The position numbers were made by a program, and so were the translations under genes. DNA of 64,000 nt from Pseudoflavonifractor sp. Marseille-P3106 (lineage in GTDB: Bacteria; Bacillota; Clostridia; Oscillospirales; Oscillospiraceae): NCBI GenBank assembly GCA_900169975.1, contig LT827125.1:350826-414825 (forward strand). Reading direction: 5' to 3'. Positions 1-64,000 of this stretch are shown here, piece after piece. How positions within the stretch are numbered: position 1 is the stretch's first letter; each line of letters starts with the position of its first letter. The notes beneath the pieces are model-generated. The model ran no database searches and was not told the origin of the DNA. It saw only the letters and a list, made by a program, of their open reading frames with translations.

Positions 1-2
1 CT

Positions 3-155
3 GAGAAAGGGCCGCTGAACGGGAAGTGCATCACGGGGAAAAGCCCGACCGGGCATTGTGGGGCCGCCGCCTACTGCTCGGAGCCATACGATTGCTGCGC
101 CTCCTGTTCCTCTGACTGCAATATGCGGTGCGGCTGGCTCAGGGAAAGGAAATAA
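3..155 (+). CDS. C-terminal part of a cysteine-rich phage protein (partial)
   Basis: An open frame enters from the left edge and stops at 153-155, giving about 50 residues with at least nine cysteines, including closely spaced CC, CxxC and CNMRCGW motifs. Paired cysteines of this kind suggest a metal-binding tail. From memory, ParB-like phage proteins of Clostridia can end in a similar Cys/Trp-rich tail, but the N-terminus lies outside the window, so the function is unassigned. Only eight bases separate it from the next gene. Confidence 0.55.
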   Translation, partial: EKGPLNGKCITGKSPTGHCGAAAYCSEPYDCCASCSSDCNMRCGWLRERK

Positions 156-162
156 CTGACCT

Positions 163-990
163 ATGAATATTCACAAGACCGACATTGAGTGGTGCAGCCA
201 CACATGGAACCCTGTAACGGGGTGTAAGCACGGGTGCGAATACTGCTACGCCCGGCGCATGGTGTCCAGGTTTGGCCCGCACCCCTGCGAGCGGCCCATC
301 ATTGAGCCGCTGGAGGTACTGCCCAAGGGGACCGGGTGCTACTACGTGGAGCAGCCTACCAAGCTCTGCGACGAAAACGGGGAGCCTGTGCGCTCCACCC
401 CGTACCCCAAGGGCTTTGCCCCCACCTATCACGCCTACACCATGGACTATCCTGAGAAGCGGAAGACGCCTGCGCGGATATTCGTCTCCAGCATGGGAGA
501 CCTGTTTGGGGAGTGGGTGCCGGACATCTGGATTGAGGATGTCTTCGCTGCCTGCAAGCGAGCGCCGCAGCATACCTACCTGTTCCTCACCAAGAACCCG
601 CAGAGGTATCTTGACATGGGCCATGCCGGGAAGCTCCCCATGGAGCGGAACTTCTGGTACGGGACCACGATCACCGGCCCTGAGACGGAATACTTTGGAG
701 CTTCCTGCGTCAACACGTTCCTGAGCATCGAGCCGCTGCTGGAGCCGTTCAGCGCGGATGACTGCGCCGGTTTCCGGCGGCTCGGTGAGCCTCTTTGGGT
801 CATCATCGGAGCCATGACCGGACCGGGGAGCAAGCGAAAGCAGCCGAAGCGGGAATGGGTAGCGGCCATCACGGAAGTTGCTCAGTCTGCCGGGGTCCCC
901 GTCTTTATGAAAAACAGTCTGAAAGACCTGTGGGGCGGCCCTCTCATTCAGGAGTACCCCGAGGGTATGGTGCGGGTAGACGGAGAATAA
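163..990 (+). CDS. DUF5131 / phage gp37-gp68 family protein, radical-SAM-like
   Basis: 275 residues. The N-terminus reads IEWCSHTWNPVTGCKHGCEY followed by CYA, so cysteines 21, 25 and 28 form the CxxxCxxC pattern typical of radical SAM iron-sulfur clusters. The protein matches the phage Gp37/Gp68 (DUF5131) family, whose reaction is not established. The ATG is preceded by a weak purine-rich stretch and the gene opens the early operon seen here. It could be a radical SAM enzyme modifying nucleic acid or protein; that is inference from the cysteine motif only. Confidence 0.8.
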   Translation: MNIHKTDIEWCSHTWNPVTGCKHGCEYCYARRMVSRFGPHPCERPIIEPLEVLPKGTGCYYVEQPTKLCDENGEPVRSTPYPKGFAPTYHAYTMDYPEKRKTPARIFVSSMGDLFGEWVPDIWIEDVFAACKRAPQHTYLFLTKNPQRYLDMGHAGKLPMERNFWYGTTITGPETEYFGASCVNTFLSIEPLLEPFSADDCAGFRRLGEPLWVIIGAMTGPGSKRKQPKREWVAAITEVAQSAGVPVFMKNSLKDLWGGPLIQEYPEGMVRVDGE

Positions 991-1005
991 CTGGAGGGAG
1001 AACTA

Positions 1006-1302
1006 TTGAAGAAGCGAAGCTGCCGGAGGACCGGCTTTGAACAGGAGCAGCACGACCGGGCAATCCGGGTGCGGAAGATGACCGACGCTCAGCTCTGTGC
1101 CTACCTGGATGAGCTGGAGGCCCGCAACCAGCCCATCGTCATCTCGCAGGATGAGCTTGAGAAAGTCATCAACGGCTTTATTGACAGCCTGGCTACCAGG
1201 AGCGACACCGGCCTGCGGGTCAGCGACGCCACCATCCGCAAAATCCGGGCCATGGCCGTTGAAAATGGCTACCTCCGGCCTACTGGCGGAGGCGAGGCAT
1301 GA
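1006..1302 (+). CDS. Hypothetical early phage protein (TTG start)
   Basis: 98 residues, start TTG at 1006 preceded by GGAGGGAG at a suitable distance. The sequence is basic at the N-terminus and helical throughout, with no recognised domain. The last codons overlap the next start (ATGA at 1299-1302), showing translational coupling in the early operon. Confidence 0.55.
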   Translation: MKKRSCRRTGFEQEQHDRAIRVRKMTDAQLCAYLDELEARNQPIVISQDELEKVINGFIDSLATRSDTGLRVSDATIRKIRAMAVENGYLRPTGGGEA

Positions 1303-1490
1303 GCGAGCACCGAAAGAAAATCACCATCCGCGTATCGTCGCAGACAGCCTACCACCTGGAGGCCGAGGCTGAGCGCCTGGGCATATCCCCTGGGCGCGTG
1401 GTGGATGAGCTGATGAGGGCGGCCAAATTCTGTGGAGAAGTGTGTGGAATTTGTGGAAAACACCACAAAAAGCAAACAAATAAGCCTTAA
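1299..1490 (+). CDS. Small protein with ribbon-helix-helix-like N-terminus
   Basis: 63 residues. The segment KKITIRVSSQTAYHLEAEAE followed by a second predicted helix (ISPGRVVDELMRAA) is the beta-alpha-alpha layout of ribbon-helix-helix DNA-binding proteins. The C-terminus has CxxxCxxC and ends basic. It probably binds DNA as a dimer, perhaps regulating the early operon; that is inference from the pattern. Confidence 0.55.
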   Translation: MSEHRKKITIRVSSQTAYHLEAEAERLGISPGRVVDELMRAAKFCGEVCGICGKHHKKQTNKP

Positions 1491-1508
1491 AAGTTAGGAG
1501 AGTAGACA

Positions 1509-1826
1509 ATGGGCATCTACGGTGCGGCGCTGAGGGAGCTTGAGCAATACCGGAGGGATGAGGCGGCGGGCCTGCTGCTGCGCCTGCCGGTCCCCCTGGG
1601 GGCTACGGTATGGCGGGTACGGGATAACCCGGTCTGTCACTATGGGGTCCGGGAGGCTGAGAAATTCCTCTTTGGCCGAGTAGTCACCCCGCGCCGCATC
1701 GTGGAGCCTACGCCCTTTACCCTGGCCCTGCTGGACGCCTGGGGAAAGACCGTATTCTCCACCGAGGCTGAGGGGAGGACGATGTTAGAGCATGACACCA
1801 AGCGAGAGGGCGAAAGCGGCCCTTAG
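1509..1826 (+). CDS. Hypothetical early phage protein
   Basis: 105 residues, ATG preceded by TTAGGAGAGTAGACA. No motif recognised; the middle holds a Trp/Arg-rich beta-strand-like section (GATVWRVRDNP). Small proteins of this type are frequent in Clostridia phage early operons. Its 3' end overlaps the RecU-like gene by 35 bases in another frame. Confidence 0.5.
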   Translation: MGIYGAALRELEQYRRDEAAGLLLRLPVPLGATVWRVRDNPVCHYGVREAEKFLFGRVVTPRRIVEPTPFTLALLDAWGKTVFSTEAEGRTMLEHDTKREGESGP

Positions 1827-2328
1827 ATACCAGAACCGGAAGAACCGCGCCCAGGGAGCCTTTTTTGAGCAGATGATAAACGGGGCCTGCGACTTCTACC
1901 GGAGCCGCCAGATCGCTGACATTGAGAAGACGCCGGAGCCGATGCAGCCGACTAAGGACCTGGGCGGCGGGAAGTTCATCGCGCACTACACCAGCACGGC
2001 TCAGGCCGACTACAAGGGCTTTCTGTTCGGAGGCCGGGCGGTCAACTTCGAGGCCAAGTACACCGACGTTGAGAAGATGACCCAGGACCGCGTGACAGCG
2101 GACCAGACGGAGCGCCTGGAGCGGGCGCATCAATTCGGAGCCGTGGCCTTTGTCCTGTGCTCCTTTGGGTCCGTGGGATTTTACCGCATCCCATGGACAG
2201 TGTGGCGGGACATGAAAGGCCGGTTTGGGCATAAGTACATCACGCCCCAGGAGGCAGCGCCCTATGAGGTCCGCATCGGCGGCCCCGGTGTGCTGTTGTT
2301 CCTGGAGGGATTGGAGGACAGACCATGA
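1792..2328 (+). CDS. recU: RecU-like Holliday junction resolvase
   Basis: 178 residues resembling the RecU family of Holliday junction endonucleases. Visible signatures are ADYKG (around residues 66-70) and FEAKYTD (around 81-87), carrying the Asp and Glu-x-Lys of the nuclease core, and the downstream YRIPW motif. Phage RecU-like enzymes resolve branched recombination or replication intermediates before packaging. The start overlaps the upstream gene by 35 bases and the stop overlaps the next start (ATGA at 2325), so it is embedded in one operon. Confidence 0.8.
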   Translation: MTPSERAKAALRYQNRKNRAQGAFFEQMINGACDFYRSRQIADIEKTPEPMQPTKDLGGGKFIAHYTSTAQADYKGFLFGGRAVNFEAKYTDVEKMTQDRVTADQTERLERAHQFGAVAFVLCSFGSVGFYRIPWTVWRDMKGRFGHKYITPQEAAPYEVRIGGPGVLLFLEGLEDRP

Positions 2329-2552
2329 GTAATTTCCAGAAAGACGTCCAGCTTCTTGCGGACCTCCAGGGCCTCATTGAGAAGCGGGAGAAGCAAGTCA
2401 ACCCGCCGGAGGGCAGCACCGCCATCATGGGCGCGATCTCGCCGGTGCTGCGGGCCGCTATGCCGGCCGCACAGAAAGCGGCCCAGCGTGAGCTTGACAT
2501 CCTGGTCCGGGTGAAAAACCGCCTGGGCGAGCTGATGGAGGGTCAGAGATGA
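2325..2552 (+). CDS. Hypothetical phage protein
   Basis: 75 residues, helical and charged (KDVQLLADLQGLIEKREKQV), with an alanine-rich middle. No recognised family. Coupled to recU by an ATGA overlap and to the next gene by another ATGA overlap. Confidence 0.5.
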   Translation: MSNFQKDVQLLADLQGLIEKREKQVNPPEGSTAIMGAISPVLRAAMPAAQKAAQRELDILVRVKNRLGELMEGQR

Positions 2553-2773
2553 GCGCCCGCCGGGAGCACCGTCTCCGCAACCTGGAGCGCCGGGTCGCGG
2601 AGCTGGAGACCATCGCCGCTACTCCGGTGTTCATCCACACCAAGGGAGACGGCGGAGAGGACTACGTTTTGGAAGCCGTGTGGAGCAAGGAGGAAGCCGA
2701 CACCCACCCCGACAAGCGGCTGAGCCTGCTGGACCGGCTCAAAAATATCTTTACTGGAGGACATGAGAAATGA
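2549..2773 (+). CDS. Small coiled-coil phage protein
   Basis: 74 residues. The N-terminal RNLERRVAELETIAA segment has heptad spacing typical of a short coiled coil; the remainder is acidic. Similar short proteins sit in front of Gp49-type genes in Clostridia phages. Both ends overlap neighbours by four bases. Confidence 0.5.
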   Translation: MSARREHRLRNLERRVAELETIAATPVFIHTKGDGGEDYVLEAVWSKEEADTHPDKRLSLLDRLKNIFTGGHEK

Positions 2774-3255
2774 AACAGTACATCGGGACCAAGATTATTG
2801 AGGCCGAGCCTGCCTACCGCTGCATGGACGGTCAGGGGCGCGTCACCATCACCGATGACCCGTCCGAGGCGTTCCCCAACTTCCCCAGCGTGGAGGACGG
2901 CTACCGCGTCCGGTATGCGGACGGGTATGTGAGCTGGTCCCCCAAGGACACGTTTGAGCGGGCCTATCTTCCCCTGGAGACCAACAAGGAGCTGCGGACC
3001 GGCAAGCCCAGCATCAGTCAGGAGATGGTGGACAACTTCATCCTGGAGACCTGGACGCAGACCGCCGGGGAGAAGACTACCATCGTCCGGGCCATGCTGC
3101 GGAATGGCTTTGAGCTGGTGGAGGCGTCTTCCTGCGTAAGCCCTGAAAACTACGATGAGAAGCTGGGCCGCGAAATCTGCATGAAGAAAATCAAGGACCG
3201 CGTCTGGTATCTCCTGGGCTTTCTGCTCCAGACTGCGGTTAATGGCGTCAAGTGA
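2770..3255 (+). CDS. Gp49 family (N4 gp49 / Sf6 gp66) phage protein
   Basis: 161 residues. The C-terminal half (residues about 78-160) carries the signature of the N4 Gp49/Sf6 Gp66 family: SQEMVDNFILETWTQTAGEK, then VRAMLRNGFELVEASSCV and a final helical WYLLGFLLQ segment. The N-terminal half is a strand-rich region with YxVRYADGYVSWSP. The family is common in tailed phages and prophages, function unknown. Start ATG overlaps the preceding stop by four bases. Confidence 0.8.
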   Translation: MKQYIGTKIIEAEPAYRCMDGQGRVTITDDPSEAFPNFPSVEDGYRVRYADGYVSWSPKDTFERAYLPLETNKELRTGKPSISQEMVDNFILETWTQTAGEKTTIVRAMLRNGFELVEASSCVSPENYDEKLGREICMKKIKDRVWYLLGFLLQTAVNGVK

Positions 3256-3272
3256 GCTGTGGAGGTTTAGGT

Positions 3273-3590
3273 ATGGATAAGAATATTGCCGATCTGCTGG
3301 AGCTGATTAAGGCTCACCCGGAGCTGCCCATCGTCCCGATGGTGGACAGCGAGATTGTCTGTGATGAGGGCTACGCCCGCTGGCTGGGGTCCTGGGGCGC
3401 GGCCAGCGTCACAAAGTACCTGGTGTCGGAAGAGCACATCTTTTTCTTTGACGATGAAGATGTTGAGGCCCTCCTCATCGAAGTAAAGGGGTACGATGAA
3501 TTTCTCTCCATGACGGATAAGGAGGCCCAGGAAGCCTACAACGCCCTCCCCTGGGTGGAGTGCATCGCCGTAGACATCAATCTGCCATGA
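3273..3590 (+). CDS. Hypothetical acidic phage protein
   Basis: 105 residues from the ATG at 3273, chosen over an in-frame GTG at 3252 because GGAGG at 3261-3265 sits seven bases upstream. The protein is acidic with a strongly charged FFDDEDVEALLIEVKGYDEF section and no recognised domain. The stop overlaps the next start (ATGA). Confidence 0.5.
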   Translation: MDKNIADLLELIKAHPELPIVPMVDSEIVCDEGYARWLGSWGAASVTKYLVSEEHIFFFDDEDVEALLIEVKGYDEFLSMTDKEAQEAYNALPWVECIAVDINLP

Positions 3591-3877
3591 GCTGCTATGG
3601 GTGCGCCTGCGATCACTGTCTCTACAATGCGGAGCTTGAGGCGTGGTACATGACGCCGGGCGAGGTCCAGAACGCCGAGGACATCTGCTTCTGCTGCGAT
3701 GAGTGCAAGCACTACGACGGCGACTTCTCCAAGCGCAGCCAGTGGCGCCCGGACTGCCCAAGGCACAAGCTCCCGGAAAAGTACCTTGAGATGCAGAGGA
3801 TAGTCGAACAGCGGAGAGCGAGGGCCGCAGAGACGCGCCGGAGAAACTTCCAGATCATAAAGGGCGGGAAGCCCTGA
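3587..3877 (+). CDS. Cysteine-rich zinc-finger-like phage protein
   Basis: 96 residues from the ATG overlapping the preceding stop. Cysteines occur as CYGCACDHC near the start and CFCCDEC near residue 36, followed by CPRHK, giving several potential zinc-binding pairs; the C-terminal third is a basic helix. Probably a small metal-binding protein; function unknown. It ends the early operon. Confidence 0.55.
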   Translation: MSCYGCACDHCLYNAELEAWYMTPGEVQNAEDICFCCDECKHYDGDFSKRSQWRPDCPRHKLPEKYLEMQRIVEQRRARAAETRRRNFQIIKGGKP

Positions 3878-3889
3878 GCAAATAAAAAA

Positions 3890-3950
3890 GCCGCCTCCCC
3901 CGGAGGGAAGACAGCCCGTGACAAAGCTATTTTACCACATGGGAGGCGAC
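3890..3950. promoter_or_regulatory. Inverted repeat pairing with the ribosome site of the next gene
   Basis: GCCGCCTCCC at 3890-3899 is complementary at nine of ten positions to GGGAGGCGAC at 3941-3950, the purine-rich sequence just ahead of the ATG at 3958. The long-range stem could hide the ribosome site. A smaller CTCC/GGAG hairpin lies next to the left arm. No T-run follows, so this is not an ordinary terminator. Confidence 0.35.
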
Positions 3951-3957
3951 AAAATCA

Positions 3958-4467
3958 ATGGGCAAATCACAGGAGAACATCAGGGACATCATCATGCAGG
4001 CCGTTGAAGCCGGACGCATCTCTGCCGAGCGCACCGCCAAAGATGCTTTCAAGGCTACTGAGCGCCGTCTCTACGGCCTGCCCACCCTGAAAATCAAGCT
4101 GGAGGATGACCTTGAGCGGCTGGAAGAGTTCAAGCTCTACGGGCCGCGAGAGCGGAGCAAGAGCATCACCCGGTTTGTCAAGAACGGGAACCGGCTCACC
4201 CCGGATGAGATATGGGAGGCCGTTCTCATGGACATGGAGGCCACCATCGCGGCGGACCGCTATGAGATTGAGACCCTGGAGCGTGCGCTCGCCACGGTCC
4301 GGGATGACCCCTATTACCGGGCGCTGTCCGGGAAGTACCTGGATGACGTGGACGATAGGGACATAGCTGAGGCCCTGGAGTGTGATACCTCCACCGTCTG
4401 GCGGCACCGAAAGAGGCTTGTGCAGCGCGTCGCAGTCTGGCTATACGGCGCGGAAGCCTTGAGATAA
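3958..4467 (+). CDS. ArpU/RinA-like phage late transcriptional regulator (sigma-region-4-like)
   Basis: 169 residues. The C-terminus has a helix-turn-helix resembling sigma-70 region 4: LDDVDDRDIAEALECDTSTV followed by WRHRKRLVQRVAVWLYG. The middle part resembles the helical DUF1492/ArpU/RinA type regulators that switch on late genes in Gram-positive phages. Its place between the early operon and the terminase operon, just ahead of two promoters, fits that role. The RNA polymerase contact is inference. The upstream inverted repeat may affect its translation. Confidence 0.65.
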   Translation: MGKSQENIRDIIMQAVEAGRISAERTAKDAFKATERRLYGLPTLKIKLEDDLERLEEFKLYGPRERSKSITRFVKNGNRLTPDEIWEAVLMDMEATIAADRYEIETLERALATVRDDPYYRALSGKYLDDVDDRDIAEALECDTSTVWRHRKRLVQRVAVWLYGAEALR

Positions 4468-4472
4468 GGGCT

Positions 4473-4515
4473 TGCAATTTTGCCGTGCAATTTTACAATT
4501 TGACGGTGCAATTTA
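4473..4515 (+). repeat. Three TGCAATTT repeats overlapping a promoter
   Basis: TGCAATTT occurs at 4473, 4486 and 4507, the third lying in the spacer of the promoter at 4500-4528. The spacings (13 and 21 bases) suggest protein-binding sites on one or two DNA faces. They may be binding sites for the regulator encoded immediately upstream; that is inference. Confidence 0.45.
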
Positions 4516-4528
4516 TCTGTGTTATACT
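4500..4528 (+). promoter_or_regulatory. Sigma-70-type promoter ahead of the late operon
   Basis: TTGACG at 4500-4505 and TATACT at 4523-4528 are separated by exactly 17 bases. It faces the terminase/structural operon and lies about 140 bases before the first gene. Confidence 0.65.
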
Positions 4529-4604
4529 CATCCACAATGAAAGAGTGTGGGTAGAGAAAACCGTCATAAATACCAAGTTCACGGCATATTTTTTGGGAAA
4601 ACCT

Positions 4605-4633
4605 GTGACAAAAGCCCTGAAATGTGGTATAAT
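4605..4633 (+). promoter_or_regulatory. Second sigma-70-type promoter
   Basis: GTGACA at 4605-4610, 17-base spacer, TATAAT at 4628-4633. An AAAGGAG ribosome site and ATG follow at 4650-4667, so this is the probable proximal promoter of the HAD-like gene. Confidence 0.7.
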
Positions 4634-4666
4634 TACGGTAGGAAAAAGCAAAGGAGTAACTAACCT

Positions 4667-5143
4667 ATGAAAAACATCTGCCTACTCGATCTAAACTACA
4701 CCCTGGTAGGAAACCAGGCGGACACGCGAATGCTCCGGCCATTCTCCCGGCGCATGGAGGCCGAAGAGTACCGGGCCGATCTGATTGAGGCCATCCGGGA
4801 TGACTATGTTATCATCGTGACGGCCAGACCGGACTACCAGATGAAGCAGACTATGGCGAACATCAAGCGGAAGACCGGCTGGCAGCCCCAGGAGTGGTAC
4901 TTCAACGACATCAACGCGGAGCCTCCGGTCTTCAAGGAGAGCGCCCTCCGGCGCTTCATCCTGCCCCGGCACGGCGCACAGAACGGCCCGGAGGGGGCGC
5001 ACTACTACGCGGTGGAGAGCAATCCGAAGACGCGGGCCATGTATGCGCGGTTCGGTATTGAGGCCGCCCCCTATGACCGCTTCATCAAATCGGCGGGCAT
5101 GGCGAGGGTCCCGGCTTTCGACCAATGCAGCTTATTCGGATAA
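4667..5143 (+). CDS. HAD-superfamily-like phage protein
   Basis: 158 residues. The N-terminus MKNICLLDLNYTL occupies the place of the HAD motif I DxDx(T/V), but the second Asp is Asn (D8-L-N10). VTARPDYQ around residue 53 matches the (S/T)-containing motif II, and YYAVESNPKTR near 125 resembles motif IV. HAD enzymes are phosphatases or nucleotidases; the Asn in place of the general acid could mean altered or no phosphatase activity. First gene after the promoter; a terminator follows. Confidence 0.55.
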   Translation: MKNICLLDLNYTLVGNQADTRMLRPFSRRMEAEEYRADLIEAIRDDYVIIVTARPDYQMKQTMANIKRKTGWQPQEWYFNDINAEPPVFKESALRRFILPRHGAQNGPEGAHYYAVESNPKTRAMYARFGIEAAPYDRFIKSAGMARVPAFDQCSLFG

Positions 5144-5161
5144 CTGAATATCAGCCACCAG

Positions 5162-5189
5162 GCGGGACGCGAGAGCGCCCCGCTTTTTT
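5162..5189 (+). terminator. Rho-independent terminator
   Basis: GCGGGACGC (5162-5170), loop GAGA, GCGCCCCGC (5175-5183), then TTTTTT. The nine-pair stem has one mismatch. It lies between the HAD-like gene and the first ParB-like gene, so downstream expression must come from read-through or antitermination. Confidence 0.75.
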
Positions 5190-5217
5190 ATTGCCCAAAT
5201 CTGAAAGGAGTGGAAGC

Positions 5218-5829
5218 GTGGAAACCAGAGTAATCAAGCTGGCCGACATCAAACCGGCCCCCTATAACCCCAGGGTGCAGCTCACGCCCAAGGACCAGGA
5301 GTATAAAGCCCTGGACGCGAGCATTGAGGAAAACGGCCTGGTCCTGCCTCTCATCGTGAACATCCGGGACAACTGCCTGATCGGAGGACACCAGCGGCTT
5401 TCCGTCCTGCTGGCCGCCGGGGAGACGGAGACAAACGCCGTCGTGGTGGATATGCCGGAGGCCCAGGCCAAGGCGCTGTGCATCGCCCTGAACAAGCTGG
5501 ACGGCGAATGGGACTACGGCCAACTGGCCGACATCATCCGGCAGCTCATCGACGATGGAGAGAACCTACTCGCCACCGGCTTTACCCAGGCAGACATTGA
5601 CGATCTCCTGGGGGAAATCGGCGGTGAGCTGGGCGAGGATGAGGAACCGCCCTCCCTGGGCAAGAAAGAGGACACCGCCGACGGCATTAAGTGTATCGTG
5701 GGCGACTTCTCTTTCCGTCTGGAGGAAGCGGAGTTTGAGGACCTTATGGCAGACGTCCGGGAAAAGGTGGGCTTTACTCAGGAGCTTGTCTGCGCGGAGC
5801 TGAAAGGGAGGCTTTTCGATGAAGTATGA
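5218..5829 (+). CDS. ParB/Srx-fold phage protein 1
   Basis: 203 residues from GTG at 5218, chosen because AAAGGAG lies seven bases upstream. Near residue 10 it has IKPAPYNPR and then LIGGHQRLSVLL, the PxNPR and GGHQR signatures of the ParB N-terminal nuclease-like domain, followed by an ALNKLDGEWD segment and an acidic C-terminal region. Such phage proteins are DNA-binding or NTP-binding accessories placed near terminase genes; the exact role is unknown. First of three consecutive paralogues, overlapping the next start by 11 bases. Confidence 0.75.
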   Translation: METRVIKLADIKPAPYNPRVQLTPKDQEYKALDASIEENGLVLPLIVNIRDNCLIGGHQRLSVLLAAGETETNAVVVDMPEAQAKALCIALNKLDGEWDYGQLADIIRQLIDDGENLLATGFTQADIDDLLGEIGGELGEDEEPPSLGKKEDTADGIKCIVGDFSFRLEEAEFEDLMADVREKVGFTQELVCAELKGRLFDEV

Positions 5830-6502
5830 AACCAGACTGGAGATGCTGAAGCTCTCCGACATCGTGGCCGCCCCGTATAACCCCCGTGAAGACATCGAGA
5901 GCGGAAGCGATGAGTACAAGGCCCTGCGCCGGAGTATTGAGCTTAACGGCATGGTGGAGCCGCCGGTCGTGAACCTCCACAATATGCGCTGCATTGGTGG
6001 TAATCAGCGCCTTGTGGTCCTCCGGGACCTGGGATGGAAAGAAGTGCTCTGCTCCGTCATCGACCAGCCGGACGAAAGCAAGGAGATGAAGCTCTGCCTT
6101 GCCCTGAACCGCATCGAGGGCCGCTGGGACACCGACCGCCTGGGCGAGCTGCTGCGGGATGATGAGGTCCTGGAGTTTGAGACCGGCTTTGACCGCGATG
6201 AGGTCCTGGTCTACCGGCAGCTCGGCGGGGACGGCGAGGGCGAGGACGCCGACGATGACCCGGATTGGGACCAGGACGAAGACCCGGACGCCGAGGACGC
6301 CGACGGCGAGGAAGAGGACGAACCCGCCGGCGGTGACGATGAGCCCGCCATGGGGACTACGGTTGTCCGAATTGGACACCTACACTTCAAGGTCGAGGTC
6401 CCGCGCTACAAGCGCCTGGTCGAGAGCATCCGGGACGCCGGTATCTTCGACCAGGGAGAAATTGCCCAGGAGATGAAACGGAGGTTGCTGCGCCATGATT
6501 AA
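5819..6502 (+). CDS. ParB/Srx-fold phage protein 2 with acidic linker
   Basis: 227 residues. AAPYNPRED near residue 18 and CIGGNQRLVVL near 60 give the ParB-like fold, with Asn in place of the His seen in its neighbours. A run of about 35 Asp/Glu-rich residues (around 138-172) links to a C-terminal domain that contains HLHFKVEVPRYKRLVESIRD. It overlaps both neighbouring genes. The three paralogues probably arose by duplication and may form a mixed complex; that is inference. Confidence 0.7.
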   Translation: MKYETRLEMLKLSDIVAAPYNPREDIESGSDEYKALRRSIELNGMVEPPVVNLHNMRCIGGNQRLVVLRDLGWKEVLCSVIDQPDESKEMKLCLALNRIEGRWDTDRLGELLRDDEVLEFETGFDRDEVLVYRQLGGDGEGEDADDDPDWDQDEDPDAEDADGEEEDEPAGGDDEPAMGTTVVRIGHLHFKVEVPRYKRLVESIRDAGIFDQGEIAQEMKRRLLRHD

Positions 6503-8054
6503 ACTTGTCCCCATCGACGCTGTGCGAGCGTCGGAGTATAACCCCCGGCGCAACGACGAAAAGCGCCTTGCCCTCACAGAGCTGTCCCTCCGTAAGCTGG
6601 GCTTTCTGCTCCCGATCTACGCCGATGAGAGCGGCGAAATCCTGAGCGGACACCAGCGGCACCTTGTAGCCTCCCGCATGGGCTTCCGGCAGATACCCGT
6701 GGAGTATGTGAGCGGAAAGACCCTGGGCGAGCGGCGGGCCGTGAACGTCCTGTTCAACCGGGCCACGAATGACCTCCAGAAGCAGGACACTTGCGCCATC
6801 ATCCGACGCCGCCTCTATGAAATGGACATCGAGGCCATGACCGGGGAGCTGCCGGACATCGAGCCGGGGACCGAAGCATCATTCCCCTGCGTCTACGCCC
6901 TGCGTCGGATGGACGTCGTGAAGCTGGCAAAGCTCAATCACCGGAGCTTCGACACCCACATCAAGCAGCTTGCAAAATCCCTGGAGCGCCGAATCGGGAA
7001 CGCCATGCCGGTAGTCATCGGGGAGGCCGGGAACGTCATCAACGGGATAGGCCGCCTGCAAGTAGCAGCGGAGGCCGGCAGAAAGGTCATCGCCTGCGTC
7101 AAGGTGAGGCCGGAGCAAGAGGCTTTCGCGTCCTCCATGCTCAACCTGTTATCCATGGACTTTGACATGGAGAGCACCTACGCCGACGATCTGCGCTTCA
7201 ACAGCTTCATGCGGGAGCGGAACACCAGGGAGACCGACGCCGAGGGCAACGCCGCCCTGGGGGACGGCTTCTTTAAGGGCGTGTTCCCGAAAAACTGCGG
7301 GCGGGACTTCTGCAAGCTGGAGGGCGCGGCCCTGGAGACCTGGCGCCGACACTACGGGTCCAGCGTGGTAGACTTTGGAGCCGGGAAGCTCAACAACACC
7401 AGGACGCTCCGCAAGGCCGGTATTCAGGTATCAGCCTTTGAGCCGTACTTCGTGACCGTGGGCGAGAAAATCCACAAGGAAAAGAGCCTGGAGATTGCCG
7501 CCCGCTTCCTGGACGAAGTTGAGGCCGGGACGCCGTATAGCAGCGTCTTTATCTCCAGCGTGTTCAACAGCGTACCCTTTATGGCGGACCGGAAGCAGAT
7601 TGCGGTCATCGCGGCAGCCCTGTGCGCCCCGGACGGGATGGTGGTCTGCTGGTGCCAGAGCAACAAGGCCCCGCAGTTCGTGAACACGAAGAAAAAGTTC
7701 ATGGCCGCAGAAAAAATCCTGACCTTTGACCTGGACTATGAGCCTAACACCATCCTGGGGGACATCGGAGCACACCCCAAGGTCCAAAAGGGCCACACCG
7801 AGGAAGAGATGCGGGCGATCTTCGCCCCGTGCTTCCGTACCGTGAAGCGCCTGGAGATGATAACAAAATTCTGGTACATGGAGGCGGCAGACCCGATTGT
7901 GGACCCTGCGGCCCTGGCCGCTGCGCTGGACTTTGAATTTGAGCTTCCCTACCCGGACGGCTCACGCATGGGACTGTCTCAGCGAGCGCGGGAAGCGTTT
8001 GAGCACCGGCTCGGTATTCGCCTGCCCCCTCCGACGAAAGGAGAGGCAAAATGA
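6495..8054 (+). CDS. ParB-like domain fused to a class I methyltransferase-like domain
   Basis: 519 residues. The first 90 residues repeat the ParB-like pattern (SEYNPRRND and ILSGHQRHLVASRMG). From about residue 280 there is a Rossmann-type SAM-binding layout: SSVVDFGAGKLNNTRTL as motif I, then FISSVFNSVPF at the position of motif IV. A middle ParB-like repeat (VIGEAGNVINGIGRLQVA) may be a second nuclease-like lobe. Likely a DNA-base or small-molecule methyltransferase guided by ParB-type binding; substrate unknown. Ends with an ATGA overlap to another methyltransferase. Confidence 0.65.
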   Translation: MIKLVPIDAVRASEYNPRRNDEKRLALTELSLRKLGFLLPIYADESGEILSGHQRHLVASRMGFRQIPVEYVSGKTLGERRAVNVLFNRATNDLQKQDTCAIIRRRLYEMDIEAMTGELPDIEPGTEASFPCVYALRRMDVVKLAKLNHRSFDTHIKQLAKSLERRIGNAMPVVIGEAGNVINGIGRLQVAAEAGRKVIACVKVRPEQEAFASSMLNLLSMDFDMESTYADDLRFNSFMRERNTRETDAEGNAALGDGFFKGVFPKNCGRDFCKLEGAALETWRRHYGSSVVDFGAGKLNNTRTLRKAGIQVSAFEPYFVTVGEKIHKEKSLEIAARFLDEVEAGTPYSSVFISSVFNSVPFMADRKQIAVIAAALCAPDGMVVCWCQSNKAPQFVNTKKKFMAAEKILTFDLDYEPNTILGDIGAHPKVQKGHTEEEMRAIFAPCFRTVKRLEMITKFWYMEAADPIVDPAALAAALDFEFELPYPDGSRMGLSQRAREAFEHRLGIRLPPPTKGEAK

Positions 8055-8746
8055 GAGACAACGTACACCCTGGGGAGAAATGGGAGTTCAACGGAGAAGT
8101 GGCCGCCTGCTTCGCCAATATGCTTGAGCGCAGCATCCCGGACTACCGATCTATGCGGGCGCTTACCTACAAGCTGGGCGAGCGCTTCATCCAGCCGGAG
8201 ACCCTGATTGTGGATGTCGGGTGCAGTACCGGCCTGGCCGTGGAGCCATTCGTGGTGAAGTACGGCCAGAGCAACAACTTTCTGCTGGTGGATAACGCAC
8301 CGGCCATGGTGGAAGCCTGCGAGAAGCGCTTCCGGGCAGACGTCAACGTCACGGTCCGGCAAGGGAATATTTGGGAGTATTTGCCATTTGAGCAAAAGAG
8401 CAGCCTGGTCCTCTCCGTCCTGTCCATGCAGTTCATGCCGACGTCCTACCGGCCCCGGATGCTCAAGCAGATTTACGACGGCCTGACCGACGGCGGGGCG
8501 CTCATCTTTGTAGAGAAAATCCTCAGTGAAAACATGGATGACCTGATGGTGGACCTCTACTACGAGATGAAGCGGGAGAACGGCTATACCGATGAGCAAA
8601 TCATGTCCAAGCGGCGCAGCCTGGAAAATGTGCTGTCTCCGCTCAAGGCCGAGTGGAGCGTGGACATGATGCGGACCGCCGGTTTTCGGCAAGTCGATAT
8701 GTTTTGGCGCTGCCTGAATTTCTGTGGCTGGATAGCCGTTAAGTGA
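8051..8746 (+). CDS. Class I SAM-dependent methyltransferase (CmoA-like fold)
   Basis: 231 residues. LIVDVGCSTGLAVEPF near residue 53 is SAM motif I, NNFLLVDNAPAMVEACEKRF is motif II with the acidic residue that contacts the SAM ribose, and LSVLSMQFMP fills motif IV. The layout and the YRPRMLKQIYDGLTDGGALI segment resemble CmoA-type tRNA-modifying proteins, but substrate cannot be read from sequence. Translationally coupled to the ParB-methyltransferase gene; the pair may protect phage DNA or alter a host molecule (inference). Confidence 0.7.
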   Translation: MRDNVHPGEKWEFNGEVAACFANMLERSIPDYRSMRALTYKLGERFIQPETLIVDVGCSTGLAVEPFVVKYGQSNNFLLVDNAPAMVEACEKRFRADVNVTVRQGNIWEYLPFEQKSSLVLSVLSMQFMPTSYRPRMLKQIYDGLTDGGALIFVEKILSENMDDLMVDLYYEMKRENGYTDEQIMSKRRSLENVLSPLKAEWSVDMMRTAGFRQVDMFWRCLNFCGWIAVK

Positions 8747-8779
8747 CGGCTACCGGCCCCGAAAGGAGGGTAGATCGGA

Positions 8780-9295
8780 ATGCCGAAGCACAGAGACACC
8801 GAGCCGTGGGAGCGTCTGGAGGGCGAGGGTGTCAAAGCGTATGAGGCGTTTTCGGTCTACCTGGAGCTGGGGGAAGAGCGCAGCATCCGGGCGGTTGCTA
8901 AGCAGTTAAACAAAAGTACCACGCTCATAGGCCGATGGAGCCGCACCTATCAGTGGGTGGAGCGGACCGCCGCATACGACGTTGACGTCCAGAGGAAAGC
9001 CCATGCCCAGGCCGTCAAGAAGCGCCGGAAAATGGCTGACCGTCATATCAGCATCGCCCTGAAATTGCAGGAAAAGGCGTTGCAGGCCCTCAAGGACATG
9101 GACCCCAGCGAGATAGACCCGAAGAACCTTGTGGCGTTCATCCGGGAGGCTACCAAGCTGGAGCGTGAGAACCGCATGGAGCTGGAGGCCGACACAGCAC
9201 CGGGCAAGGCGAATGAGCAGGCCGACAGCAGCCTTGCCGCCGTCATCTCTGAGGCGTGGGAACGGAGGAAGCAGCAGAATGAACCTGACAAGTGA
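8780..9295 (+). CDS. terS: Terminase small subunit
   Basis: 171 residues, ATG preceded by AAAGGAGGGT. The N-terminal EPWERLEGEGVKAYEAFSVY and VAKQLNKSTTLIGRWSRTYQ segments form the helix-turn-helix DNA-binding region typical of phage small terminases; the rest is helical with a basic centre, suiting ring oligomerisation. It directly precedes and overlaps the large terminase by 17 bases. Identity rests on the HTH plus position. Confidence 0.75.
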   Translation: MPKHRDTEPWERLEGEGVKAYEAFSVYLELGEERSIRAVAKQLNKSTTLIGRWSRTYQWVERTAAYDVDVQRKAHAQAVKKRRKMADRHISIALKLQEKALQALKDMDPSEIDPKNLVAFIREATKLERENRMELEADTAPGKANEQADSSLAAVISEAWERRKQQNEPDK

Positions 9296-10715
9296 CGCCA
9301 TCCTCTACTACGCCGACAATCCGGTGGACTTCGTAGAGGACATTATACGGGCCAAGCCGGACAGCAATCAAAAGGCCATCCTGAACAGTGTAGCGCAGTA
9401 CCCCATGACCTCTGTTCGCTCCGGCCACGGTATCGGCAAGAGCGCGGTGGAGAGCTGGCTTGCCATCTGGTTTCTGACTACCAGGCCATATCCCAAGATA
9501 CCCTGCACCGCCCCCACCCAGCACCAGCTATGGGACATCCTGTGGGCCGAGATTGCGAAATGGCTCCGCAGTAACCCGGCCCTGTCTCAAGAGCTGATAT
9601 GGACCAAGGAAAAGGTCTACATGAGAGGCCACCCGGAAGAGTGGTTCGCGGTAGGCCGGACGGCCAGTAAGCCCGACGCCCTCCAGGGCTTTCACGCCGA
9701 GCACGTGCTCTACATCATCGACGAAGCCTCCGGCGTCCGAGATGAGATATTCGAGCCGGTCCTCGGCGCACTATCTACGGAGGGCGCAAAGCTGGTAATG
9801 TGTGGTAACCCCACGAAGATTACCGGCTTTTTCTATGACAGCCACCACAAGTCCCGCGAGCTTTACAACGCCATGCACATTGACGGGCGGGACAGCAGCC
9901 GAGTAGATCAGCAGTTCATCGACACCATCATTGATATGTTTGGTGAGGACAGCGACGTCTTTCGAGTCCGTGTGGCTGGGGAGTTCCCCAAGGCCCTGCC
10001 TGACAGCTTCATACCGATGGAGTGGGCAGAGCGGGCAAGCGAGGCTGAGGCCCCGGAGATTGACCGGGCGGCCCGCGTGGACATCGGGATTGACGTCGCC
10101 CGCTACGGCGATGACAGCAGCGTCCTATCCCCTGTCCTGGACAAGAAGCTCCAGGAAAAGCCGGAGATATACCACCACAACGACACCATGGAGCTGAGCG
10201 GCAAGGCCGTCCAGCTCATCAAGCGCTATGCCCTGGAGCAGCCCTGGGCAGAGATACACGTCAAAATCGACTGTGACGGCCTGGGCGTCGGCGTCTTTGA
10301 CCGCCTCATGGAGCTGCGGGAGCAGATCGTGGAGGAAGTTCAGGCCCAGCGAGACCGCCGGTATGCCGACGATGAGGACGCCCCACCCCCGTTCTCCCTG
10401 GACATCGTGGAGTGTCACTTCGGCGGCGAGGGCGGCACCATCAGCGACGATGACCCCATCGACTACCAGAACAGCACCGGCCTTATGTGGGGCGCGGTCC
10501 GGGAGGCCCTGCGGACGCAGAGCATCAAACTATATCCCGATGATAAGCAGATAAGCCAACTTTCCAACCGGAAATACGTGGTGAACAGCGCAGGCAAGAT
10601 TGAGCTGGAGAGGAAAGAGGCCATGAAAAAGCGCGGCCTGTCCTCCCCGGATATGGGAGACGCGCTGGCCCTGGCCCTGCATGACCCGCTGGTAAGCGAC
10701 TGGAGCATTGACTAA
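9279..10715 (+). CDS. terL: Terminase large subunit
   Basis: 478 residues from ATG 9279, preceded by GGAGGAAG. Walker A is SGHGIGKS (residues 48-55), Walker B is HVLYIIDEASG (near 143-153), and coupling motif VMCGNPTK follows. The nuclease domain opens with DIGIDVARYGDD and closes with DMGDALALAL. This is the ATP-driven motor that packages and cuts phage DNA. An earlier in-frame start exists but lies inside the small-subunit gene and lacks a ribosome site. Confidence 0.92.
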   Translation: MNLTSDAILYYADNPVDFVEDIIRAKPDSNQKAILNSVAQYPMTSVRSGHGIGKSAVESWLAIWFLTTRPYPKIPCTAPTQHQLWDILWAEIAKWLRSNPALSQELIWTKEKVYMRGHPEEWFAVGRTASKPDALQGFHAEHVLYIIDEASGVRDEIFEPVLGALSTEGAKLVMCGNPTKITGFFYDSHHKSRELYNAMHIDGRDSSRVDQQFIDTIIDMFGEDSDVFRVRVAGEFPKALPDSFIPMEWAERASEAEAPEIDRAARVDIGIDVARYGDDSSVLSPVLDKKLQEKPEIYHHNDTMELSGKAVQLIKRYALEQPWAEIHVKIDCDGLGVGVFDRLMELREQIVEEVQAQRDRRYADDEDAPPPFSLDIVECHFGGEGGTISDDDPIDYQNSTGLMWGAVREALRTQSIKLYPDDKQISQLSNRKYVVNSAGKIELERKEAMKKRGLSSPDMGDALALALHDPLVSDWSID

Positions 10716-10725
10716 GGAGGACACC

Positions 10726-10899
10726 ATGAAAGCGAAATGCAGTTACCTTGTATCGGCTGACGGCTGGCCGATGAAGTACATCCGGGCAAATACGGCGGCA
10801 GAGGCCCGGCGCCGCTGGCAGAAGATGACCGGCGGCCCCAAAAACCCCGCTGTCTCCCAGGTGCTCGGTAAAAAGCCGAAGCGCGAGGGAGGCGAATAA
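10726..10899 (+). CDS. Small basic phage protein
   Basis: 57 residues from ATG at 10726, which follows TAAGGAGG; an in-frame ATG at 10708 lies inside the terminase gene and is not needed. Contains WPMKYIRANTAAEARRRWQK and ends very basic. Unrecognised; lies between terminase and portal. Confidence 0.5.
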   Translation: MKAKCSYLVSADGWPMKYIRANTAAEARRRWQKMTGGPKNPAVSQVLGKKPKREGGE

Positions 10900-10901
10900 C
10901 C

Positions 10902-13139
10902 GTGCCATTCTGGAACCGATTTAGAGGGGGTGGTGCGGGGAGGGCGAGCCAGACCTACCGGAGCGACAGCGTTATGCTGCCCAGGTGTGCCAACCCGCCG
11001 GAGCGCAACACCCAGGAATGGATAGACGCGTTTCACACCAACCCCCGCCTGTCCGTCGTGGAGCGCATCGCCTCCGATCTGTCTTTTGCAGAGGGCAAGC
11101 TCTACCGGGTGGATGAGAACGGAGACGAACAGGAGCTTACTCATCACCCGTTCCTGGACTTTTGGGCGAACCCAAACCCGCTGCATGAGATGAGCAACGC
11201 GGCCCTGTGGCGGCTCCTGGAGATTTACCTCAAGCTCAAGGGAGAGGGGTACTTCATCATGGAGAAATCGCCCCTGGGCGTCCCTGTGGAGCTGTGGCCG
11301 GTCCCTGTCCATTGGGTACAGATGACCCCGTACCTGGACCACCCGTACTACACCGTCCGGCTCACCAACGGTCTGCTGATGAACGTGTCCGTAGATGATA
11401 TGTTCGTGATGAAAGACCTGAACCCGATAGACCCGTTCAAGCGCGGCCTGGGGCAAGCTGAGGCCCTGGCAGATGAGATTGAGACCGACGAATACGCGGC
11501 CAAGTTCCAAAAGCGCTTTTTCTTCAACGACGCCACGCCGAACCTCATCATCGGTATGCCCAAGTCCACCCCGGAGCAGCGACAGCGCTTCCGGTCTGAA
11601 TGGCTTGAGCGCTTCCGGGGAGTGTTCCAGAGCCACGGCGTCGCTACTGTCAACGGCGAGGTCACGGTGAACAAGGTTGGAGACAGCATGAAAGACATGG
11701 ACATGGTGAACGGGCGCACATTCCTGCGGAATGCCGTCCTTGAGCACTTCGGCGTCCCCCGTGAGATTATGGGTATCACGGAGAGCAGCAACCGGGCCAC
11801 GTCGGAGGCGGCTCAGTTCATCTATGCCCAAAACGTCCTTATGCCCAACCTACGCCGCCGGGAAGAGGCCATCAACAACCAGATCATCCCGTATTTCGGA
11901 AACGACTTGGTGTGGCGCTTCGATGACATCATCCCCCGGAACCAGGAGTTTGACAAGGCCCTGGGCATCGACGGCTGGAATGCCGGACTACTCACCAAGG
12001 ATGAGGCCCGCGAGAAGCTGGGTATGCCTCCGGCCCTGGTGGGCGGCGACGTCTACAAGACGCAGTTCTCCGACGTCTACATCCGGGAAGACGATGACCC
12101 TGTGGCGATCTCCACGGCGGCGGCTAACCTCCAGTATGCAGAGAGCGCACCACCGCTTGAGACGGGCGGAGAACAGGACATTGAGATAACAGATAACGGA
12201 ATACCCCTGGACGCCGAAAACGGCTCAGAGGGGGCGGGAGACGGCACAGAGGGCATAGAAATCGTGTCCTCCAAGGGTACGTCCCCGGAAGAGCGGAAAA
12301 GCCTCCAGGTGCAGGCCGCACAACGCGCCCTGCTGCAAGCTGAGAGGGAGCAGACCCAGCGCTTTGAGATTGCCACCCTCAAATATCTGCGGGAGCAGGG
12401 CCGCCGGGTGAGTGACGCCATGGGCGGCACCACCAAGGATGAGCGGAGCGTTTGGGACATTCTCATGGGGGCCATCCCCGGCTATGACCCGAACAGCGAG
12501 GACGCAGCGGAGCAGAGCGCGGCGGCGTGGTCCTCTTTGAGCGAGGCAGACCGCACCCGCCTTGTGAGCGCCTTTACCCTGGGCCTCATCGACTGGCCCA
12601 AGGAGGAAACGGCCTTGCTGAATATCTTTGAGCCGCTGTGGAAAGAGAGCTACGACAAAGGCGCTGGGGTGTCTGCCAAGCTCTACAACCTCCAGGCGGT
12701 CCAGAGGCCGGAGCTTGTCAGCACGGCGAAGCTGCGGGGCGGCGTCCGGGTCAAAGGCATCACAGAGACCACCCAGCAGTCCATCGCCCGTATCGTCTCC
12801 GCTGGCCTGGAGCACGGAGACAGCCGGGCCACCATCGCCAAGCAGATTGAACAGGAGATGCAGACCACGGCATCCAGGGCGCGTACCATCGCTACCCAAG
12901 AGTGCAATACCTCACTCCTGACCGGCCACTACGACATGATGCGAAAGGCCGGGGCCGCCTGGAAGACCTGGCACGTTGCCAACATGAGCGCCGCCAGACC
13001 CTCCCACAAGCGCCTGAACGGTGAGCGGGTCCCTATTGACGCCAAATTCTCAAACGGCCTCATGCAGCCCTGTGACCCGGATTGCACGGACCCCGCCGAG
13101 GTCGTGAACTGCCACTGTTTCCTGACATTCGACAAATAA
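10902..13139 (+). CDS. HK97-family portal protein fused to a Mu gpF-like head domain
   Basis: 745 residues, GTG start. Residues 1-400 carry the HK97-type portal pattern (NPNPLHEMSNAALWRLLEIY, GVPREIMGITESSNRATSEA). An acidic linker around 405-450 follows, then a Mu gpF-like head-morphogenesis domain with ARTIATQECNTSLLTGHYD, WKTWHVANMSAARPSHKRLN and the closing VVNCHCF. In most phages these are two genes. The portal is the DNA entry ring; MuF-type domains act in capsid assembly or are injected. Fusion keeps one copy per portal subunit. Confidence 0.85.
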   Translation: MPFWNRFRGGGAGRASQTYRSDSVMLPRCANPPERNTQEWIDAFHTNPRLSVVERIASDLSFAEGKLYRVDENGDEQELTHHPFLDFWANPNPLHEMSNAALWRLLEIYLKLKGEGYFIMEKSPLGVPVELWPVPVHWVQMTPYLDHPYYTVRLTNGLLMNVSVDDMFVMKDLNPIDPFKRGLGQAEALADEIETDEYAAKFQKRFFFNDATPNLIIGMPKSTPEQRQRFRSEWLERFRGVFQSHGVATVNGEVTVNKVGDSMKDMDMVNGRTFLRNAVLEHFGVPREIMGITESSNRATSEAAQFIYAQNVLMPNLRRREEAINNQIIPYFGNDLVWRFDDIIPRNQEFDKALGIDGWNAGLLTKDEAREKLGMPPALVGGDVYKTQFSDVYIREDDDPVAISTAAANLQYAESAPPLETGGEQDIEITDNGIPLDAENGSEGAGDGTEGIEIVSSKGTSPEERKSLQVQAAQRALLQAEREQTQRFEIATLKYLREQGRRVSDAMGGTTKDERSVWDILMGAIPGYDPNSEDAAEQSAAAWSSLSEADRTRLVSAFTLGLIDWPKEETALLNIFEPLWKESYDKGAGVSAKLYNLQAVQRPELVSTAKLRGGVRVKGITETTQQSIARIVSAGLEHGDSRATIAKQIEQEMQTTASRARTIATQECNTSLLTGHYDMMRKAGAAWKTWHVANMSAARPSHKRLNGERVPIDAKFSNGLMQPCDPDCTDPAEVVNCHCFLTFDK

Positions 13140-13151
13140 GGAGGACGCCTG

Positions 13152-14141
13152 ATGGAATTTACCGAGATGCAGGCTCAGGAGGCCGCCCGATCTGCGGGTA
13201 TCGACCTGGAGAAAGAGCGGTTCGACCTGAAAGCCCTGACAGCCGGGATGAATGCGGAGCTTGAACACGGCACCGCAAACCCGGACACGAATATTACCAA
13301 CGATGACCCCGTTATGACGGCGAAGCTCGCAGCGGCACATCTGCGGGTCTCGCCGTTTTACTATGCCTCCGGGCGGGGCCTGAAAGCGTGGGAGGCTTCG
13401 CTCCGTAGAGGGGTGAAAGTGAAAAGCTCCAAGACGGAGCACAAAACGCTGTCTTTCCGTACCGAAGAGTACGACGAAGAGAGCGGCATCTTTAGTGGCT
13501 ACGCCGCCGTCTATGGCAACATCGACAGTGGCGGGGACATAATTGAGCCTGGTGCCTTCACGAAGACAATCGCCGAGGGCTGGGAGAGGGTGAAGATACT
13601 CGCCCTGCACAACGACTGCTGGCTCCCCATTGGCAGACCTTTGGAGCTGAGGGAAGACAGCAACGGCCTTTTCATTAAGGCCAAAATCAGCGACACTTCG
13701 ATGGGACGCGACATCAAAGTGCTGCTGAAAGATGGAGTTCTCACTGAGCTGTCCATCGGATATGACCCCATCGTCTTTGACTACGACGAAAACGGCATCC
13801 GGCATCTGCGGGAAGTCAAGCTGTGGGAGGTCTCCGTCGTTACCTGGGCCATGAACCCGGAGGCGACGATCACCGACTACAAGCAGGCCACCGACGCCGC
13901 CGGTTTCCTGGACGCCTTTTTGGAGGCGGCCACCGCCGAAGTCAAGGCCGGTCGGAAAATCAGCGGGACCCGGCTAAAGGCCCTCAAGGACGCGAGCGCG
14001 TCCATGAAAGCCGCTACCAAGGTCCTTGACGGCATCATCCGAGAGGCAAGCGACACCGAGAAATCCATCTCCCGTACCGCCAACACCAGAGCCGAGAAGT
14101 CCGCGCCGACTACCGGCATCACCTATGAAATTCTGCTATAA
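13152..14141 (+). CDS. HK97-family prohead protease
   Basis: 329 residues. The core (about 90-230) has FSGYAAVYGNIDSGGDIIEP, the catalytic-His segment LALHNDCWLPIGRP and LTELSIGYDP with the serine, matching the herpesvirus/HK97 prohead protease fold. About 90 N-terminal and 100 C-terminal residues are extra and may tether the enzyme inside the shell. It sits directly before the capsid gene, whose long charged N-terminus is the likely substrate. Confidence 0.88.
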   Translation: MEFTEMQAQEAARSAGIDLEKERFDLKALTAGMNAELEHGTANPDTNITNDDPVMTAKLAAAHLRVSPFYYASGRGLKAWEASLRRGVKVKSSKTEHKTLSFRTEEYDEESGIFSGYAAVYGNIDSGGDIIEPGAFTKTIAEGWERVKILALHNDCWLPIGRPLELREDSNGLFIKAKISDTSMGRDIKVLLKDGVLTELSIGYDPIVFDYDENGIRHLREVKLWEVSVVTWAMNPEATITDYKQATDAAGFLDAFLEAATAEVKAGRKISGTRLKALKDASASMKAATKVLDGIIREASDTEKSISRTANTRAEKSAPTTGITYEILL

Positions 14142-14155
14142 GGAGGAAATTACAA

Positions 14156-15724
14156 ATGGCTATTCCCAAGAAAGGAACCGCACCCGCTGGCCGCAAGTCT
14201 ATGAAGATGGAGGCCGATGAGCTGACCGAGAAAATCAAGGCTTGCGTCAAGGAGGCCCTGGATGAGCAGGCCGAGGCCAAGGCCGAGGGCGAAGAGGGGA
14301 CCGAGGACGCTGTTGCCGAGGTTGCCCCCGCTGACATCTCCGGTCTGATTGAGGACGCTATGGCCGTTGTCGCTGAGAAGCGCAAGAGCCGCAAGGAGGC
14401 CGGCGAAGAGCTGGGCGACGTCACCGCCGAGGAAGTCATGGAGGCCGTCGGTGAGATTATCGACGCCACCGAGGGCGAGGCCAAGGAGGATGACGGCGTT
14501 GAGGAAGAGGTCAAGGAGGATGAGGAAGTGACTGATGAGGCCAAGGGGCGCAAGGCCGCCGCCCGCAAGCACCAGACCAAAAGCGCCCGCAAGAGCGCGG
14601 CCTCCCCCGTCCAGCGGAAGTACAGCTCCATTTACATGAGCCGTACCACCCCCACCAGCACCGCCAAGAAGTCCGTCCCGCCTGCTATCCAGCTCGCCCG
14701 CGCTATCAAGTGCCTGGACGTGTTCGGCAAGCATGACCCCGACGCCGCCTCTTTCTACGCGCAGCGGAAGTATGACGATGCGGACATGGCCCGCGAGTTC
14801 AAGGCCCTGTCTGCCACCAACCCTGCTGCCGGCGGCTACCTCATCCCCGAAATCTACCTGGACCAGATCATCGAGCTGCTGTACTCCAAGACCGTCATCT
14901 TTGAGCTGGGCGCTCAGAAAGTCCCCATGGCCAACGGCAACCTGAACATCCCCAAGATGACCGGCGGCGCCCGCGCTACCTGGGGCGGTGAGGCTCGCAA
15001 GATTGCGAAGACCCAGCCCACCTACGGCAACATCCGTCTGTCCGCAAAGCGCCTGGAGGCCATCGTGCCTCAGACCCGCGAGCTGCTGATGAGCACCAAC
15101 TACTCCGCCGATCAGCTCTTCGCCAACGACCTGACCCGGCGCATGGAGCTGGGCCTTGACTTCGGCGCTATGTTCGGCAAGGGCGGCGAGTTCCAGCCCC
15201 TCGGCGTGTTCACCGACAAGGAGGTTGAGCACGTGGACGCCAAGACCCTGAGCAACGAGGACCTGGCCGACAGCAACGGCAAGATTACTGCCGACTTCCC
15301 CGTGTTCGTCCGCTCTAAGGTCCTGGCAAAGAACGTGGACGATAACAAGCTCGGCTGGGCGTTCAACTCCGTCCTGGAGGGCTACCTGATGAACCTCAAG
15401 ACCACCACCGGCGCGTACATCTACCGCGATGAGATGAACACCGGCAAGCTGCTGGGCTTCCCCTATCGCGTGTCCAACCAGATCACCACCGACACCACCG
15501 GCCTCACTGAGCTGGCCTTTGGCAACTGGGCGGACCTCCTGGTGGGCGAGCAGATGGGCCTTGAGACCTACACCACCCTGGACGGCTCCTGGGTCGATGA
15601 AGAGGGCAACCAGCACAACGCCTTTGAAGAGAACCTGGCCGCCACCCGCGCCCTCATGTACGTGGACATCGCCGCCCGTCACAAGGAGAGCTTCCTGCAC
15701 GTCAAGAACATCAAGGCGTTTTAA
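14156..15724 (+). CDS. HK97-fold major capsid protein with scaffold-like N-terminus
   Basis: 522 residues, ATG after AAGGAGGAAA. The first 160 or so residues are almost purely charged and helical (EKIKACVKEALDEQ and repeated KEDDGVEEE-type sections), the layout of a removable delta/scaffold domain. From about 195 the HK97 coat pattern follows (ATNPAAGGYLIPEIY, LDFGAMFGKG, MYVDIAARHKESFLHVKN). Cleavage by the upstream protease, perhaps around residues 150-175, is inferred. Confidence 0.9.
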   Translation: MAIPKKGTAPAGRKSMKMEADELTEKIKACVKEALDEQAEAKAEGEEGTEDAVAEVAPADISGLIEDAMAVVAEKRKSRKEAGEELGDVTAEEVMEAVGEIIDATEGEAKEDDGVEEEVKEDEEVTDEAKGRKAAARKHQTKSARKSAASPVQRKYSSIYMSRTTPTSTAKKSVPPAIQLARAIKCLDVFGKHDPDAASFYAQRKYDDADMAREFKALSATNPAAGGYLIPEIYLDQIIELLYSKTVIFELGAQKVPMANGNLNIPKMTGGARATWGGEARKIAKTQPTYGNIRLSAKRLEAIVPQTRELLMSTNYSADQLFANDLTRRMELGLDFGAMFGKGGEFQPLGVFTDKEVEHVDAKTLSNEDLADSNGKITADFPVFVRSKVLAKNVDDNKLGWAFNSVLEGYLMNLKTTTGAYIYRDEMNTGKLLGFPYRVSNQITTDTTGLTELAFGNWADLLVGEQMGLETYTTLDGSWVDEEGNQHNAFEENLAATRALMYVDIAARHKESFLHVKNIKAF

Positions 15725-15782
15725 TCAGAGGCCGGGGCATACCGCCCCGGCCCTATAATTTCAACAAGGAGGAATTTCAACT

Positions 15783-16199
15783 ATGAAACGCGCACTTATT
15801 CAGAGTGTCAAAGTGACCCCGTACACCAGCGAGGACGCCATCAACCGCGAGGGCTTCCTCTCCGGCATCCTGGCCGTCAAGGTCGGCTCTCCCTCCGGCT
15901 CCCCTACGGGTATGGCCGTGAAGCTGACCATCACCGAGAGCGACCAGCAGAGCACCGGCTACGCGCCCGTCAAGGATAAGCTGGTCTGCGTGGGCAACGC
16001 GCCCCTGGACGATGCGGGCGTGATCTCCGTCACCACCGACGCCGCAGGCGGCGAGCTGGTAAACTTCGACCTGGACCTGGTGGGCCTCAAGCAGTACATC
16101 AAGGTCAAGGTGGAGATTTCCTGCTCCGGCGGCTCTTCTCCGTCCTGCACCGCGACTGCCGCCCTGGCCCTGGGCGACGCTTCCGAGGTCCCCGTTTAA
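15783..16199 (+). CDS. Putative head decoration protein
   Basis: 138 residues, beta-rich with TITESDQQSTGYAPVKDKLV and two C-terminal cysteines. It directly follows the capsid gene with an AAGGAGGAAT ribosome site, the usual place for capsid decoration or fibre proteins. The fold is not recognised with certainty. Confidence 0.5.
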   Translation: MKRALIQSVKVTPYTSEDAINREGFLSGILAVKVGSPSGSPTGMAVKLTITESDQQSTGYAPVKDKLVCVGNAPLDDAGVISVTTDAAGGELVNFDLDLVGLKQYIKVKVEISCSGGSSPSCTATAALALGDASEVPV

Positions 16200-16235
16200 T
16201 TAGGCCCTGAGAGGCCCTACAAGGAGGTTTTTGCT

Positions 16236-16358
16236 ATGGCAAGACATTATCCCTCTGAGGGTGTGAAACCCGCCGAGAACAAGCGGGAGGCAGGCCCCAA
16301 GGAGAAGAAATCGGAAACCCCTAAGAACGACAGCAAAAAGGAGAGCGCGGGCGAGTAG
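16236..16358 (+). CDS. Very small lysine-rich protein
   Basis: 40 residues starting MARHYPSEGVKPAENKREAG and continuing as Lys/Glu-rich sequence, with AAGGAGG eight bases ahead of the ATG. A good ribosome site and coding spacing make it a credible gene in the head-connector interval. Likely disordered; function unknown. Confidence 0.5.
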   Translation: MARHYPSEGVKPAENKREAGPKEKKSETPKNDSKKESAGE

Positions 16359-16390
16359 CCCGCGCCTCCCCTGAGAACGGAGGCGACACC

Positions 16391-17044
16391 GTGGAAAATG
16401 AACCGACTGTAAAGCTGGCCTCAAACGCCATGACAACGCTCGAAGACACGATGGAGCGCCTGGGCATCCCACCGGAGGCGGCAGACACCGCCGTAAAGAA
16501 CAACATCATCCGGCTTATCAATTCGGCGTCTGCCTGGATTGAGACCATCACCGGGCGAAAGTTCGGCAAGGCCACCTACACCCACAGATATGTTGCCCCC
16601 GGTGCTCAGGAGCTTGTGCTCACTCAGTACCCTATCCGGGCGGTTGAGTACGTCCGGGACACCGAGAACGGCGTGGACATTGCCCCCGGCAGCTACGACT
16701 TCACCATGACCGGAGACGTGGGCGTACTGTACCGCGATGAGGGATGGGTATTCCGCGGCTATGTCGGCGGCCTTGCGAACGACTACATAGCCCCCCGGCG
16801 CTACCTGGAAGTAAAGTTCACCGCCGGGTACGTGCTGCCCAAGGACGCGACCGAAGATGAGCCATCCGATCTACCGGAGGACATCGTGGCGATTGTCTGG
16901 GGCATCGCGGAACAGGAGTTCTCCATCCTGCGGAACGGCGCTCAGGGCCTTGCGGCGTTCTCCATCTCCGACGTGTCGTGGACCTTTGACAAGGAACCCC
17001 GCGCCTCCTGGATGGAGACCCTGGCCCACTACATGAGGTGGTGA
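16391..17044 (+). CDS. Head-tail connector (gp6-like adaptor)
   Basis: 217 residues from GTG. Residues 20-60 contain an alpha-helical SAWIETITGRKFGKATYTHR segment and the middle has the strand pattern typical of gp6-like connectors (VLTQYPIRAVEYVRD). These adaptors sit below the portal and close the head. Position right after the capsid genes agrees. Confidence 0.7.
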   Translation: MENEPTVKLASNAMTTLEDTMERLGIPPEAADTAVKNNIIRLINSASAWIETITGRKFGKATYTHRYVAPGAQELVLTQYPIRAVEYVRDTENGVDIAPGSYDFTMTGDVGVLYRDEGWVFRGYVGGLANDYIAPRRYLEVKFTAGYVLPKDATEDEPSDLPEDIVAIVWGIAEQEFSILRNGAQGLAAFSISDVSWTFDKEPRASWMETLAHYMRW

Positions 17045-17048
17045 GCCT

Positions 17049-17690
17049 ATGCAGGTCCGCGATAACGTCCTACCGCACCTGCGGCGGGTCAAGGCCGAGC
17101 TGGAGAAACTGAACCACACCCGGATAAAAATAGGCATCCAGGGCAACGCAGACAGTGAGCTGCTGATGATTGCCCGTGTCCATGAGTACGGGGCCACCAT
17201 CACGCCCAAGGCCACCCGAAACCTCTGCATACCCATCCACAAGGACAGCTACGACAAAAGCCCCAGGGACTTCCAGGACCTCTTCTTTATCCGGTCCAGG
17301 GACGGCTACCTGTTCGGCGTCGTAGCCAAAAAGGGACGGAGGGACAAGGATAATCCGAATAACCTCAAGTTCCTGTTCTTGCTGCTGCCCTCCGTCACCA
17401 TACCGGAGCGCAGCTTCATCCGGGCGGGCTTCGACCACAACAAGAACAAGCTGGCCGAAATCGTCCAGAATGAGGTTGCCCGCATCTGGCAAGGTCAGCA
17501 GACGGCGGACGGGGCCATATCGTGGATAGGCGGGCAGGCCGTGGGCCTTATCCAGCAGTTTATGAGCGACGCGAGCAACTTTGAGCCGAAAGGAAAAATC
17601 CAGAGGGAGCGCTATCCGTCCTATGCGGACAGCCCTCTCATGGTGACCGGACGGCTCCGAAATTCGATCACGTGGGAGGTTGAGGAATAA
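17049..17690 (+). CDS. Neck/tail-completion protein (gp10/virion-morphogenesis type)
   Basis: 213 residues. It contains ARVHEYGATITPKATRNLCI and LLPSVTIPERSFIRAGFD, the HEYG and P-x-RSF signatures of HK97 gp10-like and Mu gpG-like neck proteins, then DSPLMVTGRLRNSITWEV at the end, also typical of the group. Stop and next start overlap as TAATG. Confidence 0.65.
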   Translation: MQVRDNVLPHLRRVKAELEKLNHTRIKIGIQGNADSELLMIARVHEYGATITPKATRNLCIPIHKDSYDKSPRDFQDLFFIRSRDGYLFGVVAKKGRRDKDNPNNLKFLFLLLPSVTIPERSFIRAGFDHNKNKLAEIVQNEVARIWQGQQTADGAISWIGGQAVGLIQQFMSDASNFEPKGKIQRERYPSYADSPLMVTGRLRNSITWEVEE

Positions 17691-18079
17691 TGGGCGTCCC
17701 GTTCAAAATGGCGCAGCCCATGATACCGGGCGGCCTGCTGCATACCATGTACGAGGTCCAGGCGGGAGGCCACTACGACCAGGACAAGGGCGGCCAGTGG
17801 GTAGCCGGTGAGCCTGTGCGCGTCCCCTTTGAGGGCGCGGTCCTCCCTGTGAGCGACAAGGACCTACGGCGTGAAATCACCGGCACCGTGTCCGATCTGA
17901 GCGAGAAAATCTATACCAACGGCCATGCGCTCCAGGTGGGAGCACAGGTCTATGACCCTGACAGCGGAAACACCTACACCGTGACCCAGGAGTTGGGCCA
18001 CAACAGCATCCACCCGATGAAGCGGTATCTGGTAGAGGCCAGAACCGGCGCGGCGCCGAAAGGGGGCGGTGGGGCGTGA
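17690..18079 (+). CDS. Head-closure/stopper-like protein
   Basis: 129 residues, beta-rich with DPDSGNTYTVTQELGHNSIH and a glycine-rich tail. The place between the gp10-like and neck terminator genes is that of head-closure proteins. Family assignment is by position more than sequence. Confidence 0.5.
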   Translation: MGVPFKMAQPMIPGGLLHTMYEVQAGGHYDQDKGGQWVAGEPVRVPFEGAVLPVSDKDLRREITGTVSDLSEKIYTNGHALQVGAQVYDPDSGNTYTVTQELGHNSIHPMKRYLVEARTGAAPKGGGGA

Positions 18080-18618
18080 GTTTCGTCACGAAGCGGAATG
18101 CCCTCATATCCGCGCTTCATAAGACCGTGGGCGTCCCGGTCCTGCTGGCCTCCCAGGTCCAGCCGGAGGCAGAACCCCCGTTCATCGTCTACTCAGTGAC
18201 CGCAGACTACATCCCGGACGGCGGCCTGGGCAACTACTCGCTGGGTGAGGGTGCGACGCAAGACGATCTGGTGGAGGTCCGGGAAGAGCAGCCCACCGCC
18301 ACCCTGTCATTTACTGCTTGCAGCGTGAACCGCTGCTACGACGATAAAGGCTCCCAGGTGCAAGTCCTGGGTGCAGATGAGGCCCTGGAGCTGGCAACGC
18401 TGGCCCAGGGCTTTTTCCTGCATACCGGGAGAGACGCCATAGCGGGGGCCGGTTTCGTCGTTGTTGATGTCACCAACGCCACCAGCCGGGACGCCCTGGA
18501 GCTTGACGAAATGGGCCGCCGGTTCGGTTTCGATGTCCGGCTCCGGTACACCCGGACCGACGCGGCGGCCATCAGCAAACTTGAGAAACCCACAATCAAA
18601 GGAAACGTAAAGGAGTGA
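18076..18618 (+). CDS. Phage neck terminator protein (LIC_12616-like)
   Basis: 180 residues, GTG start overlapping the previous stop. PFIVYSVTADYIPDGG near residue 34, followed by QPTATLSFTACS and RRFGFDVRLRYTRTD, resembles the LIC_12616-type neck proteins found just upstream of DUF3383 sheath genes. They terminate tail assembly at the neck. Confidence 0.65.
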   Translation: MSFVTKRNALISALHKTVGVPVLLASQVQPEAEPPFIVYSVTADYIPDGGLGNYSLGEGATQDDLVEVREEQPTATLSFTACSVNRCYDDKGSQVQVLGADEALELATLAQGFFLHTGRDAIAGAGFVVVDVTNATSRDALELDEMGRRFGFDVRLRYTRTDAAAISKLEKPTIKGNVKE

Positions 18619-18623
18619 TTTTA

Positions 18624-19700
18624 ATGCCGAAAGACGTTGTTGTGGTCGTGAATATCGACGCCAAGCCCAGCGGAACGGAGAACCTGGACATTCTGCTGCT
18701 GTCCACCGAGGGCGCTAAGGACGTGGCCGTCTACCGCGATCTGGACGTCATCAAGGAGGCGTTCACCGGGAAAAAGGTCGCTGCTATGGCCGAAGCCCTG
18801 TTTGAGCAGGGCAAGACCACCCTTGCGGAGACCCTTATCCGCAAAGTGAAAATCGCCGGTATCGCTGCCCCCTCCGGGAGCGGTGAGACCGAAAAGGCAT
18901 CTGCTCTGGTGCAGGCCGTGGAGACCCTGCGGGAGACCGATGATGATTGGTATATCCTGCTGACCGACCAGGACGGCGATGAGGCCGTGAAAGCCCTCTG
19001 CGCCTGGGCCGAGGCCACCGAGCCTACCGAAGCAGAGCTGGGCGCGGGCGAGGAAGACCACCGCAAGCTCTACTTCGGGCGCACTCAGAACAAGAGCCTT
19101 GCCGTCACCAACCGCCGGTCCATCGTCATCTACGGGGACCAGGATGAGGAATACCCCGACGCCGCCTATGTGGGCAACGTGGGGCCGTTCTACCCTGAGA
19201 GCGTAACGTGGAAGTTCAAGCGGCCCCAGGGCCTCACCGTCCCGGACCTCACCAACGCTGAGCGCGACGCTCTGGAAGAGGCCAACGTGAACTTCCTGAC
19301 CGTCGAGTACAAGCGGGAGTATGTGAAGAACGGCGTGTGCGCCGACGGCGAATTTATCGACGTCCAGATGGGCGCTGACTACATCGCCAAGAACATGAGG
19401 GAAAACCTCTACGACATCTTCCTGGAGAACCCCACCATTGGCTACACCGACGCAGGCTTTGCCCTGGTCGCTGCCGGCGTGTTCTCCGCTCTGAACCGCG
19501 CTACCGACCTGGGCATTATCGCCCTGGACCCGGAGAGCGAGCAGGGCGTCTTTACCGTTGTAGTCCCCAAGCGGTCCCAGGCCACCGACGAAGAGGCCCG
19601 CGCCCGGCAAATGCCGGACATCACCTGGGAGGCGCAGCTTGAGGGCGCGGTCCACACCGTCAAAGTCAAGGGCGTACTGCGGGCCACCCTGAGCGCGTGA
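18624..19700 (+). CDS. Tail sheath protein (DUF3383-like)
   Basis: 358 residues from the ATG at 18624, preceded by AAAGGAG at 8-base spacing; an in-frame GTG at 18615 is less likely. VVVVNIDAKPSGTENLDILL near the start and the C-terminal DITWEAQLEGAVHTVKVKGV section match contractile sheath proteins of the DUF3383 group. The sheath contracts to drive the tube through the envelope and makes this phage a myovirus type. Confidence 0.78.
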   Translation: MPKDVVVVVNIDAKPSGTENLDILLLSTEGAKDVAVYRDLDVIKEAFTGKKVAAMAEALFEQGKTTLAETLIRKVKIAGIAAPSGSGETEKASALVQAVETLRETDDDWYILLTDQDGDEAVKALCAWAEATEPTEAELGAGEEDHRKLYFGRTQNKSLAVTNRRSIVIYGDQDEEYPDAAYVGNVGPFYPESVTWKFKRPQGLTVPDLTNAERDALEEANVNFLTVEYKREYVKNGVCADGEFIDVQMGADYIAKNMRENLYDIFLENPTIGYTDAGFALVAAGVFSALNRATDLGIIALDPESEQGVFTVVVPKRSQATDEEARARQMPDITWEAQLEGAVHTVKVKGVLRATLSA

Positions 19701-19719
19701 GAAAGGAGCGTAATTCATC

Positions 19720-20133
19720 ATGGCTAAAGGCATCGAAGTTGCGAGCTATGACCCTAAAAAGGTCAACGTCATTGTCGGGGGCCGCACCATCACCGGCTTT
19801 GCTGCTGATGGTGTCGTGTCCGTCACCAAGAACGAGGACAGCATCACCCCCGCCGTAGGCGCAAAGGGCGACGTGACCTACTCCGAGAACGCCAACGAGA
19901 GCGGCACCATCGCTATTACCCTCATGTCCACGTCTTCCAGCCTGTCCTATCTTCGGGAGCTGGAGGCGAAGCGTCGGGCCGTCAACGTGACGATCTCCGA
20001 CGTGAACGACGCGGACGCGTTCACCCTCAGCGCGGACAACTGCCGGGTAATGAAAATGCCCGACCTCACCCGCAATAAGGAGCAGAGCACGATCACCGTC
20101 AACATCTATGCACCGTCGGTAGTCCCCCGCTAA
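19720..20133 (+). CDS. Tail tube protein (DUF3277 / KPP10 ORF10-like)
   Basis: 137 residues. VNVIVGGRTITGFAADGVVS and a DGxVSVTKNEDSITPAVGAKG stretch are typical of the DUF3277 structural proteins that form the inner tube beside DUF3383 sheaths. Beta-rich with a hexamer-type tube fold expected. Follows the sheath gene directly. Confidence 0.78.
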   Translation: MAKGIEVASYDPKKVNVIVGGRTITGFAADGVVSVTKNEDSITPAVGAKGDVTYSENANESGTIAITLMSTSSSLSYLRELEAKRRAVNVTISDVNDADAFTLSADNCRVMKMPDLTRNKEQSTITVNIYAPSVVPR

Positions 20134-20145
20134 GGGGGGCTACCC

Positions 20146-20481
20146 ATGAAAGGCTATCCCAACTGGCCGAACAAACCAAAATCACTATCTGAAAGGGGCT
20201 ACCGAAAATTTATGGCTAAGCAGAAGAAAGTCACCGTCAACGGCGAGGAATACACCCTCCAGTCCGTCTCTCCCACCTGGTACTTCGGCGTCAATGACGA
20301 TTGCGGCATGACCGGCGGCGGACGCCGGGACACCACCAAGTACATTGACACCATGCTCAAGAACGTGGTCATTTCTCCCGCCGAGGTCAAGGCCGACGGC
20401 ATCAGCTACTTCGATGAAAAGGATGACATCAAGACCCCGGAGAAGCTGATTAAGGCCATCGAAACCTTTCTGCGAGAGTGA
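20146..20481 (+). CDS. Tail assembly chaperone, upstream frame
   Basis: 111 residues from ATG 20146 (GGGGGG upstream); an internal ATG at 20212 (MAKQKKVTV) is also possible. The position between tube and tape measure is that of the G protein of the G/GT chaperone pair. It ends CGA GAG TGA, and the GAGAG just ahead of the stop lets the last tRNA re-pair two bases back, entering the downstream frame. The pair would bind the tape measure during assembly. Confidence 0.65.
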   Translation: MKGYPNWPNKPKSLSERGYRKFMAKQKKVTVNGEEYTLQSVSPTWYFGVNDDCGMTGGGRRDTTKYIDTMLKNVVISPAEVKADGISYFDEKDDIKTPEKLIKAIETFLRE

Positions 20482-20662
20482 GCTTAACGTAGACCGCGCA
20501 ATCAGAAAGGCCAAGCGAAACCGGAATATGTGGGTCCTCATCTTCACCGGCGGCGGCCTGTGCTATGCCGACTTCAAGGGCATGGACCTGGCTGAGTACC
20601 AGGAGGCGGTGCAGGCCCGCATACTCTACAACGAAGACTGGAGCAAGCAGCGGGGCGAGTGA
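20480..20662 (+). CDS. Tail assembly chaperone, frameshift extension (T frame)
   Basis: About 60 codons open from the stop of the preceding gene to TGA at 20660-20662, in the frame reached by a -2 (or +1) shift. It reads ELNVDRAIRKAKRNRNMWVL onward and has no ribosome site or early start of its own; the first ATG is at codon 17. The arrangement is that of phage Mu-type chaperones, where -2 slippage is known. Expression as a fusion is inferred. Confidence 0.6.
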   Translation, partial: ELNVDRAIRKAKRNRNMWVLIFTGGGLCYADFKGMDLAEYQEAVQARILYNEDWSKQRGE

Positions 20663-20701
20663 CCCCGCTGCTTTACTTTTTGCAGAAAGGGGGTGGAGCC
20701 A

Positions 20702-23194
20702 ATGGCAGACAACCGGGAGCTTACCTTTGGCATGGACTTTGGCCTGGATGACGCGATAAACCGCCTGGGCGAGACGATAGACCGCCTGGAGCAGATCGTG
20801 GACCGCGCCCAGGACGTTGAGGACGCCGCTCAGGATATGGGCGCTCGCGTCCGCGCCGGTACTGACGCGATCAGAGACGGAGCCAGAGATGCAGGCGACG
20901 CCCTGGATGACCTGGAGGATGACGCCGACGATGTAGGCACCAGCTTCCGGGATATTGGCAGAGAGGCGGACAGCTTCGGTGCTGCCGTAGGAAAATCTAT
21001 GGGCGCTGCGGCCAAAGAGACCAATAGCGTTTCCAAGACCATCAAGGCCGGATTTGACGGGGCCATAGGCTACTCCCAAAAGAAGTTTTCCGACTTCACC
21101 GGCAAGGTGAAGACCGGAGTAAAGGGCATCGGGACCGCGTTCACGCACCCGATAAACACCATCCGGGGGAAGTTCTTGAGCGCGGTGGAGGCCGCTGCCG
21201 ACAGGATTAACAATGTGGGCGATGAGGCCGACGATGCGCGAAAAGACCTGGACGATATGGGGGATGAGGGCGACAAGGCCGGAGGCGAAATCAAAGAGGC
21301 CATCAAGGGCGCCCTCGCCGCCTTTATCGGCTTTGAGGCAATCCAGGCCGGTATTGATATGCTCAAGGAGCTGGGCGCGGCGGCCATCGAAGCAGCCGGG
21401 TCCGCTGAGAATGTGGGCCGGAAGTTTGAGGCCAACTTCTCAGGCACCGACGCCGGGGAGTGGGCAGAGAACTACGCCGACGCCATCCACCGGAGCAGCG
21501 ATGAGGTCAAGTCTTTCATGGTGTCCAATAAGGCCCTATACGGGGAAATGGGCATCACCGGGGACGCGGCCGCAGAGCTGTCCAAGGCCACCACGTCCCT
21601 TGCCTATGACTTCGGCAACGCCTTTGCCATGGATGACACCGAGGCCCTGGGCGTGGTCCAGGACTACATCAGCGGGAACAATGCGGCACTCGAAGAGTAC
21701 GGCATCCACATTGATGAAGTGGCCCTGAAAAATACCGCGCTCTCAATGGGCCTGGGAGACCAGATAGACGAAATGGACGATGCTACTCTGGCCCAGGTCC
21801 GCATGAATGCCCTGCTGGGGCAGACCGAGAAAATCCAGCAATCGGCGGCCAACAGCACCGGCGGCCTGGTGAACAGCACCAAAGACCTCAAGGGCATCTG
21901 GAGCGAGTTCATGGCCGACGCTGGCAGCCGGTTTACGCCGGTCATCGAAAGCCTGTTCAGCACCATCCTGGATAGCTGGCCGACCATAGAGCCGATGCTC
22001 ATGCAGTTCGTGGATATGCTGAGCAACGGGCTTGCCCAGGCTATGCCGGTCATCACGGAGCTGGGCATGACCCTGTTGCCCGTCCTAACGGACGTGCTGG
22101 GGACCGTGCTCGAGGCCGGCCTCCCACTCTTGCAAGTGTTCGGAGACCTGGCGCAGACCATCCTACCGCCTGTGGCGGACATCATAGGCATGATAGCCGA
22201 GACCGTCATGCCGCCCCTGGTGGACATCCTGAACACCCTAAATACCTCCATCATTCAGCCCCTTGTGCCGGTCATTCAAAAGCTGGCCGAGGCGCTGCTA
22301 CCGCCCATTGCGCAACTGCTGGGCCTGATCTCCCCCATCCTGGAGGCCGTAAGCCCTGTGCTTGAGGTCATCGGAGATGTCCTGGGCGTCATCGCTGAGG
22401 TCCTGGGCAAAGTGGTAGGCTGGCTGGCCGACGGCGTGGGCAAGGTCGTAGGCTTCTTCTCTAACCTGTTCGGCGGAGCCAAGGACAGCGAAGAGGCGGT
22501 AAACGACCTGAGCGGGTCCATCAATGGCCTTGATGACGCCGCGAGCAAGGAGACTTCCCTTGTGGTCGATACGTCGCAGTACAAGGAGGAAGTCACCGGA
22601 GCAGCGGAGACCACCACCGAGGCCGTCACCGAAAGCTCCAACCAGGCCGCCGAGATAACCGACGTAAATTTCATGGCTATGGGCGCGTCCGCTACGGCGG
22701 CCTATGGGACCATGCAGACCGACGCGGAGACGGCCTGGAGCGCCATGCAGACCGCAGCCACCACAGGCACGGACGCCATCGTCGCACAGTTTTCCCGTAT
22801 CACGGCGGCGGCCCGTGAAGCGAGCAACGCCTCCAATGTCCAGATAGGAGCGAGCATCCCGCACAACGCCGGAGGCACGGATAACTTTGAGGGCGGTCCC
22901 ACGTGGATGAACGAAGAGGGCGGCGAGCTTGCCATCCTCCCCGGCGGCTCTGCCATCATTCCGGCGGACCAGACTGACCGCCTGATGAAATCCTACACCA
23001 ACAACACGACCAACAACCGAAGCAGCCGGAGCGTCAGCTTTGCCCCCAGCGTCCAAATCACGATTGCGGGTAATGCCGACAGCTCCACCGTTGCCAACCT
23101 GAAAGAGCAGCTTCGCGCCCTGTTCGATGAGCTTTACCAAGAGGCCCAGGCCCAGGACTACACGGACCGCGCTATGCAGGCTGGCTTTGCATAA
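20702..23194 (+). CDS. Tape measure protein
   Basis: 830 residues from ATG 20702, ten bases after AAAGGGGG. The N-terminal 250 residues are helical with repeated heptads (GETIDRLEQIVDRAQDVEDA); the central part (about 430-590) has long hydrophobic stretches rich in Val, Leu, Ile and Pro. The C-terminus has a beta-type HNAGGTDNFEGGPTWMNEEG section common to tape measures. It sets tail length and is ejected with DNA. Confidence 0.88.
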   Translation: MADNRELTFGMDFGLDDAINRLGETIDRLEQIVDRAQDVEDAAQDMGARVRAGTDAIRDGARDAGDALDDLEDDADDVGTSFRDIGREADSFGAAVGKSMGAAAKETNSVSKTIKAGFDGAIGYSQKKFSDFTGKVKTGVKGIGTAFTHPINTIRGKFLSAVEAAADRINNVGDEADDARKDLDDMGDEGDKAGGEIKEAIKGALAAFIGFEAIQAGIDMLKELGAAAIEAAGSAENVGRKFEANFSGTDAGEWAENYADAIHRSSDEVKSFMVSNKALYGEMGITGDAAAELSKATTSLAYDFGNAFAMDDTEALGVVQDYISGNNAALEEYGIHIDEVALKNTALSMGLGDQIDEMDDATLAQVRMNALLGQTEKIQQSAANSTGGLVNSTKDLKGIWSEFMADAGSRFTPVIESLFSTILDSWPTIEPMLMQFVDMLSNGLAQAMPVITELGMTLLPVLTDVLGTVLEAGLPLLQVFGDLAQTILPPVADIIGMIAETVMPPLVDILNTLNTSIIQPLVPVIQKLAEALLPPIAQLLGLISPILEAVSPVLEVIGDVLGVIAEVLGKVVGWLADGVGKVVGFFSNLFGGAKDSEEAVNDLSGSINGLDDAASKETSLVVDTSQYKEEVTGAAETTTEAVTESSNQAAEITDVNFMAMGASATAAYGTMQTDAETAWSAMQTAATTGTDAIVAQFSRITAAAREASNASNVQIGASIPHNAGGTDNFEGGPTWMNEEGGELAILPGGSAIIPADQTDRLMKSYTNNTTNNRSSRSVSFAPSVQITIAGNADSSTVANLKEQLRALFDELYQEAQAQDYTDRAMQAGFA

Positions 23195-23206
23195 GGGGGT
23201 GCTACT

Positions 23207-23833
23207 ATCTACACACTTGAGGGAAGAAAATGCGGAGTGGTCCGCTTCGAGCCTCTGACTACCGGCGTAGTGACCTCCGAGAGCGTGAGCCGGAGCAGCA
23301 CGATCACCGATAACCCGGTTGAGGGCGGCTCCAATATCCAAGACCATGTTTTTACTCAGCCGTTGAGCTTCCAGATCAGCGGGACGGCCATCAATGGCGC
23401 GGACACCATCGCCGCCCTGCAAAAGATGTGGAAGAGCGGCGACATCATCACCTACACCGGGAGGAACCGCATCAGCAACCTTGTCATCCAGCAGCTCCAG
23501 AGCACCCACGACGCCAAGAACCGTGGGGGCTTCACGTTTACGGCCACCCTAAAGCAAGTCACCCTGGGTAGCTCCGTGGACAGTGGAACGGCCTCTACTA
23601 TGGCCGGTATGGACGCTGCGGCCTCCGCGTCACAGCCCAAGGCAACCACCAAGGCGGCGCAGAAGTCTTCCTCCCAAACCTCCAGCACTAAGGCGGACGG
23701 CCTGAAAACCACCGTCTCCACCACGATTTCATCCAGCGCCTATATGTCCTATGTAAACAGCTTCAACAGCAAGCCGAAGAGTAGCGCGGGGCCAACGTCC
23801 CGCGCTACTCCCAGCAACACCGGGAGGAGGTAA
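23207..23833 (+). CDS. Dit-like baseplate/tail protein, probable ATC start
   Basis: About 208 residues if started at ATC 23207, seven bases after AAGGGGG. The next in-frame GTG (23237) lacks a ribosome site and would remove the conserved-looking YTLEGRKCGVVRFEPL start. Residues 30-110 (NPVEGGSNIQDHVFTQPLSF and the GDIITYTGR section) match the Dit-like tail protein family; the C-terminus is Ser/Thr/Lys-rich. Follows the tape measure by 12 bases. Confidence 0.7.
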   Translation: MYTLEGRKCGVVRFEPLTTGVVTSESVSRSSTITDNPVEGGSNIQDHVFTQPLSFQISGTAINGADTIAALQKMWKSGDIITYTGRNRISNLVIQQLQSTHDAKNRGGFTFTATLKQVTLGSSVDSGTASTMAGMDAAASASQPKATTKAAQKSSSQTSSTKADGLKTTVSTTISSSAYMSYVNSFNSKPKSSAGPTSRATPSNTGRR

Positions 23834-23839
23834 CGGACC

Positions 23840-24196
23840 ATGCAGCTTATTGACCTTGGGCAAGAGGTTGAGTATATCGACATCGACGTGAGCAAGGTCC
23901 CCTACACCTTTTCCGTGAAACTCAGCGACAAGACCTATTCCTTTACCATCCGGTACAACGACACCGGCGGTTTCTTTACCCTGGACCTGTCTGTGACGGC
24001 CACCGGCGAAGTGCTTGCCTACGGAGACCCCATCCGCTACGGGCGGCCACTGTTCGGCCCCATTGAGGATGAGCGCTTTCCTTTGCCGGTCATCATTCCC
24101 TTGTGCCTCACGGGGGACGATGTGGACGCCGTGACGTGGGAGAACCTGGGGGAAGAGGTCAAGCTCTATCTCTTCGACAGGGAGGGAACGGAATGA
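23840..24196 (+). CDS. Baseplate plug protein
   Basis: 118 residues, beta-rich: YTFSVKLSDKTYSFTIRYND and a later PLFGPIEDERFPLPVIIPL resemble the phage baseplate plug family. It lies between the Dit-like and hub genes. The stop overlaps the next start (ATGA). Confidence 0.65.
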   Translation: MQLIDLGQEVEYIDIDVSKVPYTFSVKLSDKTYSFTIRYNDTGGFFTLDLSVTATGEVLAYGDPIRYGRPLFGPIEDERFPLPVIIPLCLTGDDVDAVTWENLGEEVKLYLFDREGTE

Positions 24197-25038
24197 GCTT
24201 CTGGATGAGAGAGGCCAGTCTCCAGATTGGGAGCAAGAAGTACAGTATGGACAATCTGTACTTTGAGTTTGAGGTCCCCTTTGAGGACAGCGACACCATC
24301 CAGACGGCCAAATTCAAAGCCTACAACCTGTCTGAGAGCACCCGAAAGGGTATCAAGCGCGGGGACGTTATCATCCTCAACGCAGGCTACGAGGGCGACG
24401 TGGGGGCTATCTTCGTCGGCCAAGTGAGCGCTTGCAGCCACAAGCACCAAAATACCGAGTGGATCACCGAAATCTCAGCAACCGCCGCTATGGACCAATG
24501 GCTCAACTCCAAGGTCTCCAAGACCTATGCCAAGGGCAGCACGGCGAAAGAGATTGTCTCCGATCTGCTCAATATCTTTGGGGTTGAAATCGGGGATTTT
24601 TCCCTCGCCACGAACAAGGTCTATGACCGGGGGCTGGTGTGCAACGGCAAGGTAAAGGACGAACTCAAGCGCATTGTGGTGAACGACTGCAAGAGCCGGT
24701 TCCTTATACGCAACGGGAGCGTCTTCATCAATGACCCGACTAAGGGCATCGCAAATGGCCTTGTCCTTACCCCTCAGAGCGGCTTGCTGCTGTCCGGGAA
24801 TGAGGTTGAGGAAACCGTCATAGCCGTGGGCAGCGACAGCCAGAAAAGCAGCGCCACCAAGAGCGGAGAGGGCAACTATGTGACCCGTGAGTGCCTGCTC
24901 AATTACCACATCGGACCGGCTGAGCAAGTTGTCATCCAGTCTCATAGCCTCAACGGGCGCTTCATCGTTGCCAAGGGGAAGCACACCGGCACACCGAAAG
25001 GCAACTGGAAAACCACCATCGAAATGAAACCGGCGTAA
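24193..25038 (+). CDS. Tail hub / late control protein (gpD-like)
   Basis: 281 residues from ATG 24193, overlapping the previous stop. It starts with a beta-rich LYFEFEVPFEDSDTIQTAKF domain and continues with TAKEIVSDLLNIFGVEIGDF and RFLIRNGSVFIND segments seen in gpD/late-control hub proteins. This forms the baseplate hub that holds the spike. Confidence 0.7.
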   Translation: MSFWMREASLQIGSKKYSMDNLYFEFEVPFEDSDTIQTAKFKAYNLSESTRKGIKRGDVIILNAGYEGDVGAIFVGQVSACSHKHQNTEWITEISATAAMDQWLNSKVSKTYAKGSTAKEIVSDLLNIFGVEIGDFSLATNKVYDRGLVCNGKVKDELKRIVVNDCKSRFLIRNGSVFINDPTKGIANGLVLTPQSGLLLSGNEVEETVIAVGSDSQKSSATKSGEGNYVTRECLLNYHIGPAEQVVIQSHSLNGRFIVAKGKHTGTPKGNWKTTIEMKPA

Positions 25039-25053
25039 AGGAGGGACCTTACC

Positions 25054-25590
25054 ATGCCGAGACAAAACCGAAAGCAAGCCTATGAGGACGCCAAGAAACA
25101 GGCGGACGCGGCGGGCCTTTGCGTTGCGGACGTTGTAAAGGTCCTTGCCTTTGACGAGGCGGCCTTGACCGTCGATGTTCAGCCGATCACCCGTTATCCC
25201 GACGAAGACACATTCCAGACCAAGCCGCCGGTCCTGGCCGTCCCCGTGGCTACCATCTACGGGGGCGGCTTTGTCATCCGTCCTGTCTACAAGGCCGGGG
25301 ACATCGGCGTGGTGGTCTACCTGGACCGGGACAGTGACGCCGTTATCGCTGGAGGTGCGGAGGCAGACCCCAACACCGAGCGCCTGCACAGCGGGGATGA
25401 TGCTGTCTTTGTGGGCGGCATCCGCACCGGCGGCAACTCCATATCCGGCCTCCCCGCCGGGTCCCTGAGCCTGGGGACATCCGACGGCGGCGTGTACCTG
25501 TCCATCTCGCCAAGCGGCATCGACATCAAGGGGAATGTGACCATCACCGGGGACCTGACCGTTACTGGCGGCGTGGTCAACCTGAACTGA
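25054..25590 (+). CDS. Baseplate spike protein (Gp138/gpV-like)
   Basis: 178 residues. VADVVKVLAFDEAALTVDVQ begins an OB-fold-like domain, followed by GDIGVVVYLDRDSDAVI, and the C-terminus has a GNVTITGDLTVTGGVVN beta-helix repeat. This is the layout of Gp138-N membrane-puncturing spikes, here capped by the PAAR protein encoded next. Confidence 0.75.
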   Translation: MPRQNRKQAYEDAKKQADAAGLCVADVVKVLAFDEAALTVDVQPITRYPDEDTFQTKPPVLAVPVATIYGGGFVIRPVYKAGDIGVVVYLDRDSDAVIAGGAEADPNTERLHSGDDAVFVGGIRTGGNSISGLPAGSLSLGTSDGGVYLSISPSGIDIKGNVTITGDLTVTGGVVNLN

Positions 25591-25604
25591 GGGAGGTATG
25601 CGCT

Positions 25605-25943
25605 ATGCCTGGAGCTGCACGGCAAGGGGACGCCATACAAGGCACCACAGCGGGGGAGCACAACGGACACGCCACCCCGCACGGTCCCCTCCCTATCACG
25701 GGAACGATCTCCGGTGGGTGCTCCGGGGACGTTTTCATCAACGGGCGACCGGCGGCCTATGTCGGAAGCACCACAACCGAAAATGACGCCTGCTGCGGGA
25801 GCAGCCAAGGGAGCATCGCCCAGGGCAGCAGCAGCGTCTTCATCAACGGAAAACCCGCCGCCCGTATCGGGGACACCCTGGCCGCCCACAATGGCACCGG
25901 GGCCGTCTCTGATGGCAGCGGGGACGTTCTGATCGGAGGGTGA
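25605..25943 (+). CDS. PAAR-domain spike tip protein
   Basis: 112 residues, two PAAR-like repeats: RQGDAIQGTTAGEHNGHATP near the start, GDVFINGRPAAYVGS, then SSVFINGKPAARIGDTLAAH. PAAR proteins bind a metal and sharpen the spike tip. The ATG follows GGGAGG within the spike-gpJ operon. Confidence 0.85.
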   Translation: MPGAARQGDAIQGTTAGEHNGHATPHGPLPITGTISGGCSGDVFINGRPAAYVGSTTTENDACCGSSQGSIAQGSSSVFINGKPAARIGDTLAAHNGTGAVSDGSGDVLIGG

Positions 25944-25946
25944 GAT

Positions 25947-26321
25947 ATGCAAGATAACTGGACCCTTAAAATTGACCCCGAAAGCAGAGACCTCATCCTC
26001 GATGACGCCGGAGCGCTGGAGACCATATCGGGCGATGAAACCACCGCCCAGGCCGTCCGGCTGACGCTGGAGGTCTACCGAGGGGAGTTCCCCTTTGACC
26101 CCACCCACGGCACGGAGTATGAGCGCATCATGGGCAAGAAGCGGAGCGAGCTGGAGGATGACGAAATCCCGGAGGTAATTCGGGACGCCGTCTTCCAGGA
26201 GCCACAGGTTGCCGAAGTGAGCGCCGTGGACTATGAGCTTGTGGGCCGGGGCCTGGAGGTCTCTGTGACTGGCCGCCTCCAGAGCGGCAATACCATCACT
26301 ACGGAGGTGAGCACAGCATGA
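25947..26321 (+). CDS. Baseplate wedge protein (gp25/gpW type)
   Basis: 124 residues. TAQAVRLTLEVYRGEFPFDP at residues about 33-52 matches the gp25-like wedge family, where this helix and loop contact the sheath. Stop overlaps the start of the gpJ-like gene (ATGA). Confidence 0.72.
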   Translation: MQDNWTLKIDPESRDLILDDAGALETISGDETTAQAVRLTLEVYRGEFPFDPTHGTEYERIMGKKRSELEDDEIPEVIRDAVFQEPQVAEVSAVDYELVGRGLEVSVTGRLQSGNTITTEVSTA

Positions 26322-27505
26322 GCAATCAAGAATGGGGCGTGACCGAGCGCGGCTTCCACCGGCCTACTTACGTAGAGCTTCTGGACGCCATCGAGTACAA
26401 GGCGCGGGAGCTGTTCGGGAGCAAGGCCAACCTGACCGTCCGGTCCCCCCTGGGCATCTTCCTACGGATTTTCGCATGGATGCTGAACATCCTGTTCAGC
26501 CTCATGGAAGATGTCTACAATAGCCGTTTCGTTGATACGGCGGTAGGGACCAGCCTCTACAACCTGGGGAAAGCTATCGGCTTGTCCCTGCTTCCCGCGC
26601 AAAAGGCGTCCGGCTACGTCGAGTTCACCGGCGCCGCCGGTACTCCTATCCCCGTGGGCTTCCTGGTCCGCACCGTGGCCGGATTGCAGTATGCAGTCCT
26701 GGCCGCCGGCCGCATCGACGATACCGGGAAAGTCACGTTGCCGGTCCAGGCCGTTGAGACCGGAGCGGACTACAACGTGGCCGCCGAGACGGTCAAGGAA
26801 ATCACAAACCCCATGGACGGCGTGAGCGCCTGCACGAACCCGGCAGCCATCGACGGCGGGCGGGGCCGGGAAACCGATGAAGAGTTCCGGGACCGCTATT
26901 ATCAGTCCGTGGACTATGCGGGCGGCGTCAACGCGGACGCCATCGCCGGTGAAATCATGCAGAACGTGGACGCGGTTTACTCCGCGATCTGCTACGAGAA
27001 CGACACCGACGAAACCGACGCCCTGGGCCTCCCCCCGCACAGCATTGAGGCCATCGTCTACGGCGGCCTGGACGCCGACATCGCGCAGGCCATCTTCCGG
27101 CGCAAGGCGGCGGGCATCCAGACCTCCGGCAGCTCTTCTATCGCCGTCATCGCCAAGAGCGGACAGAGCATCAATATCAAGTTTTCCAGGCCGACCACCG
27201 TTGCCGTGTATATTCAAATCAAGAACCTGGAGACCAACAGCGACTTTCCGGGCGATGGGCAGGACCGCATCAAGGAGGCCCTGGTGGAGTACATCGGCGG
27301 CGATGTGAGGGGCGGCCTGACTATCGGCTCGGACGTTCTCTATATGGCCTTGCCCGGTGTCATCCTGTCTGTCCCCGGTGTGGTGGACTTCGACCTGGGC
27401 ATCAGCGAGACCGCCAGTGACTACGGGGAAGAGAACATCGTCATTGACACCAGGGAAAAGGCCGTGACCTCGACCGACAAAATCACCATTGCGGAGGTGA
27501 GCTGA
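26318..27505 (+). CDS. Baseplate protein J-like
   Basis: 395 residues. Contains LFGSKANLTVRSPLGIFLRI early, TDEEFRDRYYQSVDYAGGVN in the middle and NIKFSRPTTVAVYIQIKNLE later, all typical of Mu gp47/P2 gpJ baseplate wedges. The A-overlap with the next start (TGATG) shows coupling to the gpI-like gene. Confidence 0.85.
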   Translation: MSNQEWGVTERGFHRPTYVELLDAIEYKARELFGSKANLTVRSPLGIFLRIFAWMLNILFSLMEDVYNSRFVDTAVGTSLYNLGKAIGLSLLPAQKASGYVEFTGAAGTPIPVGFLVRTVAGLQYAVLAAGRIDDTGKVTLPVQAVETGADYNVAAETVKEITNPMDGVSACTNPAAIDGGRGRETDEEFRDRYYQSVDYAGGVNADAIAGEIMQNVDAVYSAICYENDTDETDALGLPPHSIEAIVYGGLDADIAQAIFRRKAAGIQTSGSSSIAVIAKSGQSINIKFSRPTTVAVYIQIKNLETNSDFPGDGQDRIKEALVEYIGGDVRGGLTIGSDVLYMALPGVILSVPGVVDFDLGISETASDYGEENIVIDTREKAVTSTDKITIAEVS

Positions 27506-28194
27506 TGAGCTACGGCTACCTGTCTCAAATGCTGGAGTATCTGACCGGGGCTTATGCCCGGTCGGACATCCGCAACAGCCGACACAGCCTCCCCATGGAG
27601 ACGAACATCGGGCGCTTATTCGGGACCCTTGCCTGGGGCCTTGAAATCATCCACGAGAACGCGGACCGGCTCAAGCTATGGGATGACATAGACAATGCCA
27701 GAGGGTCCGTCCTGGACCGCTACGGGGCCAATTTCGGCGTCGCTCGCGGTGGAGCGGACGATACCTTTTACCGCCTGCTCATCAAAATCAAGATGATTGC
27801 GCTGCTTTCCGGCGGTGACATCGACACCATCATCTCCGCTGCGGCCTCGCTCTTCAACGTGGACGTATCGGAGATAGAGGTCCGAGAGCTGTTTCCGGCG
27901 AAAATCTGGATTTATGTCGATGAAGCTGTCCTGGACTATGAGCGCCTGGAGGCCGCGCCCCTGATAGCGGAGCTGATGAAGCGCATCGCGGCGGCAGGCG
28001 TCGGGACCCGTGTTTTCCTGCGGACCTACCACACAGCACGGTCCCGGAGCTATTACGCGGTCCCGGCGCTGATCTACAACGAGATTGAGGCGAAACCCCG
28101 GACAACCCCATTCCGCACGGCAACCTCCCGCAGCTATGTGGGCCTGGCCGTGTGGGAGGACGTGTCGATAACTGCATCTATGAAAGCGAGGTAA
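27505..28194 (+). CDS. Tail protein I-like (YmfQ/DUF2313 type)
   Basis: 229 residues. YLTGAYARSDIRNSRHSLPM, then WDDIDNARGSVLDRYGANFG and a C-terminal arm. Position after gpJ and before the fibre gene is that of P2 gpI or Mu gp48, the wedge that carries fibres. Confidence 0.7.
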   Translation: MSYGYLSQMLEYLTGAYARSDIRNSRHSLPMETNIGRLFGTLAWGLEIIHENADRLKLWDDIDNARGSVLDRYGANFGVARGGADDTFYRLLIKIKMIALLSGGDIDTIISAAASLFNVDVSEIEVRELFPAKIWIYVDEAVLDYERLEAAPLIAELMKRIAAAGVGTRVFLRTYHTARSRSYYAVPALIYNEIEAKPRTTPFRTATSRSYVGLAVWEDVSITASMKAR

Positions 28195-28198
28195 TACC

Positions 28199-28927
28199 AT
28201 GCCAAACAGAGAAATCCTGGCCTCTCCTGACATCGCGGAGAGCGAAGAGGGCGCGGTGCTGCTCAACAGCGGCTACACCGCCCTGGGCAAAGTCATGGCC
28301 GGGAGCGGCGGCATCCAGTTCACAAAAGCGGAGCTGGACAGCGGCGATCTCCCGGAGGGAACGGCGGTTGAGGACCTGACCGCCCCGGTTGAATATGCCG
28401 GAGACGCCATGATTGCCAAGTGCGAGAACACCGGCACCGGCGAGGCTACGGTGGTGGTCCAGGCTACCAGCGTGGGCGTCGAGACCGGCTTCTACGTCAA
28501 AGGCGTCATGCTCTACATCAAGGACCCGGAGGGCGATGGAGACGTTGCCTATTCCTATCTTCCCCTCCAGAGCAAGCCGGAGTGGATGAGGCCCCAGGGC
28601 AGCCCGGTAAACAAGATGGTGACTTTCAACATCATCAACATTGTGGGCGCGGCGGCGAGCGTTTCGGCCATCATTGACCCGGACGCCCTGGCCCGCGTGG
28701 TGGACCTGGAAAAGTATGCGCTCCTGGGCCACAGCCATGAAATCAGCGACGTTTCCGGCCTCGCCAACACCCTGAGCGACCATGCGGCCGCAATCGACCT
28801 ACTCAACGATCTGGTGTCCGGCGATATGCCCGGAGGCATCAACAAGACCGCCGACTTTGCCACCCTCGCCGGTATCGCCATGCGCGACGGAGTTTGGAGC
28901 CAGACCGGACGCTCCATCACAGCATGA
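28199..28927 (+). CDS. Tail fibre/collar protein
   Basis: 242 residues. The N-terminal 100 residues, with LNSGYTALGKVMAGSGGIQF and GFYVKGVMLYIKDPEGDGDV, resemble tail-collar fibre attachment domains. A short HSHEISDVSGLANTLSDHA helix and a Gly-rich end follow, as in trimeric fibres. The fibre is short, so receptor contact may rest on the DGR-varied protein. Confidence 0.65.
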   Translation: MPNREILASPDIAESEEGAVLLNSGYTALGKVMAGSGGIQFTKAELDSGDLPEGTAVEDLTAPVEYAGDAMIAKCENTGTGEATVVVQATSVGVETGFYVKGVMLYIKDPEGDGDVAYSYLPLQSKPEWMRPQGSPVNKMVTFNIINIVGAAASVSAIIDPDALARVVDLEKYALLGHSHEISDVSGLANTLSDHAAAIDLLNDLVSGDMPGGINKTADFATLAGIAMRDGVWSQTGRSITA

Positions 28928-29202
28928 CGGGGCTACTTTGCAGCCCCGAAGAGGCGAGCTGTCTTATTCCGAACCTTATCGCAGAGCTGGAGACCCCTTG
29001 CCCCTGCGAGGGCCTGGAGGGGCTTGTGCTCTGCGGTTTGGGATATAAAGGCCAGAGGGTCACTATCCGCGTCCGGCCCGGCGTCCTCGAAGTGGACGGC
29101 GTACCGGCTGATGAGCTGGAGGCCCTGCGTGAAAGGAGGTGTCCTGTTTGCAGAACCGGCACGGTGAACTCACCATCATCTGCAAGGCAAAAGACCTGGT
29201 AA
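28924..29202 (+). CDS. Small cysteine-containing protein before the DGR
   Basis: 92 residues from the ATG overlapping the fibre stop (ATGA). It has CPCEG and RRCPVCRTG cysteine pairs that may bind metal. Its end overlaps the Avd gene by 55 bases, and its coding sequence contains that gene's GGAGG ribosome site. Function unknown. Confidence 0.5.
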   Translation: MTGLLCSPEEASCLIPNLIAELETPCPCEGLEGLVLCGLGYKGQRVTIRVRPGVLEVDGVPADELEALRERRCPVCRTGTVNSPSSARQKTW

Positions 29203-29567
29203 ACCATACCTTGCAGCTCACGAACAACACTAAGCTGTTCCCTAAAAAGGTGCGCTTCACCCTCTGCCAGAGGATGCAGAACCTCTCAATCCAAATCCTG
29301 CATGACATCATAGCGGCCAACGAGATATACCCTCGGACCGTCGCTGAGATGAACACGCGCCTTGACCTCCAGAAAGAGGTCTTGACCAACTGCAAGGTCT
29401 TCCTGAACTTCCTGGATATAGCTCTGGAGCAGGGGTATATCGACATCAGGCGGTGTGAATATTGGACGGGCCTCACCACCGACGTAAAGAACCTTGCCGC
29501 GTCGTGGCGTAAAAAGGACGCCGAGCGCTTCCGGCAGCAAGTTCAGACCGGCGGCGCACGGCGATGA
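29148..29567 (+). CDS. avd: DGR accessory protein Avd (four-helix bundle)
   Basis: 139 residues from TTG 29148, eight bases after AAAGGAGG; a GTG at 29139 is too close to the ribosome site. Four amphipathic helices are visible: NHTLQLTNNTKLFPKKVRFT; MQNLSIQILHDIIAANEI; RLDLQKEVLTNCKVFLNFLD; and VKNLAASWRKKDAERFRQQV. The K-FPKK-RF pattern is typical of Avd, which forms a basic pentameric barrel that binds the reverse transcriptase and template RNA. Lies just before the template repeat. Confidence 0.85.
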   Translation: MQNRHGELTIICKAKDLVNHTLQLTNNTKLFPKKVRFTLCQRMQNLSIQILHDIIAANEIYPRTVAEMNTRLDLQKEVLTNCKVFLNFLDIALEQGYIDIRRCEYWTGLTTDVKNLAASWRKKDAERFRQQVQTGGARR

Positions 29568-29619
29568 TTTGAGAGGCCGCGGGTGCGTCCTGTACGTGCA
29601 TCCCCCTGGGTGTGCCTTG

Positions 29620-29727
29620 TCCGCTCCCCGAATTCGTCGAACGCGAACAACGTGCGCTACGTGAACTCGGACGGGAGCCTCAACAACAACAACGCGTACA
29701 ACGGCAACAGGGGTGTGCGCCCGGCTT
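29620..29727 (+). repeat. DGR template repeat (TR)
   Basis: 108 bases matching the VR at 31591-31698 with no gaps. The copies differ at 14 positions and every one is an A in this copy: seven A-to-G, five A-to-T, two A-to-C. No C, G or T of the TR has changed (81 positions). The TR has 27 A, and most changeable codons are AAC or AAT. This one-sided pattern is diagnostic of adenine mutagenesis during reverse transcription. Confidence 0.97.
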
Positions 29728-29830
29728 CGGTGGAATACCGTGACCGAGTAACCCGAAAGGGAGAAAGCAGAAGCCCACCATCAAAGGAGGACGTATCCGG
29801 TCCCGGCCTGACAGGGCAGGGATAAACACA

Positions 29831-29874
29831 TAGCGCCGACGCGCTGAGGCTCGCCCATTGGAGCTTCGGCGCTA
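29831..29874 (+). ncRNA. Hairpin between template repeat and reverse transcriptase
   Basis: TAGCGCCGA at 29831-29839 and TCGGCGCTA at 29866-29874 form a perfect nine-pair stem around a 26-base loop. It lies 104 bases after the TR and 22 before the RT start. In known DGRs sequence downstream of the TR in the template RNA is needed for priming; this stem is a candidate part of that region. Confidence 0.5.
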
Positions 29875-29896
29875 CCAGCGGCGCAAGGAGCCTATT

Positions 29897-31003
29897 ATGG
29901 AACAGAATTTTGAAGTCGTTTATGACTTCGCTAATCTCTATGCGGCGTATCGGGCAACCAGGAAAGGCAAGCGATGGAAAGACTCCGTTGCCAAAGTGGA
30001 GCTGAACACTCTGGAGGCGATCACCGTCCTGCAAGCTGAGCTGCGGGACGGTCTCTACAAGCCTGGAAATTACCATGAGTTCTACGTCTTTGAGCCAAAG
30101 CGACGCCTCATCCAGACGAACAGCGTCAAGGACAAAATCGTGCAACACGCCTTTTGCGACAACATCCTTTACCCCGTCCTGAGCCGCCCCTTTATCCTGG
30201 ATAACTACGGGAGCCAAGTCGGAAAGGGAACCCACTTCGGCCTCGACCGCCTCCGTGACTTCATGCGGGAGTATTACCGGAAGCACGGGAGCGCCGACGG
30301 CTGGGTCCTGAAAGCGGATGTCCGGCACTACTTCGCCAGCATCCGGCACGACATTCTCAAGCGAGATGTCAATAAGCTGCTCACAGACCCACGGAGCCGG
30401 GCCTTGTCCGACGCTATCATAGATAGCACCCCTGGTAATGTCGGCATCCCCATAGGCAATCAATCGTCCCAGGTGTACGCCCTATTGTATCTGAATGAAC
30501 TCGACCACTACGTCAAAGAAGTCCTCCGAATGCGGTACTATGGCCGCTACATGGATGATTTTTATATCATCTGCGAGAGCAAGGAGGCGCTTCGTGAAGC
30601 GTGGAGGAAAGTCGAGCAGTTCTTGACCCCGAGAGGTCTTGAGCTAAACCAGAAGACACAGATCTTCCCCTTGCGGAACGGCCTGGACTTTTTGGGCTTC
30701 CACACATACCTGACCGACACCGGAAAGGTAATACGGAAAGTTAGGCGTTCCAGCAAAGACCGTATGAGGCGCAAGCTGCGGAAATACGCGGTGATGTATG
30801 AAAACGGCGCTATGACCCGGAAGCAGATTGAAGAGAGCTACCAGAGCTGGAGGTCTCATGCTTCCCACGGCCAATGCCGGGAACTCATCACCAAGTACGA
30901 CGCGGTTTGCGCCTCCATCTTTGAAAGGAGTGTAAAGTCAAACCATGCCGCAGAAAATCAGCGCCCTACCCGTAAAGGCGAAAGTGCGGGACGCAAAGAC
31001 TAA
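29897..31003 (+). CDS. DGR reverse transcriptase
   Basis: 368 residues from ATG 29897, six bases after AAGGAG. Motif A is LKADVRHYFASI (Asp 141), motif B is GIPIGNQSSQ (183-192) with the SQ typical of DGR reverse transcriptases, and the catalytic YMDD is at 218-221. Motif D-E segment LDFLGFHTYL follows. It copies the TR into cDNA with errors opposite adenine. The last 59 bases overlap the target gene in another frame. Its C-terminus is basic. Confidence 0.95.
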   Translation: MEQNFEVVYDFANLYAAYRATRKGKRWKDSVAKVELNTLEAITVLQAELRDGLYKPGNYHEFYVFEPKRRLIQTNSVKDKIVQHAFCDNILYPVLSRPFILDNYGSQVGKGTHFGLDRLRDFMREYYRKHGSADGWVLKADVRHYFASIRHDILKRDVNKLLTDPRSRALSDAIIDSTPGNVGIPIGNQSSQVYALLYLNELDHYVKEVLRMRYYGRYMDDFYIICESKEALREAWRKVEQFLTPRGLELNQKTQIFPLRNGLDFLGFHTYLTDTGKVIRKVRRSSKDRMRRKLRKYAVMYENGAMTRKQIEESYQSWRSHASHGQCRELITKYDAVCASIFERSVKSNHAAENQRPTRKGESAGRKD

Positions 31004-32642
31004 GTATTACGGCATCCCCATCGGCTGGGAAATCGGTGATAAAAACCACGCAGGCTATCCGGCCAACAGCACAACCCTTGTGGCCGAGAGCATCATCAAA
31101 ATCTGCTGCTTCGACGCTATGGAGAGCGACGGCATCTTGGACCGGGAGAGATACGGCAACAACCGCTATTCCCTGGCTAACATCCGCCAGTGGCTCAATA
31201 AGAGCGGGACCGGCTGGTATCAGGCCCAGCACAGCTATGACCGGCCCCCGTCCAATTCCTACGTCTGGAACGGCCACAACGCGTACGACGCACAATCCGG
31301 CTTCCTGACCGGCTTCGGCGCGGAGATGCTGGCCGCGCTGCTCACCACCACCCTGACCGTCGCAAAGCCCGGCACGGACGGCGGCGGGTCCGAGACCGTC
31401 CAAGACAAGATTTTTCTGCTGTCCATGGCAGAGGTTGGCCTCGGTTCGGAGAACGGCGTCGCGGAGGGCACGAAGCTGGCTATGTTCAGCGACAACGCAA
31501 GCCGCCAGTGCAAGCCCACAGCTCAGGCCGTGAGCAACAGCGAGTACACCAATAGCAGCTTGAGCGCGTCGCAGTTCTGGTACTGGTGGCTCCGCTCCCC
31601 GTATTCGTCGTACGCGGGCAGCGTGCGCTGCGTGTACTCGGACGGGAGCCTCACCAGCTACTCCGCGTACAACGGCAGCGGGGGTGTGCGCCCGGCTTTG
31701 AATCTGTCCTCTGACATCTTGGTATCTGATACACCGGATGGAGAGGGGTACTACACGATTATCTGGAATAACGCCCCCACCACGCCCCCGTCCATCACCG
31801 TGCCGGAGGACGTGCGGAGCGGTAAAGGTCTCACCGTCTCCTGGGCGGCGTCGGTGGACCCGGACAGCGACGCCGTAAGCTACGAGCTTGAGCGGCAGTA
31901 CAATAGCGGCGCATGGTCCAAAATCTACGACGGGGCTGCGACGCAGTTCAGCGACACGATCACCACGGCGATGAACACGGTAGCCTACCGGGTCCGCGCC
32001 AAGGACAGCAAGGCCGCGTATAGCGCATACACCACCAGCCCCACCCGGACCGTCACCCACAATGTAGACCCGACAGTGAGCGGCAGCGATCAGCAGCTCG
32101 GCGTGGTGACTACGCCGCCCTCGTTCCAGTACACGGTCAACGACGGGGACGCCGGAGACACGCTCACCATCGTAGAGAGCCTGGATGGTGTGACCCTTAA
32201 TACCATCACCCCGGCAGAGCGGAACCACCAATACACCTTTGCGCTCACGGCGGCGCAGTTCGCCGCCCTCACTGGGCCGCACACCATGACTATCAAGGTC
32301 TCGGACAGCGCCGGGAACAGCGTCACCCGTACCATCACCTTTACCCGGTCCGTCTCCATCATCGACTTTGACTGGAAGGTGGATGACACCAGCGCCGCCG
32401 CTCAGAAAATCCTTGTCTCCATGCGGTACAACGCCCACGAGGACGGCGTGACAATCCAGGTCTGCAACAACTACAACGACGAAGAGCCGACCTGGGAGAC
32501 TGCACAGCTCGGCCTCAAGCACATTTTCAGCAATTCCGCGAAGACTGCGGATAGCTTTGCGGTGGGTGTCCGCGTCCAGATCACCAAGGTCGGAGGGTAT
32601 GAAAGCATCGCCTGCTACTCTCTGTCCGCAAGCTACATCTAA
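30945..32642 (+). CDS. DGR-diversified lectin-fold surface protein with Ig-like repeats
   Basis: 565 residues. Residues 1-265 form a DUF6273/C-type-lectin-like domain ending WYWWLRSP, then the variable repeat (residues 216-251) and GVRPALNL. From about 285 there are three Ig/fibronectin-like modules (TPPSITVPEDVRSGKGLTVS; VDPTVSGSDQQLGVVTTPPS; SIIDFDWKVDD). AGGAG is 14 bases ahead of the ATG, rather far. The protein most likely sits at the baseplate as receptor-binding tip. Having the VR in the middle instead of at the C-terminus is unusual. Confidence 0.88.
   Translation: MPQKISALPVKAKVRDAKTKYYGIPIGWEIGDKNHAGYPANSTTLVAESIIKICCFDAMESDGILDRERYGNNRYSLANIRQWLNKSGTGWYQAQHSYDRPPSNSYVWNGHNAYDAQSGFLTGFGAEMLAALLTTTLTVAKPGTDGGGSETVQDKIFLLSMAEVGLGSENGVAEGTKLAMFSDNASRQCKPTAQAVSNSEYTNSSLSASQFWYWWLRSPYSSYAGSVRCVYSDGSLTSYSAYNGSGGVRPALNLSSDILVSDTPDGEGYYTIIWNNAPTTPPSITVPEDVRSGKGLTVSWAASVDPDSDAVSYELERQYNSGAWSKIYDGAATQFSDTITTAMNTVAYRVRAKDSKAAYSAYTTSPTRTVTHNVDPTVSGSDQQLGVVTTPPSFQYTVNDGDAGDTLTIVESLDGVTLNTITPAERNHQYTFALTAAQFAALTGPHTMTIKVSDSAGNSVTRTITFTRSVSIIDFDWKVDDTSAAAQKILVSMRYNAHEDGVTIQVCNNYNDEEPTWETAQLGLKHIFSNSAKTADSFAVGVRVQITKVGGYESIACYSLSASYI
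31591..31698 (+). repeat. DGR variable repeat (VR)
   Basis: 108 bases corresponding to the TR; only TR adenines differ. Twelve codons differ from the TR in amino acid: Asn to Tyr four times, Asn to Ser four times, Asn to Gly, Asn to Thr, Tyr to Cys, and Arg to Gly. The last identical stretch, AGGGTGTGCGCCCGGCTT-like after the final change, is the GC-rich region where the initiation of mutagenic homing sequence would sit; homology ends one base later. Confidence 0.96.
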
Positions 32643-32654
32643 GGGGGAATGACT

Positions 32655-33431
32655 ATGAGAAGTCTTGACGAAGCCCGCGCCTACCAGAAGCAGGAAAAGA
32701 GCGTGGACACCTATGAGCTGTGGGCAGCCATCCTTGCCACCCATGACGCTCTGGTGGAGATGGGCGGCCCTGGCCTCCCGGAGCTTCATGTGAACCGGGC
32801 GCGGGCGAACCTCATCCGCGCCGGACAGGTTGAGAGCGGAGACTACACCGACGCCGAGCTGAAAATCATCGCGGCGGCGGACGGCACCCGCATCTGGAGT
32901 GCCACCATGGGGACCATCTTCAAGGATGAGCCTATCGTGGGGCCGGACAGCGAGCTTTACATCTGCACCACGCAGCACCAGGCGCAGGCGGATTGGGCAC
33001 CTGGAACCGTGGGCGGGCGGACGTTGTTCCGTCCGCTTCGTAGCGAGCCGGAGGAACCCGGAGGGTATCTGGACTTCATGTGGGGCGAGCACGTCCCCTA
33101 CGGAGCGGTGCGCCGGGACCCCGTGGACCAGAAGCTCTATACCCCCATCAAGGAGGCGGGCGTCACGCTCTATGAGCCGCACTACCCCCACCTGGTCCCC
33201 TCTGAGTACAAGCTCTACGAAGAAGTAGAGCCGGAGCCGGAACCCGAACCGGGGCCGGAGCCGGGGAATGTCCCGGATTGGGATGAACTGGAGGCCAATC
33301 ACACGTTCCAGGTAGGCGACCATTTCACCCACGACGGCACGGAGTATGAGGTCCTGCGTGTCTTCACCAAGCAGGATGGTTGGGCGCCCCCGGCGCTCCT
33401 GGACGACTACTACAAGGTCGTGACGGAGTAA
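32655..33431 (+). CDS. Tail-associated protein with carbohydrate-binding-module-like C-terminus
   Basis: 258 residues, ATG seven bases after AAGGGGG. The first 200 residues have a WSATMGTIFKDEPIVGPDSE section and an ADWAPGTVGGRTLFRPL section. A Pro-Glu repeat (EPEPEPEPGPEPG) links to the end domain, NHTFQVGDHFTHDGTEYEVL, that looks like a CBM5/12-type sugar-binding fold. Gene follows the DGR target; it may help bind the cell surface. Confidence 0.55.
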   Translation: MRSLDEARAYQKQEKSVDTYELWAAILATHDALVEMGGPGLPELHVNRARANLIRAGQVESGDYTDAELKIIAAADGTRIWSATMGTIFKDEPIVGPDSELYICTTQHQAQADWAPGTVGGRTLFRPLRSEPEEPGGYLDFMWGEHVPYGAVRRDPVDQKLYTPIKEAGVTLYEPHYPHLVPSEYKLYEEVEPEPEPEPGPEPGNVPDWDELEANHTFQVGDHFTHDGTEYEVLRVFTKQDGWAPPALLDDYYKVVTE

Positions 33432-33444
33432 AGGGGTGAGACCA

Positions 33445-33792
33445 ATGGAAGTAAACATCGGCCTGGGCCAGATGGTGCTTGCTTTTGTCGCGGCTATGGG
33501 TATTCCGAGCGCGATCATGGGCCTTATCATCTGGCGTCTGGAGCGCCGTATCGACAAGCGGGAAAAGGAACAGGCGGCCCAGGAACAGGGCCAAAAGGAC
33601 CTCTTCGTCCTGGTTGTCCAGGGGACCAATGCCGCTATTGCCCTGGGGGAAGCGACTGCAAGGGCCGTCCAGCGCATCCCCGACGCCCACTGTAACGGGG
33701 ATATGCACGACGCCCTGGACTACGCCGCCGACATCAAACACAAGCAAAAGGACTTCCTCACCCGGCAAGGCGTTTCCTCCTTGATGGACTGA
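33445..33792 (+). CDS. Small membrane-anchored phage protein
   Basis: 115 residues from ATG 33445 after AAGGGG. Residues 4-27 form one membrane segment (MVLAFVAAMGIPSAIMGLII) and a charged coiled region follows. Such XhlA-like proteins often sit in lysis cassettes next to holins. The role is inferred from position. Confidence 0.5.
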   Translation: MEVNIGLGQMVLAFVAAMGIPSAIMGLIIWRLERRIDKREKEQAAQEQGQKDLFVLVVQGTNAAIALGEATARAVQRIPDAHCNGDMHDALDYAADIKHKQKDFLTRQGVSSLMD

Positions 33793-33802
33793 GGGGGACG
33801 CT

Positions 33803-34123
33803 ATGGCTGGTAAGTATGAGGGGAAACGCGCCAAGACGCGCCGCCCATGGGAGTTCAAAAAGAAGCTCGCTGCGTGGGCCGTCCTTATTGCCACGGCCAC
33901 CGCCGTAGCTTCCTACATCCTCGCCTACCTGGACAAGCAGACCGCGAGCGATGTTACCACCACCATCTTTACCGCCTGCATCGGCTATCTGGTGAGCTAT
34001 GCGGCGGCATCCACCACCGAAAAAGTCAGTCGAAACCGCCACGGGCTGGACGCTGACGGAAACCCATTCCAAACCAACAACACAGAGGGCGGGTCCGACA
34101 CCAGCGGACCTACACTCGGATAA
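33803..34123 (+). CDS. Small holin-like membrane protein
   Basis: 106 residues. A basic N-terminus is followed by two membrane segments (around 24-42 and 53-70), then a polar tail. This is the topology of several Gram-positive holin classes. It lies between another membrane protein and the LLH-type holin, so it may be holin or antiholin. Confidence 0.5.
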   Translation: MAGKYEGKRAKTRRPWEFKKKLAAWAVLIATATAVASYILAYLDKQTASDVTTTIFTACIGYLVSYAAASTTEKVSRNRHGLDADGNPFQTNNTEGGSDTSGPTLG

Positions 34124-34141
34124 AAACAAGGAGGATTTATC

Positions 34142-34510
34142 ATGTACGACATCACCCCTATCATCGAAGCTGTGGCCGCTCTGATCGGCGTCATCGTTAC
34201 CTGTGTGCTCATCCCGTTCATCAAGTCCAAGACCACGGCATCCCAGCAGGCGGAAATCAACGCCTGGGTCAAAATCGCCGTCTCCGCTGCTGAGCAGATT
34301 TTCAAGGGCAGCGGGCACGGAGAAGAGAAGAAGCAGTACGTTATTGCCTGGCTGAAAGAGCGCGGCGTCACTGTGAATGAGAATGAGCTTGACGCGCTCA
34401 TCGAGGCCGCCGTCTATGAGCTGACCCAGGGCATCATCCCTCTGGAGGGCATCGCCATTGAGACCACTACCGAAGTCAGCGAGGACAAGGAGGAAACCAA
34501 CCATGAGTAA
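34142..34510 (+). CDS. Phage holin, LLH family
   Basis: 122 residues, AAGGAGG before the ATG. One membrane segment near the N-terminus (IIEAVAALIGVIVTCVLIPF), followed by a helical AEINAWVKIAVSAAEQIFKG segment typical of LLH holins. Overlaps the endolysin start by eight bases, consistent with a lysis pair. Confidence 0.75.
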   Translation: MYDITPIIEAVAALIGVIVTCVLIPFIKSKTTASQQAEINAWVKIAVSAAEQIFKGSGHGEEKKQYVIAWLKERGVTVNENELDALIEAAVYELTQGIIPLEGIAIETTTEVSEDKEETNHE

Positions 34511-35531
34511 CAGCAGCCTTGCGACCTATACCCTCATCAGCCCCAACAAGAACAGTCCCCGCAATCATAAAATCGACACCATCAGCATCCATTGTTTCGT
34601 CGGCCAAGTGACCGCTAAGCGCGGGTGTGAGGTCTTCCAGCCCTCCAGCAAGCATGCGTCCTGCAACTACGTTGTGGGCTATGACGGCTCCATCGGCCTG
34701 TGCGTGGAGGAAAAGGACCGGAGCTGGTGTACCTCCAGCTCCTCCAACGACCACCGCGCCATTACCATTGAGACGGCCAGCGAGAACAAGGCCCCCTACA
34801 AGGTCACGGCGGCGGCCTATGCCGCGCTGCTGGACCTTGTGACGGATATTTGCCGCCGGAACGGGGCCAAGAAGCTGCTCTGGTTCGGGGACAAGGCGAA
34901 GACCCTTGCCTATGCCCCCAAGTCCGGGGAGATGGTGATGACCGTTCACCGCTGGTTTGCGAACAAGTCTTGCCCCGGCGATTACCTCTACAACCTCCAC
35001 GGCGAGATTGCCGCCGAGGTCACGAAGCGGCTGGGTGGCAGCTCCAGCACCACCAGCCCCAGCACCGGCACCGGCGCATCCGGCAGCGCTCAGACAGCCG
35101 TAAACTACACGGTGAAAGTGACAGCGACGGACCTCAATATCCGTTCCGGCCCCGGCACCAACTACGGCAGCAAGGGCGCTATCAACCCCGGCGTCTACAC
35201 CATCGTTGCGGAGGCCGGCGGCACCGGCGCTTCCAAGTGGGGCAAGCTCAAGAGCGGAGCCGGGTGGATTTCTTTGGACTTCGCCACCAAGAACGGCACC
35301 AGCAGCTCTACGGCGTCCAAGGCCGTGACGGTGGGCAGCACCGTCACCATCCAGGCCGGGGCCGTCTACGGCGGCCTCGCCACCTCCAGAGGGGCCAAGG
35401 TCCCGGACTACGTGAGCGGCAAGAACCGCCGGTACACCGTGAAGCAGATCGCCACCCACAAGGGGGTCCAGGAGGCGCTTCTCAAGGAAATCACGTCCTG
35501 GGTTGCGCTGTCCTACCTGACCGTGGTATAA
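34503..35531 (+). CDS. Endolysin: N-acetylmuramoyl-L-alanine amidase with SH3 domain
   Basis: 342 residues. Residues 1-180 are an Amidase_2/PGRP-type domain with the first zinc His in ISIHCFVG and a late HRWFANKSCPG motif with His and Cys ligands. A Ser/Thr/Gly linker leads to an SH3 domain (KVTATDLNIRSGPGTNYGSK) and a second C-terminal wall-binding-like module ending in the TSWVALSYL section. It cuts peptidoglycan at lysis. Last gene of the phage late operon here. Confidence 0.85.
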   Translation: MSNSSLATYTLISPNKNSPRNHKIDTISIHCFVGQVTAKRGCEVFQPSSKHASCNYVVGYDGSIGLCVEEKDRSWCTSSSSNDHRAITIETASENKAPYKVTAAAYAALLDLVTDICRRNGAKKLLWFGDKAKTLAYAPKSGEMVMTVHRWFANKSCPGDYLYNLHGEIAAEVTKRLGGSSSTTSPSTGTGASGSAQTAVNYTVKVTATDLNIRSGPGTNYGSKGAINPGVYTIVAEAGGTGASKWGKLKSGAGWISLDFATKNGTSSSTASKAVTVGSTVTIQAGAVYGGLATSRGAKVPDYVSGKNRRYTVKQIATHKGVQEALLKEITSWVALSYLTVV

Positions 35532-35660
35532 TCTGCGCGTGGAATTGTTTTGGCATTACGCCGCCTGAAAGCGGTGGAGACTATGGAGAAACGCCGCCAT
35601 TTGGAACCGGCGAGTAGACCGGAATACCGCGAAAAATAGCCCAAAACATCCCCCGTCAAT

Positions 35661-35670
35661 CGAGTGGGAG
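35661..35670 (+). other. Left attachment site of the integrative array (attL of element 1)
   Basis: CGAGTGGGAG, the first of four copies of CGAGTGGGA that bound the tandem elements (35661, 43675, 54460, 56614). The 130 bases between the endolysin stop and here contain no arm-type repeats at the -120 position, so this is the outer junction with older DNA. Confidence 0.7.
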
Positions 35671-35731
35671 TGAGTTTTTGAAACTCCGAACCCGTTGCGG
35701 CACAACGATTTTGCGGTTTTATATCTCTCTT

Positions 35732-35750
35732 TTGATAACGATTTGATAAC
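35732..35750 (+). repeat. Arm-type repeat pair, left end of element 1
   Basis: TTGATAAC at 35732 and 35743, 11 bases apart, 71 bases inside the core. The same pair (CCGATAAC, TTGATAAC) occurs at the right end of element 1. Expected binding sites for the integrase N-terminal domain. Confidence 0.65.
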
Positions 35751-35841
35751 GCTCCCCATAGGCCGTATCATTCTGTATCCCCAGTGGATTGCGGGTAAAG
35801 AATGTTCTTTTGCGGCTTATAAGTGAGGACAACCATATTAG

Positions 35842-35877
35842 AAAGCCCTTACCGATGGCAACGTCGGTAAGGGCTTT
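35842..35877. terminator. Strong hairpin terminator at the end of the element 1 repressor
   Basis: AAAGCCCTTACCGA (35842-35855) and TCGGTAAGGGCTTT (35864-35877) form a perfect 14-pair stem with an eight-base loop. It lies six bases from the repressor stop and carries A/T at both ends, so it may act in both directions. Confidence 0.65.
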
Positions 35878-35883
35878 TGCTGT

Positions 35884-36417
35884 CTATTCATCAGTATCGG
35901 GGCTATCTTTGAGTGCATCCACCAGGAAATCACTCAATTCCTGTGAGGGAACTTTTGCCCACCGCAGGGTGGTGTCGTACTTGGGGTAGTTGTACCGCCA
36001 GCGGTCATAGTCCTCCCTGGTGATCTCCCCGGCCTCCAGCTTCTTGGCCTGCTCCGCCCAGGCGGACAGCATATCAAGCATATTGGCATAGGTCTTGCCT
36101 TTGGATTTGTCCAGACGCAGACAAACCTCGCCGTCAATCTCCCCAATAGTCAGCCCCCGAATATCCTCCAAAGCAAAGAGGGTGTGCATCAGGCCGATGT
36201 CGGTATCTATGTCAGGGACGGTCAGGGCATCAGGGGAAATATCAAAGAAGTCAGCCAGGGTCTTTGTCAGGTCGGCCTTGGGGGTGCGGCTCCCGGTTTC
36301 ATACTGTGCCATACGCACATCGGCGGAGCGTTCCGGGAAACCCACCACCATGCCAAGATACTTCTGTGTGATGCCCTTCATGTTGCGGAAGAAACGAATA
36401 CGTTCACCAATCGCCAT
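35884..36417 (-). CDS. XRE-family repressor of element 1
   Basis: 177 residues starting MAIGERIRFFRNMKGITQKY at 36417; a longer frame upstream lacks a ribosome site. Residues 3-60 are a Cro/C1-type helix-turn-helix (GITQKYLGMVVGFPERSADV). The rest contains an LEDIRGLTIGEIDGEVCLRL domain also found in the element 2 repressor. Divergent from the excisionase-integrase genes, so it probably shuts them off by binding the 36.5 kb promoter region. Confidence 0.8.
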   Translation of the reverse strand: MAIGERIRFFRNMKGITQKYLGMVVGFPERSADVRMAQYETGSRTPKADLTKTLADFFDISPDALTVPDIDTDIGLMHTLFALEDIRGLTIGEIDGEVCLRLDKSKGKTYANMLDMLSAWAEQAKKLEAGEITREDYDRWRYNYPKYDTTLRWAKVPSQELSDFLVDALKDSPDTDE

Positions 36418-36527
36418 AACTGCCAACTCCAATCTATGTAATGGGGACACTTGAAGTATAACAGATATGTTTAGACCAGTCAAGAGAAAAATAAATAAAT
36501 TTGTTTATATTTTCTCGTTGGAAGGTC

Positions 36528-36556
36528 TTGACATAACGGAATAGAGTTAGTATAAT
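36528..36556 (+). promoter_or_regulatory. Consensus promoter of the excisionase-integrase operon, element 1
   Basis: TTGACA (36528-36533), 17 bases, TATAAT (36551-36556): a perfect sigma-70 consensus. Such a strong promoter implies tight repression by the divergent XRE protein. Confidence 0.85.
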
Positions 36557-36606
36557 AGGACTACGTTAAGCAAATAGCGTTAAATCAAAAGAAAGGAGGA
36601 ATCCAT

Positions 36607-36795
36607 ATGGAGAACAGATTCATCCGGGCGGAAGAAGTTGCGGACGAGCTGGGTGTATCGAAGCCCTACGCCTATAAACTCATCCGGCAGCTCAACGAAG
36701 AATTGAAGGACAAGGGCTTCATCACCATCGCAGGGCGGGTCAACCGCCAGTATTTCAACGAACGGCTCTACGGGGCCAGAAAGGAAGGGAACTAA
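36607..36795 (+). CDS. xis: Excisionase/HTH protein of element 1
   Basis: 62 residues, ATG after AAAGGAGG. IRAEEVADELGVSKPYAYKL is a winged helix MerR/Xis-like DNA-binding motif, followed by AGRVNRQYFNERLYG. Small proteins of this type precede integrases in many integrative elements and direct excision. The stop and the next start are adjacent. Confidence 0.75.
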   Translation: MENRFIRAEEVADELGVSKPYAYKLIRQLNEELKDKGFITIAGRVNRQYFNERLYGARKEGN

Positions 36796-37872
36796 ATGCC
36801 AGTCTTTAAGGACGAAGCAAGAGGAACATGGTACGTCATGGTGCGGTATCAGGACTGGACGGGGGAGCGCAAACAGAAGTGCAAGCGTGGCTTTGCCACC
36901 AAACGGGAGGCCCAGGAGTGGGAGCGCAGTTTCCAGATGCAGACCTCCGGCGACCTGGATATGACCTTTGAAGCCTTTACCGAGCTTTACACCAAGGATA
37001 TGAAACCCCGGCTCAAGGAGAACACCTGGCTGACCAAGGAGAACATCATCCAGAAGAAAATTCTGCCCTACTTTGGCAAGCGGAAGATTAGCGAGATCAC
37101 CACCAAGGACGTGATCGCATGGCAGAACGAGTTGCTGGCCTACCGGGACGAGAAGCGCAAGCCCTACTCGGCTACCTACCTCAAAACCCTGCACAACCAG
37201 CTTAGCGCCATCTTCAATCACGCTGTCCGCTTCTATGAGCTGCGCTCCAATCCCGCCGCCAAGGCTGGGAACATGGGGTCAGAGGAACGGAAGGAAATGC
37301 TGTTCTGGACGAAAGCGGAGTACCAGAAGTTTGCAGATGCCATGATGGACAAGCCCGTTTCCTACTACGCCTTTGAAATGCTCTACTGGTGTGGTATTCG
37401 GGAGGGGGAACTGCTGGCCCTGACCCCGGCAGACTTTGACTTTGAGGCCGGGACGGTGAAAATCAGCAAGTCCTATCAGCGGCTCCACGGCAAGGACGTC
37501 ATTACCACGCCAAAGACGAAGAAAAGCAACCGCACCATTAAAATGCCCAACTTCCTCTGTGACGAGATGAAGGATTACCTGGGGATGCTCTACGGTATCA
37601 AGAAGAAGGAGCGCATTTTCACCATCACGAAAAGCTATCTCCACCATGAGATGGACAGAGGGGCGAAGTCGGCAGGGGTCAAGCGTATCAGAATCCACGA
37701 CCTCCGGCATTCGCACATCTCACTTCTGATTGACATGGGCTTCTCCGCTGTGGCGATTGCTGACCGTGTGGGGCATGAGAGTATCGAGATCACCTATCGC
37801 TATGCCCACCTGTTTCCGTCCAAGCAGACGGAAATGGCAGACAAATTGGACTTTGAAAGGATGGGAGCGTAA
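36796..37872 (+). CDS. int: Tyrosine recombinase (integrase) of element 1
   Basis: 358 residues. N-terminal arm-binding domain (YVMVRYQDWTGERKQKCKRG), SAM-like core-binding domain around 60-160, and catalytic domain with Arg in WCGIREGELLAL, HxxR in HDLRHSH, His in VGHES and Tyr in YRYAHLF. Tn916-type architecture. It should recombine the CGAGTGGGA core and bind the GATAAC-type arms. About 65 percent identical by eye to the element 2 integrase. Confidence 0.92.
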   Translation: MPVFKDEARGTWYVMVRYQDWTGERKQKCKRGFATKREAQEWERSFQMQTSGDLDMTFEAFTELYTKDMKPRLKENTWLTKENIIQKKILPYFGKRKISEITTKDVIAWQNELLAYRDEKRKPYSATYLKTLHNQLSAIFNHAVRFYELRSNPAAKAGNMGSEERKEMLFWTKAEYQKFADAMMDKPVSYYAFEMLYWCGIREGELLALTPADFDFEAGTVKISKSYQRLHGKDVITTPKTKKSNRTIKMPNFLCDEMKDYLGMLYGIKKKERIFTITKSYLHHEMDRGAKSAGVKRIRIHDLRHSHISLLIDMGFSAVAIADRVGHESIEITYRYAHLFPSKQTEMADKLDFERMGA

Positions 37873-38192
37873 TGTCAGCTAAGAATTTGGACACTCACAA
37901 CCGCTGGAGGAACAAGACCGTGGCCTTCCGGGTATCCCCGGAGGAAAACAAGCAGATTGACGCCGCTGTGCGGCTCTCTGGCCTGACGAAGCAGGACTAC
38001 ATCACCCGGCGGCTCTTAGACCGGGCCGTGGTGGTGCAGGGCAATCCCAGGGTCTACAAGGCCCTGCGTGACCAACTCGCCGCCGTCCTGGGGGAACTGC
38101 GGCGCATTGAGGCCGGGGGCGACGTGGGGGATGAACTTCTCGCCACCATTGACCTTATCTCAGTGACGCTGGGCGGCATGAAGGAGGATTGA
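37872..38192 (+). CDS. MobC-like relaxosome accessory protein, element 1
   Basis: 106 residues, start shares a base with the integrase stop. NKTVAFRVSPEENKQIDAAV is a ribbon-helix-helix DNA-binding segment and LSGLTKQDYITRRLLDRAV follows, as in MobC-type plasmid mobilization proteins. A close relative sits in element 2. It probably binds oriT or assists the relaxase. Confidence 0.65.
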   Translation: MSAKNLDTHNRWRNKTVAFRVSPEENKQIDAAVRLSGLTKQDYITRRLLDRAVVVQGNPRVYKALRDQLAAVLGELRRIEAGGDVGDELLATIDLISVTLGGMKED

Positions 38193-38199
38193 TAGATTG

Positions 38200-39354
38200 A
38201 TGGATTCCAGAGAAACGAAAAGGACTGTCCCGGTTCCGTCTGTTGGCGCAGACGGGGAACAGCCCAATTCTCAAACAACTACCCAAAGTATAGCAGAGGA
38301 AACGGCTGAAAACAACCCCCAAGAGAAAGATTTAGAGGAAATGCTCCGGGATATGCGGCGCATGAACGACCCAGCCTACCTCCACACAGTTTCCATGAAC
38401 GACCTTTACCAGAACATCTACCAGAGCAGACCGCCCGTAATAGACGGTCTGCTCTACCCTGGGACGTACCTCTTTGCGGGAGCGCCCAAGGTGGGCAAGT
38501 CGTTCCTGATGGCCCAGCTTGCCTACCATGTCAGCATGGGCCTCCCCCTGTGGGGCTACCCTGTCCACAAGGGGACTGTCCTCTATCTGGCGTTGGAGGA
38601 CGACCACCGCCGCTTGCAGGGGCGGCTATACCGAATGTTCGGCACAGAGGGCACCGACAATCTGCTCTTTGCGGTCTACGCCAAACAGCTTGGCGTTGGC
38701 CTGGAGGAACAGCTAAAGAAGTTCGTCCGGGAACACCCGAACACCAAGCTGATTATCATTGACACCCTCCAGAAAATCCGGGAGGCTGGTGGGGATAAGT
38801 ACAGCTACGCCAACGATTACGAGGTGGTGGGTAAGCTGAAACGCCTTGCCGATGATTGCGGCGTCTGCCTCCTGCTGGTACACCACACTCGAAAGCAACA
38901 GGCAGATGACAAATTCGATATGATCTCCGGCACCAACGGTCTGCTGGGAGCGGCGGACGGGGCCTTTCTTCTTCAAAAGGAGAAGCGGACAGACGGCAGC
39001 GCCGTTCTGGACGTGGCCGGGCGTGACCAGCAAGACCAGCGATTCTATCTTACCAGGGACAAGGAACGGCTGATATGGACGCTGGAGCGTACGGAAACGG
39101 AGGCATGGACAGAGCCGCCCGACCCGGTGCTGGAGGCCATAGCCGCCCTTGTGACGGCGGAGAAGCCGACCTGGGGTGGTACGGCCACCGAGCTGGTAGC
39201 GGCGCTCCAGACCGACATGAAGCCCAACGCCCTGGCGATGCGGCTAAACGTCCGGGCCGGGAAGCTGCTGATAGACTACCACATCCGCTATGAGAACAGC
39301 AGGAGCCACGCCGGGAGAAGTATCAGCCTGACGCTGGAACCGTCCCAGGCGTGA
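38200..39354 (+). CDS. RepA-like AAA ATPase, element 1
   Basis: 384 residues from ATG 38200 after AAGGAGG. Walker A is FAGAPKVGKSFLMAQ, Walker B is KLIIIDTLQK and sensor region LLVHHTRKQ follows, matching RepA/KaiC-like hexameric replicative helicases of RSF1010 type. The C-terminal domain ends in a basic segment. It could unwind the excised circle at the repeats just after the gene. Relative in element 2. Confidence 0.75.
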   Translation: MDSRETKRTVPVPSVGADGEQPNSQTTTQSIAEETAENNPQEKDLEEMLRDMRRMNDPAYLHTVSMNDLYQNIYQSRPPVIDGLLYPGTYLFAGAPKVGKSFLMAQLAYHVSMGLPLWGYPVHKGTVLYLALEDDHRRLQGRLYRMFGTEGTDNLLFAVYAKQLGVGLEEQLKKFVREHPNTKLIIIDTLQKIREAGGDKYSYANDYEVVGKLKRLADDCGVCLLLVHHTRKQQADDKFDMISGTNGLLGAADGAFLLQKEKRTDGSAVLDVAGRDQQDQRFYLTRDKERLIWTLERTETEAWTEPPDPVLEAIAALVTAEKPTWGGTATELVAALQTDMKPNALAMRLNVRAGKLLIDYHIRYENSRSHAGRSISLTLEPSQA

Positions 39355-39435
39355 CGACCGTGACGGCTGTGACGGCTTTTTTGAGAGTGGCGGCGGTGTC
39401 TGAAACATCGTCACGGTCGTCACGGCTGTCACGGG
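39351..39435. repeat. Iteron-like inverted repeat block after the RepA-like gene, element 1
   Basis: Three nine-base units GTGACGACC, GTGACGGCT, GTGACGGCT run from 39351 to 39377; about 33 bases later three complementary units (TCACGGTCG, TCACGGCTG, TCACGG) occur. The two halves pair imperfectly over about 24 bases. The same design with other sequence follows the RepA-like gene of element 2. Confidence 0.6.
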
Positions 39436-39543
39436 GAGCAGCAAAGTTTAGGCGGGGTGCAGGGTGCCCTTTTCAAAGGGCGGCCCTGCTGGGGGAGGCA
39501 ACCGCAGTTGCCGGGGGCAAAGCCCCCACACCCCCTCGGAGAG

Positions 39544-39612
39544 CCCACGACACTTTGCAGACCGAAGGGATGAAAGTGTCATAGTGGGTTATTACACTTC
39601 CTGCAGGAAGTG
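39544..39612 (+). other. oriT of MobV type, element 1
   Basis: CCCAC-GACACTTT (39544-39556) pairs with AAAGTGTC (39573-39580) and GTGGG (39584-39588). The sequence ATAGTGGG/TTATTACACTT around 39588 resembles the MobV-family nick region of pMV158 (as remembered, TAGTGTG/TTA). A perfect 18-base palindrome CACTTCCTGCAGGAAGTG follows at 39595-39612. It lies 60 bases before the relaxase gene. Confidence 0.65.
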
Positions 39613-39674
39613 CCTCCCCCGAACCCCCGTCCTCTTTCAACAACCCAACATCTGAAACAGGAGGATTTTTGCCT

Positions 39675-41018
39675 ATGGCGAGAGGCGACGGTATTGACCG
39701 TACCAACGCAAGAAATATGAGGCTGACCGAAACCAAGATCGGTAACACCCAGCAGCACAACGAGCGTGAGAAGGATTCCTATGTCAATCAGGACATTGTA
39801 CTGGAGCGGACGCCGCTCAATGTCCATTTCAAAACCCCGTCTGCCGGGTATCGGGAGATGTTTGCTCAAATGGAGGCCGACGGCGTGATCTCCACCCGTG
39901 GCATCAAGGAGGATGCCTTTCGATACGGTGAGTTGGTCTTTGATGTAAACTCCGCTTACTTCTACAATCACGGCGGGTATGACTTCGCAAAACAATTTTA
40001 CACCGAAGCCTATAAAGCCGCAATCAAAATCGTGGGCGGAGAGCAGTATATTTTGTCGGCGGTCATGCACGCTGACGAGCGCAACCGGGCCATGTCCGAG
40101 GCGCTGGGGGAGGACGTGTACCACTACCACCTCCATGTGGTTTATATCCCGGTAGTGGAGAAGGAGATACGCTGGACAAAGCGGTGCAAGGACAAGTCCC
40201 TGGTGGGCAAGGTCAAGGAAACGATCATGCAGGTGAGCATGAGCAAGAAGTGGGCGTCCAAGCCCATTCTGGACGAAACTACCGGGGAGCCGTTACGCAC
40301 AGCTAAGGGCAAACCCGTTCTACGAAAGTCGTACAGTGTCCTGCAAGATGATTTCTTTGAGCATATGCGCTCCGCTGGCTATGACGATGTAGAGCGTGGG
40401 GAACGTGGTAGTTCCGAAGAACATTTGACTGTTACGCAGTTCAAGACGGAGCGTGAGCAGGAACGGCTTGCACAGCTTCAAGAGGTGTCGGCGCTGGCCC
40501 AGGTTGAGGCCGACAAAAAGAATAAGGAGGCAGCATCAGCTGAGAAGAAAGCGGCCCAGGCCAGGGCTAAGCTGGACGATGTAGCGCCCTTGCTCAAGGG
40601 CATGGAGAAACTGGCGGCGGACTTCTCCGACGACCCGGAGCGGACGCTGCCGGAGGCGGGGCCGCTGGAATCGGCCAAGTCCTACCGGGAGAAAAAGGCC
40701 AAGCCCCTTTGGGAGAAGATCGTCAAGGTGCTGCGCTCCGTCTACCGGGCCTACTTCGACCTCAAGAGCAAGTTTGAGCGGTTGCAGAGCGCCTATGATC
40801 GTGAGGTCAGTAAGAACGGCTCCCTGTCAGCCAGGATTTATGAGGTTTGTGCCGAGAGGGACGGCTTGAAAGGGCAAGTCAGGGACTATGAGCGGGTCAG
40901 ACGGGCCATTGGCCCGGAACAGGCGGACAGGATACTGGAGGCAGCTTACCAGCAGGAACAGGTCGAAAAGGAGCAGAAATGGGGTGCAAGGTCAAAAATA
41001 AGGGTAGGCGCACGATAA
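39675..41018 (+). CDS. MobV/Pre-type relaxase, element 1
   Basis: 447 residues, ATG ten bases after AGGAGG. N-terminal relaxase domain: RTNARNMRLTETKIGNTQQH, then the HUH-type metal motif VYHYHLHVVYIPV near 157. From 255 to the end it is a long coiled coil. MobV enzymes nick oriT by a His or Tyr nucleophile and lead a single strand into a partner's transfer system. A diverged copy of its C-terminus is left in element 3. Confidence 0.88.
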   Translation: MARGDGIDRTNARNMRLTETKIGNTQQHNEREKDSYVNQDIVLERTPLNVHFKTPSAGYREMFAQMEADGVISTRGIKEDAFRYGELVFDVNSAYFYNHGGYDFAKQFYTEAYKAAIKIVGGEQYILSAVMHADERNRAMSEALGEDVYHYHLHVVYIPVVEKEIRWTKRCKDKSLVGKVKETIMQVSMSKKWASKPILDETTGEPLRTAKGKPVLRKSYSVLQDDFFEHMRSAGYDDVERGERGSSEEHLTVTQFKTEREQERLAQLQEVSALAQVEADKKNKEAASAEKKAAQARAKLDDVAPLLKGMEKLAADFSDDPERTLPEAGPLESAKSYREKKAKPLWEKIVKVLRSVYRAYFDLKSKFERLQSAYDREVSKNGSLSARIYEVCAERDGLKGQVRDYERVRRAIGPEQADRILEAAYQQEQVEKEQKWGARSKIRVGAR

Positions 41019-41041
41019 TCACAAAAAATGGAGGTAATTTC

Positions 41042-41156
41042 ATGGAAAAGTACATCTTTGACGAGGGCAACGGTCTGTGGTATGAGTTGCAGAGGGACTA
41101 ACAATATTCGGGCGTGTGCGGCGGAAATCGTGGACACAGAAATTATTTGCGCATGA
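41042..41156 (+). pseudogene. tnpV remnant with internal deletion
   Basis: ATG 41042 after GGAGG gives MEKYIFDEGNGLWYELQRD and a stop; one base out of frame follows NNIRACAAEIVDTEIICA and TGA. Both pieces match the start and end of TnpV, a small protein of Tn4451-type elements, with its middle (roughly 80 codons) removed. It marks a recombination scar where the tetracycline cassette meets the relaxase end. Confidence 0.6.
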
Positions 41157-41224
41157 GGCCCCAAATCGGAGGGTGTCCCGGTGAATGCCCTCCTGATTTA
41201 TTTGGGACAGCGGGTAAAAACTTC

Positions 41225-41253
41225 TTGCATTTTAGAGTGTGCTATGCTATACT
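41225..41253 (+). promoter_or_regulatory. tet(W) promoter
   Basis: TTGCAT (41225-41230), 17 bases, TATACT (41248-41253). It precedes the leader peptide by 33 bases and is the only strong promoter before tet(W). Confidence 0.75.
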
Positions 41254-41285
41254 GCTGTCATCCTGATTTGAGGAGTCTATTCAAC

Positions 41286-41309
41286 ATGCGGCAAGGTATT
41301 CTTAAATAA
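41286..41309 (+). CDS. tet(W) leader peptide
   Basis: Seven codons, MRQGILK, with GAGGAG eleven bases upstream. It overlaps the first arm of the leader inverted repeat. Translation of leaders of this kind in ribosomal-protection genes couples ribosome slowing by tetracycline to antitermination. Confidence 0.7.
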   Translation: MRQGILK

Positions 41310-41377
41310 AATTTGATAATGGGCACAAAAATAATTGCCCCTTGCAGGGGCTTGGTTTTTGTACCCAATTTAAGAAT
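41299..41377 (+). promoter_or_regulatory. tet(W) attenuator
   Basis: ATTCTTAAAT (41299-41308) pairs with ATTTAAGAAT (41368-41377). Inside lies GGGCACAAAAA...TTTTTGTACCC, matching at ten of eleven positions, and a CCCCTTGCAGGGG hairpin. The overlapping stems suit alternative terminator and antiterminator folds. Confidence 0.65.
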
Positions 41378-41456
41378 GCTTTTGCCTTTTTATCAAATAT
41401 CGTGACGGATAACGGCTCATGTTAGCTGAATGCGTTTCTATGTATCCGAAGTCATG

Positions 41457-41495
41457 ATCCCCAGCGGTAAAAGTATTTTACTGCTGGGGATTTTT
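41457..41495 (+). terminator. Terminator hairpin just before tet(W)
   Basis: ATCCCCAGCGGTAAAA (41457-41472) and TTTTACTGCTGGGGAT (41476-41491) pair at 15 of 16 positions, followed by TTTT. It stops 35 bases before the tet(W) start and is likely the controlled terminator. Confidence 0.75.
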
Positions 41496-41529
41496 ATGCC
41501 CTTTGGGGCTGTAAAGGGAGGACAATCAC

Positions 41530-43449
41530 ATGAAAATAATCAATATTGGAATTCTTGCCCATGTAGACGCTGGAAAGACGACCTTGACGGAGAGCCTGCT
41601 ATATGCCAGCGGAGCCATTTCAGAACCGGGGAGCGTCGAAAAAGGGACAACGAGGACGGACACCATGTTTTTGGAGCGGCAGCGTGGGATTACCATTCAA
41701 GCGGCAGTCACTTCCTTCCAGTGGCACAGATGTAAAGTTAACATTGTGGATACGCCCGGCCACATGGATTTTTTGGCGGAGGTGTACCGCTCTTTGGCTG
41801 TTTTAGATGGGGCCATCTTGGTGATCTCCGCTAAAGATGGCGTGCAGGCCCAGACCCGTATTCTGTTCCATGCCCTGCGGAAAATGAACATTCCCACCGT
41901 TATCTTTATCAACAAGATCGACCAGGCTGGCGTTGATTTGCAGAGCGTGGTTCAGTCTGTTCGGGATAAGCTCTCCGCCGATATTATCATCAAGCAGACG
42001 GTGTCGCTGTCCCCGGAAATAGTCCTGGAGGAAAATACCGACATAGAAGCATGGGATGCGGTCATCGAAAATAACGATGAATTATTGGAAAAGTATATCG
42101 CAGGAGAACCAATCAGCCGGGAAAAACTTGCGCGGGAGGAACAGCAGCGGGTTCAAGACGCCTCCCTGTTCCCAGTCTATCATGGCAGCGCCAAAAATGG
42201 CCTTGGCATTCAACCGTTGATGGATGCGGTGACAGGGCTGTTCCAACCGATTGGGGAACAGGGGGGCGCCGCCCTATGCGGCAGCGTTTTCAAGGTTGAG
42301 TACACCGATTGCGGCCAGCGGCGTGTCTATCTACGGTTATACAGCGGAACGCTGCGCCTGCGGGATACGGTGGCCCTGGCCGGGAGAGAAAAGCTGAAAA
42401 TCACAGAGATGCGTATTCCATCCAAAGGGGAAATTGTTCGGACAGACACCGCTTATCAGGGTGAAATTGTTATCCTTCCCAGCGACAGCGTGAGGTTAAA
42501 CGATGTATTAGGGGACCAAACCCGGCTCCCTCGTAAAAGGTGGCGCGAGGACCCCCTCCCCATGCTGCGGACGACGATTGCGCCGAAAACGGCAGCGCAA
42601 AGAGAACGGCTGCTGGACGCTCTTACGCAACTTGCGGATACTGACCCGCTTTTGCGTTGCGAAGTGGATTCCATCACCCATGAGATCATTCTTTCTTTTT
42701 TGGGCCGGGTGCAGTTGGAGGTTGTTTCCGCTTTGCTGTCGGAAAAATACAAGCTTGAAACAGTGGTAAAGGAACCCTCCGTCATTTATATGGAGCGGCC
42801 GCTCAAAGCAGCCAGCCACACCATCCATATCGAGGTGCCGCCCAACCCGTTTTGGGCATCCATAGGACTGTCTGTTACACCACTCTCGCTTGGCTCCGGT
42901 GTACAATACGAGAGCCGGGTTTCGCTGGGATACTTGAACCAGAGTTTTCAAAACGCTGTCAGGGATGGTATCCGTTACGGGCTGGAGCAGGGCTTGTTCG
43001 GCTGGAACGTAACGGACTGTAAGATTTGCTTTGAATACGGGCTTTATTACAGTCCGGTCAGCACGCCGGCGGACTTCCGCTCATTGGCCCCGATTGTATT
43101 GGAACAGGCATTGAAGGAATCGGGGACGCAGCTGCTGGAACCTTATCTCTCCTTCATCCTCTATGCGCCCCAGGAATACCTTTCCAGGGCTTATCATGAT
43201 GCACCGAAATACTGTGCCACCATCGAAACGGCCCAGGTAAAAAAGGATGAAGTTGTCTTTACTGGCGAGATTCCCGCCCGCTGTATACAGGCATACCGTA
43301 CTGATCTGGCCTTTTACACCAACGGGCGGAGCGTATGCCTTACAGAGCTGAAAGGATATCAGGCCGCTGTCGGTCAGCCGGTCATCCAGCCCCGCCGTCC
43401 AAACAGCCGTTTGGATAAGGTGCGCCATATGTTCAGTAAGATTCCTTGA
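41530..43449 (+). CDS. tet(W): Tetracycline resistance ribosomal protection protein Tet(W)
   Basis: 639 residues, ATG preceded by AGGGAGGACAATCAC. GTPase motifs are [21 protein letters not shown] and NKID. The sequence agrees with Tet(W) as I know it across almost the whole length; the last few residues (MFSKIP) may be a variant end. It uses GTP to remove tetracycline from the ribosome, like EF-G. It is the cargo of element 1, after the relaxase and tnpV scar. Confidence 0.95.
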
Positions 43450-43554
43450 TACGCCACAGCAAGGATGGTTATTGCATTTCCCTGCCTTTCGTGGTAAAAT
43501 GTAGTTGTAAACCACCAGAGAAAACAACAACCCTGCTACCCCCCGTTATCACCA

Positions 43555-43573
43555 CCGATAACAATTTGATAAC
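43555..43573 (+). repeat. Arm-type repeat pair, right end of element 1
   Basis: CCGATAAC at 43555 and TTGATAAC at 43566, 11 bases apart and 120 bases before the core at 43675. Matches the left-end pair of element 1. Confidence 0.65.
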
Positions 43574-43674
43574 AGCCCATCGTATAGGGCTGGATAATAT
43601 GGACACATCAAATAATCAAAAAAATGAGGTATCAAATTTATGAAGCAAAATCCGTTAAATATGATGCCCAACAA

Positions 43675-43687
43675 CGAGTGGGAATGA
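43675..43687 (+). other. Attachment site between elements 1 and 2
   Basis: CGAGTGGGAATGA. GATAAC-type arms lie 120 bases to the left and GGCAAC-type arms 70 bases to the right, so this site is attR of element 1 and attL of element 2 at once. Confidence 0.7.
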
Positions 43688-43744
43688 TTTCAGAAGCACG
43701 GAAAAGCCTGATATGACTGGGTTTTTGAGGGGTTAAGGCCCTCC

Positions 43745-43763
43745 GTGGCAACGATTTGGCAAC
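43745..43763 (+). repeat. Arm-type repeat pair, left end of element 2
   Basis: GTGGCAAC at 43745 and TTGGCAAC at 43756, 11 bases apart, 70 bases inside the core. The same motif occurs at the right end of element 2. Confidence 0.65.
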
Positions 43764-43780
43764 ATTTTTTCATTATTCAT

Positions 43781-43826
43781 AAAAAGAGAGCTAACTGATT
43801 TTGATTAGTCAGTTAGCTCTCTTTTT
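43781..43826. terminator. Perfect hairpin terminator at the element 2 repressor
   Basis: AAAAAGAGAGCTAACTGA (43781-43798) and TCAGTTAGCTCTCTTTTT (43809-43826) form an 18-pair perfect stem with A and T runs at either side; acts in both directions. Between the left end and the repressor stop. Confidence 0.8.
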
Positions 43827-43884
43827 CTTTTTATTATTATTCTGTGCAACAAACGGTCTCTCCCGTGGCCTACAAGTGAGAAGG

Positions 43885-44373
43885 TCAAAAGAGATTCCGG
43901 GGCGGCACCTTCACATAGGTCTGGGTCTTGTCAAACTCCGGATAGTGGTAGCGCCACTTGTCATAATCCTCTTTGGAGATCTCGCCAGCCTCCAACATGG
44001 CGGCAGCCTGTTGCCAGGAACAGAGCATCTCGTGCAGCCGGGTGGCATCCTTGTTCTTGTACACATCGACCTTCAAGCAGACTTCTCCATCCATCTCGCT
44101 AATCTTGAGCCCGTAGTTATCCTCCAGGGTAAACAGGGTATGCATGAGCCCCACATAGGAGTCTATGTCCGGGACGGAGAGGGCATGGGGCGAGACATCC
44201 AGTACCTGGGCCAGGGCAGCAGTCAGGTCGGCCTTAGGGGTTCTTGATCCTGTCTCGTACTGTGCCAGGCGCACATCGGCGGACTTCTCCGGAAAGCCCA
44301 GCGCCATACCGAGATATTTCTGCGTCATCCCCCGCAGAAGACGGAAAAAGTGAATCCGTTCGCCAATCGCCAT
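43885..44373 (-). CDS. XRE-family repressor of element 2
   Basis: 162 residues, beginning MAIGERIHFFRLLRGMTQKY, with the same HTH and C-terminal domain as the element 1 repressor (LEDNYGLKISEMDGEVCLKV). Divergent from the excisionase-integrase operon with an inverted repeat over the -10 of that promoter as probable operator. Confidence 0.8.
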   Translation of the reverse strand: MAIGERIHFFRLLRGMTQKYLGMALGFPEKSADVRLAQYETGSRTPKADLTAALAQVLDVSPHALSVPDIDSYVGLMHTLFTLEDNYGLKISEMDGEVCLKVDVYKNKDATRLHEMLCSWQQAAAMLEAGEISKEDYDKWRYHYPEFDKTQTYVKVPPRNLF

Positions 44374-44481
44374 ATCATCAACTCCAATCGTTGGTTGTCC
44401 TTAGAAAAAGCGTAGCAGAAATGCTTAGGAAAGTCAAGAGAATCCTAAATAATTTTATTTAATTTATTTTGCGTACTCCAA

Positions 44482-44528
44482 TTGACATAAGCTATTATGC
44501 TTAGTATAATAGCAATAGACTAAGCATA
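44482..44528 (+). promoter_or_regulatory. Consensus promoter with operator, element 2
   Basis: TTGACA (44482-44487), 17 bases, TATAAT (44505-44510): perfect consensus. TATGCTTAG (44496-44504) and CTAAGCATA (44520-44528) form a nine-base inverted repeat flanking the -10, a likely repressor operator. Confidence 0.8.
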
Positions 44529-44675
44529 TCAGCTTAAAACTAATAAATAAAAAGCAACTGCCGCAATTCCTGGTTGCATATCCGGGAAAAAAGTGGCGGA
44601 CGAAAGTAAGGAGGCATTTATGGAACACAACATCCAGCCGAAACATCCATCAGCGAGGAAAGGAAGGTATTTTCA

Positions 44676-44870
44676 ATGCAGGCACAGAACTTCATGCGCG
44701 TGGAGGAAGTGGCCCAGGAGCTGGGCATCTCCAAGTCCCACGCCTATAAGGTGATCCACAAGCTCAACGCCGAACTCCGGGACAAGGGCTATCTGACCAT
44801 CTCCGGGCGGGTCAACCGGAACTTTTTCATGGAGAAGTTTTGCTACGGCAAGACGGGAAAGGAGGGCTAA
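44676..44870 (+). CDS. xis: Excisionase/HTH protein of element 2
   Basis: 64 residues. MRVEEVAQELGISKSHAYKV and ISGRVNRNFFMEKF parallel the element 1 excisionase. AGGAAAGG precedes the ATG. Ends three bases before the integrase start. Same predicted role in excision. Confidence 0.75.
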   Translation: MQAQNFMRVEEVAQELGISKSHAYKVIHKLNAELRDKGYLTISGRVNRNFFMEKFCYGKTGKEG

Positions 44871-44872
44871 TC

Positions 44873-45946
44873 ATGGCAGTCTACAAGGAAGAAAAAAGCA
44901 ACACCTGGCGGGCAGTCTACCGCTACACCGACTGGAACGGCGAGCGCAAGCAGACCCAGAAGCGGGGCTTCAAGACCAAGCGGGAGGCGCAGGCCTGGGA
45001 GCGGGAACAGCTCAACAAGACCAGCGCCGACCTGGATATGACCTTTAAGAGCTTCGTGGATCTCTACACAGCGGATATGAAAACCCGGCTTAAGGAAAAC
45101 ACCTGGGCCACCAAGGATCATATCATCCGTACCAAGCTGCTGCCCTACTTCGGCAAGCTCAAAATGTGCAACATCACCGCCCAGCAGATCATCACCTGGC
45201 AGAACGAGATGCTAAACCACAAGGACGAGAACGGCAAGCCCTATTCGCCGGTATACCTGAAAACAGTCCATAACCAGCTCAGTGCTATCTTCAACCATGC
45301 GGTTCGGTACTACAACCTCCGGGAAAATCCCTGCAAGAAGGCAGGCAGCATGGGCAAAAAGAAAAACCGGGAGATGATGTTCTGGACCAAGGAGCAGTAC
45401 CAGAAATTTGCCGAGGTGATGATGGACAAGCCGCTGTCCTTCTACGCCTTTGAGATGCTCTACTGGTGCGGTATCCGAGAAGGGGAGCTGCTGGCCCTGA
45501 CCCCAGCGGACTTTGACTTTGAGAAGCGCACCGTGTCCATCAACAAGTCTTACCAGAGGCTAAACGGCCAGGATCTGATTACCACTCCCAAAACCGAAAA
45601 GAGTAATCGGGTTATTACCATGCCGCAGTTTCTGGCCGAGGAAATCCAGGATTACATCAAGATGCTTTACGGCATCGGGCCGGACGACCGGATGTTCACC
45701 GTCACCAAGAGCTATCTCCACCGGGAGATGGACCGAGGAGCCAAAGAAGCCGGGATACCGCGTATCAGAATCCACGATATTCGTCACAGCGCGGTGTCAC
45801 TTCTGATCGACATGGGATTCTCCGCCACGGCCATTGCGGACCGGGTGGGCCACGAGAGCATCGACATTACTTACAACTACGCGCACCTGTTTCCGTCCAA
45901 GCAGGCGGAAATGGCAGAGAAACTGAACATGGAAAGGGGCAATTAA
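44873..45946 (+). CDS. int: Tyrosine recombinase (integrase) of element 2
   Basis: 357 residues from ATG 44873 after AAAGGAGGG; an in-frame start 33 bases earlier lies inside xis. Same architecture as the element 1 integrase: arm domain YRYTDWNGERKQTQKRG, catalytic Arg in WCGIREGELLAL, HDIRHSA, VGHES, YNYAHLF. The arm domain differs from element 1, matching the different arm repeats (GGCAAC here). Confidence 0.92.
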   Translation: MAVYKEEKSNTWRAVYRYTDWNGERKQTQKRGFKTKREAQAWEREQLNKTSADLDMTFKSFVDLYTADMKTRLKENTWATKDHIIRTKLLPYFGKLKMCNITAQQIITWQNEMLNHKDENGKPYSPVYLKTVHNQLSAIFNHAVRYYNLRENPCKKAGSMGKKKNREMMFWTKEQYQKFAEVMMDKPLSFYAFEMLYWCGIREGELLALTPADFDFEKRTVSINKSYQRLNGQDLITTPKTEKSNRVITMPQFLAEEIQDYIKMLYGIGPDDRMFTVTKSYLHREMDRGAKEAGIPRIRIHDIRHSAVSLLIDMGFSATAIADRVGHESIDITYNYAHLFPSKQAEMAEKLNMERGN

Positions 45947-45948
45947 AA

Positions 45949-46284
45949 ATGTCGGCAAAGAATTTGGACAAGCACAACCGTTGGAGGAACAAGACCGTGG
46001 CCTTTCGGGTCTCCCCGGAGGAGGACGCCCAGATCGAGACGGCGGTCAAGCTCACCGGACTGACCAAGCAGGATTATATCATCCAGCGGCTGCTGTGCCG
46101 GGATGTGGTGGTCCAGGGCAACCCCAGGGTCTACAAGGCGCTGCGGGACCAGCTAGCTGCTGTGCTGGACGAGCTGCGCCGGATCGAGGTTGGGCATGGC
46201 GTGAATGACGAACTGCTGGACACCATCCGGATAATCGCTACCATTATGAACGGGATGCAGGAGGACTTTGCCTATGACCGATGA
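45949..46284 (+). CDS. MobC-like accessory protein, element 2
   Basis: 111 residues. NKTVAFRVSPEEDAQIETAV and LTGLTKQDYIIQRLLCRDVV mirror the element 1 protein. In this element the relaxase gene is missing, so it may serve a relaxase supplied by a neighbour. Confidence 0.65.
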   Translation: MSAKNLDKHNRWRNKTVAFRVSPEEDAQIETAVKLTGLTKQDYIIQRLLCRDVVVQGNPRVYKALRDQLAAVLDELRRIEVGHGVNDELLDTIRIIATIMNGMQEDFAYDR

Positions 46285-47449
46285 GAAAAAGAAAATGACC
46301 GCCCATGGCTCATCTGTTGGCGCAGATGATGGGCAGTCAATCTCTCAAAATTCCAAGATCACTATACCAGACCCAGACGAAAAAAGCAATTCCCCCGAAA
46401 GAGATTTGGAGGAACTTTACCGGAAGATGCGCCGCATGAGCGACCCGGCATACCTGCATACTGTGACCCTGGACGAACTGATGGACAATGTGTTCGAGGG
46501 CAAGTCTGCGGTGATTGAGAACCTGCTCTACACAGGAGCGTACATCCTTGCCGGAGCGCCGAAAATCGGAAAGTCCTTCCTGGTGGCGCAGATCGCTCAC
46601 CATGTCAGCACCGGGCAGGACTTGTGGGAATACAAAGTACACCAGGGGACCGTTCTCTATCTGGCGCTGGAGGATGATGAGAGCCGTTTGCAGCGCCGGA
46701 TGTTCCGTATGTTTGGCGTGGAGGGGACAAGCTCCCTCCACTTTGCCACCAGTGCCAAAATGATTGGCAGCGGCCTGGATGAACAGCTGGAAAAGTTCGT
46801 CCGGGAACACAGCGATACTAAACTCATTATTGTGGATACCCTGCAAAAGGTCCGGGAGACGGCGAGTGACAGTTACAGCTATTCCAGCGACTATGAGGTG
46901 ATCGGCAAGCTGAAACAATTTGCAGATCGGTATAGTGTCTGCGTCCTGATCGTCCACCACACCAGAAAGCAGCCTGCAGGAGACAGCTTTGAGATGATTT
47001 CCGGTACCACAGGCCTGCTGGGCTGTGCGGATGGAGCGCTCCTGATGCAGAAAGAAAAGCGGACGGATAGTAAAGCCACTCTGGAGGTGGTAGGCAGAGA
47101 CCAGCCCGATCAGCTGCTGTATCTCGGCAAGGATCAGGAGAGCTTAATTTGGAGCCTTGACCATGCGGAGAATGAGCTTTGGAAACAGCCTCCGGACCCC
47201 GTGCTGGAAGCCGTGGCGAAGATTGTATCTGCTGAAAACCTGGAATGGGAAGGGAGTCCTACCGAGCTGGCCCAGGCGATTCAGGCGGATATGGCGGTGA
47301 ATCGGCTTACGAAGCATCTGAATGTAAATGCCAGCCGCCTGCTGGAAGAACATCAGGTGAAATATGAAAACAAAACCAAACACGCCGGACGGCGCATCCA
47401 GCTGACTTACATGGTGGTGGAAGCACCTGCGTTTGAAGTAATCAAGTAA
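46274..47449 (+). CDS. RepA-like AAA ATPase, element 2
   Basis: 391 residues from ATG 46274, nine bases after GGAGG and overlapping the previous gene by 11 bases. Walker A LAGAPKIGKSFLVAQ, Walker B KLIIVDTLQK, then IVHHTRKQ. Closely parallel to the element 1 ATPase, with a diverged linker at the N-terminus. An origin-like inverted repeat follows the stop. Confidence 0.75.
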   Translation: MTDEKKKMTAHGSSVGADDGQSISQNSKITIPDPDEKSNSPERDLEELYRKMRRMSDPAYLHTVTLDELMDNVFEGKSAVIENLLYTGAYILAGAPKIGKSFLVAQIAHHVSTGQDLWEYKVHQGTVLYLALEDDESRLQRRMFRMFGVEGTSSLHFATSAKMIGSGLDEQLEKFVREHSDTKLIIVDTLQKVRETASDSYSYSSDYEVIGKLKQFADRYSVCVLIVHHTRKQPAGDSFEMISGTTGLLGCADGALLMQKEKRTDSKATLEVVGRDQPDQLLYLGKDQESLIWSLDHAENELWKQPPDPVLEAVAKIVSAENLEWEGSPTELAQAIQADMAVNRLTKHLNVNASRLLEEHQVKYENKTKHAGRRIQLTYMVVEAPAFEVIK

Positions 47450-47460
47450 AGCGCGACGCT

Positions 47461-47517
47461 CGCAACGGTCGCAACGGTGTTTTGAGGGGTACTCCCAGCA
47501 CCGTTGCGACCGTCGCC
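47461..47517. repeat. Origin-like inverted repeat, element 2
   Basis: CGCAACGGTCGCAACGGTG (from 47461) and CACCGTTGCGACCGTCGCC (to 47517) pair at 17 of 18 central positions, spacer 19 bases. Each arm is two nine-base units. Same placement as the GTGACGG block of element 1, different sequence. Confidence 0.65.
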
Positions 47518-47976
47518 ATCGTCGCGGAAAGGAAAAGCCGGGGTGGTATTTTGCCACCCCATCTTCAAGGAGGGTGCCCCATTTTAGGGCACTCTAAAAG
47601 CACCATATCATGTCGCATTTCACGACACCCTTGCCTCCGAAACAGGGCACCGGGTATAGAATAAAAAAGCGTTCGCAGAATGCGCAGCCACAGAATGAAA
47701 TTCTGTGTTCAGAAGGGGCTTGGGGGCGCTGCCCTCAACAAGCAGACGGCAGGAAATGTGAGTGTGTATTAACACTCGCATTGCTTGCCGGATTTGTGTG
47801 TGGCTATCCACACGCATTGCTTGCCTCGTTTGCCTCGTTTGCCTCGTTTGCAAAAAGGCCAAAACAGCTGCTGTTCCGGGGAAAAGTCAACGGTACAAGC
47901 ATCAAAAGTTTCCTGATATAAAAAGCATGATAAAACGACAGTTCCCACCGTGAACAGTTGAGATAAAGAATTTAGA
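47518..47976. other. Gene-free segment of element 2 with short repeats
   Basis: No credible gene. Holds an inverted repeat GAGTGTGTATTAACACTC near 47760, a TGTGTGG/CCACAC hairpin near 47797-47813 and three tandem nine-base units TGCCTCGTT at 47822-47848. In element 1 the corresponding place holds oriT and the relaxase; here the relaxase is absent. Confidence 0.5.
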
Positions 47977-50781
47977 TTAAGTAAAAAATCCATATCCCGC
48001 CCGTAGGTTGCACAGACTGTACCCGGAAAGGGTTGTTCCCGGATTGTATGGTCCATAAGATCCCCCATTCCATGAGCGGCACCTCTCCGGTATGAACGCA
48101 GCCGGAGTGCCGGGCAGATAGAGGAAGAACTCATTTCCACCGTCTAGTCCATACGGGATGGAAGCCACATAGCGGATATCACCCTCCATCCACTCCTCAT
48201 CCACAGGGTGGCCGGTGGTCATCTCTAAATCTGTGAGGGTGAGGGACCAGGTGTGGTCGTCCAGCGGGGTGAACATAGAGAAGGCCCCCCGGAACCGGCA
48301 CAGATAGATGGTGTTGTCTCCCATATCGCTGTCCTGGTACTCACCGGAGAAGGTGCCGTCGGGGAATAGGGCCAGCTCGGTGCTCCAGGCCCCCGCTCCG
48401 CTGGCGAAGCTGAAACTTATCCCCTCTGCCGGAATGGGCAGGGCCTCCTCCTCCGGGGGGAAGTTTCCTCGGGCTTCCAGGCCCATCAGCCGGGGTACTC
48501 CGTAACCGAGATCCGAGCCGTGGGACGTGAACTTATATCGGCGGCGGATGTCCGGCTGGTTGGAGGTGTATTCCGTCTCCACTACCTGTCCCGTGCTCTC
48601 CACCTCCAAGGTGGCGAAGAACAGACCGGAGTATGTCAGACGCTCTTCCTGGTCGTCCCAGAGGAAGTAGGCATAGTTAACATTGTGGGAGAAGGTGCTG
48701 TTGACCAACAGGCCCAGATCGGCTGAGCCATCGCCGTTCAGATCCCGTAGGTCGGGAGCGCCAGGCACCTTGTTTGCGCCGGTGAGGCGATAGAGCCCCT
48801 CAAAGGAGTGTATCCCGTCCTCCCACACATTTCCTGCCGTAATGGTCTGGAGAAGACAGTCGCTATCCCATACCTTCACCTGCCGCACCAGAACGGTGTT
48901 TTCCAAATCGTCTATGGGTGCTTCATCGAACTCCAGGGTGATCGTTCGGCCATCAGCCAGTGGGAGTGGGTAGGTGGTGTTCTCCGTTCCCAGTCCCAAC
49001 TCCTGATTGGATCCCACGTGCCATTCCACCACCTGAGTCATCCGTCTTTCCCCATGGTCAAAGGTCAGCCGGGCGGTGAGCCACAGATCCACCTCCATAT
49101 CCGACCGGGCAGTCAGGAGATAGTCGGCCTCCCCTGTATAATCCCGGCTGTAGACACTCAGCAGATAGTTCCCGTTGGCTGGGGTGAGGGAGATGATCTG
49201 CCATGGAATGGTGCCAATTTGGCCGCCTTGGCTCAATTCCTCCAGCCAGGCACGGGTCTGTCCATACACCCCGCCAGGGAGCTCCTGCTCCGGTGCAGAC
49301 CAGCCGTGGATATCCTCGTGGTAAACCCACCGGGGCGTCTCTGTCCCGATGGTAACGTCAGTGTTTCTGTCCAGCAGCTCCAGCCCAGAGGCCGACATGA
49401 GGCCCAGATGATCCCGCCAGAAGGAGTCGTAATCAGCTTGCGCTTTGGAACCCTGCATCCGAACATCCCCATAGACTGGCCAGAACCAGGAGAGCTGCTC
49501 TCCATCCAGTCCCACTACACCGGCCTCCCCGGACACCGAGCCCTGATCCATACGGTTGAAGGTGTATAGCAGGTAGGCGTTCCCGTTTTGCTGGAAGGCT
49601 GCTGCATGGGGCGCACCTCCCTGACCAGTTCGGATATAGGCCGGGCCGGTCAGCACTCCGGTGTCATCCTCCAGGACGCCGATGGCGAGATAGACGGCAT
49701 TTGTGTTCCGGAAGGAGGCGGCACCCAGGGTATAGCCATTCTGACTGTAGGCGTAGAGCAATTCCGAGGCTGTCTCCCCCAAGGCGAAGTCCATCTGGGC
49801 GGAAACCTCTTGGTACAAAACTCCCAGCAAAGCCTGCTCCCGCAAACTGGCAGGGGTGGTGAAGCCGCCCTCCGGCTCGCCGCCGTCAAAGAACCACTGC
49901 CTCCACAGGGGAGGGTTCAGATTCAAGCACTCCGCCGCCGGAACCAGAGGCTGGAGCCCTGTCACCGCATATTGGTCATAGCGGGCAAAGGAGCCACCGG
50001 ACCAAATGTACAGGCTGTCCGCACCGCTGATGGTGTCCTGCACAGTATCGTCCCGGTCGTCCACCCGGGCGGTGAGGTAGAAAACCGGTTGGCCGTTCTC
50101 TCCCATGCGAAAGCCCTCCAGAGCCTGGTTTTGAATGCAGATATTGGTATCGGGATACTCCTCCACCAGGCCGGGGTCATACTGGTCTGCCAGGGCTTGA
50201 CACATACCCTCCTCCGTCTGCCCGGCCAGCGCCAAGGCCTGGTTCAGGGTGATCTGGGTCCCTTTCTCCTTGTCATAGACCAGGGAGGCGATGTGGCCGG
50301 TGTTCAGGTCGGTATGATACTCATCCCGGAGGAAAATCAGATTGAGGTAGCGGTCTGTCTCCGTGGGGTAGAGTAAACAGCGGTTTTCCATATTCATCAG
50401 GTCGGAGCCGGCCGTTCTACCCTCCAACACAGGCTGATAAAAAGCCTTGAGCTCCGCCAGCGCCTGGTTGATGGCAGTCACACCCTCGTTGCTCTGGGCT
50501 CCGTCGGGCATGGTCAGGACGGGAATTTCGATGTAATTGCCGTTGACATCGTAATACTGGGTGTCCATCACAAGGGAGGGAGACGGCTCCTGCCTCTGGC
50601 AGGACACCAAGTAAAAGCAGCAGAAGAGCGTGACCAGGGTGGAGAGAACGAACAGCCACCGGCCGGGGTGCTTGCGCCCACCGTCAAAGATGTTGCGCAT
50701 CCGCTCCTTATTCTCCCGCACGGTGCCGGAGAATCGGGTGGTAAAAGGAGAGCGGGGCGGATAGGGGATGTTTGTATTCAT
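47977..50781 (-). CDS. Large membrane-anchored sensor-like lipoprotein 1
   Basis: 934 residues. About 40 cytoplasmic-type residues (RSPFTTRFSGTVRENKERMR then NIFDGG) precede one membrane segment ending FYLVSC, a lipobox-like LVSC. The outer part is beta-rich with a DLNGDGSADLGLL calcium-type FG-GAP motif near 700. The N-terminal linker resembles the sequence that follows the M56 domain of BlaR1-like proteins. It is a paralogue of the next protein at the N-terminus. Ligand unknown. Confidence 0.65.
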   Translation of the reverse strand: MNTNIPYPPRSPFTTRFSGTVRENKERMRNIFDGGRKHPGRWLFVLSTLVTLFCCFYLVSCQRQEPSPSLVMDTQYYDVNGNYIEIPVLTMPDGAQSNEGVTAINQALAELKAFYQPVLEGRTAGSDLMNMENRCLLYPTETDRYLNLIFLRDEYHTDLNTGHIASLVYDKEKGTQITLNQALALAGQTEEGMCQALADQYDPGLVEEYPDTNICIQNQALEGFRMGENGQPVFYLTARVDDRDDTVQDTISGADSLYIWSGGSFARYDQYAVTGLQPLVPAAECLNLNPPLWRQWFFDGGEPEGGFTTPASLREQALLGVLYQEVSAQMDFALGETASELLYAYSQNGYTLGAASFRNTNAVYLAIGVLEDDTGVLTGPAYIRTGQGGAPHAAAFQQNGNAYLLYTFNRMDQGSVSGEAGVVGLDGEQLSWFWPVYGDVRMQGSKAQADYDSFWRDHLGLMSASGLELLDRNTDVTIGTETPRWVYHEDIHGWSAPEQELPGGVYGQTRAWLEELSQGGQIGTIPWQIISLTPANGNYLLSVYSRDYTGEADYLLTARSDMEVDLWLTARLTFDHGERRMTQVVEWHVGSNQELGLGTENTTYPLPLADGRTITLEFDEAPIDDLENTVLVRQVKVWDSDCLLQTITAGNVWEDGIHSFEGLYRLTGANKVPGAPDLRDLNGDGSADLGLLVNSTFSHNVNYAYFLWDDQEERLTYSGLFFATLEVESTGQVVETEYTSNQPDIRRRYKFTSHGSDLGYGVPRLMGLEARGNFPPEEEALPIPAEGISFSFASGAGAWSTELALFPDGTFSGEYQDSDMGDNTIYLCRFRGAFSMFTPLDDHTWSLTLTDLEMTTGHPVDEEWMEGDIRYVASIPYGLDGGNEFFLYLPGTPAAFIPERCRSWNGGSYGPYNPGTTLSGYSLCNLRAGYGFFT

Positions 50782-50845
50782 GGGAACCTCCTTCGAAAAA
50801 ATGGCGTAGAGCGCTAAACGGCGGCGTTACTTCATTACCTTTGGG

Positions 50846-52645
50846 TCAATCCGTCTGTCCCATCCAGACCAACTGGCCTCGTGCGTTAAAGGTATAGGCA
50901 TGAGTCCCCTCGTCGAAGCGCTGCTCGATCAACTGCTCTTGCTCCTTGTCTACGGTCAGGTTTCCTTCCAGGGAGAAGGCATATCGGAACTGCTGGGCAG
51001 TCGGATCCCACAGGTACCAGGCGTGTGCGTCGTAATGGGTAGTATCGCAGGGAAGCCCCAGGTCATCCGAGCCGTCGAAGTTGACATCCCGTATGTCCGC
51101 ATCATGTATCGTGGTCTCCGCCGAAAAGCCATGGGGATAGTAATGTTCAACCGGAATGGCGGTCTGGCTCCGGGTATCGGCATCAAAGACATACGGATCT
51201 GGCAGCGGAAAACTGGGGGTAATCGTCTGAATTAAGGTGTCACCGTCAAAAATCTCTACCCGGTCGTAATAGAGGTAAGAGTAGTCATTCTCTGTGACCT
51301 GGGAGACCGGCCCTGACAGCAGGATGGTCAGCTCCCGGCCGTCAGACAGGGTCAACCAGCTTGTGTAAGAAAAGCGGTTGTCCTGCTCCCACACAAAGGC
51401 CATTCCATTCCAGGACAAGATACCATAGCGCGTGTGCCATTTGTCCGGATACATGGCTGGAATCTGCAGGGTTTGAAGACCGTCCGGTCGGCTGTGAAGG
51501 GAAGCGCCAAAAACCAAATCACTATCCGGGGCGAGATTATCCGAGGCGTTTTCTCCGGTAACAAGCCGGGCTTTCTCATTCAGAGCACCGTCTTTCGCCT
51601 CCAGCACGAAATAACTGGCCACGCCATAGTTGGAGGTGCGGTCGGCAAGAATGAGGACAATGGACTGGCGTTCCGGGGAGGTAAGATGGGCAGGCAGTAT
51701 GTCCGGATACCCGGTGAGGTTACACGTCCATGTCAAAATCTCTCCGGTGCCCAGGGTAGCTTCTACCACGGTGAGAGGCCCCTGCTCGCTGTCGTAGTCA
51801 AAGGATGTGACGATGACAGAATCATCCTGTTTTCCTTGCCCGTCCAGACTGAGCTTCTCGTAAAAGGCCGAGTAGGTTCCGAAGGGAATGGTCGTACTCA
51901 AAGGCGTTCCTTCTTCTTCGTTCTCATCAGGGGCGGTGAGTATAATATCACCGCTGTTGGCTTCGTCCAGCAGCAGGGACAGAGGGACGGTTTCCTCCTG
52001 CCCGGTAACGGCGGAGATAGTCACCGTCCTATCCTCCGGGTGGAAGGTCAGGTGTACCAGGCGCCAAGGCTCTCCTTCCAGACCAAACCGATTGGCTGCT
52101 GCCTGGTCCAGACGCTGAAAACGCACCGAACCATCAGGCCACCGGCGCCAGACACTCAGTCCGCCATTCACGGCATCGTATTGCAGCAGCTCCAGCTGCC
52201 CGTCTCCATCTAAATCTAGGTGAAAAATTTCGCCGGAAGCATCTGCTAGTTCCAGCATAGTCCCGTCGGAGAGTTGAGCCTGATAGGTATACCAGTGGAT
52301 GCCCTCCTCAGTCACCGTATGGATGACAGTCCCGTGAAAGCCAAGCAGATTGGAGAAAGGGATGGTTTCCTCACCAGGCTCAGTCAGGGTGAAGACAGGG
52401 GCGCCATCCTCCGGTCGAGCCGAGGATGCGGGGTCATCTTGCTGCTCTTCCTCCGACGCCTGGCAGGATACCAGATAGAAGCAGCAAAAAAGCATGACAA
52501 GGATGGACAGGAAGAACAACCATCGGCCAGGACGCTTGTTCCCGCCATCAAAGATATTGCGCAGCCGCTCCCGATTCTCTTGGGCGGTTCCGGTGAAACA
52601 GGTGGTAAAGGGAGAGCGAAGAGTTACGCTGGAGGTGCGCTTCAT
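50846..52645 (-). CDS. Large membrane-anchored sensor-like lipoprotein 2
   Basis: 599 residues. LRSPFTTCFTGTAQENRERL, RNIFDGG, a membrane segment and FYLVSC repeat the layout of the neighbouring 934-residue protein. The outer part has repeated acidic DGDGQ and DVNFDGSDDLGLP motifs (FG-GAP type). AAAGGAC lies ahead of the ATG. It follows the M56 peptidase gene by 69 bases on the same strand, so the pair may be a split BlaR1-like sensor. Confidence 0.65.
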   Translation of the reverse strand: MKRTSSVTLRSPFTTCFTGTAQENRERLRNIFDGGNKRPGRWLFFLSILVMLFCCFYLVSCQASEEEQQDDPASSARPEDGAPVFTLTEPGEETIPFSNLLGFHGTVIHTVTEEGIHWYTYQAQLSDGTMLELADASGEIFHLDLDGDGQLELLQYDAVNGGLSVWRRWPDGSVRFQRLDQAAANRFGLEGEPWRLVHLTFHPEDRTVTISAVTGQEETVPLSLLLDEANSGDIILTAPDENEEEGTPLSTTIPFGTYSAFYEKLSLDGQGKQDDSVIVTSFDYDSEQGPLTVVEATLGTGEILTWTCNLTGYPDILPAHLTSPERQSIVLILADRTSNYGVASYFVLEAKDGALNEKARLVTGENASDNLAPDSDLVFGASLHSRPDGLQTLQIPAMYPDKWHTRYGILSWNGMAFVWEQDNRFSYTSWLTLSDGRELTILLSGPVSQVTENDYSYLYYDRVEIFDGDTLIQTITPSFPLPDPYVFDADTRSQTAIPVEHYYPHGFSAETTIHDADIRDVNFDGSDDLGLPCDTTHYDAHAWYLWDPTAQQFRYAFSLEGNLTVDKEQEQLIEQRFDEGTHAYTFNARGQLVWMGQTD

Positions 52646-52714
52646 GGAGGATTGTCCTTTCTTTGTTGAGATAGAGCTAAATAAAGGTAAAATAAGATCA
52701 TGGCGAGAAATATC

Positions 52715-53638
52715 TTAAATCCGTTTCGAGGAACGGGTGGTCAGTGCCTCCAAGGTATCCAACACGGTGCGACCATAAACCACCCGTCCCGCCTGTCCAC
52801 GGTTCTGAAGTACTGCATCATCGCAGGCCAGCTCCAAATCATACTCCACCCGACGTACCATCCACCACATAAGGGGGTTGAACCAGTGGACGGCGTTGGC
52901 CAGCAGGGCCAGGGCTTTCCGCCACACGTCCCGGCGTCGGTAGTGAGTCAATTCATGATCTAAAGTCAGCTCCAATGCCTCTCCTTGCGGTCCCTCTTGG
53001 GGAAGGAGAAGCAGGGGGCGGAGCAGACCACACAGCATGGGGGAAGTCAGACCGGGACAACGCATCAGTGCGGGGCGGCGATGTAGCCGCAGTCGGTTCC
53101 CTGCAGTGTTGAAGGCCAGTACTGTCTCCGGATCCGTTACAGGAACGGCCCAGCGCCTGAGCCAGCGGCAAAAACGCAGATGGGCTACCGAGTGACGTAC
53201 CAGAAGGACGGCGATCCCTGTCAACCAAAGTCCCAACAATAGGGTAGGAATTGGAAAAAATGTTCCAACTGGCTCAGATTCTTGTACAGAGGATTGGGAA
53301 GGAACTCTGTCCGTCGGGTGAGAGGTACCGCCATCTGCCTGTCCGCCGTTGACTTGGAGGTCAGGCCGTCTCTCTCCGGTTTCCAAAGGTGGCCGGTCTG
53401 GCACAGTATGACCAGAGGGAATTTGCAGGTATATCAGAGCGGAAGGTGTTTGTACGGGGATTGGAAGAGAGAATACGGGGATGGGCAGAACCATCAGAAG
53501 GCACAAAATACCCCAGGCCCGGCAGCGCCAGCGGGCAGCGTACCGTTTCCGGCTCATTCGCCCGGCCAAAGTCAGCAACAGCACAGCCACCCCGCCCCCC
53601 AGGGACAGAGTACCTAAGCGGGTGAGAAAGTCAGTCAT
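52715..53638 (-). CDS. M56-family BlaR1/MecR1-like metallopeptidase
   Basis: 307 residues. Several membrane segments at the N-terminus and a zinc motif LTLDHELTHYRRRDVW with HExxH. RVEYDLELACDDAVLQ is the usual downstream glutamate motif. In BlaR1 the protein continues into a periplasmic sensor domain; here it stops soon after. Overlaps the BlaI-like gene by eight bases, so they are one operon. Confidence 0.85.
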   Translation of the reverse strand: MTDFLTRLGTLSLGGGVAVLLLTLAGRMSRKRYAARWRCRAWGILCLLMVLPIPVFSLPIPVQTPSALIYLQIPSGHTVPDRPPLETGERRPDLQVNGGQADGGTSHPTDRVPSQSSVQESEPVGTFFPIPTLLLGLWLTGIAVLLVRHSVAHLRFCRWLRRWAVPVTDPETVLAFNTAGNRLRLHRRPALMRCPGLTSPMLCGLLRPLLLLPQEGPQGEALELTLDHELTHYRRRDVWRKALALLANAVHWFNPLMWWMVRRVEYDLELACDDAVLQNRGQAGRVVYGRTVLDTLEALTTRSSKRI

Positions 53639-54005
53639 CCTTCTTTCCTCCCTCTAACTGCTCCAGAAGGGTGCGCAGTTCATCCAGTTCCTGCCGATCC
53701 AGACCATCCCTGGCCAGCGCGGCTACAAAGTTCCGAGGTGTGCCATACAGTCGCTTCAGCACTGTCCGGCTATCAAAGGATAGATATTCCTCCCGGGAGA
53801 CCAGCGGCGTGTATAAGTTGCTTTTTCCATCCCGTTGGACGGTTACAAAGCCCTTCTCCACTAGCCGGGTTAGATAAGTGTTGATGGTATTACGGGACCA
53901 CTGAAAGGAAAGCAGTGCGTGATCCAGGGCCGAACGGGGAATATCTCGGCCGAGAGACCAGAGGGCCTTCATTACTTCCAGTTCTGTGTCAGGCAGTCGT
54001 TTCAT
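53631..54005 (-). CDS. blaI: BlaI/MecI-family repressor
   Basis: 124 residues. Winged helix with WSRNTINTYLTRLVEKGFVT as recognition region and a dimerisation helix at the end. BlaI repressors are cut after signalling by the partner M56 protease. The operator-like inverted repeats in the promoter region 54032-54092 fit autoregulation. No beta-lactamase is in the window. Confidence 0.85.
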   Translation of the reverse strand: MKRLPDTELEVMKALWSLGRDIPRSALDHALLSFQWSRNTINTYLTRLVEKGFVTVQRDGKSNLYTPLVSREEYLSFDSRTVLKRLYGTPRNFVAALARDGLDRQELDELRTLLEQLEGGKKDD

Positions 54006-54031
54006 ATCGTTCTCCTTTGATTTACTTCAAA

Positions 54032-54092
54032 TGTAGTCATCTGATTTATACTACACCATAAGGTAATTGCAGTCAAGTTACAGTGCAGTAAC
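54032..54092 (-). promoter_or_regulatory. Promoter and operators of the BlaI-M56 operon
   Basis: On the minus strand TTGACT (54076-54071), 17 bases, TAGTAT (54053-54048). TGTAGT (54032-54037) and ACTACA (54050-54055) form an inverted repeat over the -10, the TGTA/TACA type used by BlaI. A second palindrome GTTAC...GTAAC lies at 54077-54092. Confidence 0.75.
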
Positions 54093-54340
54093 AACCATCT
54101 TTTCAAGCATTCAGCTAAAATAATATTTCCTATGCGTCATCCGGTGGGAGAGTACAGTAGTACGGGTAGCGTTTGATGTACAATCAAGCACATATACTGG
54201 AGTACAGTAGCCACACAACTGGTTTCGTAGAAAGGGGTCCATAATGTCACTGTAGATATAATGGAATAGTTTTCCCTCTTTTGTACTTGCGTTTCTTGTG
54301 GATTAGTAATATAGTAATAAAGAAAATATTTGCTCTCTGT
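54093..54340. other. Gene-free segment near the right end of element 2
   Basis: AT-rich with no credible gene. GAGTACAGTAG occurs twice, near 54151 and 54200. Nothing else recognised. Confidence 0.4.
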
Positions 54341-54359
54341 ATGGCAACACCATGGCAAC
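54341..54359 (+). repeat. Arm-type repeat pair, right end of element 2
   Basis: ATGGCAAC at 54341 and 54352, 11 bases apart, 119 bases before the core at 54460. Matches the GGCAAC pair at the left end. Confidence 0.65.
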
Positions 54360-54459
54360 AAAAAATCAGATAGCCTCTACTATCTGAATAATGAAAAGAA
54401 TGGTAATAATCTGAGCCAAATCCCATAAGCAAATTTGTTTAAAAAACTTCTGGCAGGAG

Positions 54460-54472
54460 CGAGTGGGAATGA
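54460..54472 (+). other. Attachment site between elements 2 and 3
   Basis: CGAGTGGGAATGA, identical over 13 bases to the site at 43675. GGCAAC arms lie 119 bases to the left, GATACT arms 70 bases to the right. Confidence 0.7.
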
Positions 54473-54529
54473 AGCACAAACCTCAAGAAAGCCTTATTTT
54501 AAGCCATTTTCAGAGGTTGTGCCGGTGGG

Positions 54530-54548
54530 CTGATACTATTTTGATACT
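54530..54548 (+). repeat. Arm-type repeat pair, left end of element 3
   Basis: CTGATACT at 54530 and TTGATACT at 54541, 11 bases apart, 70 bases inside the core. The same motif pair recurs at 56492-56510. Confidence 0.65.
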
Positions 54549-54879
54549 ATAAAGCAGCCACTTATCATTACAGAGAGACATGAAAATGCCTTCTGGGAAA
54601 CGGCAAGTTTTCCAGAGGGCTATTTTATTGCAAATTTTATATGTAAGAATTATTAGAATAGAAAATTTTTACTTCTTCAACAAAACTTTGCATGAGCAAA
54701 AAAGCTTCTTTAGCTTCTTTAAGTTTAGGCAAAAGTGAAGAAGGGGAACTTGCAAAGGAAATCTTGATTGAATTTATGAAAGATTTTCAGAAACGGAATC
54801 CATACTGGAAGAAAAATGTGCAGAGTTTCGGGGCGAATTAGGGCAGATACAGGGGCAAATAACCCTTGCTGGAGCTGAG

Positions 54880-55407
54880 ATGGAGCAATTACAGGAAGAT
54901 ACCAAAGAAGCCAGAGAGGAAGCTCTAAAAGCGGAAAAACAGGCAGATAAGCAACAAAAACGGCTCAAGGAACTTGCCCCGGCTGTGAAGAACATAGAGC
55001 GGTTGGCAGCGGATTTCTCCGCCGACCCGGAGGAGATTTTGCCGGAGCCGGGAACACTGGAAACAGGCAGGGCCTACCGGGAGAAAAAGGCCAAGCCCCT
55101 GCTGGCTCAAATCGTCAAGGTGCTGCGCTCCCTGTATCTGGCCTATGTGGAGCTGCGGGGGAAATTTGAGCGCCTGCAAGGGGACTATGGCCGGGTGAGG
55201 GAGAGCAACGCTCGCCTGTCTGATCGCTTGCAGGAGGCCAAGCTGGAGAACAAGGCCCTGCGGCAAGTGTCCGCAGACTACGAGCGAGTCAAGCGGGTCT
55301 TTGGCCCGGAACAGGTGAAGGCGGCAGTACAGGCCGACAAACAGCGGGAACAGGTAGAGAAAGGCCGCAAGCGGCCCCGGCGCACCCTTGACCGGGGAGG
55401 GCGGTAA
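54880..55407 (+). pseudogene. MobV relaxase C-terminal remnant, element 3
   Basis: 175 residues corresponding to the coiled-coil end of the element 1 relaxase: IERLAADFSADPEEILPEPG, GRAYREKKAKPLLAQIVKVL, YERVKRVFGPEQVK. The relaxase domain with the HUH motif is missing. An upstream frame at 54692-54841 (IEFMKDFQKRNPYWK) may be a shifted piece of the same coil. Element 3 has lost its integrase and relaxase core. Confidence 0.75.
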
Positions 55408-55424
55408 ACGGGAACTTTTTTGAC

Positions 55425-55454
55425 GGGCAGGGGCGGAAAATCCCGCCCCTGCCC
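55425..55454. terminator. GC-rich hairpin after the relaxase remnant
   Basis: GGGCAGGGGCGG (55425-55436) and CCGCCCCTGCCC (55443-55454) form a perfect 12-pair stem. No long T-run follows, so it could be a terminator or part of a transfer origin. Confidence 0.45.
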
Positions 55455-55603
55455 TTGCCTTTTGGGGCGGCAGTCGGTATAATGGTTTGTATAAATTTCT
55501 GCGCCGTTTTGGTGCAACAGGGAACTTGTGTTGTGTGATTGAGTCCCTTTAGGTCGCATTGAAAAAATATAAACTTAGGTGCCTCTGTTAGATAATAAAT
55601 GCT

Positions 55604-55951
55604 TTATTCATTATTGCACTCTATTCGTTTATAAATGGAACCATCCCATGCGGCATACACTGCTATATACTCATAATCTGGATATTCACTAATCATATAT
55701 AGCTTCTTTGCATTGTCAGTTTTACATATTAAAACATCAGAAATCGTGTAATTCTCACCGCTTGCTACTGAAACATAACCATATTTATCTCCGTTTAAGA
55801 TAATATAGTCTCCTTGCTCTGTAGCGGTATTTTTATGTCCGAGATTATGTGTGTAATGCAGATGGCCAATATATACAACTACGGCCACAATTAAAAAAGC
55901 TAACACATATCTCCATTGTCTCATATTAAATTTACTTTGTACTCTTTTCAT
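55604..55951 (-). CDS. Small single-span membrane protein, element 3
   Basis: 115 residues, ATG nine bases after AGGAG. One membrane helix (LAFLIVAVVVYIG, about 17-29) with an outside beta-rich domain containing ILNGDKYGYVSVASGENYTI. Low GC compared with its surroundings. Not recognised; cargo of element 3. Confidence 0.55.
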   Translation of the reverse strand: MKRVQSKFNMRQWRYVLAFLIVAVVVYIGHLHYTHNLGHKNTATEQGDYIILNGDKYGYVSVASGENYTISDVLICKTDNAKKLYMISEYPDYEYIAVYAAWDGSIYKRIECNNE

Positions 55952-56129
55952 CTTCTCTTACTCCTCATGAATTGTTCTCATAATACCATAATTCCGAGAA
56001 CATGAAAAGAGATGATTTTGCAGACTGAAATTAGACTTATTTGGTATTATTAAATTGCCGCGATCTCAGTTTGACAAACACATAAATTCTTTAATAACAA
56101 GGGTGAGTGGGAGAATTGATAGCGGCGAG

Positions 56130-56285
56130 GGTAGCAACCCCAGCCGGGGCCGTCAATGGTCAAGATGAACGGCGCACAAGTGCGCCGCCATTGACCGCCT
56201 CGCCCGGTCTTGCTGAACGGTAATCAAGGCGGGCAAGCCCCAATGGTGCTTGCCCGCCCCCTTTGGATTTTGGGAGGGTGCGGTT
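56130..56285. repeat. Palindromic repeat, copy A (inside element 3)
   Basis: About 156 bases similar to 57674-57820. Shared blocks: GGTAGCAA at the left, GCGCCGCCATTGAC, CGCCCGGTCTTGCT, then GGGCAAGCCCC...GTGCTTGCCCG hairpin and CTTTGGATTTTGGG. This copy has about 11 extra bases in the first stem. Confidence 0.65.
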
Positions 56286-56348
56286 GTCGAAATGCGTCCC
56301 ACCGTGCGATTGATTTCCCGGCGGACACCGCCCGCCGCTCCTCCTCTC

Positions 56349-56413
56349 CCCAGGGAGCGTAAACGCTCCCTGGGGGTGGTCGAAATATGGCTCAAATTGA
56401 GCCATATTTCGAC
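56349..56413. repeat. Two perfect palindromes near the right end of element 3
   Basis: CCCAGGGAGCG (56349-56359) / CGCTCCCTGGG (56364-56374), loop TAAA. Then GTCGAAATATGGCTCAA (56379-56395) / TTGAGCCATATTTCGAC (56397-56413), a 17-pair cruciform-type palindrome with one central base. Possible replication or transfer structures. Confidence 0.6.
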
Positions 56414-56491
56414 GGAAACTCCCATCAATTTGAGGGGAGTTTTGATAAAGGCCCGTTTGCGGCCCGAAACCCTTGCAATTTCAAGGTTTTT

Positions 56492-56510
56492 GTGATACTA
56501 TTTTGATACT
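56492..56510 (+). repeat. Arm-type repeat pair, right end of element 3
   Basis: GTGATACT at 56492 and TTGATACT at 56503, 11 bases apart and 122 bases before the core at 56614. Matches the left end of element 3. Confidence 0.65.
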
Positions 56511-56613
56511 AAAAATGCGAACTGCCCCAAATAAGCAAGCGAAACATTAACATATTTGCGAAAGCTTTTCCTGCAAAACCACCTCAAATACACCCCCATA
56601 TATTTGAATTTGC

Positions 56614-56622
56614 CGAGTGGGA
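56614..56622 (+). other. Right attachment site of the array (attR of element 3)
   Basis: CGAGTGGGA followed by TTTTTT. No arm-type repeats occur 70 bases to its right, so this is the outer right junction with older DNA. It lies ten bases before the LRR gene start. Confidence 0.7.
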
Positions 56623-56631
56623 TTTTTTGTG

Positions 56632-57582
56632 ATGCCTAATAGACGCTCGATTATTATTGATGGACAGAAAATTACTTTAGACGCAACGGAACTGCCAATG
56701 GGCCTTCAAATCATGAAAGATTTGACACCAATCGCAGTTTTGAAATGCTTAAAAAAACTGGAACTGCCCTGCAACTTAATCTCCGATTTAACACCGCTGG
56801 CAGAATTAAAACAACTATCTAATCTTGACCTTGCGATGAACCGAATTACAGATTTGACGCCGCTTTCAAATCTGACGCAACTAAAAAAACTACTTCTAAG
56901 TAAAAATCAAATCATAGACCTGACGCCGCTGTCCAACTTAACACAACTAAAGGTCTTGTGTTTAGGAGAAAATCAATGTGTTGACTTGTCACCATTAAAA
57001 GATTTGAAATTGCTGGCGTTTCTGGATTTGAGTTATAATCCAATTACGGACATATCACCTTTAGCGGCTCTCTCTCGAATCGTGAACTTACGACTATCAA
57101 ACATCCAGATTACAGATATTTCTTTTCTTGCAAATATGAAACAATTGCGCAGCTTATACCTTAGCGGATGTCAAATTGTCACTCTATCACCCTTGGCTGG
57201 CCTAACACGGTTAGAGTGGCTGGACTTGAGTGATAACTGTATTTCAAATTTGGCACCCTTGGCAGGATTACTGCGATTAAGTACACTGTATCTGAACCAC
57301 AACCAAATCACAGACCTATCGTCCTTGACAGGTTTGCCAAAATTGTTTGAACTGCATCTGGAACACAATGGAGTCACAGATTTGACGCCGTTGACCAGTT
57401 TGACTTGGCTACACAGGTTGTATCTAGAGGGCAATCCTGTCAGCGACCTAACGCCATTGATTAATATGCCAATGCTGAGGGAACTAATTATACTAGATTG
57501 CCCAATTCAAAAACGCAGCCTTGCGGCTTTCCGAAAGGCGCGGCCGGATTGCTATATTGAAATAAGACATAAACGCAAATAG
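56632..57582 (+). CDS. Leucine-rich repeat protein
   Basis: 316 residues from ATG 56632 (an in-frame GTG at 56617 lies in the att core). Eleven or so 22-residue repeats of the form LxxLxxLxLxxNxIxDLTPL fill nearly the whole chain, of the internalin-like bacterial LRR type. No signal peptide or anchor is visible and no clear ribosome site precedes it, so it may be a fragment whose promoter and 5' end were separated by the array. Low GC compared with the phage. Confidence 0.7.
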   Translation: MPNRRSIIIDGQKITLDATELPMGLQIMKDLTPIAVLKCLKKLELPCNLISDLTPLAELKQLSNLDLAMNRITDLTPLSNLTQLKKLLLSKNQIIDLTPLSNLTQLKVLCLGENQCVDLSPLKDLKLLAFLDLSYNPITDISPLAALSRIVNLRLSNIQITDISFLANMKQLRSLYLSGCQIVTLSPLAGLTRLEWLDLSDNCISNLAPLAGLLRLSTLYLNHNQITDLSSLTGLPKLFELHLEHNGVTDLTPLTSLTWLHRLYLEGNPVSDLTPLINMPMLRELIILDCPIQKRSLAAFRKARPDCYIEIRHKRK

Positions 57583-57673
57583 CAGTGGGGCCATTATATT
57601 TCCCTTATATCGAGTTAATTTAACTGCGCCTTCTTGGTATAATGCGTACTTGCCAACTTCAATCAGTTGGAAA

Positions 57674-57820
57674 GGTAGCAAACCCGGGCGGGGCAGTCAA
57701 TGGCGGCGCATTTCATGCGCCGCCATTGACTGCCCCGCCCGGTCTTGCTCGACGGTCATCAAGGCGGACAAGCCCCAGGGGTGCTTGCCCGACTCCTTTG
57801 ATTTTGGGTGGGGTGCGGTG
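57674..57820. repeat. Palindromic repeat, copy B
   Basis: About 147 bases. Contains a perfect inverted repeat GGCGGGGCAGTCAATGGCGG (plus CGCA) paired with TGCG plus CCGCCATTGACTGCCCCGCC around a TTTCA-like loop (57686-57738). A second hairpin and ATTTTGGGTGGGGTGCGG follow, as in copy A at 56130. No gene is present between the LRR gene and 57897. Confidence 0.7.
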
Positions 57821-57896
57821 GTTATGGTTTGAGGACTTGATTGAAGAGCGTGTTCTTGACTTAGGATATTTTTATTCATGAAATAAGGAGTTTGGA

Positions 57897-58716
57897 ATGA
57901 AAATAAAAAGTCTCAGAATTAAAAATTCTCGTGGATATTGTGGCGAAATATCAGTAAATTTTGGTGAATTCACTGCATTTGTTGGAAAAAAACGATATTG
58001 GAAAGTCTAGTATTATGGATGCCTTAGATATATTTTTTAATGACGGAAAAGGTGTTGTAAAACTGGACAGAGAGGACGTAAACGTTGGCGCACAAGCAAA
58101 TCAGGAGAATGAAATAAATATCGCAGTTTGCTTTTCGGAACTCCCAGATAGGATTGTTATTGACGCAACAAATGAAACTACACTTTTAGGCGAACATCTC
58201 TTAAATGCGGATGGTCTACTTGAAATTATAAAAAAATACCCAAATGGCGGAAGCGCAAGGTATTTATCAGAGCCTTTCATCTAACAAATCCAGATTGTGC
58301 CGACTTACTCTTAAAAAAAAGATAATGAATTACGCCGGATAATAGATACAAAGCAAATCCCCTGTGCTGATAAAACGAGAAACGCTGTGATGCGATCCGC
58401 TATATGGCAATATTATAATGAAGGCTTAAAAATGTCAGTCATCGATATTGACGTTACAAAGGAAAATACCAAATCCATTTGGGAAAAATTGCAAAAATAT
58501 TTACCGCTATACTCTTTGTTCCAATCAGATAGAAAGAATAGTGATGGCGATAGTGTGAAGTACAAGACCTTCTCAAGGAAGCTGTGAAAGAAATACTTCC
58601 AGATGAAGAATTGCAGCGGATATTAGATGGTGTAGCTACAACTGTTGAAGGGAAATTGAAAGAAGTTTCCACTCGTACATTGGAAAAACTTAAGGAAATA
58701 AGTCCTGATATTGCCA
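57897..58716 (+). pseudogene. OLD-family-like AAA ATPase, frameshifted
   Basis: Starts MKIKSLRIKNSRGYCGEISV, then the Walker A region GKNDIGKSSIMDALDIFF is split by one extra A in an A-run near 57987-57993. Later pieces (LLEIIKKYPNGGSARYL, SAIWQYYNEGLKMSVIDIDV, LPDEELQRILDGVATTVEGK) are in other frames, with further shifts near 58270, 58314 and 58560. The gene is then cut at about 58716 and joined to phage tail DNA. OLD-type ATPases are often anti-phage proteins. Confidence 0.7.
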
Positions 58717-58878
58717 ATGCTGGCGGACCCGGACGCCTACGGCGCGGAGCGTGTGGCCCTCTACAACGTGAGCTTCGACGACCTGACCCTGGCCGACTGG
58801 GAGGCCAAGAGCGTGGGCAAGGTGGAGGCCCCCTTCACCTTCACCGACTTCGAGTATCTGGACATGGTAACGGTCTGA
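58717..58878 (+). pseudogene. Phage tail tube (XkdM-like) C-terminal fragment
   Basis: 53 residues: LADPDAYGAERVALYNVSFD, then LTLADWEAKSVGKVEAPFTF and DFEYLDMVTV, the C-terminus of XkdM-type tubes. The front is missing; the preceding DNA is the AAA pseudogene, so this is the left breakpoint of the second prophage remnant. Confidence 0.7.
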
Positions 58879-58912
58879 GGGAAATGAAAAAGCCGCCCCA
58901 AAAGGGCGGCGA

Positions 58913-58941
58913 TTGACAAAACGCGGCGCGGCAGGTAAAAT
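58913..58941 (+). promoter_or_regulatory. Promoter of small toxin-like gene 1
   Basis: TTGACA (58913-58918), 17 bases, TAAAAT (58936-58941). It stands just after the tube fragment and would give a leader of about 55 bases before the GTG start. Confidence 0.65.
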
Positions 58942-59003
58942 GATGGCGGCGCTGTTGTAACATGGCGGTCAGCCACTTCCCTGAGAAGGGAGGTGATGCG
59001 ATT

Positions 59004-59087
59004 GTGGGGCACCGAGGAAAGCAGTTTCTGAGGGTTTGCGTGTGTTTGGCTGTTTTGGCCTACATACTCTCCATAAAAGCGTGTTAA
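59004..59087 (+). CDS. Putative type I toxin-like peptide
   Basis: 27 residues: MGHRGKQFLRVCVCLAVLAY then ILSIKAC. The basic start and a hydrophobic helix fit membrane-acting toxins. AGGGAGGTGAT, a near-perfect ribosome site, lies seven bases before the GTG; a longer frame from ATG 58962 is possible but has no such site. Own promoter (58913), own terminator (59083-59119), and an opposing promoter at 59177-59204 over the 3' end. Confidence 0.55.
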   Translation: MGHRGKQFLRVCVCLAVLAYILSIKAC

Positions 59088-59119
59088 CCGCCCGGCGGCC
59101 ACCGAGCGGTTAACGGGTT
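59083..59119. terminator. Terminator of toxin-like gene 1
   Basis: GTTAACCGC (59083-59091) and GCGGTTAAC pair with a GC-rich inner part, followed by GGGTTTT. On the other strand TTTT also follows the stem, so it could end an antisense RNA too. Confidence 0.6.
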
Positions 59120-59170
59120 TTACCTGTTAAGCGGTTTTTGGGGCTGACCGTCGTACAACAGCGCCCTTCT
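59085..59170 (-). ncRNA. Putative antisense RNA to the toxin-like transcript
   Basis: The minus-strand promoter TTGACA (59204-59199), 16 bases, TATAAT (59182-59177) would start transcription near 59170 toward the toxin gene and overlap its terminator and last codons, as in TxpA/RatA-type pairs. The exact end is not defined; a second possible end is the stem at 58892-58910. Confidence 0.5.
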
Positions 59171-59176
59171 ACCGTC

Positions 59177-59204
59177 ATTATACCAAACGCCTCCGTTTTG
59201 TCAA
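59177..59204 (-). promoter_or_regulatory. Antisense promoter
   Basis: TTGACA and TATAAT, both perfect, with 16-base spacing on the minus strand. No minus-strand gene follows, which supports a regulatory RNA. Confidence 0.7.
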
Positions 59205-59253
59205 GCATGACAGGACGGGGGCGCTTTTTTGCGCCCCGGAAAGGAAACCGGAT

Positions 59254-59631
59254 ATGAGTAAACTGTTGGATATTTTGCTGCGGCCAGAGCTGCCCAATGT
59301 GGCAAAGGAGCTGCCTGAGTGCAAAGTAAAGGTCAAGCGCCTGTCCCGGCTGGCGGGGGAGGACGTGGTGTTCACCCTCCGGGCCCTGCCCTACGGGCGG
59401 GTGCAGGAGATCAAGGAGCTCAAGGAGGACGCCGCGCTGTCCATCCTGCTCTCCGGGCTCGTGGACCCGGACCCCAAGGCGTCCGAGCTGAAGGAGCGGT
59501 ATGGAGGAGCCACCCCGGCGGAGACGCTGAAGGCCCTGCTGCTGCCCGGTGAGATCGAGGATCTGTCCCGGGAGGTGGAGCGCCTGTCCGGCTACCGGGG
59601 GGAGACCATCCAGAAGCTAAAAAACGTCTGA
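59254..59631 (+). CDS. XkdN-like tail assembly chaperone, upstream frame
   Basis: 125 residues, ATG after AAAGGAAA. KLLDILLRPELPNVAKELPE begins the XkdN-like family. The end reads CTA AAA AAC GTC TGA, which holds the slippery heptamer A AAA AAC at 59619-59625 six bases before the stop. Part of the second prophage tail cluster. Confidence 0.75.
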   Translation: MSKLLDILLRPELPNVAKELPECKVKVKRLSRLAGEDVVFTLRALPYGRVQEIKELKEDAALSILLSGLVDPDPKASELKERYGGATPAETLKALLLPGEIEDLSREVERLSGYRGETIQKLKNV

Positions 59632-59789
59632 GGGACGGCGGCGACCCGGATCTGGAGCTGATGTTCTATCTGTTCCGGGAGGGGAAGCCCTTCGACCCGG
59701 CGGCGGTGTACCGCCTGACCGCCGGGGAGAAGGACCTCCTCTGGGCGCTGGCGTCCTACGAGAGCGAGATAAGGCAAAAAAGGACATGA
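59626..59789 (+). CDS. XkdN-like chaperone, -1 frameshift extension
   Basis: Reached by -1 slippage at AAAAAAC: RLRDGGDPDLELMFYLFREG, KPFDPAAVYRLTAGEKDLLW and on to TGA 59787. It has no start codon with a ribosome site. This is the known G/GT layout for tail chaperones of siphovirus and PBSX-type tails. Confidence 0.7.
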
Positions 59790-59793
59790 AAAA

Positions 59794-59814
59794 GCCCCGC
59801 CGTGCGGGCGGGGC
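59794..59814 (-). terminator. Terminator of small hydrophobic gene 2
   Basis: GCCCCGCC (59794-59801) and GGCGGGGC (59807-59814); on the minus strand TTTTT follows (59793-59789). It lies seven bases after the stop of the minus-strand gene. Confidence 0.7.
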
Positions 59815-59820
59815 GCTGGG

Positions 59821-59919
59821 TCACAAAATGGAGATGAGCATCGGAAGGCCTAGGAGAGTGAGAATAATCATCGTGACGATCAACACGATCTTAAAGCTTT
59901 TTTCGGATTCGTCGTCCAT
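59821..59919 (-). CDS. Small hydrophobic peptide, toxin-like 2
   Basis: 32 residues: MDDESEKSFKIVLIVTMIIL then TLLGLPMLISIL, one membrane helix. AAAAAAGGAGAGA stands eight bases before the ATG. It has its own promoter and terminator on the minus strand inside the tail operon, between the chaperone and tape measure. Such peptides in skin/PBSX-like prophages are type I toxins; no antisense promoter was found here. Confidence 0.6.
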   Translation of the reverse strand: MDDESEKSFKIVLIVTMIILTLLGLPMLISIL

Positions 59920-59942
59920 TAGGATCTCTCCTTTTTTATTTT

Positions 59943-59970
59943 ATTATACAACGCTCCAAACGAAAGTCAA
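59943..59970 (-). promoter_or_regulatory. Promoter of toxin-like gene 2
   Basis: Minus strand TTGACT (59970-59965), 16 bases, TATAAT (59948-59943), directly ahead of the A-rich ribosome site. Confidence 0.7.
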
Positions 59971-59984
59971 GTGAGGTGAGCAAT

Positions 59985-61097
59985 ATGCCGGAGGCGTCTA
60001 TCGTCATTACGGCCCAGGACCGCTACTCCAGCGCGGTCAAGAGCATGGCGTCCGTGACCAAGAGCTTTTCCAAGGACGCCGAGCAGATGGAGAAAACCCT
60101 CAGGAATCTCCAGAAAAACAAATACGACCTGAAGGTCAAGACCGATGAGGCCCGTTCCGAGCTGAAGGCGCTGGAGAAGCAGTACGCCGCCACGGGGGAT
60201 GAGGCGGACCGGCTCAAGGTGGAGCTGGCGCAGGCCAAATTCACCACGGCGCAGCAGAACCTTGCCCTGGTCACGAAGGGGGCGGCGGCGGCCCAGCGGC
60301 AGATGGAGAAAACGGGCGGAGCCTGGAGGAAGATGGAGACCACGGTGGGCGGCTCCTCCGGGATGAAGGGAATCGTCAGCGCCGTGGCGTCGATGGGGGC
60401 GGGGCAGATGCTGTCCCAGGCCGCGCAGCAGATCGGGAACACCCTCATTGGGAGCGCGTTCACATCGTCTGCCGGGACGGTGGTTTCCTCGATCTTGTCC
60501 GGCGCGGCTTCCGGCGCGGGCATCGGGGCCATGACCGGGACGACCTTCGGAACCGCCATTGGCGCGGCCATTGGCGGCGCGACGGGTCTGGCCACCGGCG
60601 CGTCCCAGGTGTTTTCCAAGAAGGACGACGCCTTCAAGAGCTATGTGCAGGCCGCCGTAGAGGGACAGATCTCCCAGCGGGAGAGCGACATTGCCTCAGG
60701 GTCCTCCATTGCCGCCGGGCGGGAGACTGACCTGGTTTCCTTCTCCACCATGTTCAAAAGCGAGGATACGGCAAAAAAGTATCTGGGCGACCTGGTGGAG
60801 ATGGCCAACACCACGCCGTTCCTCTATGACGATCTGACCGCCATGTCCAAGACCCTGGCTACTTACGGCTACACGGCGGACAGCATCCTCCCGGTGCTGC
60901 GGACGGTGGGCGACACCGGCGCGGCCCTGGGAATGTCCACCGGCGACATGACCATGGTGTCCACCGCGCTGGGGCGCATGAAGTCCAGCGACAAGACCAC
61001 CCTGGAATACCTCAATATCCTCAACGACCGGGGCGTGGGCGCGGTGGGGATGCTCTCCGACGCCTACGGGGTGGACCAGGGGACCATGTACGACATG
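59985..61097 (+). pseudogene. Tape measure protein N-terminal part, second prophage
   Basis: About 370 residues, ATG after GAGGTGAG. ASIVITAQDRYSSAVKSMAS opens; coiled coils and a Gly/Ala-rich membrane part (GAASGAGIGAMTGTTFGTAI) follow, then YLGDLVEMANTTPFLYDDLT. After QGTMYDM (about 61097) the sequence changes abruptly to a lysis-region protein, so most of the tape measure is deleted. Confidence 0.7.
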
Positions 61098-61883
61098 TTT
61101 CTGTTCTCCCTGGCCGATCAGCCGAAGTACGGCGTGAAATACTGGGACCACCAGAACGGTGGGGCGATGCTCCGGGGGAAGTGGGAGTACGAGAAGTACA
61201 ACTATCCCGGCATCTGCATCGACAGGGACGGGCGACTGACGGGCGACTCACCACCGGCGGCAAGAGTGACGCGGTGTGGGACTACGCCGCCTGCGCCAAT
61301 GCTGGTTACATCGGCGGCAAGCGGGGCGCTGTCACCCCATATCCCCGCAACGGCCTGACCTACACCGGCCTGATGCCCACCGGGGACGTGGTGACCCTCC
61401 TGGCGACCAAAGACACGCCCATGACCGGCGACGAGGCCATGGAGGCGCTCCACAATGCCGGGTGTGTGGACATCCTGCGGTGGGACGGCTCTTATCACGA
61501 GGCGGGGTTTGCGCTGGACCTGGCGCGGCGAATGGAGAAGGTCCTGACCCGCTGCGGCATTGAGGTCACGCTGACCCGGAAGGATAGGTACACGCTCACC
61601 GGCGGTCATCGTGGAGCACGGCTTCCACACCAACCGGGAGGACACGGCGCTCCTGAAGGACAGCGCTTACCGGGAGAAGCTGACGGAAGCCGAGTGCAGG
61701 GGCATCTGCGACTACCTGGTCGTGGCGTACAAGACTGTGCCGGTGGAGGAGGTGCCCTGGTATCAGGAGGACCAGAAGTGGGCCGTGGCCCGGGGGATCA
61801 CGACCGACGGGAGCAGACCCACGGAAGCGGCCACACGGGCGGAGGTTTGGGCCATGCTGAGACGAAGGGAGGGAAAGTGGTGA
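61098..61883 (+). pseudogene. Amidase/lysis-region gene fragments with frameshift and deletion
   Basis: Joined pieces: YGVKYWDHQNGGAMLRGKWE (frame of the tape measure), a shift near 61240, then TTGGKSDAVWDYAACANAGY up to DLARRMEKVLTRCGIEVTLT, and after 61600 another frame with VIVEHGFHTNREDTALLKDS, the end of an Amidase_3 domain. The middle of the amidase (His and Glu motifs) is missing between 61590 and 61605. The protein cannot work. Confidence 0.7.
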
Positions 61884-61884
61884 T

Positions 61885-62306
61885 ATGGATCTCAAGGCGT
61901 GGGTAGCGGCGTGCTGCGCGGCCCTTACCGCCATCTGGGGCTGGTTCGGATGGATCATCGTGGCGTGGATATTGTTCATGACAATCGACTACATCACGGG
62001 TTCCGGAGCGGCAATCAAGAGCGGCGAATGGTCGTCTCAGAAGGCAAGAAAGGGTATCTGGCACAAGGCCGGGTGCATCGCCGCCGTGGTGATGGCCGGT
62101 ATCCTAGCCAATCTGCCCAGCGTGACCCTTCCTTTTCCTTACACTGTGTTCCTCTGCCCCCTGGTGGTGTTCTGATACATCCTCACCGAGGCGGGCAGCT
62201 CGTGGAGAATGTGGGAGCCATGGGCGCATCGGTGCCCGAGTGGCTCAAGAAGGCTATCGCGGCATTGCAGGATAAGGTGGATGAGACGGCTGGGAAAACG
62301 GAATAG
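61885..62306 (+). pseudogene. Phage holin with premature stop and frameshift
   Basis: MDLKAWVAACCAALTAIWGW, three membrane segments and FLCPLVVF, then TGA at 62173-62175 where family members have Trp; YILTEAGS follows, then a one-base shift leads to ENVGAMGASVPEWLKKAIAA and DETAGKTE. It belongs to the toxin-secretion/phage lysis holin family. The first 96 residues might still insert in membrane. Confidence 0.72.
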
Positions 62307-62316
62307 GTCAAGCACT

Positions 62317-62358
62317 GCCCCCATCACCTGTAAAAGAGTGGTGGGGGCGTCGTTTTTT
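62317..62358 (+). terminator. Terminator at the end of the second prophage
   Basis: GCCCCCATCAC (62317-62327) and GTGGTGGGGGC (62338-62348), ten of eleven paired, then GTCGTTTTTT. Confidence 0.75.
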
Positions 62359-62429
62359 GTTAGCATTTTCGTTAGCATTTTTGATTCAAAAACGCTAATT
62401 TATGTTCTTAAAATTTGTAGTCGATAAAG

Positions 62430-63766
62430 TACAATAAGTTTCGCAAAAACAAAAAGACATGGTTTGCAGATCTCTGGTAGAATGAAGTTGCGACACACCA
62501 TTCTGAAAGGAGACAGCAAACCATGTCCGAGAAGATTGTACAGCTAAACGAGGAAGTAATCAAGGGGCAGCTCAAGGAGCTGGTTCGAGGCAGCGTAGAG
62601 GAAACTCTCAACGAGCTGCTGGAAGCCGAGGCGGAGAAACTGACCCAGGCGGCCCGGTACGAGCGTAGTGAGCAGCGCCAGGGCTACCGCAGCGGGCACT
62701 ACAACCGCAACCTCACCACCACTTCCGGGAACGTTACCCTCAAGGTACCCAAACTCAAGGGAATCTCCTTTGAGACTGCTATCATTGATCGGTATCGCCG
62801 TCGTGAAAGCAGTGTGGAAGAGGCGCTCATTGAGATGTACCTGGCAGGTGTATCCGTCCGGCGCGTGGAGGACATTACAGAAGCTCTGTGGGGCAGCAAG
62901 GTCTCTCCCTCCACCATCAGCGAGCTAAACAAGAAAGCGTATGTCCATATTGAAGATTGGCGCAATCGCCCTTTGCAAGGTGGACGGTACCCGTATGTCT
63001 ACGTAGATGGCATCTACGTGCGCCGAAACTGGGGCGGAGAGTTTGAAAATGTAGCCATTCTGGTAGCCATTGCGGTGAACGAGGATGGCTACCGCGAGGT
63101 TCTTGGTGCAGCCGAGGGCATGAAAGAAGACAAGGGCAGCTGGATTAGTTTCTTTCAATGGCTGCGTGGCCGTGGGCTGGACGGAGTCAAACTGGTGGTT
63201 GGAGACAAGTGCCTTGGCATGCTGGAAGCCGTGGGAGAAGTGTTCCCCGAAGCAAAGTACCAGCGTTGCACCGTCCACTTTTACCGCAATGTGTTCTCTG
63301 TAACGCCTCGCTCCAAGGTGTGGCTGGTGGCAAGATGCTCAAGGCGATCCATGCGCAGGAGAGCAAAAGAGCCACCAGAGAAAAGGCTAAGGCTGTGGTG
63401 GAGGAACTCCATTCCATGAAACTGAAGGAAGCTGCCAAGAAGGTAGAGGATGGTATAGAAAAGACTCTTACCTACTGCAATTTTCCCAGCGAACACTGGA
63501 CTCGCATCCGCACCAACAATGTCATTGAGAGGCTGAACCGGGAGATCCGCCGCCGCACCCGTGTGGTGAGCAGTTTCCCGGACGGTAACTCTGCTCTGAT
63601 GCTGGTCTGTGCCCGGTTGCGCCATGTGGCCGGCACCCAGTGGGGCAACAAAAAGTACATGAATATGAAGCACCTGGAGGCTGCCGTTGAGGACGCCTCC
63701 ATTGCTGGCTGACTTCATTCACTCCAGAGGCTGCAAACCAATTTGCGCAAAACTGTTGACACTGCC
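62430..63766 (+). mobile_element. IS256-family insertion sequence
   Basis: Ends carry related inverted sequences: left AGTACAATAAGTTTCGCAAA and ATGGTTTGCAGATCTCTGG (near 62429-62476); right, read inverted, AGTGTCAACAGTTTTGCGCA and TTGGTTTGCAGCCTCTGG (63765-63725). One transposase gene lies inside. Target duplications could not be settled by eye. Confidence 0.65.
62523..63712 (+). pseudogene. IS256-family transposase, frameshifted
   Basis: ATG after AAAGGAG. Frame one reads MSEKIVQLNEEVIKGQLKEL to VTPRSKVW; at about 63331 GCAAGATG stands where GCAAAGATG would keep the frame, and AKAVVEELHSMKLKEAAKKV to DASIAG continues one frame over. Mutator-type domain with VYVDGIYVRRNW (first Asp), VVGDKCLGML (second Asp) and the late Glu in NNVIERLNREIRRRT. 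All DDE parts are present, so only the missing A disables it. Confidence 0.85.
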
Positions 63767-63866
63767 TGGAAGAAACAGCGGGAGGTTGAACAACAGAAAC
63801 AGGCATAACACAAAGCGGGAACAACTCAATGGTGCTCCCGCCTTAATATCAATTATTTCACTTTGG

Positions 63867-64000
63867 GACAACTTGGGGCTGTTGACAAAGCCCACCTGCC
63901 GCGGAAAATATGATATAATGAGAAAAAGAGCGGAGAGGGGGATGGGAATGCAACTGAAACTGCACATGGTAACGATAGAAGATTTGGTCCCAGAGGGACA
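63867..64000 (+). mobile_element. Left end of a probable IS1182-family element (partial)
   Basis: GGACAACTTGGGGCTGTTGACAAAGCCC around 63867-63892 (shown in part: GGGGCTGTTGACAAAGCCC) looks like an insertion sequence end; TATAAT follows at 63914-63919. The element runs past the window edge. Confidence 0.45.
63942..64000 (+). CDS. IS1182-family transposase-like N-terminus (partial)
   Basis: From ATG 63942 or 63948 after GGAGAGGGGG: MQLKLHMVTIEDLVPEG. MVxIEDLVP near the start is typical of IS1182-type transposases. Cut by the end of the window after about 19 codons. Confidence 0.55.
   Translation, partial: MGMQLKLHMVTIEDLVPEG

What the first reader, a model, noticed from the sequence alone, without database searches (positions are those of the whole stretch)
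29148..31698. Complete diversity-generating retroelement on a contractile-tailed prophage
Avd, TR, RT and VR are all present in 2.6 kb. TR (29620-29727) and VR (31591-31698) align over 108 bases with no gaps, and all 14 differences are at TR adenines (27 A present; 0 of 81 other bases changed). The RT has YMDD and a GIPIGNQSSQ motif B. Such an A-only pattern is strong direct evidence of past mutagenic retrohoming.
Basis: partly seen in the sequence, partly recalled or inferred. Interest (0 to 1): 0.92.

Follow-up and report, generated by a model that had tools for sequence, protein, structure and literature searches.

The report
Phage retroelement mutates an enzyme fusion
A gut-bacterial prophage carries a sequence-mutating retroelement with two targets: the adhesin-like gene already noticed beside it and, 30,000 bases away among the phage's early genes, a second gene whose variable domain is joined to a predicted nucleotide-cleaving (MazG-type) domain, so the element likely diversifies a protein that works inside the cell as well as one on the virus particle.

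Summary
In detail: TR 29620-29727 and VR 31591-31698 differ at 14 of 108 bases, all TR adenines, with Avd, a DGR-type RT and a tail sheath. The nearby target is tentaclin-like, a published DGR target family, so the cassette alone is ordinary. The 3' 77 nt of the TR recur 30.4 kb upstream with 8 differences, all at TR adenines, in a 304-aa early-region gene: DUF6273 fused to a MazG-like domain that keeps its EExxE/ExxD residues. In homologs, variation in this repeat is confined to codons that hold TR adenines. A divergent phage (RT 69% identical) has the same layout; in three other loci a MazG-like gene lies within 1 kb of an unfused small target. Early location and enzyme-type partner speak against the published proposal that such second targets are Mtd-like receptor binders, and favour an intracellular, fast-evolving binder that steers nucleotide hydrolysis. 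That function is untested; Pfam's MazG model did not match. Verdict: real, a new variant of a known kind.

The parts
29139..29567 (+). avd, accessory protein of the DGR (142 aa, GTG start)
   Evidence: PHROG 3206 'Avd protein of DGR' E 5.3e-41; below the curated cut-offs of Pfam and NCBIfam
29620..29727 (+). template repeat TR (108 nt, 27 adenines)
29651..29727 (+). 3' 77 nt of the TR, also the likely source of the second, remote repeat VR2 (VR2 at contig C19:349994-350070 = window -831 to -755, outside the window)
   Evidence: 8 of 8 differences at TR adenines; whole-genome pattern search found TR, VR1 and VR2 with 0 non-A mismatches and nothing else
29710..29727 (+). 18-nt 3' end GGGGTGTGCGCCCGGCTT identical in TR, VR1 and VR2; likely contains the initiation-of-mutagenic-homing signal (role inferred)
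   Evidence: role by analogy with BPP-1 (recalled)
29728..29850 (+). conserved non-coding block between TR and RT, likely part of the DGR RNA (inferred)
   Evidence: 7-sequence alignment with invariant blocks; structure prediction weak, 1 of 11 pairs covarying
29897..31003 (+). DGR reverse transcriptase (368 aa), YMDD, GIPIGNQSSQ
   Evidence: Pfam RVT_1 5.2e-20; PHROG 1423 1.1e-138; best PDB relative 8ub7 'Reverse transcriptase' 2.7e-40, group II maturase next at 2.1e-12
30945..32642 (+). target 1, tentaclin-like protein (565 aa): DUF6273 residues 41-255, then Ig-like domains
   Evidence: DUF6273 2.8e-37; Big_9/Big_13 below cut-off; 47% identity to Phage nd4 over 99%
31591..31698 (+). variable repeat VR1 inside target 1
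18615..19700 (+). tail sheath gene of the prophage (context)
   Evidence: PHROG 205 3.5e-66
163..990 (+). DUF5131 gene, just downstream of the remote target-2 gene, which ends at window -360 (a 117-aa ORF of a PHROG family lies between)
   Evidence: Pfam DUF5131 3.7e-41

Best explanation
This is a two-target diversity-generating retroelement in which one template repeat matches, with differences at template adenines only, a variable repeat in the neighbouring tentaclin-like gene and a shorter one 30 kb upstream in an early-region gene that joins a DUF6273 domain to a predicted MazG-type nucleotide pyrophosphohydrolase; the second product likely acts inside the cell, where its hypervariable part would bind a fast-changing partner and bring nucleotide hydrolysis to it. 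Steps shown: A-only differences at both repeats; shared 3' end; hypervariability of VR2 in natural homologs confined to TR-adenine codons; two-part protein with conserved catalytic-type residues; early-gene location; the same layout in a divergent phage. Steps inferred: the RT copies the TR RNA with errors at adenines and the cDNA replaces the 3' part of either VR; the protein stays in the cytosol; the MazG-like domain is active; the diversified face binds a host or rival-phage protein, perhaps of a defence or nucleotide-signalling system.
Confidence: 0.47

Rival explanations
1. The second target is a virion receptor-binding protein, like Mtd of BPP-1, and the MazG-like helices only serve as an assembly or trimerisation stalk.
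For: Proposed in print for the second targets of nd4 and nd12 (PMC10743442, sections 9 and 11). The C-terminal part is helical. Lack of a hydrophobic N-terminus fits a virion protein as well.
Against: The gene lies with helicase loader and methyltransferase genes, not with tail genes, in this prophage and in G301. The small targets of nd4 and FP_Brigit also sit beside replication or recombination genes. Glutamates and aspartate of the pyrophosphohydrolase motif are invariant in 52 chosen sequences, E237 nearly so, which a stalk would not need.
Confidence: 0.22
2. VR2 is a by-product: a duplicated 3' end of the tentaclin repeat that the retroelement hits by accident, without function.
For: VR2 shares sequence just downstream of the repeat with the tentaclin-like gene, which suggests a past copy event.
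Against: A remote second VR was seen in eight phages examined, and the gene stays open with a strongly conserved MazG part and a frozen scaffold around the variable codons.
Confidence: 0.1
3. The fusion is a nucleotide-pool enzyme of the phage, and the diversified domain tunes its oligomer or its recruitment to the phage's own replication proteins.
For: A cyanophage MazG hydrolyses dGTP and dCTP and not (p)ppGpp (PMC6850273, abstract). Replication genes are neighbours. In nd12 the small target carries a DUF3310 domain that matches phage nucleotide-kinase families.
Against: A constant phage-internal partner gives no reason for continual diversification of nine or more residues.
Confidence: 0.2

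Closest known systems
Bordetella phage BPP-1 DGR (Mtd, Avd, bRT)
   Same: avd, TR, RT, adenine-only TR to VR differences, C-lectin-type target (BPP-1 details recalled, and as told in PMC10743442)
   Different: Second, remote target in the early region, fused to a MazG-like domain; target 1 is tentaclin-like with the VR inside the gene, not at its 3' end
Tentaclin DGRs of phages nd4 and nd12 (PMC10743442)
   Same: Target 1 47% identical to nd4 over 99%; second, shorter VR2 in a small DUF6273 gene; TR 3' end shared
   Different: There target 2 is DUF6273 alone (nd4) or with DUF3310 (nd12) and is read as receptor-binding; here it is fused to a MazG-like domain
Faecalibacterium phages Lelie and CP11 (PMC11792537)
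   Same: Large and small DUF6273 targets served by one DGR
   Different: Lelie's small target is 215 aa, DUF6273 only and below Pfam's cut-off; MazG is not mentioned in that paper's main text; CP11 was not examined here
Quimbyviridae DGR (PMC8008677, section 17 and passages)
   Same: One structural target and one non-structural target near methyltransferases
   Different: Other phages, chiefly of Bacteroidetes; authors report few other recognisable domains in such targets; here the partner domain is recognisable
[quoted passage not shown]
   Same: An enzyme-type domain joined to a hypervariable lectin-type domain, unstudied
   Different: Kinase instead of MazG-like domain; no sequence of that kind was compared here

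Membership tests
Diversity-generating retroelement | TR and VR that differ at TR adenines only | tested here: met
   VR1 14 of 14; VR2 8 of 8
Diversity-generating retroelement | RT of the DGR type | tested here: met
   GIPIGNQSSQ motif; best PDB relative 8ub7 at 2.7e-40, far above group II and retron RTs (that 8ub7 is the BPP-1 RT is recalled; a paper search for it found none); no tree was built
Diversity-generating retroelement | Avd accessory protein | tested here: met
   PHROG 3206 5.3e-41, below the curated cut-offs of Pfam and NCBIfam, no solved relative
Diversity-generating retroelement | Ongoing retrohoming (mixed reads at VR) | not testable with these tools
   no reads available
Tentaclin (target 1) | N-terminal DUF6273/C-lec domain that holds the VR, then Ig-like domains | tested here: met
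   DUF6273 2.8e-37, Ig-like matches under cut-off; 47% to nd4
Tentaclin (target 1) | Consensus motif of the C-terminal Ig domain | not tested
   motif not compared
MazG-like all-alpha NTP pyrophosphohydrolase (C-terminus of target 2) | Sequence match to the family | tested here: inconclusive
   PHROG 2245 1.1e-17, but no Pfam MazG match at E 0.1 and none in NCBIfam
MazG-like all-alpha NTP pyrophosphohydrolase (C-terminus of target 2) | EExxE and ExxD metal-binding residues | tested here: met
   E236, E240, E269, D272 invariant, E237 at least 90%, in 52 chosen sequences; motif definition recalled
MazG-like all-alpha NTP pyrophosphohydrolase (C-terminus of target 2) | Fold | tested here: inconclusive
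MazG-like all-alpha NTP pyrophosphohydrolase (C-terminus of target 2) | Nucleotide hydrolysis | not testable with these tools
   needs an assay
Mtd-like receptor-binding protein (target 2) | Gene in the tail module | tested here: not met
   lies beside helicase loader and methyltransferase genes
Mtd-like receptor-binding protein (target 2) | Presence in the virion | not testable with these tools
   needs virion proteomics

The most novel reading that the evidence does not exclude
A gut phage lineage uses its retroelement as an antibody-like generator for an intracellular weapon: a hypervariable C-lectin-type head that docks a MazG-like nucleotide hydrolase onto ever-changing host defence proteins or their nucleotide signals, while the same template diversifies the virion adhesin, so that one element evolves attachment and counter-defence together.
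Probability: 0.2. Interest if true: 0.88.

Novelty: new variant of a known kind. Interest (0 to 1): 0.62.

Why it matters
Second, non-structural DGR targets have been reported in gut phages, but few other recognisable domains left their roles obscure (PMC8008677; phage CotH-kinase fusions to hypervariable lectin domains are mentioned there and called unstudied). A target joined to a pyrophosphohydrolase-like domain gives a handle that an enzyme assay and a pull-down can test. It also suggests that phage DGRs serve more than host attachment: one template would couple evolution of a virion protein to that of an early intracellular protein. The full-text searches made here (diversity-generating retroelement with MazG, 3 papers; DUF6273, 5 papers; with nucleotide pyrophosphohydrolase, 10 of 104 listed; with anti-defense, 5 papers) listed no paper that, by title, start of abstract or the passages read, describes such a fusion. 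Most of those papers were seen as listings only; subscription journals and preprints are not held.

Tried and rejected
Rfam search of the window: 0 families. No close relative of the element in IMG/VR by TR pattern and none in the 15 other genomes of the genus, so sister VR1 sequences could not be compared; the sister test was made on VR2 proteins. Full-length fusion in species genomes: 1 of 300 of the family and 1 of 394 of the order, each time the window's own; at 1e-40, 5 other family genomes matched, up to profile position 226 of 293, and showed no MazG-like ORF in their short loci. DUF3310 as a distant MazG: no support, hhalign probability 0.2% with a thin alignment. Conserved RNA structure after the TR: weak, 1 of 11 pairs with double changes in 7 sequences. 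Solved-structure sequence search: no Avd relative, no MazG for the fusion. PADLOC: no match for the fusion. My A-only run finder stops at the first non-A mismatch, so 'all at A' is built in there; run length, the pattern searches with 3 mismatches allowed and the control carry the argument. The 107-nt pattern did not list VR2, which is shorter. (DUF6273 in the own genome) did not list the small target of the second prophage; the TR pattern found it. After a check of the draft, confidence in the best explanation was lowered from 0.50 to 0.47 and the odds of the novel case from 0.22 to 0.20, and the Mtd-like rival raised from 0.20 to 0.22, because the missing hydrophobic N-terminus does not tell cytosol from virion.
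Full report
What was claimed and what is there. The window's TR (29620-29727) and VR (31591-31698) align over 108 bases; 14 of 14 differences fall on the 27 TR adenines and 0 of 81 other bases changed. The RT has YMDD and GIPIGNQSSQ and its best solved relative is 8ub7 (2.7e-40), well ahead of group II and retron RTs. Avd matches PHROG 3206 at 5.3e-41, though under the curated cut-offs of Pfam and NCBIfam. Tail sheath, tape measure, baseplate, portal and terminase genes lie upstream.

Target 1 is known. The 565-aa target has DUF6273 (2.8e-37) followed by Ig-like domains under the cut-off and is 47% identical over 99% to target 1 of Phage nd4, which Baykov et al. named tentaclin (PMC10743442; abstract, sections 5, 9, 10, 11 and passages read). 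Taken alone, the cassette is a new member of that kind.

The second repeat. The window is C19:350826-414825 of a 3.12 Mb genome. A search of that genome with the element's DNA found a further match just outside the window. The 3' 77 nt of the TR (29651-29727) recur at C19:349994-350070, window -831 to -755, with 8 of 8 differences at the 19 adenines, P 3.6e-6. A whole-genome pattern search allowing 3 non-A mismatches found TR, VR1 and VR2, each with none, and nothing else; the reversed pattern gave 0. VR1 and VR2 are changed at 9 and 8 of those 19 adenines, share 5 changed sites and only 1 identical change, so they were likely diversified separately. All three share the last 18 nt, GGGGTGTGCGCCCGGCTT.

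Hypervariability in nature. The protein database gave 477 homologs, of which the best 120 were listed; 110 of the 120 cover at least 90% of the query, the unlisted ones were not seen. Of the 120, 118 were aligned. In the clade of the query (10 rows after 4 gapped or chimeric ones were dropped) mean entropy is 1.71 bits at the 12 codons of VR2 whose TR codon holds an adenine, 0.00 at the 13 other codons, 0.10 in the part before the repeat and 0.00 in the MazG part; in a second clade of 44 rows, judged by the window's TR because its own is unknown, 2.10, 0.01, 0.18 and 0.06. The nearest listed homolog (97%) differs at 10 residues, 9 of them A-holding VR2 codons. The small target of Lelie behaves alike: 13 residues with entropy over 1.8 bits, all at 146-169, in 121 sequences; in the nd12 family (83 sequences) 9 of 11 such residues lie at 225-242 and 2 elsewhere.

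Conservation of the layout. A 65 kb IMG/VR record (G301) holds an RT 69% identical and a fusion 52% identical to ours; its TR gives VR1 (105 nt, 10 of 10) and VR2 in the fusion gene (74 nt, 8 of 8), about 32 kb away. The search reports one TAG inside that RT match, which I did not follow. In this prophage and in G301 the fusion lies downstream of a DnaD-like helicase loader, with methyltransferase genes near; our copy is followed by a DUF5131 gene, and G301 and a third record without an RT (L129) have a similar-looking gene there, judged by eye only. Remote second VRs were also seen in nd4, nd12 and Lelie (published cases), in FP_Toutatis and FP_Brigit, and in the second DGR of the same host genome. 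With ours and G301 that makes eight phages, Lelie and Toutatis being close relatives. For nd4, Toutatis and Brigit the record's own annotation names replication, recombination or methyltransferase genes nearby; for nd12, Lelie and the second prophage the neighbours are mostly unnamed. The phages were picked because they carry a small DUF6273 gene, so the number is no estimate of frequency. The passages read in Cornuault et al. (PMC5883640) tell one target for Brigit.

MazG linkage. Among 22 loci with a small DUF6273 gene (1812 ORFs) a profile found 7 MazG-like ORFs: 3 are fusions, 3 lie within 1 kb of the small target (nd12, overlapping; the second prophage of this genome; L145) and 1 (nd4) lies 11 kb away. 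The four unfused ones were in the profile's seed; leave-one-out profiles still found each. The scan that gave L129, G301's locus and L145 used a MazG-part peptide among its two patterns, so these are not unbiased. Placing the four unfused ORFs at random within their loci gives 3 or more within 1 kb with P about 0.01. 15 loci had none, 6 of them with only about 1.5 kb of flank. Lelie's next gene matched Pfam MazG at E 0.13 only. In nd12 the small target itself carries DUF3310 (2.5e-16), which matches phage nucleotide-kinase families.

How it most likely works. Shown: two A-only repeats with one template, hypervariability confined to template-adenine codons, conserved enzyme-type residues, early location, no hydrophobic N-terminus (best 15-aa hydropathy in the first 45 residues 1.07, against 2.49 for a secreted-type neighbour). 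The last point speaks against secretion only, since the tentaclin-like protein has none either. Inferred: the RT copies TR RNA with errors at adenines; cDNA enters either gene by their common 3' end, and replaces only the 3' part in VR2; the product stays in the cytosol; its changing face binds a changing partner and places a nucleotide-hydrolysing domain on it. What the partner is remains open. Host-phage conflict is the reading that best explains why diversity would pay. Benler et al. drew a similar inference for a second target of Quimbyviridae from its neighbours (PMC8008677, section 17 and passages), and Roux et al. separate structural from non-structural DGR targets (PMC8144416, section 11 and passages). 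A cyanophage MazG prefers dGTP and dCTP (PMC6850273, abstract and outline only), so a plain nucleotide-pool role is a fair rival.

Verdict. The cassette is a known kind; the second target joined to a MazG-like domain is a new variant of it, and it makes the open question of what non-structural DGR targets do directly testable.

Noticed in passing
G000:C18:365527-368101 and C18:345668-345742 (L021, L170): A second, separate DGR in the same host genome: avd, TR, RT and DUF6273 target, with its own remote second VR 20 kb upstream (75 nt, 10 of 10 differences at adenines) in a 358-aa gene whose overlapping upstream genes include a MazG-like ORF (Pfam E 0.055; local profile 5.6e-15 when left out of its own seed).
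   Followed up: partly
NC_047909.1:3948-4559 (L171): FP_Brigit has a second VR (73 nt, 7 of 7 differences at adenines) in an early gene between regulators and exonuclease/RecT genes; the passages read in the phage's paper mention one target.
   Followed up: partly
P0097, P0089: Database proteins that join the start of the fusion to the tentaclin-like end or to the TR; either assembly chimeras at the repeats or recombinants.
   Followed up: no
window 41530-43449: A 639-aa ORF to the right of the prophage genes matches a phage-library 'translation elongation factor' family at 2.2e-245; its size recalls ribosomal-protection tetracycline resistance proteins (recalled, not tested).
   Followed up: no
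window 163-990: DUF5131 gene near the second target matches two PADLOC candidate defence models (PDC-M41B, PDC-M30B).
   Followed up: no
L139-L142 (e.g. L139:4384-5591, TR 5991-6057): Two small DUF6273 ORFs in tandem just upstream of a TR and RT; in L139 one of them holds an A-only repeat of 67 nt.
   Followed up: no
window 29728-29850: Strongly conserved non-coding block after the TR across seven DGRs, including CATCAAAG-like and GGGGACAAACACA-like motifs.
   Followed up: partly
G000:C11:2196-5437 (L001, L002): Two further RT-type ORFs (559 and 756 aa) in the host genome; the Avd search found no match on that contig.
   Followed up: no
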